Source: a virus. Taken from it: DNA of 28,743 nt. Where the stretch lies: positions 1 to 28,743 of IMG/VR virus record IMGVR_UViG_3300030102_005606, one strand, 5' to 3'. Both the position numbers and the translations under genes were made by a program. Shown here piece after piece: positions 1 through 28,743 of this stretch. Each line of letters starts with the position of its first letter. Positions within the stretch are counted from its first letter, which is position 1. Under the pieces are notes generated by a model. It did no database searches and had not been told where the DNA came from. It worked only from the letters and a program-made list of their open reading frames with translations.

Positions 1-113
1 AAGATGGAGTACCTTTAAAAACAGTTTATACAACAGATATGATGTATGCCTTAATGAAAGCAATCCAAGAATTATCAGCAAAAGTAGAAAAATTAGAGGG
101 TAAAATAAAATAA
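1..113 (+). CDS. 3' end of a tail fibre-like gene (partial)
   Basis: Open from the window edge; the last 36 codons are visible and the stop TAA shares its final A with the ATG of the next gene. The visible tail contains ALMKAIQELSAKVEKLEG, a helical ending that resembles the end of the S74-type fibre at 2492-3340 (LLTKAIQEQQ and a coiled coil). I therefore infer another phage fibre with a C-terminal trimerising helix, possibly an S74 intramolecular chaperone domain. The domain itself lies outside the window, so the family is not proven. Confidence 0.6.
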   Translation, partial: DGVPLKTVYTTDMMYALMKAIQELSAKVEKLEGKIK

Positions 114-1066
114 TGGCGATCACAAAAGTATCAACAAATGTAGTAAATGACCAAGTAATTGGTCGTAAAAATATTATTATTAATGGCGACATGAAGGTCT
201 ATCAAAGAAATCAATCTAGAACAGGGTTTACTACTGCTTATAAATATTACACTGCCGATAGAATGAGATTTAGTTCTGAAGGAGGAACAGTTGGAACTTG
301 GAATCAAGAAGTGCAAACAGACCAAAATATAGGTGATTATTCTAATGTAAATGTTTTAAAGACAACTTGTACCTCTGCAGGACAAGACTTCAAAAGAGGA
401 GTTAATTATCGTATAGAACCTATAGATATTAAACACATGATTGGTAAAACTTGTACTTTAAGTTTTTACGCAAAAGCAGATGCAACAGTTACTCAACAAA
501 GAGCATTAGCTTTTATTTCAAGCGGTAGTGCAGCTTCTTCTGTAGATTTAGGGGATATAACTTTAACTACAAGTTATACAAAATATACAGCAACTTTTAC
601 TATGGCTAATTGCACTGATTATGTAGATATGTTATTGAGAGTTGATGGTGATACAGAAACCTCATCTTATATTACTTTAATACAATTAGAGCTTGGCTCT
701 CAAGCTACACCTTTTGAGTTTAAAAAATATGATGAAGAGCTTTCTTTATGTGAAAGATATTATCAAGTATTACAAAATCCTTGTCCAAGAGGAGTTATTG
801 CTTCAACAGGAAACCCTGTTGCTGCTAATAGACTGGCTACACCTTTAAAAACAGAAATGAGATCTGCCCCAACAGTAGCTCTTTCAGGAACTTTTAATGT
901 ATATGATGGGCTAGGTACAGGTACTATATCTAATGTTACTGCTACATATTCGAGTACTTCTGCCATTGAGTTTGACTCATTAGCTGGTTTTAGTTCTACT
1001 GCAGGTAGGGCTTGTTGTGTATATAACAGTGGCAGTTATAAGGCAACTGCGGAGGCGGAGCTATAG
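113..1066 (+). CDS. Tail fibre / carbohydrate-binding-like virion protein, copy 1
   Basis: A 317-aa protein of the kind encoded in phage fibre clusters. The N-terminus carries VNDQVIGRKNIIINGDMKVYQ (residues 11-30 region), also present in the next-but-one gene. Residues about 95-205 look like a beta-rich galactose-binding/CBM-like fold ending in QLELGSQATPFE (191-202), the usual closing strand of such domains, followed by YDEELSLCERYYQ (206-218), common in phage fibres. A second beta-rich C-terminal region ends in EAEL. Probably contacts cell-surface glycans at the tail tip (inference). It starts on a TAATG overlap with the upstream gene and is followed after 2 nt by the 62-aa partner gene. 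Paralogous to the protein at 1257-2303. Confidence 0.75.
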   Translation: MAITKVSTNVVNDQVIGRKNIIINGDMKVYQRNQSRTGFTTAYKYYTADRMRFSSEGGTVGTWNQEVQTDQNIGDYSNVNVLKTTCTSAGQDFKRGVNYRIEPIDIKHMIGKTCTLSFYAKADATVTQQRALAFISSGSAASSVDLGDITLTTSYTKYTATFTMANCTDYVDMLLRVDGDTETSSYITLIQLELGSQATPFEFKKYDEELSLCERYYQVLQNPCPRGVIASTGNPVAANRLATPLKTEMRSAPTVALSGTFNVYDGLGTGTISNVTATYSSTSAIEFDSLAGFSSTAGRACCVYNSGSYKATAEAEL

Positions 1067-1068
1067 TT

Positions 1069-1257
1069 ATGGATGAAAAAATAAATTTTACTTCTGTTAA
1101 ATATCAAAAAGATTCAATTACAGGTGAAAATGTAAGTCTAAGAGTTATTTTGGATGGTGAAGAAATGTTTGTGCCTTTAGCAGAAGGAAACACGCATTAC
1201 GATGAAATCATGCGACAAGTAGAAGCTAAAGAACTAACAATAGAAGAGGCTGATTAA
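1069..1257 (+). CDS. Small fibre-associated protein, copy 1
   Basis: A 62-aa acidic protein of unknown function. Its C-terminal half, HYDEIMRQVEAKELTIEEAD, is almost the same as that of the 62-aa protein at 2304-2492, and both follow a fibre gene directly. It starts 2 nt after the fibre stop, and its own stop overlaps the next ATG as TAATG, so translation is probably coupled to its neighbours. The one-to-one pairing with fibre genes suggests a fibre assembly or connector role, like the small trans-acting chaperones of other phages; this is inference from position only. No signal peptide or membrane segment is visible. Confidence 0.75.
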   Translation: MDEKINFTSVKYQKDSITGENVSLRVILDGEEMFVPLAEGNTHYDEIMRQVEAKELTIEEAD

Positions 1258-2303
1258 TGACAACTAAAATACCACCAGAACTAGTAAATGACCAAGTTAT
1301 TGGTCGTAGAAATATGATATACAACGGTAAAATGCAAGTTTCTCAAAGAAATGGTACAGGAAATACTGCGGTTGGTTGGTCTAATGCTGACCATTATCCT
1401 GCTGACCGTTGGAAATTAATTGGTTCTTCATTAGGTAATTGGGCATTTACTATAGGCAATAGAACTGATTTAACCCTTCCACCTGGTTTTGGTAACGCAA
1501 TTAAATTTGATTGCACAACAGCAGATACTTCTATTACTCAAGGAGAATACATAATTTTTCAACACAAATTTGAAGGTAGTGATGTACAACATTTGTGTTA
1601 CGGAACATCATCGGCAAAAGAAATAACACTTTCTTTTTATATATATTCAACTTCAACAGGCACCTACTTAGCTGAATTAGAAACAGGTAGTTATATTAAT
1701 GGTATTAAATTTACTATCGACCAAGCAAATACTTGGGAAAGAAAAACTATAACTTTTACGGGAAATACCGCTGCTTCTATTGCTAATGACACTTCTCTTG
1801 GATTATCATTAGGTATTTGGTTCGCTGCTGGAGACACTTATCAAGGCGGTACTTTTGTTTCAAACACATGGCGAAATAGTTACGCTGCTAACACCAGAGC
1901 AGCAGGTATAAGCAATCTAGCATCTTCAACAAGTAATGATCTTCATATAACAGGAGTACAGCTAGAAGTAGGAGACACAGCTACATCTTTTGAGCATAGA
2001 AGCTTCGGAGAAGAGTTAGCTTTATGTCATAGGTATTACGAAAAATTTTTTTATGGGGGGTCTGCTGTAAATATAGGTAATCATGCTTATGGAAATTGGA
2101 ACACTATTCAACCTAAAAGAGCTCAACCCACCATGTCTTTAAGCGGTACTATGACATACTATAATTCTGCTGGAACTTCCGCAACTGGTGGTGTTGCTCA
2201 GACAAGTGCATTTAGAAACGGAAGTTGTGCGGTAAGAACATATTTACACAATGCAACATTAGTACTTTTTGAAGGAGAGATGGTAGCGGATGCGGAGTTA
2301 TAA
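1257..2303 (+). CDS. Tail fibre / carbohydrate-binding-like virion protein, copy 2
   Basis: A 348-aa paralogue of the fibre at 113-1066. Shared features are the N-terminal block NDQVIGRRNMIYNGKMQVSQ (residues 11-30), a central beta-rich CBM-like domain closing with QLEVGDTATSFE, the GEELALCHRYYEKF block, and a C-terminus ending VADAEL (copy 1 ends ATAEAEL). The middle differs strongly in length and sequence, the pattern expected of receptor-binding parts that diversify while the attachment end and tip stay fixed. It overlaps the preceding 62-aa gene by one base and is followed directly by a second 62-aa gene. Confidence 0.75.
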   Translation: MTTKIPPELVNDQVIGRRNMIYNGKMQVSQRNGTGNTAVGWSNADHYPADRWKLIGSSLGNWAFTIGNRTDLTLPPGFGNAIKFDCTTADTSITQGEYIIFQHKFEGSDVQHLCYGTSSAKEITLSFYIYSTSTGTYLAELETGSYINGIKFTIDQANTWERKTITFTGNTAASIANDTSLGLSLGIWFAAGDTYQGGTFVSNTWRNSYAANTRAAGISNLASSTSNDLHITGVQLEVGDTATSFEHRSFGEELALCHRYYEKFFYGGSAVNIGNHAYGNWNTIQPKRAQPTMSLSGTMTYYNSAGTSATGGVAQTSAFRNGSCAVRTYLHNATLVLFEGEMVADAEL

Positions 2304-2492
2304 ATGATTGATAAAATGAACATCACATCAGCAAAATATTTGAAAGACGGCATTTCAGATGAAAATTCTAGTATAAAAGCCACTATAGACGGACAAGAAT
2401 TATTTATACCTATTTCTGTAGGCAACAGACATTATGATGAAATAATGCGACAAGTTGATGCAGGAACACTAACTATAGAAGAGGCAGACTAA
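2304..2492 (+). CDS. Small fibre-associated protein, copy 2
   Basis: A 62-aa paralogue of 1069-1257, the same length and colinear throughout; the last 20 residues, HYDEIMRQVDAGTLTIEEAD, differ at only three positions from copy 1. The gene starts at the base after the fibre stop (TAA then ATG) and ends in a TAATG overlap with the S74 fibre. Function unknown; the repeated fibre-plus-62-aa arrangement argues that the two proteins work as a pair. Soluble, acidic, and probably a mixed alpha/beta fold. Confidence 0.75.
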   Translation: MIDKMNITSAKYLKDGISDENSSIKATIDGQELFIPISVGNRHYDEIMRQVDAGTLTIEEAD

Positions 2493-3340
2493 TGGCACTA
2501 ACTAAAGTAGATAAAAGCGTATCAAGCACTCCTGGGATCGTTGATAACAGCGATGCTACTGCTATAACTATTAGTAGTAGTGAGCAAGTTATGATTGGTA
2601 CAACCGATGCAGGTTATCCTGATTATGGTGATAGCTTAACTCTTGGCGATGTAGATGGTGGTGGTGGTAACGCTGGAATGACCATACGAAGTGGCACATC
2701 AAGTTATGGTACTTTATATTTTTCTGATGATACTGGAACAGCATTAGGTACTTACGCAGGAAAAGTGCAATACTATCATAGTGATAATTCACTAGCATTC
2801 AATACAAGTAGTTATGAAAGAATGAGAATTGATTCTTCTGGTAATCTTCTCATAGGCACTTCAACTACAAGAACAGGCACACAATCTTTATCCTTAGAAC
2901 AAGCAAACTCTTATATTCACTTTAGGCAAACAGGTGCTCAAGGTGTTGCACAAATTCAATTTTTTAGAAATACCGATTCTTCAGCTACTTATGCAGGTGG
3001 AATAAGCACTACAGGTACATCTGTTACTTATTCAACAAGTTCAGATTACAGACTCAAAGAAAATGTTGATTATGAGTTTGATGCTTTAACTAGAGTTAAA
3101 CAATTAAAACCCGCAAGGTTTAATTTCATAGCTGATGCAGATATAACAGTTGATGGTTTTTTAGCACACGAAGTTTCTGACATAGTTCCAGAAGCTGTTA
3201 CAGGTGAAAAAGATGGCGAAGAAATGCAAGGTATAGACCAAAGTAAATTAGTACCTTTATTAACAAAAGCAATCCAAGAACAACAAACTATAATAGAAAA
3301 TTTACAAACACAAATTAACGAGGTAAAAAATGGCAATTAA
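2492..3340 (+). CDS. Tail fibre/spike with C-terminal peptidase S74 intramolecular chaperone
   Basis: A 282-aa fibre. Residues about 1-180 are repetitive and beta-rich (SSYERMRIDSSGNLLIGTSTT is a standard fibre linker). Residues 183-282 are an S74 chaperone: SSDYRLKENV (183-192), LKPARFNF, GFLAHEVSDIVPEAV, QGIDQSKLVPLLTKAIQE, then a terminal coiled coil. In studied members this domain drives trimerisation and then cuts itself off at a Ser-Asp junction; here that would be Ser184-Asp185. It acts as its own chaperone, unlike the two upstream fibres, which have only the small separate partner proteins. The start overlaps the previous stop (TAATG). Confidence 0.9.
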   Translation: MALTKVDKSVSSTPGIVDNSDATAITISSSEQVMIGTTDAGYPDYGDSLTLGDVDGGGGNAGMTIRSGTSSYGTLYFSDDTGTALGTYAGKVQYYHSDNSLAFNTSSYERMRIDSSGNLLIGTSTTRTGTQSLSLEQANSYIHFRQTGAQGVAQIQFFRNTDSSATYAGGISTTGTSVTYSTSSDYRLKENVDYEFDALTRVKQLKPARFNFIADADITVDGFLAHEVSDIVPEAVTGEKDGEEMQGIDQSKLVPLLTKAIQEQQTIIENLQTQINEVKNGN

Positions 3341-3674
3341 CTATTCATGGAATGTAAGTACTGTAGATGTTAAAGAAATAGACGGCAACGCTGATACTGT
3401 CTTTAATGTCCACTGGAGACTTACTGGAACTGATGATGCTAACAATGGTGCTGATGGCAACCCACAAGCTGCTACAGTATATGGTACACAATCTTTAGAC
3501 ACTTCAGACTTATCAGACTTTACCGCTTTTGCAGACTTAACTGTAAGTGACGTACAAAGTTGGGTTGAAGCAGCTATGGGTGAAGATAGAGTTAAAGAAA
3601 TAAAAGCTGGTCTTGATGCTCAGATTGACGAATTAGTTAATCCTGTAGTGCAAACAAAAACTATAGGCGGTTAA
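3330..3674 (+). CDS. Conserved phage protein, DUF7936-like
   Basis: A 114-aa protein starting with MAINYSWNVSTVDVKE and containing VFNVHWRLTGTDD, a pattern I associate with a small family common in marine phages next to fibre genes (I think DUF7936; from memory, unchecked). Function unknown. It starts inside the last codons of the S74 fibre, an 11-nt overlap, with an ACGAGGT ribosome-binding site just upstream, so it is translated in the same operon. The C-terminal third is helical. Its place between fibre genes suggests a virion or fibre-associated role, without direct proof. Confidence 0.7.
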   Translation: MAINYSWNVSTVDVKEIDGNADTVFNVHWRLTGTDDANNGADGNPQAATVYGTQSLDTSDLSDFTAFADLTVSDVQSWVEAAMGEDRVKEIKAGLDAQIDELVNPVVQTKTIGG

Positions 3675-3676
3675 GT

Positions 3677-3898
3677 ATGGCAAATAAAATTACTTTAGAC
3701 GATAAGGATTACTATATAGATGAAATGTCTGATGAACAAAAATATCTAGTATCTTTAGTTCAAGAGCAACAAATAAAAATTTCTCAAGCTAAAAAAGATA
3801 TAGACGTAGCAACTGCTGCTAACCAATTTTTAGTAGCACAACTTAAAAATTCTTTAAAAGAAGAAAAGGTAGAAACCAAACAAGTAGCAGAGGGCTAA
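3677..3898 (+). CDS. Small coiled-coil protein, DUF6447-like
   Basis: A 73-aa protein. The N-terminus MANKITLDDKDYYIDEMSDEQKYL resembles small phage proteins of the DUF6447 type (from memory, moderate certainty). Residues about 18-62 are a heptad-rich helix (VQEQQIKISQAKKDIDVATAANQFLVAQL), likely a coiled coil, with a charged tail. It starts 2 nt after the preceding stop and ends 1 nt before the next ATG. Function unknown; coiled coils beside fibre genes may act in assembly (inference). Confidence 0.7.
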   Translation: MANKITLDDKDYYIDEMSDEQKYLVSLVQEQQIKISQAKKDIDVATAANQFLVAQLKNSLKEEKVETKQVAEG

Positions 3899-3899
3899 A

Positions 3900-4805
3900 A
3901 TGTTTGGTATATCCGCATTTGCTCAATCTCCTTTTGCAGCATTAGGTGGAACTCCTGTAAGGGTAGAAATATCTGGCGTAGCAACCACTTCTGCTTTAGG
4001 AACTACCACACAAACTGGAATAGGAAATGTAACACCGACTGGCCAAGTAGGCACTTCGGCTGTAGCTGGTGTCGGTGTAAATGCTCAAGCGGTAGCAACT
4101 TTACCAAGCTTAGTATCTACCGTAGGTTCGGTAGCAGTAACTACTGACGCTGAAGCTAACGTAACGCCAACTGGACAAGCAGCAACTTCTGCTTTAGCTG
4201 GCGTAGCGATCATAGCTGGTGGTGAAATAGGAGTAGCTGGATTAGCAGCTACTGGTGGAATAGGATCTTTAACTGTATCTGGTAAAGCTAATTTAACTTT
4301 ATCTGGTCAATCATCTACATCTGCGTTAGGCAGTCCAACAGTTACCGCAGACTGTAACTTCACGGTAAGTGAAGATACTGAACAAGTACCAACAGCTAAT
4401 TCTGCTGTAGGTGGCGTAGGAGTAAACGCTCAAGCAGTTGCTGCTTTACCAAGTTTAGTTGGGACTGTTGGTTCGGTATCTGTAACAACAGATGCAGAGG
4501 CTAATGTAACACCAACTGGTCAATCAACTATAAGTTCTTTAGGTACGATTTCACTTGTAACTAACAATAATATTTCAATAACTGGTTATAGTTTATCGTC
4601 TGGTCTAGGTACAGTTGTTACAATAGCAAAAGCTAATGTAACGCCTTCTTCTGTATCAGCTAATGGCGAAGTAGGTATTGTTTTAGTTTGGTCAGAAATA
4701 GATGATAGTCAAACTTCTAACTTTAGTGCCATTTCAGATACACAAACACCTGGATGGTCTGAAATAGATGATTCAGAAACGCCTTCTTGGGAAGAAGTAG
4801 CTTAA
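3900..4805 (+). CDS. Repetitive spike/fibre-like protein with internal duplication
   Basis: A 301-aa, low-complexity protein rich in Ala, Gly, Ser, Thr and Val. Short units of the form VTPTGQ..TSALG....A.A.V repeat through the chain, suggesting a beta-solenoid or fibrous shaft. Residues 57-93 and 172-208 are a near-identical pair of longer repeats. The C-terminus (264-301) is different: WSEIDDSQT, ISDTQTPGW, WSEIDDSETPSW, an acidic Trp-rich motif repeated about three times and common at the ends of marine phage structural proteins. Probably a virion structural protein; no enzyme motif is seen. Only one base separates it from the preceding gene. Confidence 0.65.
   Translation: MFGISAFAQSPFAALGGTPVRVEISGVATTSALGTTTQTGIGNVTPTGQVGTSAVAGVGVNAQAVATLPSLVSTVGSVAVTTDAEANVTPTGQAATSALAGVAIIAGGEIGVAGLAATGGIGSLTVSGKANLTLSGQSSTSALGSPTVTADCNFTVSEDTEQVPTANSAVGGVGVNAQAVAALPSLVGTVGSVSVTTDAEANVTPTGQSTISSLGTISLVTNNNISITGYSLSSGLGTVVTIAKANVTPSSVSANGEVGIVLVWSEIDDSQTSNFSAISDTQTPGWSEIDDSETPSWEEVA
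4068..4178 (+). repeat. Internal protein repeat, unit 1
   Basis: Codes residues 57-93 of the spike-like protein. The partner copy lies 345 bp downstream at 4413-4523. By my count 34 of 37 residues are identical, while about 19 of those 34 conserved codons differ at a silent position. Confidence 0.85.
4413..4523 (+). repeat. Internal protein repeat, unit 2
   Basis: Codes residues 172-208 of the same protein. Amino-acid differences from unit 1 are Thr to Ala, Ser to Gly and Ala to Ser. The heavy silent divergence shows an old copy kept under protein-level constraint rather than a recent duplication. Confidence 0.85.
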
Positions 4806-4842
4806 ATATGATAATTTAATTATAATTTGGTAGAGGTTAATA

Positions 4843-5931
4843 ATGGCTAGTTCATACGATAATGATTTACGATTGGAGGAAATGGGTACTGGAGAACAGA
4901 TTGGTTCTTGGGGTACTACTACAAACACTAATCTAAGCCTTATAGCAGAGGCTTTTTCTTATCAAACAGAAGCAACCTTTGATGCAAACGCTAATAAAGA
5001 AGTAACCATACAAAATGGTCAGTCAGATAAACGGAGAGCTTTTTATTTAAAAGTTACTTCAAGCGCTACTTTAGATGCAACAAAAACTTTAACAATATTA
5101 CCAAATACATTATCTAAAGTAATTTTTATAGAAAATGCTACATCAGGCGGTCAATCCATATCAATTTCGCAAGGATCAGGCGCAAGTGTAACTATAGCTA
5201 ACGGTAAAACCAAAGGTTGTATTTTAGATGGTGGCGGTTCTGGAGCCGTAGTTTATGATGTTTTTGAAAAAATAGATTTAGGCGCTAGTGCGACTTTTAA
5301 TGGAGGTTCTTTTGTTACAGCCTCTAGTACAGATACATTTACTAATAAAACAATTGATGCGGATGGCACAGGTAATAGTATTACAAATATTGAAGATGCA
5401 AACATAAAATCTAGCGCAGCAATAGACGCTGCTAAAATTGCAAATGGAACTGTTAGTAACACAGAATTTCAATATTTGAATGGCGTAACTTCTGCTATAC
5501 AAACTCAATTAGATGCAAAAACAACTCAACTAGCCACTCTACAAGCGGTATATCCAGTAGGTGCAATTTATATTAGTGTGTCAAACACCAACCCCGCTAG
5601 TATATTTGGTTTTGGAACTTGGGTTACTACAAATACCTCAGGTAGAATGTTAATAGGTGTACAATCAAGTAATTCAAGATGGAATACACCTTTAGAAACA
5701 GGCGGTAATGAAACAATTACGTTGACCGAAAACCAAATACCAAGCCATAGACATGGTGGTATTTATCCTTCAGGTGCTTCTGGTGTTTACACTCAAGGAT
5801 TTGATGTAGATCATCCTCAATCGGCTGCGGATTTAGGTAGTCAGAAATTCACAAGTTATACTGGAGGAGGACAATCTCACGATAATATGCCTCCTTTCGT
5901 AGCAGTTTATATGTGGCAAAGAACAGCATAG
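4843..5931 (+). CDS. Tail/baseplate protein with T4 gp10 C-terminal-like domain
   Basis: A 362-aa virion protein in three parts. Residues 1-40 (SYDNDLRLEEMGTGEQIGSW, then GTTTNTNLSLIAEAF) are an N-terminal block seen at the start of many marine phage tail proteins, likely for particle attachment. Residues about 160-230 are a fibre linker (DTFTNKTIDADGTGNSI, VSNTEFQYLNGVTSAIQTQL). Residues 237-362 resemble the C-terminal domain of T4 baseplate gp10 and tail-collar proteins: YPVGAIYISV, NPASIFGFGTW, LTENQIPSHRHGG and a closing MPPFVAVYMWQRTA. The His-x-His at 302-304 is typical of these domains. A 37-bp gap precedes it, one of the few in this block, with an AGAGGT ribosome-binding site. Confidence 0.8.
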   Translation: MASSYDNDLRLEEMGTGEQIGSWGTTTNTNLSLIAEAFSYQTEATFDANANKEVTIQNGQSDKRRAFYLKVTSSATLDATKTLTILPNTLSKVIFIENATSGGQSISISQGSGASVTIANGKTKGCILDGGGSGAVVYDVFEKIDLGASATFNGGSFVTASSTDTFTNKTIDADGTGNSITNIEDANIKSSAAIDAAKIANGTVSNTEFQYLNGVTSAIQTQLDAKTTQLATLQAVYPVGAIYISVSNTNPASIFGFGTWVTTNTSGRMLIGVQSSNSRWNTPLETGGNETITLTENQIPSHRHGGIYPSGASGVYTQGFDVDHPQSAADLGSQKFTSYTGGGQSHDNMPPFVAVYMWQRTA

Positions 5932-5939
5932 AGGTAATT

Positions 5940-6074
5940 ATGGAAATTTTATTATGGATAATATTTATATTAGTAATAGGTAAAGCACTGTTAAAAGCTG
6001 TAGCGCCTTATGCTAATAAAAGTTTAGACAACAAATTAAAAGAGTATTGGGATAATTTAAGGAGTTACTTCTAA
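5940..6074 (+). CDS. 44-aa single-TM protein (possible small holin or spanin component)
   Basis: A 44-aa reading frame beginning MEILLWIIFILVIGKALLK. Residues 3-14 or so are a short hydrophobic segment followed by a basic, amphipathic C-terminal half ending WDNLRSYF. AGAGGT lies 4 nt before the ATG and overlaps the previous stop codon; the stop shares a base with the next ATG (TAATG). This spacing, and its place ahead of a coiled-coil/TM protein and a lysozyme, argue that it is real and belongs to the lysis cluster. Whether it is a holin, antiholin or other membrane peptide cannot be told from sequence. Confidence 0.65.
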   Translation: MEILLWIIFILVIGKALLKAVAPYANKSLDNKLKEYWDNLRSYF

Positions 6075-6283
6075 TGGCTAGATCGACTGTAAACGAAGTT
6101 GATAAAAGGCTTTCAGCACATGAAGCTGCTTGTGAGCAGCGTTGGCGAGAAAATTGGAGAAGATTAGAAAATATTGAAAATGGGATAACATCTTTAAATA
6201 AATTAATTAGAAATAGTCTAATTTTTTCTCTTACTATATTTTTAGGAATTACAGGATTTTTAACAAAAGTTATCTTTTTTTAA
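6074..6283 (+). CDS. Coiled-coil/C-terminal TM protein, putative holin-like (DUF7201-type)
   Basis: A 69-aa protein. Residues 1-44 are charged and helical (DKRLSAHEAACEQRWRENWR, then RLENIENGITSLNKLI); residues about 46-66 (NSLIFSLTIFLGITGFLTKV) form one membrane segment at the C-terminus. The RLSAHEAACEQRW block recalls small phage proteins next to endolysins (I think DUF7201, from memory), and XhlA-type haemolysin/holin helpers share this layout. It ends one base before the lysozyme start. A lysis role is inferred from architecture and neighbours. Confidence 0.65.
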   Translation: MARSTVNEVDKRLSAHEAACEQRWRENWRRLENIENGITSLNKLIRNSLIFSLTIFLGITGFLTKVIFF

Positions 6284-6706
6284 ATGCAAGAACTTATAAA
6301 TTTGTTAAAGCTACACGAAGGCTTTGTAAGTCATTGTTATGATTGTAGTGAGGGCTATAAGACTATTGGTTTTGGCAGACTTATTGATAAAAAATTAGGC
6401 GGAGGTATTACAGAAGAAGAAGCAGAATATTTACTTAAAAATGACGTAAATAAATCTGTAATTGTTTTAAAAAATAAATTAAATTTTTTTTCAGAACTAT
6501 CAGAAGTAAGAAAAACTGTTTTAATTGATATGTATTTTAATATGGGGAACAGATTGTTTAAATTTGAAAAGACGCTTGAGCATATTAAAAACAAAAATTT
6601 TACTGAAGCCGCAGAAGAAATGTTAAACAGTAGATGGGCTGGCCAAGTTGGTCAAAGAGCTGTTCGGCTTTCTAAAATGATGGAGTCTGATGAATACCCT
6701 TTTTAA
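6284..6706 (+). CDS. Endolysin, T4-type lysozyme (GH24 muramidase)
   Basis: A 140-aa enzyme expected to cut the MurNAc-GlcNAc bond of peptidoglycan. The N-terminal active-site region is LLKLHEGFVSHCYDCSEGYK followed by TIGFGR: Glu12 is the catalytic acid, and Cys21 and Thr27 take the places of T4 Asp20 and Thr26, giving the E-8aa-C-5aa-T form of the motif. Later blocks include IDMYFNMGN and RWAGQVGQRAVRLSKMM, matching the C-terminal lobe. It is shorter than T4 lysozyme (164 aa). No signal or anchor segment is seen, so it needs a holin to reach the wall. It follows the two small membrane protein genes without a gap. Confidence 0.92.
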   Translation: MQELINLLKLHEGFVSHCYDCSEGYKTIGFGRLIDKKLGGGITEEEAEYLLKNDVNKSVIVLKNKLNFFSELSEVRKTVLIDMYFNMGNRLFKFEKTLEHIKNKNFTEAAEEMLNSRWAGQVGQRAVRLSKMMESDEYPF

Positions 6707-6708
6707 AT

Positions 6709-7140
6709 ATGACTCGCCAAACAGAACGTATTGGGAGATCTGGCGAATACGCTGTAGCTAGTTTTTTAAGTTTAGAAAGCGATACAGTACACGTTTTACC
6801 GCATGGCAGTCATGCTGACATAATATTTGAAATAAATGACATTATGTACAAATGCCAAGTAAAAACTTGCTCTAAGAGGAAAATGTGCCATAAAACACAT
6901 AAAAGAGTAAATTGGTGTTTTGACATGCGTAGAGGGGCTAATACAAAGCTTAGAGACTATAAAAAAGGTATGGTTGACCTTTATGCTTTTTATTGTTTGG
7001 AATACAATACAATAATATTTAAAATTTTTAAGGATGGCAAAAGAACAAAAATAACTTTTAAAGACTCTCTTATGAAAAATATAAATTCAAAAGAAAGTTT
7101 GCAAGATGCTCTTAATGAAATAAAAAATGGCTTTAATTAA
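6709..7140 (+). CDS. PD-(D/E)XK nuclease-like protein
   Basis: A 143-aa protein with a likely PD-(D/E)XK core: Glu13 in helix GRSGEYAVASFL, Asp37 in HADIIFEI and Gln50-Val-Lys52 in YKCQVKT. The form E...D...Q-x-K occurs in small resolvase- and endonuclease-like members (PDDEXK_7-type). It may process branched DNA or attack host DNA; the substrate is unknown. It starts 2 nt after the lysozyme stop, and its end overlaps the next gene by 14 nt. A nuclease between lysis and tail genes is out of its usual place. Cys-rich segment 49-72 (C49, C54, C60, C70) could hold a metal, though spacing is irregular. Confidence 0.7.
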   Translation: MTRQTERIGRSGEYAVASFLSLESDTVHVLPHGSHADIIFEINDIMYKCQVKTCSKRKMCHKTHKRVNWCFDMRRGANTKLRDYKKGMVDLYAFYCLEYNTIIFKIFKDGKRTKITFKDSLMKNINSKESLQDALNEIKNGFN

Positions 7141-8989
7141 ATATAAATTCAAACCTGGTATAGATAGAGAGGGCACTTCTTATTCTAATGAAGGAGGTTG
7201 GTTCGATTGTAACTTAGTAAGATTTAGGATGGGCTTACCTGAAAAATTTGGAGGTTGGGCAAAACTTTTAACAGCTACGTTTAAAGGAACTGCAAGATCT
7301 ATATTCAATTGGATTTCTTTGGATGGCAGTAAATACTTAGGCATAGGCACACATTTAAAATTTTATATACAATCAGGTAATACTTTTGATGATATAACTC
7401 CAATTAGAAAAACAGTTTCAGGATCTATTACTTTTACTAAAGTGGCAGATGGCTCAAGCTCCATAAAAGTTACGGACACTAATCATGGAGCTAATCCTAA
7501 TGATTTTGTAACCTTTAGTGGAGCTAGTACTTTAGGTGGAGCAATAACTGCTACAGTTTTAAATCAAGAGTACCAAATACAGTCTATATCTACTACAAAC
7601 GGTAATGAGTATTTTATAAATGCAGTCGATACTAGCGGTAATGCAGTAACAGCAACTTCTAGCGATAGTACAAGCGGTAGTGCAAATGGTGTATATCAAA
7701 TAGTAACTGGTCTTGATGTATTTGTAGATGGTACTGGTTGGGGTTCAGGTGCTTGGAGTGCAGGGGGATGGGGATCTTCTAGTCCATTATCCTCTGCAAA
7801 TCAATTAAGAATATGGTCGCAAGATAACTATGGTGAAGATTTAGTAATGGCTGTTAGAGGGGGTGGTATATTTAGATGGGATGAATCATCAGGTACAGGC
7901 ACAAGAGCTCAAGAATTGAGCTCAATAACTGGAGCTAATTTAGTTCCTACTAAAGCCATACAAGTTTTAACTTCTGAAACTAATAGGCATTTAATAGTAT
8001 TAGGTGCAGACCCAATTTCAGCTGGTGCAAGAACTGGATCTTTAGATCCTATGTTAGTTGCTTTTTCTTCTTCTGAAGATTTATTAGATTTTGAGCCAAG
8101 AAGCACGAATACAGCTGGTAGTGTAAGACTTTCATCAGGTTCACAAATAGTTGGCGGTATTAAATCAAGACAAGAAATTGTAATTTTTACAGATAGTTCT
8201 ATTTACAGTATGACAAATATTGGGCCGCCTTTGGTCTTTGCTGTTAACCTTATTGATGAAGCTACAGGACTTATAGGCCCTAATGCTTGTATTAATGGCC
8301 CAGAGGGTGTTTATTTTATGGGTAAAGATGCTTTTTATGTCTATAAAGGATCCGTTAGCGAACTACCTTGTACAGTAAAAAATTATGTATTCTCTGATTT
8401 CAATACAGAGCAAAGACTTAAGACTTTTGCTTTTACAAATAAAAAGCATTCAGAAATAGGTTGGTTTTATCCATCTAGCTCATCTCAAGAAATAGATAGA
8501 TATGTTATCTATAATTACCAAGAAGGAGTTTGGTATTACGGACAATTAACAAGAACAGCTTGGTTAGATACTGGTGTATCATCTTATCCACAAGCTACTG
8601 GCAACAACTACTTATATCAACATGAAGTAGGATTTAATGATGACGGTAGCGAGATGCAAAATGTATTTATTGAATCAGGTGATTTAGATATACAAGATGG
8701 AGAAAGCTTTTCTTTTCTAAGAAGGTTAATACCTGATGTTAAGTTTTTAACCTCAGATACTTCAACTAATGTAAATATAGAAACCAAAGTGAGAAACTTC
8801 CCTGGCGATAGTCTTTCTTCTGTTGCTACTTCTACAGTATCGCCTACAACAAAACAATCACACATAAGGGGTAGAGGTAGGCAAGTAGTATTTAAAATCA
8901 AATCAAATGATGGCGATTCAGGTAATAATGGTGTGGGTTGGAGATTAGGTGATACAAGACTAGATGTGCAAACAGATGGCAGACGCTAA
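7127..8989 (+). CDS. Large virion protein, putative tail/DNA-stabilisation protein
   Basis: A 620-aa protein starting MALIKYKFKPGIDREGTSYS, then GGWFDCNLVRFRMGLPEKFGGW. This N-terminal signature is one I associate with tail or nozzle (P22 gp10-like) proteins of marine short-tailed phages. The body is beta-rich with short WSxD/YNYQ motifs, including WSQDNYGEDLVMAVRGGGIF, as in beta-propeller-like tail components, and the EIVIFTDSSIYSM block. No enzymatic motif. Most likely part of the tail tube or its closing plug; exact position in the particle unproven. It overlaps the nuclease gene upstream by 14 nt and the next gene by one base. Confidence 0.65.
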   Translation: MALIKYKFKPGIDREGTSYSNEGGWFDCNLVRFRMGLPEKFGGWAKLLTATFKGTARSIFNWISLDGSKYLGIGTHLKFYIQSGNTFDDITPIRKTVSGSITFTKVADGSSSIKVTDTNHGANPNDFVTFSGASTLGGAITATVLNQEYQIQSISTTNGNEYFINAVDTSGNAVTATSSDSTSGSANGVYQIVTGLDVFVDGTGWGSGAWSAGGWGSSSPLSSANQLRIWSQDNYGEDLVMAVRGGGIFRWDESSGTGTRAQELSSITGANLVPTKAIQVLTSETNRHLIVLGADPISAGARTGSLDPMLVAFSSSEDLLDFEPRSTNTAGSVRLSSGSQIVGGIKSRQEIVIFTDSSIYSMTNIGPPLVFAVNLIDEATGLIGPNACINGPEGVYFMGKDAFYVYKGSVSELPCTVKNYVFSDFNTEQRLKTFAFTNKKHSEIGWFYPSSSSQEIDRYVIYNYQEGVWYYGQLTRTAWLDTGVSSYPQATGNNYLYQHEVGFNDDGSEMQNVFIESGDLDIQDGESFSFLRRLIPDVKFLTSDTSTNVNIETKVRNFPGDSLSSVATSTVSPTTKQSHIRGRGRQVVFKIKSNDGDSGNNGVGWRLGDTRLDVQTDGRR

Positions 8990-9324
8990 TGGCAAGATTA
9001 ATCAAAACTGCTCTACCTTTAGCCACAAGAGATGTCTCTCCAGATTTATACAATAGATTAGTCAGATTACTTGAATTAAATATAGGAACCTTTGATCCTG
9101 ATAGGACTCCACACTATACAGATAGCGAAATAAGTTCTTTAGATTTCCAAGAAGGTGATGTAATATGGAATACGACTGTTGGCTCTTTACAAGCTTATAT
9201 AGGCAACAGATTTGTTCAGTTAACAGAACCTACCGTAGCGGGTGCTGGTTTTGAACTGCTTGGCTCAGTAGGTACGTTGAAAATAGACGTAAAACGTAGT
9301 GGTGGCATAATAATAGAGTTGTAG
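8989..9324 (+). CDS. Small virion-associated protein, unknown
   Basis: A 111-aa protein with the N-terminal ARLIKTALPLATRDVSPDLY, then NRLVRLLELNIG, and later EGDVIWNTTVGSLQAYIGNR, which looks like a beta-hairpin found in phage tail accessory proteins. The C-terminus is beta-rich (GTLKIDVKRSGGIIIEL). Coupled to the 620-aa gene by a TAATG overlap and followed by a 30-bp gap. No family assigned; role as a minor tail protein is inferred from position. Confidence 0.6.
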   Translation: MARLIKTALPLATRDVSPDLYNRLVRLLELNIGTFDPDRTPHYTDSEISSLDFQEGDVIWNTTVGSLQAYIGNRFVQLTEPTVAGAGFELLGSVGTLKIDVKRSGGIIIEL

Positions 9325-9354
9325 TCCCACTAATGCTTATAATAAAATAACAAG

Positions 9355-10521
9355 ATGAATGAACAAATAACTGGTCTTGCAAGTTTAGGAAGATTCGAAG
9401 ATAACAAGATTGCACACGTTGCTGATGGGGAAATGGTTATTCCACCATTAGCCATATCATTAGCTACCAAAAGACAAATATTTAAAGACATGCTTAATGC
9501 TGGTATAAATCCAGCTAATTATGTTGTTGGCAGTTCTAATAGTATAAATCCTTATTCTGGTTTGCCTGAGTTTTTTCTCGACAAATTAGTAAAAAAAATA
9601 GTTAAGCCAGTAAAAAAAATAGTTAAGTTTCAAACAGGTTTAGCAAAAAAAGCTATAAAGGCTAATTTAAAATTAGGTAAGAACATAGTAAAAAGTGATT
9701 TATTCAAAACATTAGCACCTATAGGGGCTATGTTTATACCAGGTTTAGGGCCACTTGCATCTATGGCATTAAGTGGTGGGTTATCAGGATTAGCTAGTGG
9801 TGGAGGGCTAAAATCTGGTTTAGGCGGAGCTTTGACCGCAACTTTAGGAGGATTAGCTGGCGGATTAAGACCAGGGATGGCTCCTAATGTGCCAGTTGGC
9901 AGCAATCCTTTTTCTTCTTTTGATTCTTTTAAAAAAGCTATAAACCCTTTTAGTGGCCTTAGTCAAAATGTAAGTAATCAATCAGGTATTATGAGTTTAG
10001 GTCAAAATAATCCTTTGATGCAATTAGTAAGTAATGTTACGGGAGATGATATTTATAACCAACAAAGATTACAAAATTTCTATAACAAGGGTATGGGAGC
10101 TGCTGCTGGTTTAGCAGTACCCGCTGGCATATTAAGTTATTTAGCTGCTAAAAAAGAAAGAGACAATCCTCTAAAAGATGTAAGAGATACTTTAAGACCA
10201 GATTTAAAATTAGGCACTACCTTTGGTAAAGGTGGTTTTGATCTTGGCTTTGCTGAAGGTGGAGAAGTTTTAGATATGAGAGATGGTGGAGAATCTGAAG
10301 GCCCAGGAACTGGTACCTCTGATGATATACCAGCTATGTTGTCTGATGGCGAGTTTGTTATGACTGCCTCTGCCAACAAAGGATTAGGTGGTTACAAAAT
10401 TAGTAAAAGCAAAGGTGTTGTATCATTAACTCCAGGTGGAAAGCCTGATAGAAAGAAAGGTGCTAAGAACATGATGAACTTAATGAAAACTTTTGAAAAA
10501 TACAACGAGGGGTACGCATAA
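9355..10521 (+). CDS. Glycine-rich internal/tail protein with two DGE(M/F)V motifs
   Basis: A 388-aa protein in three regions. Residues 1-70 hold IAHVADGEMVIPP, a DMLNAGINPANYVVGS segment and SINPYSGLPEFF, a block recurring in marine phage virion proteins. Residues about 75-115 are very basic and helical (repeated KKIVKPVKKIVK), and 120-175 are Gly/Leu-rich and hydrophobic (GAMFIPGLGPLASMALSGGL, then SGLASGGGL), possibly membrane-active. Residues 316-341 hold GPGTGTSDDIPAML, then SDGEFVMTASA, a motif seen in tape-measure and ejection-type proteins. Likely a minor virion or ejection protein. ATG without a clear ribosome-binding site; TAATG overlap with the next gene. Confidence 0.6.
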   Translation: MNEQITGLASLGRFEDNKIAHVADGEMVIPPLAISLATKRQIFKDMLNAGINPANYVVGSSNSINPYSGLPEFFLDKLVKKIVKPVKKIVKFQTGLAKKAIKANLKLGKNIVKSDLFKTLAPIGAMFIPGLGPLASMALSGGLSGLASGGGLKSGLGGALTATLGGLAGGLRPGMAPNVPVGSNPFSSFDSFKKAINPFSGLSQNVSNQSGIMSLGQNNPLMQLVSNVTGDDIYNQQRLQNFYNKGMGAAAGLAVPAGILSYLAAKKERDNPLKDVRDTLRPDLKLGTTFGKGGFDLGFAEGGEVLDMRDGGESEGPGTGTSDDIPAMLSDGEFVMTASANKGLGGYKISKSKGVVSLTPGGKPDRKKGAKNMMNLMKTFEKYNEGYA

Positions 10522-11525
10522 TGGCTATTTACGGAGATCCAATGTTAAGACCAGGACAACAAGTAGTTGATACAGTAGGCGATCCTTATCTAAGAAGTCT
10601 TTTCTTTGGTACAGAAGGGACTCCAGGTTTTATTAATCAACTCCAACAAATAGCTAGAAAAAGATTTGAAACTCCTTTACCAGAACAAAAATTTGCAGAT
10701 CTTACTGATTTAGAACAAGCTGGCTTAGATCGACTCAGAAGTGGCATAGGTAATTTTGAAAGATTCTTAACGTCTGGTGAAGATCAACTTAGTGCTATAA
10801 GAGATTTACAAGATCCTTTTGCTTACAAAAAGTTTGAAGATCCCTATCAACAAGCGGTTATTGACCAATATACACAAGACGCTGTAAAAGCTTTTGATAT
10901 GTCCGAAAACCAAAGAAGATTTAACGCTTTAGGTGCTGGTGAGTCTGCTTTTGGTTCTAGGGCTAGACTGGGAGCACAAGACAGATTAGAGGAATTTAGT
11001 AGAGGTTTAGGTAAAGAACTTGCTGGCATACGTCAAGCTGGTTATAGAGATTCTATATCTAGACTTAGAGATGAGATTGGCGACAGAAGAAATCTGTTTG
11101 GTGATTTTAGAGATCTTGCCAGCGACACGCAAAGATTAACGCAAACTGGCATTCAGAATTTATTAGGCCTTGGCAGCACACAAAGAAAATTAGACGATAT
11201 AAGAAGCGCAGCAGATTTTAATAGGGCAACTGCACAAAGAAATGATCCTTTAGAAACTATGCGAATCTTATCGACAATATTACCATCTTATTCTCCTACG
11301 ACTGCAAACATAACTTCTATGTTTGGCAGAGCACCTGATCCTAGAGCTGTTGGTCTTGGAAGCTTCTTAAACACTTTCTCGCAATTTATGCCAAACATAA
11401 ATACGTTTGCACAAAGACCGCAAGATCCAACTGTATATTCAATGAATCAGAATCAAAATCAAAATCCACAAATGACTCCAGTAGCTTCTATTTATAATCC
11501 ACAAGCTCAAACCTATAGATTGTAA
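10521..11525 (+). CDS. Virion/internal protein, unknown family
   Basis: A 334-aa, mostly helical, charged protein. It begins MAIYGDPMLRPGQQVVDTVG. The region FNALGAGESAFGSRARLGAQ and the repeated R/D-rich helices at about 105-225 suggest a rod-like or coiled structure; the C-terminus is Gln/Asn/Pro-rich (NQNQNQNPQ). No catalytic motif. It sits in a run of TAATG-coupled genes leading to the giant 1119-aa protein, as internal (ejected) virion proteins do in T7-like phages. Function inferred from context only. Confidence 0.6.
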   Translation: MAIYGDPMLRPGQQVVDTVGDPYLRSLFFGTEGTPGFINQLQQIARKRFETPLPEQKFADLTDLEQAGLDRLRSGIGNFERFLTSGEDQLSAIRDLQDPFAYKKFEDPYQQAVIDQYTQDAVKAFDMSENQRRFNALGAGESAFGSRARLGAQDRLEEFSRGLGKELAGIRQAGYRDSISRLRDEIGDRRNLFGDFRDLASDTQRLTQTGIQNLLGLGSTQRKLDDIRSAADFNRATAQRNDPLETMRILSTILPSYSPTTANITSMFGRAPDPRAVGLGSFLNTFSQFMPNINTFAQRPQDPTVYSMNQNQNQNPQMTPVASIYNPQAQTYRL

Positions 11526-13417
11526 TGTCAATTTTTGATAGAAATATGTTTCGACAAACTTCAGCAGTAAGTCCTGATGTTACTGTTATTGGCGAAAGCG
11601 GAGGCGGAGTAAGACCGCAAATTAACATGCCACCTCCTTCTGCTGAAATAGGCATTGGTAGTTTTGAAAGACCTGAGTTTGAAGTAAATCCTATTATTGA
11701 TAATGTGGTAACAAATACACCTGAAGTAATTACAGATTCTGGATTAGGCGAAAACCAAATAAGACTATCTACTGGTGAAATTATTACTGTCGATCCATCA
11801 AATTTATCTAATATTGTAAATTCAGATGCTCTTTTTACTTTAGATGTTTATGGCATGTTAAATAGTCCTGATGTTCTTTTAGGTAGTAATGTAGAGAAAA
11901 TAGTTAGTCAAGCTTTAGAGAACAGAGGAGGTTCAGCAGCTTTATTTAGAAATCCTACTTTACCTTTTAGGATGGCAAAAGACGTATTTGCTGAAGGTGG
12001 TGAAGAGTTGATGAATTACTATCGTAGAATTGCAGACTTTGCTAAAAAAACTCCAGAAATTTTATCTATATATAGCCCAGAAGAGGCAGTAAAATTAAGA
12101 GAAAACATAAAAAAAGGAGAAGTTGAGCCTTTTGAAAAAATTGATGATTTGTATGTATCGCCAATAGCAGATGAAGGTAAAGGTTTGAAAGATGCTATTT
12201 TAAGTGGCTACAAAAGTAGAGAATCTTTAGATGATTTGTATAGAGGCGCTCAATTACAAAACGAAATAGATGATTTAGATGTCCCTTCTCAAACTCAAAT
12301 GGAAGCTGATGTATCTGAAGAATTACCAACAGAAACTATAGCTGCTAACACTATTGAAACACAAGATAGCGTGGATGAGCTTTCCCCTGATTTAGATACT
12401 CAATCTGACTTAGAACGAAGAATAAAAGAGGGTGAGGCACAAGCTGCATTAGATAAAGTTGATAGATCTAAATTAACTAAAAAAGAAAAAGAAGATAGGA
12501 TTAGAGAAGATTTAGACGACACTACTTTTGAGCTGACTCAAGAACAAAGAGAGCAATTTTTTGCTGACGAAGATAAATACATAAAAGATTTAGCTATTGC
12601 TGATACTTTTGGCGGTCAAAAATTCAAAGACTTTTTAGGCAGTATGGGTAAGCAATTAGTAAGGACTGGATCATTTATGGGCATACCTTTGGGTACAGCA
12701 GACTTTGTAGATTCTGAAACAGCAAAACGTGCAGCTGAAGCTGAAGCAGAAATAGCATTAAGAAAGGAACAAATCAAACAAACAGGCAAAGATACTGGCC
12801 CATCAATTAGAGATTTGAAAAATATAAAAGATTCTTCAGTTGAATTTAATACAGCAGCAAAAGATTTTTCAGGAGCTAGAGCTGCTGTTTCGTTAATTAA
12901 TGAAGTTCTTAATTTAGTTGAACAATCAAAAAAACAAGGAGCAGCTAAACTTGGAGGGTTTAAAGGTAAGTTTGACATATTAACGGATGGTGTATTAGCA
13001 GCTTTAAATATAGACAGATTACCTTCTGCTGCAACTCAAGTAGAGTCTATACTTGATATTTTAAGAAACAGAAATATCAGAGAAATACTAGGAGAGTCTG
13101 GAAGAACAATTTCAAACTTAGACAGACAGATTGTTGAACGTGTTTTTGGATCTTTTGGATTTATGGATAATCCAAATACTGTAGAGAAAAAATTAAAATC
13201 TTCTAGAGATGCTCTTTTAAATAATATGGAATCTTACAAAGAAAACATGCAATCAAATTTTGATTTCTTACAAGCTGCTGGTAGTTTTGGACAAAGTAGA
13301 GCTTTGAATCATGCAAAAGCCATGCAAGATGCTATAGATTTTGATCCTACTAATACTTTTCAAGATGCTGAAAAAGCTGCAGAAATAATAAAAAAAATAC
13401 AAGAAATAGATTTATAG
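11525..13417 (+). CDS. Large acidic internal virion-like protein
   Basis: A 630-aa protein. The first 130 residues are polar and Pro/Asn-rich (GESGGGVRPQINMPPPSAEI); residues 230-350 are acidic and helical (ELPTETIAANTIETQDSVDE and KKEKEDRIREDLDDTTFELT), and 390-610 form long helices including LINEVLNLVEQSKKQGAAKL. The C-terminal stretch FDFLQAAGSFGQSRALNHAK and a closing EIIKKIQEIDL suggest a helical bundle. No enzyme motif. Size, helicity and position just before the 1119-aa protein match T7 gp15-like ejection proteins, but that is an analogy, not a detected homology. Four bases separate it from the next gene. Confidence 0.6.
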   Translation: MSIFDRNMFRQTSAVSPDVTVIGESGGGVRPQINMPPPSAEIGIGSFERPEFEVNPIIDNVVTNTPEVITDSGLGENQIRLSTGEIITVDPSNLSNIVNSDALFTLDVYGMLNSPDVLLGSNVEKIVSQALENRGGSAALFRNPTLPFRMAKDVFAEGGEELMNYYRRIADFAKKTPEILSIYSPEEAVKLRENIKKGEVEPFEKIDDLYVSPIADEGKGLKDAILSGYKSRESLDDLYRGAQLQNEIDDLDVPSQTQMEADVSEELPTETIAANTIETQDSVDELSPDLDTQSDLERRIKEGEAQAALDKVDRSKLTKKEKEDRIREDLDDTTFELTQEQREQFFADEDKYIKDLAIADTFGGQKFKDFLGSMGKQLVRTGSFMGIPLGTADFVDSETAKRAAEAEAEIALRKEQIKQTGKDTGPSIRDLKNIKDSSVEFNTAAKDFSGARAAVSLINEVLNLVEQSKKQGAAKLGGFKGKFDILTDGVLAALNIDRLPSAATQVESILDILRNRNIREILGESGRTISNLDRQIVERVFGSFGFMDNPNTVEKKLKSSRDALLNNMESYKENMQSNFDFLQAAGSFGQSRALNHAKAMQDAIDFDPTNTFQDAEKAAEIIKKIQEIDL

Positions 13418-13421
13418 TGAA

Positions 13422-16400
13422 ATGCAAAGGTATAAAGTTAATGTTACTGACACAGAATCACTAGAGGTCGAAGCTAACTCTCCTGATGAAGCTAGAGCTA
13501 AAGTAAAAGCCATAATCGCAGAAAGAACTTTAGCACCACAAGCAGACAATCTTTTTTTTAATTATGATAGCGGAGTAAAAGACGCACAATTAAGATTTGA
13601 CCTAGGGTTAGCGGAAAACGAAGTAGAAAGAGAAAAAATACTTAGTAAGTATGTTGGTAATGAATATGCAGTAGATTCTTCAGGACAACTAGCCTTAACA
13701 CCAGAAGGTATGAAGATGCTTGGTCTTGGCGATCAAATTAGAACCATCACCTTAAAAAATGGGGAAGAGCTAGAACAAAATACAGTTATAGACGAAAGAA
13801 CTTTTGGTTTTAACAAATATGATCTTGCAGATTTTTCAGGCGTTGTAGGGCCTATATTTGGTAGTGTGGTAGCTTTAGTTCCACAGTTAAGAGTAGCAAA
13901 AGCTTTGACTAATCTTTTAGGTGGTAGGTCGGCTATGGCTAATATGTTGCTTTCGGGTTTAGGGGGCGCTACTGGTAAGGGATTAGAAGAAGCTTATGAA
14001 ATAAATCAAGGGTATCAAGCACAAAGTAGAGATGAGTTAAGAAACCTTTTAGCTTATGAAGGAGTTTTAGGATTTGCTGGACAAGGACTGGGTGAAGGTC
14101 TTTTTAAATTTTATTCTTTGCTTTTAGGCAAACAAGCTCCTTTTGATAATTTAAGATTTCAACAACAAGCAATTAAGGGTAGGTCTATCTTAGATGTCAT
14201 GAAACTTGATAAATCTTTAGGCAGAGAAGCTACAGAAAAAGAAATAGCTAAAGCTGTAAAAGAGGGCAAAGTTGGTAAGAATGAATTTAAGGCTTTGCCG
14301 TCTCAATCTGCTTTGAACAGAGTTATACCAGGTAGGCTACAAGCAGTTGCTGAAACTGTTTTAGGTAATAAAAGAGTTCTTAGTACCAAAGCTTATTTAA
14401 GAGAAGAAATAGATAGATTGAATAGATTAATAAATGGGGAAAACTTTGCTGGTGAAGAATTTGTAAAAGAATCTACAAGAGAACAAATTACTGGTGCTTT
14501 AAGTTCTGCAAGACAAAAGTTAAATACAGCAGAAATCAAAACTAACAAACAAGTAAATAAACTTGTAGAGGAACTTATGGAGGGCATAACTTCTGCTGAT
14601 GATTTTGCAAATGCCTTGAATAGAAAAGAGATAGGAGAAGTTTTAATAGACAGCCTTTCAAAATCACATAAGGCAGTAGAAGATCAATTACGAAAAAAAT
14701 ACGTAAATGCTGACAAAATGCTACTTGCCGCAGGTAAAGACGATCCTGACTTAATTGAAGGTATAAGTATTTCTTTAAATAAACTTATTTCTGAACATAT
14801 AAGTAAAATAACTCAAGCTTATGGTCGTAAATATGGCAGAAACCCAGGCGAATTAACAATTCAAGCGCCAAAAGAAATTGACGATCATAGTGCAGATGAA
14901 GTAACAAAATTTGTAACAGGATTAATAGAAAGGCAAAGAAGAATAAGTAATGCTCTTGAGTATGAAGATGGTTTTTTACAATATTGGGAAGATTTGTCTC
15001 CTACAGCTCTAAATTCAAAATTTCCTGAAATAGGTAGAGCACAAAAAGCAGAATTAAAATTTGGTGAAAACTTACAAAGAATTAGAAACGATTTATCTAC
15101 TTTGAAAGGACTAAGATTGAATAGTCTTAATGTAGGTAGAAACACCTCTTTACTAGACGACATTATTAAAATTTTAGATAACCCAGATGATGCCCTTGTT
15201 AATCCTGGTCTTTTAAATATCTTAGAAAATCCAAACTCTCTAGTAAAAATGATTAATAAAAAAGGAAAATTTAAAGCTTACATAAATAAAGATTTAGACA
15301 AAACTGCTAGTAAAGATATTTCTGATGCCGTAATGGAGCTAAAAGCAACAAATAAATTAGCGAGAGAAAGACTTGCGCCTTTTGATTCTTTAAAAATAAA
15401 ACAAATTATTGGAGATTCGCAACAAGGTAATTACAATATTAATAGCGTTTATGATGAGTTTATCTTATCAGGTTCTAAAGACACAAAACCGTTTGAAGAT
15501 TTTTTTCAAGCAATAAAAAACCACGAAAAATATCTAGAGGAAATAAACACGAAAAAAGGAGTGCTTGATCAGGCAGCTTTCAAAAAAGCCATGGATAAAT
15601 TTGGTGGGGAACAGTATATAAAAACACAGTTACAGAGAAAAATTTTGCATGATGCTTGGCGTGAATCCTATGACAAAACTAGTAAATCTTTAGATTTTAA
15701 AAAGTTTGCAGACGAAATACTAAAATTTGATAGAACTAAAGAAGGCAAAATGGAAATTATTTTTGGGCCAAGCTATAAAAATATTATAGATACAGTTACT
15801 CAATTAAGAAGAATAACTCCAAGCATGTATAACAAACAACCATTAGAGTTAGAAAATTTAATCAATCAAATTGTAGAGACTGATGGCGGACTTAGAGATA
15901 CTTCTACTGCGCAAAGATTTTTGGATGCTCTAAAAAATAAATCTAACGCTGCAAAGGAAAGAATTAGTTTTGAGCAAAACTCTATCATAAAGAGGTTAGA
16001 TGTCTCTGGTACTGATGAGATTGCAGATGTTGTATTTAAACCTAATAGCGCTGCAAATATTCAGATTGTAAAAGAAACTGTTGATCCAGAAACATTTGTT
16101 GAAATACAACAAGCTAGTTTATCTAAATTATTGAAAGATTCTTTTGATCCTTCCAAAGAAAAAATTACAGATATATTTAAACCAGACAGACTTAGAAGAA
16201 CTCTAGATAGTTATGGAGATACAACTTTGGAGGCTATGTTTGGTAAAGAATCATTACTTGGATTTAGAGCATTACAATCTGCGCTTGATGGCTTAACCAT
16301 AGAAAAGTCAGCTGGTACACTTGTAGCTGCTGGTATTGCTGTTAACGCTCTTAGCATTGGCATGTTGCCAACAGTCGCTGGTTTAGCAATTATGAGACAA

Positions 16401-16781
16401 GCTTTTTCAAATCCAGCTATATTAAAATTGTTAGCCAAAAAAGACCCTGGATCTGTTGGTAGAGTAATACAATTTTTTATTAGATCTGCTAGACAACTTG
16501 GCATTAGGTTGATTGGAGATGCTATAGCAGAGGGTAGTCAACAAGCCGAAGTTGGCTTACAAAGAGGGCAAGAAGAACTACAAGATATAGAAAGACAAAA
16601 CCAACAAGAGATTAGATCTTTTCAAGATTCTTTGAGAGATTTAAGAGATGAAAGTCAAAGAAACATTAGAAACTTACAAAGCAGTACGCCATTACCAGAA
16701 GTTGAGCCAGTAAATGTAGATCCACTTTCTCCTGAAAGGTTGGATTTTGCAGAAAGATTAGCTAACAGACCTATTATTTAG
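13422..16781 (+). CDS. Giant internal virion protein, T7 gp16-like by position
   Basis: An 1119-aa protein, the largest in the window and the last gene of the plus-strand virion block. Residues 1-35 (YKVNVTDTESLEVEANSPDE) form a small beta-alpha module seen at the start of other phage proteins; residues about 80-100 hold EYAVDSSGQLALTPEGMKML. Hydrophobic segments lie near 138-190 and 960-1000 (LVAAGIAVNALSIGMLPTVA), which could insert in the host envelope. The remainder is long charged helices, with a Q/E/R-rich coiled coil near the end. Fits an ejected DNA-translocation protein; no lytic transglycosylase motif was recognised. Its 3' end overlaps the opposite-strand gene by 24 nt. Confidence 0.65.
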   Translation: MQRYKVNVTDTESLEVEANSPDEARAKVKAIIAERTLAPQADNLFFNYDSGVKDAQLRFDLGLAENEVEREKILSKYVGNEYAVDSSGQLALTPEGMKMLGLGDQIRTITLKNGEELEQNTVIDERTFGFNKYDLADFSGVVGPIFGSVVALVPQLRVAKALTNLLGGRSAMANMLLSGLGGATGKGLEEAYEINQGYQAQSRDELRNLLAYEGVLGFAGQGLGEGLFKFYSLLLGKQAPFDNLRFQQQAIKGRSILDVMKLDKSLGREATEKEIAKAVKEGKVGKNEFKALPSQSALNRVIPGRLQAVAETVLGNKRVLSTKAYLREEIDRLNRLINGENFAGEEFVKESTREQITGALSSARQKLNTAEIKTNKQVNKLVEELMEGITSADDFANALNRKEIGEVLIDSLSKSHKAVEDQLRKKYVNADKMLLAAGKDDPDLIEGISISLNKLISEHISKITQAYGRKYGRNPGELTIQAPKEIDDHSADEVTKFVTGLIERQRRISNALEYEDGFLQYWEDLSPTALNSKFPEIGRAQKAELKFGENLQRIRNDLSTLKGLRLNSLNVGRNTSLLDDIIKILDNPDDALVNPGLLNILENPNSLVKMINKKGKFKAYINKDLDKTASKDISDAVMELKATNKLARERLAPFDSLKIKQIIGDSQQGNYNINSVYDEFILSGSKDTKPFEDFFQAIKNHEKYLEEINTKKGVLDQAAFKKAMDKFGGEQYIKTQLQRKILHDAWRESYDKTSKSLDFKKFADEILKFDRTKEGKMEIIFGPSYKNIIDTVTQLRRITPSMYNKQPLELENLINQIVETDGGLRDTSTAQRFLDALKNKSNAAKERISFEQNSIIKRLDVSGTDEIADVVFKPNSAANIQIVKETVDPETFVEIQQASLSKLLKDSFDPSKEKITDIFKPDRLRRTLDSYGDTTLEAMFGKESLLGFRALQSALDGLTIEKSAGTLVAAGIAVNALSIGMLPTVAGLAIMRQAFSNPAILKLLAKKDPGSVGRVIQFFIRSARQLGIRLIGDAIAEGSQQAEVGLQRGQEELQDIERQNQQEIRSFQDSLRDLRDESQRNIRNLQSSTPLPEVEPVNVDPLSPERLDFAERLANRPII

Positions 16782-16994
16782 TTTTAAAAGTTCCTTTCTT
16801 TTTCTAAATAAATCCATCATATTTTCATAGCCTTGAGGATATATATCCTTACACATGTGTATAACTTGATAATTTTTATTGTAGTGATCGTACAAAGTAT
16901 CTAAAGACTTTATGTTTGGAATATTAAAACTTAAAATTTTAAAACAATCTTTTGCAAAAGTTTCCCTTTCTTTATTTGTAAGCGTCTTTAACAT
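16758..16994 (-). CDS. Hypothetical 78-aa helical protein
   Basis: A 78-aa protein, last gene of the leftward operon. Sequence such as NKERETFAKDCFKIL and GYENMMDLFRKRKELLKL suggests a small helical domain; no known family. The ATG lies within the 3' end of the holin gene (23-nt overlap) and follows GAAGAGA. The stop lies inside the 3' end of the convergent 1119-aa gene. The tight packing favours a real gene, but no function can be given. Confidence 0.55.
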   Translation of the reverse strand: MLKTLTNKERETFAKDCFKILSFNIPNIKSLDTLYDHYNKNYQVIHMCKDIYPQGYENMMDLFRKRKELLKLNNRSVS

Positions 16995-17391
16995 TCTCTT
17001 CTACCATATTGTTTCTAGCTACGCCTTTCCATTTTTCAGCAGTCCTCAAGCCACCAAGACCAAGTAAAGATAAAGTTAGAGTCATTAAACCTTCTGTATT
17101 TAACACAGGTGGTTGAATTGACGATCCTGAAATAACAACTACCCAATTCATTATTGGAGCTAAGAAGAAGCTCCACAACAAGCCCAAACAAGCCACCCAC
17201 ATGATAGCCGGCCTGGCTCCCGCCACAAACACAGAAGCATGTTTAGCTTGAGCTAAATTAATTTCGTTTTGTTGCTTGGATAACTCAAACATCTGAGTTT
17301 TGATTGCATGTTCAAGTTCCATTTTTTTTGTTTTGTCTGGAACTATCTTATCTAACAAGCCTGTTATTGGGCCTAAAAATTTATCAATCAT
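16972..17391 (-). CDS. Holin of the 3TM / GTA-holin type
   Basis: A 139-aa membrane protein expected to open the inner membrane so the lysozyme can reach the wall. An amphipathic N-terminal third with helix MELEHAIKTQMFELSKQQNE is followed by GARPAIMWVACLGLLWSFF, LAPIMNWVVVISG (about 60-90) and MTLTLSLLGLGGLRTAEKWK (about 103-122), the layout of the GTA_holin_3TM family. I chose the ATG at 17391 because AGAGGTGAGG lies just upstream; the longer GTG frame starting at 17400 begins inside that ribosome-binding site. It lies about 10 kb from the lysozyme, on the other strand, and overlaps the MscS-like gene upstream. Confidence 0.88.
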   Translation of the reverse strand: MIDKFLGPITGLLDKIVPDKTKKMELEHAIKTQMFELSKQQNEINLAQAKHASVFVAGARPAIMWVACLGLLWSFFLAPIMNWVVVISGSSIQPPVLNTEGLMTLTLSLLGLGGLRTAEKWKGVARNNMVEENVKDAYK

Positions 17392-17746
17392 CTGCCTCAC
17401 CTCTTAATATTTTTTCTAATTTAGCTTTCTTCTCCTCAGTACTATCGACATGTAAATCTTTATCAATTATTTTTTCTAATTTCAAATAATCAATCCTTTG
17501 ATTTGGGACATATCGCCAAGTGTAACCATCTTTAGCGGTAACGCCAAAGACAGAAGTAGTCATGCCGATTTTTATTACTACAGCCTCCTCTCCATCAAGT
17601 TTTACTTTATCGCCTTCTTGAAATTGTGGGTTCATTTTAAAGTTCAATCCTTTGATAAAACTTACTGACCAATCCTTTAAGGCTAATCCTGAAATTACTG
17701 AAGCAACAAAAATAGACAACTCTAAATAGTATTGCTCTAAGTTCAT
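17384..17746 (-). CDS. Truncated MscS-like protein (pore helix plus beta domain)
   Basis: A 120-aa protein. Residues 11-38 (SIFVASVISGLALKDWSVSF) align with the pore-lining TM3 of MscS channels, including GLAL, and residues 40-90 with the MscS beta domain: FQEGDKVKL (42-50), VVIKIGMTTSVFGV, KDGYTWRYVPNQRI (72-85). E. coli MscS has two more N-terminal TM helices and a large C-terminal cage; both are absent here, leaving only the channel core. A charged tail (99-120) replaces the cage. The gene lies directly upstream of the holin and overlaps it by 8 nt if the holin starts at 17391. A role in lysis or osmotic control is inference. Confidence 0.65.
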   Translation of the reverse strand: MNLEQYYLELSIFVASVISGLALKDWSVSFIKGLNFKMNPQFQEGDKVKLDGEEAVVIKIGMTTSVFGVTAKDGYTWRYVPNQRIDYLKLEKIIDKDLHVDSTEEKKAKLEKILRGEADD

Positions 17747-17756
17747 ATAGCATATT

Positions 17757-18218
17757 CTAAAACCCTATTTCCTCTCTGTCCAAGCCTAATGGCTTTTCTG
17801 ACAGACATTTACATATATCTTTTGGAAAATGTACGTATGGCTCGTTATCTTCTTCAAACTTTGGATCCTCTTTTAGATTCATTCTTATATCGTATTCATG
17901 TTCAGGATCCCATTGATGATACCAAACGCTATCTTTCATAGCCCATACAATAATAAAAGGAACTCCGCTTGATCTTGCAAAAGAGGCTCCTTTTCTTAAC
18001 TTATTAGCAGACACAATAAAAGTTTCATACTTAGTTGCAGGAAAAGAACGACATTTAACTTCACACCAAAAACAATTATTTTTAGATTCTATCCAATAAT
18101 CTAGACTGTAATTAGTTGGCAACTTATGGCAAGTAACTCCCCATAAACCTTCTAAAAAGCCAGCAACTCTTTCTTCTCGTTTTTGATCATCTTTGGTTTC
18201 TAAGCTTGGTGTTTTCAT
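17757..18218 (-). CDS. PD-(D/E)XK nuclease, resolvase-like
   Basis: A 153-aa protein with a clear PD-(D/E)XK signature: Glu16 in the first helix (REERVAGFLEGLWG), Asp40 in NYSLDYWIES, and Glu53-Val-Lys55 in FWCEVKCR, followed by a helix and the strand VPFIIVWAMKD. Such small nucleases in phages often act on branched DNA, as Holliday-junction resolvase-like enzymes, or on host DNA; the target is not shown. It starts 2 nt after the prim-pol stop behind GAGGAGT, so it is probably co-expressed with replication genes. It is not an obvious paralogue of the nuclease at 6709-7140 beyond the shared fold motifs. Confidence 0.8.
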   Translation of the reverse strand: MKTPSLETKDDQKREERVAGFLEGLWGVTCHKLPTNYSLDYWIESKNNCFWCEVKCRSFPATKYETFIVSANKLRKGASFARSSGVPFIIVWAMKDSVWYHQWDPEHEYDIRMNLKEDPKFEEDNEPYVHFPKDICKCLSEKPLGLDREEIGF

Positions 18219-18220
18219 AG

Positions 18221-20350
18221 CTACTCCTCAAAAAAGTTTGGATCGACAGCCACTAATCTTTTAGTTGGCCTTCCTTTTCCTCCCACCTTTACTTCTACCT
18301 CTTGAATTTCTCTTGCATTCATAAGCCTCTCTATAATTTCTTTAACTTCATAAGACTTCATGCTTCTAAATAGTTCGTGCCTATCAACTTCTCTTTTTGA
18401 TATACCCTCACCGTTTCTTGACCTAATAAATGAAAGTACTTGCTTGATTTTTGATTCAATTGCTGAACTTGCAACCCTATCACGACATGCTTCAATAAAA
18501 AGCAAGTCATAGTATCTGACAAAATCAACACACCATTTCATAATGTCCCCTGGAATCTTTTTTGCTTTAGGGTTCTCCGCAAGAGTAACTGAAAGGGATA
18601 GTCGCATGGCTTTTTCTCGGGATCTTGATAGTAATGGCTCTAAATTATCTTTCTCAAGTATATCTTGCCTTTTTACAATTTCAGATGCAAAGTCCTGCAA
18701 CACTAATTCTGCGTCTTGGTCAAAGTCTAAGACGACTTGCTCAAGATCAATATCAGCATTGTCAATAGCTACTTCATAAAAATCATTTATAGGTCGTCTT
18801 ACATAATTTACCCAATTAACAATCCTTAGTGGCGCTTCTCTAAATTTTTTTAGTTGAGCAACTCTTCTTGGTTCTTTTGATTCTACAATCAAGAATCTAT
18901 TTAAAAAACCGTCTGCTATCCTTCCACTATTCAAAGCTTTATAAAAGTTTTTAGGTACTGATAAGCCTACTAAAGTTATGTTTGGTTTATGAGTAAGCCT
19001 ATTCATAAATTGATCTTTATATTGATCAGGTACATTCATTAAAGAATAATTATCTGGCCTCAAAGTACCATGGCATCTACCCCAAGCTTCCATTAAAGTT
19101 TGTAATCCATCTTCTCTGTTAAAATTTTGTTGTCCACCAATTGACTCTAGCCTTTTACCAAATTCATCCATAATAGTAATCTGAGTTGGTCTTTGTCTAA
19201 GTATTGAATGCACAGCTCCGCTTGATGTATATCCGTCTCCCACTATTAACTTTGAATGTTGTGATTCATTCAGAATGGTTTCAACAAATGTTTTGATGTT
19301 TTCTTTTCCTTGTCCAGACTTTGCAATACACATAAAGAACAAACTAGAAAAATTATTCATGTTGGTTCTATAAACTCTTCCGCAAGATACAGCAGCTAAA
19401 GATAACGCAGCAACCATTGATAATTCAGGTTGTGGTACTTGAGCTATATCTTCACAAAAGTTGTACATGTCTTTAAGTAATCCAGGGGGATCATACAAAT
19501 CTTTTGGTGGTTTTATGTTATCTACCGCTTGAACAAATAAAGGAGCCTTTTGGTTTTTTCTATCGTGTGTAGATTTCACACTATCTACTACTTGGTCAAT
19601 TTCCCTTATGGTAAGTGGCGGGTTGTTATTAGTGTTCCACGACCTTAAAAAGAATTTTGTAAAATTTAAGTTCACATTCTTTGAAATCATATACCCAGCG
19701 ATTCTTGCTGCTTGATCATTTCTTGAACCTTCATTAACACCGTCTAAAGAGAAAGGTACAGTAATGTTCTTGTCCTTTGCTCCTGACTCTTTAGGTACAC
19801 CAGTTATTTTGTACCATTCTTTTTCAGTAAAGTCTGGCAAGTCTCCAATATCGTAAACACTCCACCCATCAAGAAAAACTGGTTTATAAATTGCACCGTT
19901 AGCGTGTCTGTTGTATGGAGCTATTATCAGACCGCCTTCTCCTCTTATATCAATCAGTCTTTCTATTGGAGTGTCATTAGTTCTTCTTGTCGCAAAGGTT
20001 GTAAAGTTTTGTGGATTGTTATAATAAAAGTGCATACCTTTACCAGTAATTACTTTGTATGGTGTTACTGGTAGATTTTCTTCTACCCAAGTCATAGCTT
20101 CGGGTGTATCTGCATCAACAACAATAAACTTACCGCAAACAATAGCAACAACAAGATCATCTCTATCTTTAAACCACTCTTCAACTTTTTCTCTTTCAGG
20201 TCTTTTAGTTTTATATTCTTCCCAAGAACCTAAATTTTTTGGGGGCTTTTTATCTTTTCTCTGCAAAGGAATTACGCTGAGGCCTTCTTCGTAGTAAGCC
20301 ATAGCTAATTCATAAGGAGAGTCCTCCTCTGATAAATTAATTTGAAACAT
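18221..20350 (-). CDS. Prim-pol (AEP) primase-polymerase fused to DUF3987-type ATPase
   Basis: A 709-aa replication protein. Residues 10-170 are a prim-pol domain: LAMAYYEEGLSVIPLQ, the metal site VVDADTPEA with Asp79 and Asp81, the GKGMHFYY motif with His107, and IDIRGEGGLIIAPYNRH. Residues about 203-260 fit a PriCT linker. From about 285 a P-loop-type ATPase region follows: CIAKSGQGKEN (Walker A-like, 341-351), ITIMDEFGKRL (Walker B-like, 391-401) and the GLSVPKNFYKAL, DGFLNRFLIVES segment typical of DUF3987. The C-terminus (about 635-705, GISKREVDRHELFR) looks like a winged helix. It likely primes and drives replication; helicase activity is unproven. The ATG directly follows the HTH gene stop. 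Confidence 0.88.
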   Translation of the reverse strand: MFQINLSEEDSPYELAMAYYEEGLSVIPLQRKDKKPPKNLGSWEEYKTKRPEREKVEEWFKDRDDLVVAIVCGKFIVVDADTPEAMTWVEENLPVTPYKVITGKGMHFYYNNPQNFTTFATRRTNDTPIERLIDIRGEGGLIIAPYNRHANGAIYKPVFLDGWSVYDIGDLPDFTEKEWYKITGVPKESGAKDKNITVPFSLDGVNEGSRNDQAARIAGYMISKNVNLNFTKFFLRSWNTNNNPPLTIREIDQVVDSVKSTHDRKNQKAPLFVQAVDNIKPPKDLYDPPGLLKDMYNFCEDIAQVPQPELSMVAALSLAAVSCGRVYRTNMNNFSSLFFMCIAKSGQGKENIKTFVETILNESQHSKLIVGDGYTSSGAVHSILRQRPTQITIMDEFGKRLESIGGQQNFNREDGLQTLMEAWGRCHGTLRPDNYSLMNVPDQYKDQFMNRLTHKPNITLVGLSVPKNFYKALNSGRIADGFLNRFLIVESKEPRRVAQLKKFREAPLRIVNWVNYVRRPINDFYEVAIDNADIDLEQVVLDFDQDAELVLQDFASEIVKRQDILEKDNLEPLLSRSREKAMRLSLSVTLAENPKAKKIPGDIMKWCVDFVRYYDLLFIEACRDRVASSAIESKIKQVLSFIRSRNGEGISKREVDRHELFRSMKSYEVKEIIERLMNAREIQEVEVKVGGKGRPTKRLVAVDPNFFEE

Positions 20351-20671
20351 TTAGGACTGTAGATCTTGTATGTTTCCAAAAATAGATTCGTAAGTTAGCT
20401 TACCCTCTGTTGCTTTGATTATTTGATGTGCTTGTTTGATAGATGGATTTCTATAACCATATCGCCAAGCTTTGATAGATGCTTCAGAACAATCAAAAGT
20501 AGTTGCAGATTCTTTAACTCCTAAAAACTCAATATAGTCTTTAAGTGAATAGTGCTTTACTTTTTTGTTTTGAAACTCTGGCTCATGCCCAGATTTTTTA
20601 AGATTTTTAAGTGCCTCATCCGATAATTTTTTTTGTCGGTGGTAGTAGTTTGCTTTCCAAATTTCATTCAT
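20351..20671 (-). CDS. HTH DNA-binding protein, putative repressor/regulator
   Basis: A 106-aa protein, first gene of the leftward replication operon. Residues about 43-98 look like a Cro/YdaS-type helix-turn-helix: LKDYIEFLGV, ATTFDCSEASIKAWRYGYRN (57-76, probable recognition helix within SEASIKAW), PSIKQAHQIIKATEGKLTYE. The basic N-terminus may add DNA contacts. AGGAG lies 6 nt before the ATG. The gene faces a divergent promoter that drives the Sak4-like operon, and an inverted repeat sits between the two starts, so it may control both directions. No dimerisation or inducer domain is visible. Confidence 0.72.
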   Translation of the reverse strand: MNEIWKANYYHRQKKLSDEALKNLKKSGHEPEFQNKKVKHYSLKDYIEFLGVKESATTFDCSEASIKAWRYGYRNPSIKQAHQIIKATEGKLTYESIFGNIQDLQS

Positions 20672-20693
20672 TTTTTGCTCCTCTTAATAAATG

Positions 20694-20722
20694 TTTACAC
20701 ATAGTATAGTATAGACTATAAT
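20694..20722 (+). promoter_or_regulatory. Sigma70-type promoter for the Sak4/SSB operon
   Basis: TTTACA at 20694-20699 and TATAAT at 20717-20722, separated by 17 bp: five of six and six of six consensus bases with ideal spacing. A start near 20729 would give about a 30-nt leader with AGAGGTGA before the GTG at 20759. Strong early promoter by sequence, presumably read by host RNA polymerase. Confidence 0.8.
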
Positions 20723-20729
20723 CTTTCAA
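20703..20729 (-). promoter_or_regulatory. Possible leftward promoter for the HTH/prim-pol operon
   Basis: On the minus strand TTGAAA (20724-20729) and TATACT (20703-20708) are 15 bp apart, shorter than the usual 16-18. It would overlap the rightward promoter face to face. Plausible because the leftward genes need a start, but weaker than its partner. Confidence 0.35.
20705..20720. promoter_or_regulatory. Inverted repeat, candidate operator
   Basis: TATAGT and ACTATA are exact inverted copies around a 4-nt centre (20705-20710 and 20715-20720). They overlap the spacer and -10 of the rightward promoter, and ATAGT repeats in tandem just to the left. A protein bound here would block the promoter; the adjacent HTH protein is the obvious candidate. 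In AT-rich DNA a 6-bp arm can arise by chance. Confidence 0.45.
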
Positions 20730-20758
20730 GTTCATTAATTAAAACAGAGAGGTGAAGA

Positions 20759-21493
20759 GTGAGCATAAAAAATAAAATCGTTACACCTAGTCAGTTAGTA
20801 GATGATCAAGGAGCTAAAATCCTTATCTTTGGCGAAGCTGGTTCAGGTAAAACAACTATATGTGAAACAGCACCAGGTAAGACACTTGTTATATCTGCCG
20901 AAGCTGGTTTACTTTCTATTAAAGACTCTAAGAATGTTGATGCTTTAGAAGTCAAAGAGGCTGCTGAAGTTATGGAGATTCATAGACTTTTAGAATCTGG
21001 TGAAATTAAGTACGACACCGTTTGTCTCGATTCAATATCAGAGATAAGTGAAATCTTGCTTAATTTTGAAAAATCAAGAAACAAAGATCCTAGAGCTGCA
21101 TACGGTAACGTACAAGAAAGCATGACTAATGTTATGAGAGCTTATAGAGATCTTAAAATGCACGTTGTCTTTTTAGCTAAAAGTGAAAGAACTATTGCTG
21201 ACGGCATACCTAACTTTGAACCAAAAATGGTTGGTACTAAATTAGGTCAAGCGGTTACTTATTTCTTTGATGAAGTGTTAGCTTTAAGGATAATTGAAGA
21301 TCAAGACGAAGAAGGTAATGTAATCAAAAGAAGATGGTTGCAAACTGAAACTGGTCAAGGTCATGTGGCTAAAGATAGGAGTGGTAAGTTAAATCCATTT
21401 GAAGAACCTGATCTTACAAAACTTATTGATAAGTTAGGATTCGGAAAGACGAAACAAGCCACACAAGAAGAACCTTTAACTAAAGCGGGGTAA
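20759..21493 (+). CDS. Sak4-like RecA-fold ATPase (single-strand annealing recombinase)
   Basis: A 244-aa AAA_24/RecA-core protein. Walker A is GEAGSGKTT (25-33), Walker B about residue 84-92 (YDTVCLDSIS), followed by ESMTNVMRAYRDLKMHVVFL, the strand pattern of Sak4 recombinases. Studied Sak4 proteins anneal or exchange homologous single strands with help from a phage SSB, and the next gene here encodes such an SSB. It starts with GTG after AGAGGTGA; no in-frame ATG lies near. Two bases separate it from the SSB gene. A strong promoter precedes it. Confidence 0.85.
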   Translation: MSIKNKIVTPSQLVDDQGAKILIFGEAGSGKTTICETAPGKTLVISAEAGLLSIKDSKNVDALEVKEAAEVMEIHRLLESGEIKYDTVCLDSISEISEILLNFEKSRNKDPRAAYGNVQESMTNVMRAYRDLKMHVVFLAKSERTIADGIPNFEPKMVGTKLGQAVTYFFDEVLALRIIEDQDEEGNVIKRRWLQTETGQGHVAKDRSGKLNPFEEPDLTKLIDKLGFGKTKQATQEEPLTKAG

Positions 21494-21495
21494 TA

Positions 21496-21975
21496 ATGGT
21501 AGATTTTGCAGACGTTGATTTCATTGATTCTGTTGATGAAATGCCTATTGGGCCAAGCGTGGCTCCAGAAGGAACTTATCCTTGTAAGGTAATAGAAAGT
21601 GTTAAATACCAATCTAAATCAGGTAACAATACTTTGAAAATTACTTTTCAAGTAGATAACGGTAAATATAAAGATCATGTTGAATACTTCAGTCTTTGGC
21701 ATCCAACCGAAGATGTAAGAAGAATTGCAACTGAAAAGTTTACTAGATTGGCTAAAGCAGTAGGGTTTAAAAAGTACCCAGATGATGCTTCAGCCTATGT
21801 TGGTAAAGAATTACTTATGAATCTCAGAAATGTAGATGAAGATTGGAAAGATAATGACGGTAATACTCGTACTACGACTAAAACTGTTGTGAGGTCTTAT
21901 GAATTTAAGAATGACTTTCCACAAACTTCTGAAACTAAATCTGATGAGGCAGAAGTAAGTCCACCTCCTTTTTAA
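21496..21975 (+). CDS. Single-stranded DNA-binding protein, DUF669 type
   Basis: A 159-aa protein with the DUF669 layout: APEGTYPCKVIESVKYQSKS, NNTLKITFQVDNGKYKDHVE, FTRLAKAVGFKKYP and GKELLMNLRNVDED. These proteins act as phage SSBs, protecting unwound DNA and supporting annealing recombinases. The C-terminus is an acidic linker ending EVSPPPF, resembling the acidic, Phe-terminated tail that cellular SSBs use to recruit partners. It is co-transcribed with the Sak4-like gene. The core (about 20-140) is a probable OB fold. Confidence 0.82.
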   Translation: MVDFADVDFIDSVDEMPIGPSVAPEGTYPCKVIESVKYQSKSGNNTLKITFQVDNGKYKDHVEYFSLWHPTEDVRRIATEKFTRLAKAVGFKKYPDDASAYVGKELLMNLRNVDEDWKDNDGNTRTTTKTVVRSYEFKNDFPQTSETKSDEAEVSPPPF

Positions 21976-21987
21976 TTAAAAGAATGT

Positions 21988-22206
21988 TTAGGGGGAGTCT
22001 TGTATATGCTCCCCCTTCTCAAGAATCCCCTTAGCTCTATCTAAATTCATTTGCAACAAAGGACAATAATTTTGTTTTTCTTGTTGTACTTCTAAAGCAT
22101 TTACTAAACATTGAAAAGCAGTAGTTAACTCTTTTCTTTCCTCTGCCATTTGATCAATTCTTTTTTCAAGATTGATTACATATATTTTTTTATTTAGTTT
22201 TTTCAT
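21988..22206 (-). CDS. Small coiled-coil protein, unknown
   Basis: A 72-aa protein: basic N-terminus MKKLNKKIYVINLEKRIDQM, a helical middle (ERKELTTAFQCLVNALEVQ) and a short tail. Function unknown. The ATG overlaps the stop of the 51-aa gene upstream (ATGA), with AAGGAAG just before it. Its 3' end runs through the GC-rich hairpin at 21990-22016. Confidence 0.6.
   Translation of the reverse strand: MKKLNKKIYVINLEKRIDQMAEERKELTTAFQCLVNALEVQQEKQNYCPLLQMNLDRAKGILEKGEHIQDSP
21990..22016. terminator. Hairpin between convergent operons
   Basis: AGGGGGAG (21990-21997) and CTCCCCCT (22009-22016) form an 8-bp, GC-rich stem with an 11-nt loop. It lies 15 nt after the SSB stop and would end rightward transcripts; no strong U-run follows on either strand, so it may act as a pause or a weak bidirectional terminator. 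It also codes the last codons of the opposite-strand gene at 21988. Confidence 0.5.
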
Positions 22207-22358
22207 CTTCCTTGTCCTCTATATTTTAATTTTGATTGTCTCCTTTTGTGTTTGTTCAAAGTGCTAGTCATAGTATTTTTATGAATACCCTGGCTAGTTT
22301 TTTTTCCTCTAGAACCACAAACCGAATTATGTTGTTGAAAGTTTTTTGTTTTTTGCAT
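22203..22358 (-). CDS. Basic 51-aa phage protein
   Basis: A 51-aa frame starting MQKTKNFQQHNSVCGSRGKK and ending NKHKRRQSKLKYRGQGR. It is very rich in Lys, Arg and Gln, with no membrane segment, so nucleic-acid binding is plausible. It begins 2 nt after the preceding stop and ends in an ATGA overlap with the next gene, filling the gap exactly. The closing NKHKRR...YRGQGR reminds me of short basic proteins in T4-like and cyanophage genomes, a weak memory I could not test. No good ribosome-binding site; perhaps coupled to the upstream gene. Confidence 0.5.
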   Translation of the reverse strand: MQKTKNFQQHNSVCGSRGKKTSQGIHKNTMTSTLNKHKRRQSKLKYRGQGR

Positions 22359-22360
22359 AA

Positions 22361-22624
22361 CTATTTAAGATTTAATTTTATAATTTCAAAAGCAACTGAT
22401 ACTTTTGCTAATTTTTTTTCTGCTTTTTCTAATTTTTGTTGATGGCCAGTATCTGTCCAATCATGTGCAACTTCGTCTATAAATTTTTCCATAATATCTA
22501 CAGCTTCATTAACCGTATTTACCACCTCAGATTCTTCATATTGCTCTTTCAAAGTATTCCATAAAGCTTCGTTATATTCTTTTTCAGCTTTTTTATTTTT
22601 CTTTTTACGCCTTGTTATTTTCAT
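22361..22624 (-). CDS. Small charged helical protein, unknown
   Basis: An 87-aa protein. N-terminal basic cluster (ITRRKKKNKKAEKEY), then an acidic helical core (VVNTVNEAVDIMEKFIDEVA) and a coiled-coil-like end (KLEKAEKKLAKVSVAFEIIK). No recognised family. The ATG overlaps the methyltransferase stop (ATGA), so translation is coupled; it may be a partner of the methyltransferase or simply a fellow early gene. Confidence 0.6.
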   Translation of the reverse strand: MKITRRKKKNKKAEKEYNEALWNTLKEQYEESEVVNTVNEAVDIMEKFIDEVAHDWTDTGHQQKLEKAEKKLAKVSVAFEIIKLNLK

Positions 22625-23922
22625 AATTCCATATTTTTCAAGATGTGAGATATAACAGAGACTGTAAAACCATTTCCAAGCATTTTAAATCTTTGTGTTT
22701 TTGAAACGCAGTTTGTGTAATTATCTGGAACCGTTTGAAGGCGCTCACACTCTATTGGCAATAACTTTCTCCAAGATAATTTTTCTTCGCTTACAGCTAC
22801 GTTATCTTTTTCTACTGAGCTCAAAGCATTACTCTTTTCATCTTTTCTAAGTTCTAACATTTGTTTTGGTTTTGTTTCTTTCCATTTAACTCGTTGTCCT
22901 TCATCATCATAGGATCTAGCTCTCCAAGCACCAGACAGCACTTTAGGCTCTCTATTGCCACCTTGCATAGTATTTAATGTAGGAGACTTGCCCTCTGGCG
23001 AATAAACTCTTTTAAGTATGTCATGTCCATTTATATCAATAGCTACGCCAACTTGTTTTGGCTCCTTCAAAGCAAAAAGACTATCGGTTGATTGTTTGTG
23101 TTGATTTGCAAGTAAGGCACCGCTTTTCTCTTGATTTGGTTGAAAAGCTCTGGATCTAGGATTGTTTGTCAATCTATCGTTTAATTTGTCAGATATTTCT
23201 ACATCTTTTTTTATCCAACTTTGAATTTGTCCTTTATACATAGTCGCTGTTAAAGTCTTAGATTTGCCAACATCAATATGCCTTACTTGGTTAGCTCTAG
23301 GCTCACCATGGAAATGATTTTGTAGGTATTGTGGCACTTCTTCTTGCCATTCCTCCTCTTTAACTAAAATATCTTTTAGAACTATTCCTTGATCCTCTGG
23401 CTGTTCAACATTTGGTATGTTAGTCCAATACAGCCTAAGCCTATTTTGAGCTGATACAAGAGCCGAATTTATTAAGATAGGCTTTATCTTACCTTCAAAT
23501 AAATCTTCTCCCTGGAAGTCTGGATAACAAGCAGAAACCTGATCTGTTATAACGTCTTGAAACTGTTGTTTCATTCTTACATTTTCTAACAAAAAGTATT
23601 TTGGTTTTATTTCTTTTAATATTCTTATGAACTCAAAAAATAATGCAGACCTTGGATCGTCAAAGGCCAACTGCTTCCCAGCAAAACTAAAACCTTGACA
23701 TGGAGAACCACAAGTTATTAAGTCAATATCTTTGTAATCTTTAGGATCTACGTTGCATACATCTCCGATTTGAATGGTATTTGGAAAGTTTTTTTGAGTT
23801 ACTTGGATAGCGTATTTATCTATTTCACTTGCATAATAAGTATCTACTTCAATACCACATTGTTGTAGAGCTAACTGAGTACAACTCATACCGTCAAACA
23901 AACTTAATACTTTAATCCCCAT
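22621..23922 (-). CDS. DNA (cytosine-5) methyltransferase
   Basis: A 433-aa C5-MTase that transfers a methyl group from SAM to cytosine C5. Motif I LSLFDGMSCTQLAL (6-19) binds SAM; motif IV GSPCQGFSFAGK (72-83) holds catalytic Cys75; motif VI is FLLENVR (110-116, Glu113); motif VIII is QNRLRLYWTNIP; motifs IX-X are ECERLQTVPDNYT and MLGNGFTVSVISHIL. The long middle, about 200-380, is the target-recognition region. The DGMSCTQLAL form of motif I resembles the DNMT3-like phage group. No restriction enzyme gene adjoins, so it is probably an orphan enzyme protecting phage DNA or modifying the host. Target sequence unknown. Confidence 0.95.
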   Translation of the reverse strand: MGIKVLSLFDGMSCTQLALQQCGIEVDTYYASEIDKYAIQVTQKNFPNTIQIGDVCNVDPKDYKDIDLITCGSPCQGFSFAGKQLAFDDPRSALFFEFIRILKEIKPKYFLLENVRMKQQFQDVITDQVSACYPDFQGEDLFEGKIKPILINSALVSAQNRLRLYWTNIPNVEQPEDQGIVLKDILVKEEEWQEEVPQYLQNHFHGEPRANQVRHIDVGKSKTLTATMYKGQIQSWIKKDVEISDKLNDRLTNNPRSRAFQPNQEKSGALLANQHKQSTDSLFALKEPKQVGVAIDINGHDILKRVYSPEGKSPTLNTMQGGNREPKVLSGAWRARSYDDEGQRVKWKETKPKQMLELRKDEKSNALSSVEKDNVAVSEEKLSWRKLLPIECERLQTVPDNYTNCVSKTQRFKMLGNGFTVSVISHILKNMEL

Positions 23923-24115
23923 TGGTTCTCGTATAGTAAATTGTAAAAGATTTGGTAGTTTTGTTAGTAATTTTTTTGATTAAACAATCTGGCGACAAAG
24001 ACTTAACTTTTTCAAAAGCATCATCAAAAGAAATGCAATCAGACGCTTCTATAATTTGCAACTTGTCCCCTCTTTGAACTTCTGCTTGATAGTCTTGTCT
24101 AACCTCTAAGGTCAT
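23912..24115 (-). CDS. Small protein, unknown
   Basis: A 67-aa protein, MTLEVRQDYQAEVQRGDKLQ onwards, beta-alpha-beta by appearance with a beta-rich end (KTTKSFTIYYTRTNGD). It overlaps the methyltransferase start by 11 nt and the 46-aa gene upstream by 17 nt. Unknown function; coupled early gene. Confidence 0.6.
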   Translation of the reverse strand: MTLEVRQDYQAEVQRGDKLQIIEASDCISFDDAFEKVKSLSPDCLIKKITNKTTKSFTIYYTRTNGD

Positions 24116-24239
24116 CTTTGATATTAAGTATGTGTTTAGATCTTGCTATTGGATCTGAAATGTACATGCGATAAATGCAATCATCTTTGTGGTCATAACC
24201 CAATATAACTTCCCCTTCAATTCTGTAATAAGCGATCAT
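24099..24239 (-). CDS. 46-aa protein, unknown
   Basis: Starts MIAYYRIEGEVILGYDHKDD and ends ILNIKDDLRG. AAGGAGA lies 5 nt before the ATG, one of the best ribosome-binding sites in this block, and both ends overlap neighbouring genes. Looks like a small beta-sheet protein; the strong start makes it a likely real gene despite its size. Confidence 0.6.
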   Translation of the reverse strand: MIAYYRIEGEVILGYDHKDDCIYRMYISDPIARSKHILNIKDDLRG

Positions 24240-24327
24240 TTATTCTCCTTTTTTCTACGTGTTTTTGTAATCTCTGTAAAGTTTTTTCAGTTAGTTTACC
24301 AGCATGTCTTATTTTTGTGTTAGTCAT
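24217..24327 (-). CDS. 36-aa basic peptide
   Basis: MTNTKIRHAGKLTEKTLQRL is followed by QKHVEKRRINDRLLQN: helical and basic. GGAGAAG lies 4 nt before the ATG. It overlaps the previous tiny gene by 8 nt and the next by 23 nt. May bind nucleic acid or be regulatory; function unknown. Confidence 0.5.
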   Translation of the reverse strand: MTNTKIRHAGKLTEKTLQRLQKHVEKRRINDRLLQN

Positions 24328-24427
24328 ATACTTCTCCAAACACAATCCAAACATCTATATTAGCTAACAAAAATATCAAAGTTGCAGATAACAATAATAT
24401 TATAAAATCTTTTGCTGTTAATTTCAT
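24320..24427 (-). CDS. 35-aa single-TM peptide
   Basis: MKLTAKDFIILLLSATLIFL continues to LANIDVWIVFGEVYD: nearly one whole hydrophobic helix at residues 8-22. The ATG overlaps the stop of the 32-aa gene (ATGA), indicating coupled translation. Membrane peptide of unknown role, expressed with early genes. Confidence 0.5.
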   Translation of the reverse strand: MKLTAKDFIILLLSATLIFLLANIDVWIVFGEVYD

Positions 24428-24522
24428 AAGCTAACTATCCCAGTCGCTATATTCCAAGACAGTATTAGTAATCCTATTAAGATACAAATACCCAAAGCTA
24501 CAGCCCATTTATCTTCTCTCAT
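24424..24522 (-). CDS. 32-aa single-TM peptide
   Basis: MREDKWAVALGICILIGLLI then LSWNIATGIVSL: a charged five-residue head and one TM helix. AAGGAAG lies 4 nt before the ATG; the start lies inside the 3' end of the 130-aa gene, and the stop overlaps the next ATG as ATGA. A tandem pair with the 35-aa peptide; unknown function. Confidence 0.5.
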   Translation of the reverse strand: MREDKWAVALGICILIGLLILSWNIATGIVSL

Positions 24523-24901
24523 TATCTTCCTTTTCTTTATTCATGTGCTTTACTTTATAATAAACTTCCAAAGCTTCGCCAACTGCTCTGTTATTCCATT
24601 CATAGCCAATATCTTTTTTTACAACATCCAATATAGCTGCATGATACGCAGATAACCTTATGTTTCTGATTGTTCTAGGTACATATTTATTTGCCATTTT
24701 CTTCTCCTTATCTTCTGATTTTTTTTGTAGTTTATTTAAAATTTGATGACATCTTTTGATTCTTTTTTTAGCTTGATTTTTATAATGGTCAGGCATAAAA
24801 ACGCTTTGCAAATTTTTTTCAGACCTAATTATAAGACCTTCAATTAATGTGCAAATGGTTTCAGATTCTTCTTCTGATAATTTTTCTTCAAATGTTTGCA
24901 T
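24509..24901 (-). CDS. Hypothetical protein with possible internal start
   Basis: A 130-aa protein. Residues 1-68 are helical and charged (EEESETICTLIEGLIIRSEK). Residues 69-130 (MANKYVPRTIRNIRLSAYHA, then AILDVVKKDIG) look like a separate small domain, possibly ribbon-helix-helix-like. AAGGAGAAG lies directly before Met69, at 24697, so a second 62-aa product could be made from the same frame. The full-length start has AGAGGA upstream. It overlaps the nuclease gene upstream by 14 nt. Function unknown. Confidence 0.6.
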   Translation of the reverse strand: MQTFEEKLSEEESETICTLIEGLIIRSEKNLQSVFMPDHYKNQAKKRIKRCHQILNKLQKKSEDKEKKMANKYVPRTIRNIRLSAYHAAILDVVKKDIGYEWNNRAVGEALEVYYKVKHMNKEKEDNERR

Positions 24902-25772
24902 TACTATCCTCTCTGAGCTTAATTTCTACAAGATTAGGAGAATTGTGGATCATAGGCTCTTCGCCCTTCATAACGTCTCTATATAGCCCTAAAGTGCCTT
25001 CTAATGCTATCCACCCAGCTACTAAATCTTTTTCAGACATTTTGAAGATTTTACTAGCATAAGGTTTCTTTTTTTCTTGTGCTACAAAGTAAAAACCTTC
25101 TACCTTAAATCCCGCTTTTTCATATCCTCTTTTGTACCAAGAAGCTTGTAAATCATAGCCGTACTTACGAACTGAGCTAGTAAATCCTTTTGGCGAACAA
25201 TCCATTGTAGTTTTGTAATCGACAATAATTATATTCTTTTCTGAGTATGGTTGACCTATTGGATGCCTAATAACATCTGATCTTAATTTACAAAGTGTTT
25301 CTCCTTCATACCAATAGAATGACGACTCGTATGGGCTTTCAAATATAGAAGGATAGTCTAGCTCATTCGGATTGAGATACTTACTCGCTTCTGGAATGAG
25401 TGCTTCTTCCATAGCAAAAATATCTTCCTTCTGTTGATTATTAATAACGGTATAACCCCTTTGCTCATAGTCCGCTTTTAGCGACTTATTGGCGCTTGTA
25501 TAAGGAGATCCGACTATAACTGCAATATCTTTATCAAAAGCTTCTTGACCTTCGACAATAAGGGCATGAGCTGCTGTCCCAAATCTTAGGGCTGGCGAGT
25601 CCTCAATCTCTTCATATAAGGCGTGTACTTGGCTATCCATAAACTTTCTTATGGTTGATGAACTTACGCCTGGACTGTTGTGATAAAAGCTATTGGTTAG
25701 CTTTGGAAAGTAATATGCTTCGTTTAAAACATAATTCTTATGCGGTTCTAATATTTCAGGCAGACTTTGCAT
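24888..25772 (-). CDS. RecE-like / PD-(D/E)XK exonuclease
   Basis: A 294-aa nuclease of the RecB/RecE superfamily (DUF3799/ExoVIII-like). Motifs: FGTAAHALI with His69; LRSDVIRH with Asp166; IIIVDYKTT with Asp185 and Lys187; YDLQASWYKRGYEKA with Gln209. These bind the catalytic metals and DNA end. Such enzymes chew one strand from double-strand ends to make tails for an annealase, here probably the Sak4-like protein with the DUF669 SSB. I start it at the ATG at 25772, six bases after GAGGAGG, rather than the longer frame reaching 25853, whose extra residues have no conserved look and overlap another gene. Confidence 0.85.
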   Translation of the reverse strand: MQSLPEILEPHKNYVLNEAYYFPKLTNSFYHNSPGVSSSTIRKFMDSQVHALYEEIEDSPALRFGTAAHALIVEGQEAFDKDIAVIVGSPYTSANKSLKADYEQRGYTVINNQQKEDIFAMEEALIPEASKYLNPNELDYPSIFESPYESSFYWYEGETLCKLRSDVIRHPIGQPYSEKNIIIVDYKTTMDCSPKGFTSSVRKYGYDLQASWYKRGYEKAGFKVEGFYFVAQEKKKPYASKIFKMSEKDLVAGWIALEGTLGLYRDVMKGEEPMIHNSPNLVEIKLREDSNANI

Positions 25773-25890
25773 GTGGTTCCTCCTCTTGTAATTTACTGAT
25801 GATTTCTTCTCGCCATTGTTTAGCTCTTTTAAGATCGAACTCTGCCATAGCAAGTTGATGTATTAATTGTTGATATTTATCTTCTTCCAT
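25756..25890 (-). CDS. 44-aa helical protein, first gene of the leftward operon
   Basis: MEEDKYQQLIHQLAMAEFDL is followed by KRAKQWREEIISKLQEEEPH: a single amphipathic, charged helix. AGAGGT lies 10 nt before the ATG at 25890; an internal Met15 is the only other start. The gene's 3' end carries the ribosome-binding site of the exonuclease and overlaps it by 17 nt. Function unknown. Confidence 0.55.
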   Translation of the reverse strand: MEEDKYQQLIHQLAMAEFDLKRAKQWREEIISKLQEEEPHAKSA

Positions 25891-25903
25891 AAACTCTTAC
25901 CTC

Positions 25904-25933
25904 TTGTTGCATTATACACACTAAAAGTATAAT
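25904..25933 (+). promoter_or_regulatory. Rightward promoter reading into the candidate ncRNA
   Basis: TATAAT at 25928-25933 with a weak TTGTTG 18 bp upstream (25904-25909). Transcription would start near 25940, just before a strongly folded 130-nt stretch. Overlaps the leftward promoter; the two -10 boxes form an inverted pair 11 bp apart. Confidence 0.45.
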
Positions 25934-25941
25934 ATGTCCAC
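25911..25941 (-). promoter_or_regulatory. Leftward promoter of the recombination/methylation operon
   Basis: Minus strand TATAAT (25911-25916), with TGGACA (25936-25941) 19 bp upstream. The -10 is perfect, the -35 fair and the spacing long. It sits about 20 bp before the first leftward gene and back-to-back with a rightward -10 at 25928-25933. Confidence 0.55.
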
Positions 25942-26071
25942 TAATTGTAGTTAAGGGGAGGTTTTTTAAGTTACTTCCCTTAATTCTAGTGCCGTTCATG
26001 TCATTCTCCCAATTAGACGGCTAAGGCTTCGGAGAGAGCCTAGCTAGAAATCTCTCCGCCCTTGCCCTTTT
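25940..26071 (+). ncRNA. Candidate structured RNA: hairpin plus pseudoknot or switch
   Basis: No reading frame explains this stretch, yet it folds well. Hairpin I: TTAAGGGGAG (25951-25960) with CTTCCCTTAA (25974-25983), ten pairs including one G-U, loop of 13. Then GCCGT (25991-25995) can pair with ACGGC (26017-26021). Stem A: GCTAAGGCT (26020-26028, one bulge) with AGCCTAGC (26037-26044), loop TCGGAGAG. Stem B: CGGAGAGA (26030-26037) with TCTCTCCG (26051-26058), eight perfect pairs. Stem B uses the loop of stem A, so the two either make an H-type pseudoknot or exclude each other. CCCTTGCCCTTTT follows. It could be a free small RNA ending there, or a leader/switch for the 97-aa gene. Confidence 0.5.
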
Positions 26072-26092
26072 ATCTGGAAGTATGTATATAAT
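26062..26092 (+). promoter_or_regulatory. Possible promoter giving a leaderless mRNA
   Basis: TATAAT at 26087-26092 lies only 5 bp before the ATG at 26098, with TTGCCC 19 bp upstream (26062-26067). A start here would fall at or next to the ATG, and no ribosome-binding site precedes that ATG at normal distance. Weak -35 and long spacer keep this uncertain. Confidence 0.35.
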
Positions 26093-26097
26093 TCAGT

Positions 26098-26391
26098 ATG
26101 AGTTATCAGGTCATAAATTTTAAAGAAAAGTTGGGAAAACCCACGGCACAAGAACTGATAAATAAATGCGACAGTATTCTCAATAATCATAGTGTTAGAG
26201 GTGAGTCGGAACTAATGACTAGCCTTTGTATGCTGTCTTACTCTTTGCAAAAGATTATGCAGATAACGCAGTCGGATCAAGAAACAGTACGCCTGGTTAA
26301 CGAAACATTAGACGCACATCTTCCTGATGATTACCTAGGCGAAGAAAGTATCTTTTTTACTGCTGATTTTGACTTAGATCCAGAAAATTAA
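26098..26391 (+). CDS. 97-aa acidic protein, unknown
   Basis: A 97-aa soluble, acidic protein: INFKEKLGKPTAQELINKCD, SELMTSLCMLSYSLQKIMQI, ending FTADFDLDPEN. Mainly helical with an acidic tail. No family recognised. GGAAG lies too far upstream (about 18 nt) to be a normal ribosome-binding site, so it may be leaderless or depend on folding of the RNA before it. It stands alone between the structured region and the 220-bp gap before terminase; an early regulatory protein is possible but unproven. Confidence 0.65.
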   Translation: MSYQVINFKEKLGKPTAQELINKCDSILNNHSVRGESELMTSLCMLSYSLQKIMQITQSDQETVRLVNETLDAHLPDDYLGEESIFFTADFDLDPEN

Positions 26392-26611
26392 TATTGTCTG
26401 ATTTTTGTCATGGTATTTATGACACCGCAAATCCTTTATTTATAAGGCTTTCATTAATATTTTATTTTTTTCATTTTTGTCATAGGAATAATAAGAAAAT
26501 ACCCTTAAATACTCTAAAATCCTTGACAACTAACTAATCGGGAGTGTACCCTTGCTACACACTATTGGGAGAATGGTGGGAGGAGGTCGTATTAGAATAC
26601 GCTAAAAAATC
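26392..26611 (+). promoter_or_regulatory. 220-bp non-coding region before the small terminase gene
   Basis: No gene is seen. It holds two exact copies of ATTTTTGTCAT (26401-26411, 26473-26483), an inverted TGTCAT/ATGACA pair (26406-26411, 26419-26424), TTGTCA-17 bp-TACCCTT (26477-26506), TTGACA-18 bp-TACCCTT (26523-26553) and a small GTGTA/TACAC inverted repeat (26544-26548, 26556-26560). Likely promoters or protein sites for terminase expression; a packaging site next to the small subunit gene is also possible. Confidence 0.5.
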
Positions 26612-26614
26612 ATG
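26581..26614 (+). promoter_or_regulatory. Terminase ribosome-binding site with spacing hairpin
   Basis: AGGAGGT (26581-26587) is a perfect match to the 16S 3' end but lies 24 nt from the ATG at 26612. CGTAT (26588-26592) and ATACG (26597-26601) form a stem with loop TAGA exactly between them; folding it leaves 10 nt. An in-frame TAA at 26603-26605 rules out an earlier start. Confidence 0.65.
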
Positions 26615-27181
26615 GCAGATTATCAAAAGAAACATGATACAACTTACGAAGGCAATCTACTTGCTGAAAAAGATACGCCCCCTATCGAAACTTGCAACCT
26701 GGATAAGAAATTAAATCGCAGACAAAGAATATTCATTTGGACTGCTGTCAATAATCCTAGACTATCTTTGATTGAGTCGGCAGCGAAAGCTGGCTATAAG
26801 GATCCACGACAAGCTGCAAACAAACTCATGAGCAATCCTTTGATTAGATCCGAATACAACTACCTTATGAATGAAGTTAAGAAAAAGTATGAACTGAATT
26901 ATGATCGTGCTGTACAAGACCTTTATGACATTCGGGACAAAGCTTTAGAGGCTGGTTCATTTAACGCTGCAATTTCTGCTCAGAATAGTTTATTAAGAGT
27001 CGGGGGCCTGATTGTTGATCGTAAGGAAGTTATGTTTGGAAAAATAGATCAGATGAGTAGAGAAGAAGTCGAAAACCGCCTGGAAAGTCTGCTCGGACAG
27101 ACAATAGAAGCACAAGTTATTCAAGATAACGCTTTAGAAAATAATGATGTGAATGATTTAGAAAGTGAAGTAGAGCAATAA
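26612..27181 (+). CDS. terS: Terminase small subunit (Terminase_2-like)
   Basis: A 189-aa protein that would recognise phage DNA and hand it to the large terminase ATPase. LNRRQRIFIWTAVNNPRLSL (34-53) and SAAKAGYKDPRQAANKLMSN (56-75) form the N-terminal helix-turn-helix of Terminase_2 proteins; AGSFNAAISAQNSLLRVGGL is the central oligomerisation helix region, followed by VDRKEVMFGKIDQMSREEVE. The acidic C-terminus (NDLESEVEQ) may bind the large subunit. The large subunit gene is not adjacent: after this gene the strand switches. Its 3' end also forms one arm of a terminator-like hairpin. Confidence 0.82.
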   Translation: MADYQKKHDTTYEGNLLAEKDTPPIETCNLDKKLNRRQRIFIWTAVNNPRLSLIESAAKAGYKDPRQAANKLMSNPLIRSEYNYLMNEVKKKYELNYDRAVQDLYDIRDKALEAGSFNAAISAQNSLLRVGGLIVDRKEVMFGKIDQMSREEVENRLESLLGQTIEAQVIQDNALENNDVNDLESEVEQ

Positions 27182-27219
27182 AAGGGGAGAAAAAGACAAG
27201 TATCGCTCTACTTCGTTTT
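27162..27219 (+). terminator. Long-loop hairpin terminator after terminase gene
   Basis: AAAGTGAAGTAGAGC (27162-27176) pairs with GCTCTACTTCGTTTT (27205-27219): ten perfect pairs plus two G-U and three A-T outward, around a 28-nt loop that contains the stop codon. GTATTTT follows. It probably ends the rightward transcript before the opposite-strand cluster. The long loop is unusual for a simple terminator. Confidence 0.55.
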
Positions 27220-27248
27220 GTATTTTAACTGCTAATTACACCTCTTGT

Positions 27249-27320
27249 CTAACCCAAATAGTAATCTATTAAGAAAGCTATTCCGATTAATGTAACCAAT
27301 ACAATTTCCCAACCTACCAT
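27249..27320 (-). CDS. Possible 23-aa TM micropeptide
   Basis: MVGWEIVLVTLIGIAFLIDY then YLG: one hydrophobic helix. The ATG shares its first base with the stop of the preceding gene (TAATG), the coupling used throughout this genome, but there is no ribosome-binding site of its own. Could be a real membrane micropeptide or chance. Confidence 0.35.
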   Translation of the reverse strand: MVGWEIVLVTLIGIAFLIDYYLG

Positions 27321-27682
27321 TAATGGCTTATTAGGGCTTTGATTTTGTTCATTTGGAACACTAATTTAAGCTTATCCAAGTCTTTAGCTGTATGACCGCC
27401 AACATTCCATTCAGTCATATCTTCAACCTCACGACCTTCTTCGCCTAAATAGTTCTTACCGTTTTTCCAATTGTAAATGTGTAGATAAGTTCCGTCTTGA
27501 AACTCAATCTCCCATTCGACATCAGTCTTACCGTCTGAAGATGATAAGTCGATTATCTGTGGTTCTCCAAAAGCATCAATCAACTCTTGATAAGAACATT
27601 TAACATAGCCAATTAAACTTGATCCGAAGATCGCATTTTGATTGACTCCCTCGTTATGTGTTACATACATATATGGCTTCAT
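27320..27682 (-). CDS. Conserved phage protein of unknown function
   Basis: A 120-aa protein from the ATG at 27682, which has GAGGAGGT just upstream; a longer frame to 27718 lacks such a site and overlaps the previous gene more. Core sequence FGEPQIIDLSSSDGKTDVEW, EIEFQDGTYLHIYNWKNGKN and EWNVGG recalls a small family found in phages and mobile elements (from memory, no name). Mixed beta-sheet domain around residues 25-85, then a helix. ATGA overlap with the upstream 72-aa gene. Confidence 0.65.
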   Translation of the reverse strand: MKPYMYVTHNEGVNQNAIFGSSLIGYVKCSYQELIDAFGEPQIIDLSSSDGKTDVEWEIEFQDGTYLHIYNWKNGKNYLGEEGREVEDMTEWNVGGHTAKDLDKLKLVFQMNKIKALISH

Positions 27683-27897
27683 ATTACCTCCTCTGTTTCT
27701 AATATTATACCAATCCACTTTACATTCCTCATGCTCTTTATAGCTTGAGAAAGCAAACTGAAATCTTCTTGATTATTAACCGAAATCCAAACTATTGGTT
27801 TATTACCTAACTTGGCTTTTCTTGGATTCAGATCGCTTTGTATCGTTCTCAGATACTCTATAGCGTCTTGTACTTGTTTAAGTTTTAAGTTCTGCAT
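27679..27897 (-). CDS. 72-aa protein, unknown
   Basis: A 72-aa protein: MQNLKLKQVQDAIEYLRTIQ and KLGNKPIVWISVNNQEDFSL suggest a small alpha/beta fold ending in ILETEEVI. It shares a base with the upstream stop (TAATG) and its last codons carry the ribosome-binding site of the next gene. Unknown function. Confidence 0.6.
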   Translation of the reverse strand: MQNLKLKQVQDAIEYLRTIQSDLNPRKAKLGNKPIVWISVNNQEDFSLLSQAIKSMRNVKWIGIILETEEVI

Positions 27898-28283
27898 TAG
27901 CGATACACCATTCTTCTAAGATCATCAAGAAATTGGTTATCTAAATCCTTAACTAATTTTTCTAAATCTTCTAAGTGATCTTTTAAATGACACAAGTCGC
28001 AATAAAAATCTCCGTCAAAAATCATATTACCGCTCATGCCGTATTTATCACAACTATCACAATGTAAATACTCAGGGCAGTGCGTATGGAAATCTTCATA
28101 AAACTTTTCTGTAAGACCTTCTTCATCTTCGTAATCAGCTTCCCATTCGTCTTTCCAAAAATTATTTTTAAAATCAATTGCTATTGTTTCTGCTGTCGTA
28201 GTGCAACCAATCTGATTATTTTCCTCTAAATAATCTATTAAGTAAGATAAATCATGACTAAGTTCTTTTAATTTTGTACTCAT
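27897..28283 (-). CDS. Acidic protein with Cys4 zinc-ribbon-like motif
   Basis: A 128-aa acidic protein. Cys75-x2-Cys78 (YLHCDSCDKYGM) and Cys95-x2-Cys98 (FYCDLCHLKDH), 16 residues apart, look like a zinc ribbon; His66, His68 and Cys69 lie close by. The ends are helical and acidic (DYLEENNQI; HLEDLEKLVKDLDNQFLDD). Phage zinc-ribbon proteins often touch RNA polymerase or nucleic acids, but here that is only a possibility. AGAGGAGGAAGC precedes the ATG. Confidence 0.65.
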   Translation of the reverse strand: MSTKLKELSHDLSYLIDYLEENNQIGCTTTAETIAIDFKNNFWKDEWEADYEDEEGLTEKFYEDFHTHCPEYLHCDSCDKYGMSGNMIFDGDFYCDLCHLKDHLEDLEKLVKDLDNQFLDDLRRMVYR

Positions 28284-28296
28284 GCTTCCTCCTCTT
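28277..28296. repeat. 20-bp repeated translation-start segment, copy 1
   Basis: TACTCATGCTTCCTCCTCTT covers the ribosome-binding site, ATG and first codons of the zinc-motif gene on the minus strand; an identical copy lies at 28487-28506 in front of the neighbouring gene. Confidence 0.8.
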
Positions 28297-28493
28297 TAAT
28301 CTTCGTAATAAAAATCTTCTGAACATTCTATTAAAAATTCTACTTGTAATAAGTTATGCAATTCTTCTTGCCACTTGGGTTCTTTGGGTTCTGATTTAAT
28401 TTGATTATTAGCAACTCCAATTAAACATTTAACAACTGATAAAGCTGTTTCTAGTTCTTTATTTTTTCTTTTATGTGTTAGCTTTATACTCAT
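28296..28493 (-). CDS. 65-aa protein, unknown
   Basis: A 65-aa protein with a basic start (MSIKLTHKRKNKELETALSV), a helical middle (CLIGVANNQIK) and an acidic end (ECSEDFYYED). No family known. Starts at the second copy of the repeated start segment and overlaps the stop of the upstream partial gene (ATGA). Confidence 0.55.
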   Translation of the reverse strand: MSIKLTHKRKNKELETALSVVKCLIGVANNQIKSEPKEPKWQEELHNLLQVEFLIECSEDFYYED

Positions 28494-28506
28494 GCTTCCT
28501 CCTCTT
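28487..28506. repeat. 20-bp repeated translation-start segment, copy 2
   Basis: Identical to 28277-28296 and placed the same way: GAGGAGGAAGC, ATG, AGTA on the minus strand. The genes that follow share only the first two residues (Met-Ser). Confidence 0.8.
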
Positions 28507-28743
28507 GTATAAAAATATCTTGGTTATCTGATTGAATGCTTTGGTACTTATCGGGATTATTGCTTTCGTTATAAGGCAAAGAATCTCTAGGATCATATTG
28601 TTCAAAATCAAAAGAACCATAAATTGGGTCGTTCATATCTTCGTGCAATAGATCACTTGCTTTATGTTCTGCGTCTGAAATATCTTTGGCTTCTACTTCG
28701 TAATAGCCAACATATTCTGCCCTTACTCTAATGTAATATTTTC
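28490..28743 (-). CDS. Partial gene, C-terminal 83 residues visible
   Basis: Open to the window edge; frame ends TGA overlapping the next ATG. Visible start KYYIRVRAEYVGYYEVEAKD and ISDAEHKASDLLHED form a beta-beta-alpha unit like that in DpnD/PcfM-type small proteins, followed by an acidic, Asn-rich tail. Function unknown. Last 6 codons carry the ribosome-binding site of the 65-aa gene. Confidence 0.65.
   Translation of the reverse strand, partial: KYYIRVRAEYVGYYEVEAKDISDAEHKASDLLHEDMNDPIYGSFDFEQYDPRDSLPYNESNNPDKYQSIQSDNQDIFIQEEEA

Follow-up and report, generated by a model that had tools for sequence, protein, structure and literature searches.

The question raised by this locus is what a frame-free, structured RNA region does in the gap that separates a phage's leftward exonuclease operon from its rightward 97-aa ORF. 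It lies in a 28.7 kb virus record from an uncultured tailed phage (marine group), the whole of which was analysed and is called the window here. Besides the exonuclease, DNA methyltransferase and primase genes were recognised among the leftward genes, and Sak4-like, SSB-like, terminase small subunit and virion protein genes among the rightward ones; no tRNA was found in the window. An apparent tandem duplication is present at 113-2492, with two tail-fibre-like genes (113-1066 and 1257-2303) each followed by a related 62-aa ORF (1069-1257 and 2304-2492). The region is framed by these features:

21496-21975, plus strand: SSB-like gene, elsewhere in the window and away from the knot
24888-25853, minus strand: gene for an exonuclease VIII-like (DUF3799) protein in the divergent leftward operon, from protein matches
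25940-25911, minus strand: strong leftward promoter TGGACA-18-TATAAT, back-to-back with the rightward promoter
25928-25933, plus strand: -10 box TATAAT of the first rightward promoter, conserved in 14 relatives, with a transcript start expected at about 25940
26078-26092, plus strand: second rightward promoter AAGTATGTATATAAT, with its -10 TATAAT at 26087-26092, invariant in the window's clade
26098-26391, plus strand: 97-aa ORF without a known family, found 5' of the terminase small subunit gene across the relatives
26612-27181, plus strand: terminase small subunit (TerS), PHROG 51, E 3.6e-10

The first rightward promoter has a weak -35 (TTGCAT, 25907-25912), and the TGTCCA at 25935-25940, just 3' of its -10 box, is the -35 of the leftward promoter. 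A conserved ATGTC(C/T)AC word is explained by this leftward -35 sitting at the rightward transcript start, and conservation at the extreme 5' edge is therefore no evidence for an RNA. The 97-aa gene has a -10 box just 5' of its ATG and no Shine-Dalgarno sequence in the window's clade and, judged by eye, in other clades; from its position, the second rightward promoter would serve a leaderless start at ATG 26098. This leaderless-looking arrangement, with a -10 that is sometimes extended, recurs across clades (26087-26100 in the window; 3455-3466 in L073, 1040-1054 in L088 and 2855-2872 in L104), and the gene seems to be leaderless in all of them. With a promoter of its own, apparently for leaderless expression, the 97-aa gene does not simply have this RNA as its leader, which weakens the suggestion of a first-pass annotation that the RNA is a switch for the gene that follows. 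Nearer to TerS, a T7-promoter-like word lies 5' of the gene (CACTATTGGGAGA at 26547-26578; CACTATAGGGAGA at 3911-3943 in L073), with a TTGACA box just 5' of it, and is present in 59 partly redundant copies among the loci collected; no T7-like RNA polymerase to partner it was found in four 48-56-kb phage relatives.

The rightward TATAAT, the 10-pair hairpin and the GCCGT/ACGGC pairing (25991-25995/26017-26021) that the first-pass annotation had described were all found in place by direct reading and by script, and the region is as free of frames as it had said, with no ORF of at least 50 aa across 25936-26064 on either strand. The predicted RNA, all on the plus strand, is made up as follows:

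25939-25991, plus strand: 5' domain, an outer stem CACUA/UAGUG around a 10-bp hairpin, all cells paired in the clade
25992-26020, plus strand: hairpin P0 (CCGU/ACGG), its loop UUCUCCC invariant
26024-26058, plus strand: H-type pseudoknot formed by S1 and S2, from direct reading and comparison with relatives
26024-26027/26038-26041, plus strand: S1 (stem A of the earlier annotation), AGGC/GCCU
26030-26037/26051-26058, plus strand: S2 (its stem B), CGGAGAGA/UCUCUCCG, 8 perfect pairs
26028-26029 and 26042-26050, plus strand: pseudoknot loops L1 (UU, 2 nt) and L3 (AGCUAGAAA, 9 nt), with no L2
26059-26071, plus strand: pyrimidine-rich tail CCCTTGCCCTTTT 3' of the pseudoknot, poorly conserved

In the 5' domain, arms at 25939-25943 and 25987-25991 enclose the first hairpin (25951-25960/25974-25983; 10 pairs, one of them G-U), and three pairs vary within the window's clade by G-C/G-U/A-U exchange. 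The loop of P0 reads UUCUCC or CUCUCC in L073, L104, L038, L046 and L230, a hypervariable A/U stretch forms its 3' side, and every group can form a hairpin here (fold p values from 0.003 to 0.2). In the pseudoknot, the 5' arm of S2 sits inside the loop of S1, and 25 of the 45 bases at 26019-26063 are G or C by count. Folding of 25936-26100 gives a minimum free energy with a z of -3.3, 0 of 200 shuffles being as good; for 25939-26063 the z is -2.7. AAGG (26023-26026) could alternatively pair with CCUU (26060-26063) in the window's clade and, judged by eye, in some, though not all, of the relatives.

Close relatives of the window are found in 14 IMG/VR contigs that encode the whole 97-aa protein at 81-99% identity, and in these the RNA region is nearly unchanged. 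As mean pairwise identity over eight representatives of the clade, the pseudoknot stands at 98% and the first hairpin at 96%; the 97-aa coding sequence stands at 88% (77% at third positions) and the 17 nt 3' of the knot at 64%. All 341 of 341 pair cells in the clade are standard and no pair shows a double change, so that proof by covariation comes only from a wider set.

Such a set was assembled from candidate loci fetched with the exonuclease and TerS proteins and then searched with a profile, which by sequence alone gave weak matches to L073/L075 (E 0.32) and L104 (E 6.1); both share the pseudoknot with the window in different letters. A descriptor scan and a relaxed one, together with two pattern scans, extended the set by L038/L089, L046, L084, L165, L170/L172, L175 and L230. 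In all, about ten distinct sequence types of uncultured relatives carry the knot, every accepted case having the same strand and the same syntenic gap, between the exonuclease operon and the 97-aa gene with TerS. Reversed-sequence controls gave scattered matches elsewhere or mirror images of real ones. Across all viral contigs, the pattern scans for two S2 words brought L230 as the one new member, besides further copies of types already known; the remaining matches were rejected as lacking S1 or lying in unrelated contexts. Many other clades carry the 97-aa gene and TerS without the knot.

Covariation was assessed in a fixed-length alignment of 13 distinct rows, used because a MAFFT alignment of the untrimmed knots was out of register; trimming removed the eighth S2 pair, any S1 pair past the fourth, a single L1 base in L165 and some bases of L3. 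All 143 of 143 pair cells are standard, a share that is biased upward since most members were found with a pairing descriptor. Ten of the 11 pairs are changed on both sides somewhere in the set (four of four in S1, six of seven in S2), double-change cells number 36 where shuffles average 11.0 (sd 2.7), and with the partners shifted by 1-3 columns the paired cells fall to 29-60%. Independent of the descriptor bias are the two groups found by sequence only, the place and strand, which were outside the first descriptor, and the chance of finding S1 given S2, with p of 0.004-0.07 in each group, the groups not all being independent. Among groups, S1 stays conserved, as does the A-rich end of L3; otherwise the loops, L3 included, drift with no fixed core kept. 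Stems A and B are thus real, as the first-pass annotation had it, the two forming one H-type pseudoknot of interlocked stems, both with compensatory change; on this comparative evidence the fold is well supported. As a general mechanism, the two-state switch that it had offered in place of a knot is not supported, S1 and S2 being compatible and covarying together. Pairing of the P0 loop with the 5' arm of S2 did not exceed shuffles in any of the groups tested (p 0.23-0.95), and pairing of that loop with Shine-Dalgarno words of the flanking ORFs in relatives was mostly not above shuffles.

No DNA match was found among phage isolates, where the 97-aa protein had a chance-level match only and TerS reached just 30-34% identity to two Pelagibacter phages and DSL-LC04. 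The genome search returned one match, at 3414-3448 of a 53-kb contig (L219, NHFF02000028.1) in the MAG Gammaproteobacteria bacterium TMED104. It is probably a phage contig binned into a gammaproteobacterial MAG, and its placement there hints at a host or reflects misbinning.

The neighbours of the knot in relatives bear most directly on its function. The usual order is promoter, ORF1 (66-68 aa), P0, knot, C-U tract, Shine-Dalgarno and ORF2 (41-76 aa), the knot lying about 30-75 nt 3' of the ORF1 stop and ending 13-24 nt before the ORF2 AUG. At the position of the window's tail most relatives carry a C-UUU(U) tract, and in nine of the 10 ORF2-bearing sequences the first 8 tail bases hold 4-6 U. 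Most ORF2 proteins look related and had no family match, that of L104 being different. L073 is without ORF1 and keeps a Shine-Dalgarno-like AGAGGAG, and the window's clade, without either ORF, retains AAGGGGAGG as the 5' arm of its first hairpin, a word that looks like a Shine-Dalgarno left over from a lost ORF1.

The reading preferred here, at a probability of about one half, is that the RNA is a cis-acting control element, an attenuator or translation gate, of a small phage operon, which the window's clade would have kept as a near stand-alone RNA. In a group of uncultured marine tailed phages, P0 and the H-type pseudoknot would together make up this element, carried by the first, short transcript in the rightward direction. 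In most relatives, where the element separates ORF1 from ORF2, P0 would fold once the polymerase is past ORF1, followed by the pseudoknot; S2, with 7-8 G-rich pairs, together with the U tract may stop or slow RNA polymerase, and/or the knot, at its short distance from the ORF2 start, may gate ORF2 translation. In the window's clade ORF1 and ORF2 would have been lost, rather than gained elsewhere, leaving an untranslated RNA of about 125 nt directly behind the promoter and upstream of the separately promoted 97-aa gene. Counted for cis control are the covariation, the shared place, the flanking ORFs with the short distance to the ORF2 AUG and the U-rich tails, the higher identity of the knot than of the 17 nt 3' of it, the conserved promoter just 5' and the ORF-free RNA of the window. 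Counted against it are a U tract that is weak or absent in exactly the groups lacking ORF1, a terminator scan with no call, the bias of the descriptor towards paired examples, and the lack of a tie to one gene, since L104 has a different ORF2 and the window's clade has none. The fuller proposal, of a new phage RNA family whose pseudoknot acts by itself as a regulated attenuator between two micro-genes and became a free small RNA in one clade after both genes were lost, is doubtful.

Tentatively, the RNA of the window's clade might instead be a stand-alone small RNA of about 125 nt (from about 25940 to about 26065) that acts in trans or binds a protein, with the knot guarding its 3' end and the UUCUCCC loop as contact site. 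It is indeed a compact, fully structured and almost invariant unit with a start at a promoter and a sharp end at about 26064, kept though both ORFs are absent and the next gene has its own promoter. However, no strong U tract or other 3' end signal lies beyond 26058, and the homologous element is intercistronic in relatives; cis control of a small early operon is favoured ahead of this reading.

It appears unlikely that the element is just an intrinsic terminator, set between two small genes and with a pseudoknot of no importance. S2 is G+C-rich, with 7-8 pairs followed by C-U4-8 in several groups, and L084 and L165 could also pair AAAG with CUUU; by sequence, a terminator signature of a G+C-rich stem and U tract is seen in most ORF2-bearing relatives. 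A terminator scan, with loops limited to 3-8, called none. Yet conservation extends to S1 and to the A-rich end of L3, S1 covaries, and a start codon follows at once in relatives. In the window's clade the U tract is weak, and L073 has none; both lack ORF1, and simple termination therefore fails to explain the conservation there.

A riboswitch for a metabolite, built on a small pseudoknot like SAM-II, SAM-V and preQ1, is highly improbable, for the small H-type knot close 5' of a start codon in relatives comes with no Rfam match, loops that drift without a fixed core, and neighbours that are phage ORFs without known function, not metabolic genes. A frameshift-stimulating pseudoknot, which should sit within a reading frame or at its end, 3' of a slippery site, was ruled out by the position of the knot past the ORF1 stop and by the lack of an ORF in the window's RNA.

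Among known RNAs, the covariance models of Rfam 15 gave no gathering match in the window, and permissive thresholds only chance-level snoRNA, lncRNA and Listeria sRNA matches (E about 1-4), in keeping with the first-pass view of a compact pseudoknot in a new phage RNA. The same annotation had been right to dismiss a likeness to the glutamine riboswitches (glnA, downstream-peptide), with which only the short words CGTTCAT and GACGG are in common. SAM-V is a simple pseudoknot close to the start codon, known from marine bacteria. The SAM-II riboswitch and the pseudoknotted methionine motif of Pelagibacter (PMC2704228) likewise share a simple pseudoknot near a start codon and an association with marine bacteria, but the element here has no conserved ligand core and adjoins phage genes instead of methionine genes. 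The STAXI motif (PMC2864571) is also pseudoknot-based, of unknown function and near DNA-handling genes; it is repeated two or three times, whereas the present element occurs once in the window and once in the 53-kb relative and does not match the STAXI model.

The translational operator of gene 32 in T4 and RB69 likewise has an H-type pseudoknot with a short L1 and no L2, in phage mRNA upstream of a ribosome-binding site, and its knot is followed by more than 40 nt of less structured RNA with UUAAA/UAAA repeats that holds that site (PMC535899). The T4 knot has a 7-bp S2 (by eye, stems UGCC/GGUA and GCUAUGA/UCAUAGC), and the pairing descriptor, which requires a longer L3, did not call it. More than 40 nt with repeats separate it from the AUG, against 13-24 nt without repeats here, and it controls an SSB gene, not small ORFs of no known family. 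Unlike that operator, the present element has a U tract directly 3' of S2 and the P0 hairpin 5' of the knot. An operator of the gene 32 type was rejected, the downstream ORFs having no SSB match and the SSB-like gene lying elsewhere. The fold type is thus known; the family, its genomic place and the gene-loss series appear to be new, and a limited search of the open-access literature found nothing on such an element. Structured RNAs of uncultured marine phages are poorly catalogued, and this one combines strong double-sided covariation and a fixed place near packaging genes with no Rfam family. Its natural series (both ORFs present, ORF1 absent, both absent) would make it possible to study the change from a cis-acting element to a free RNA.
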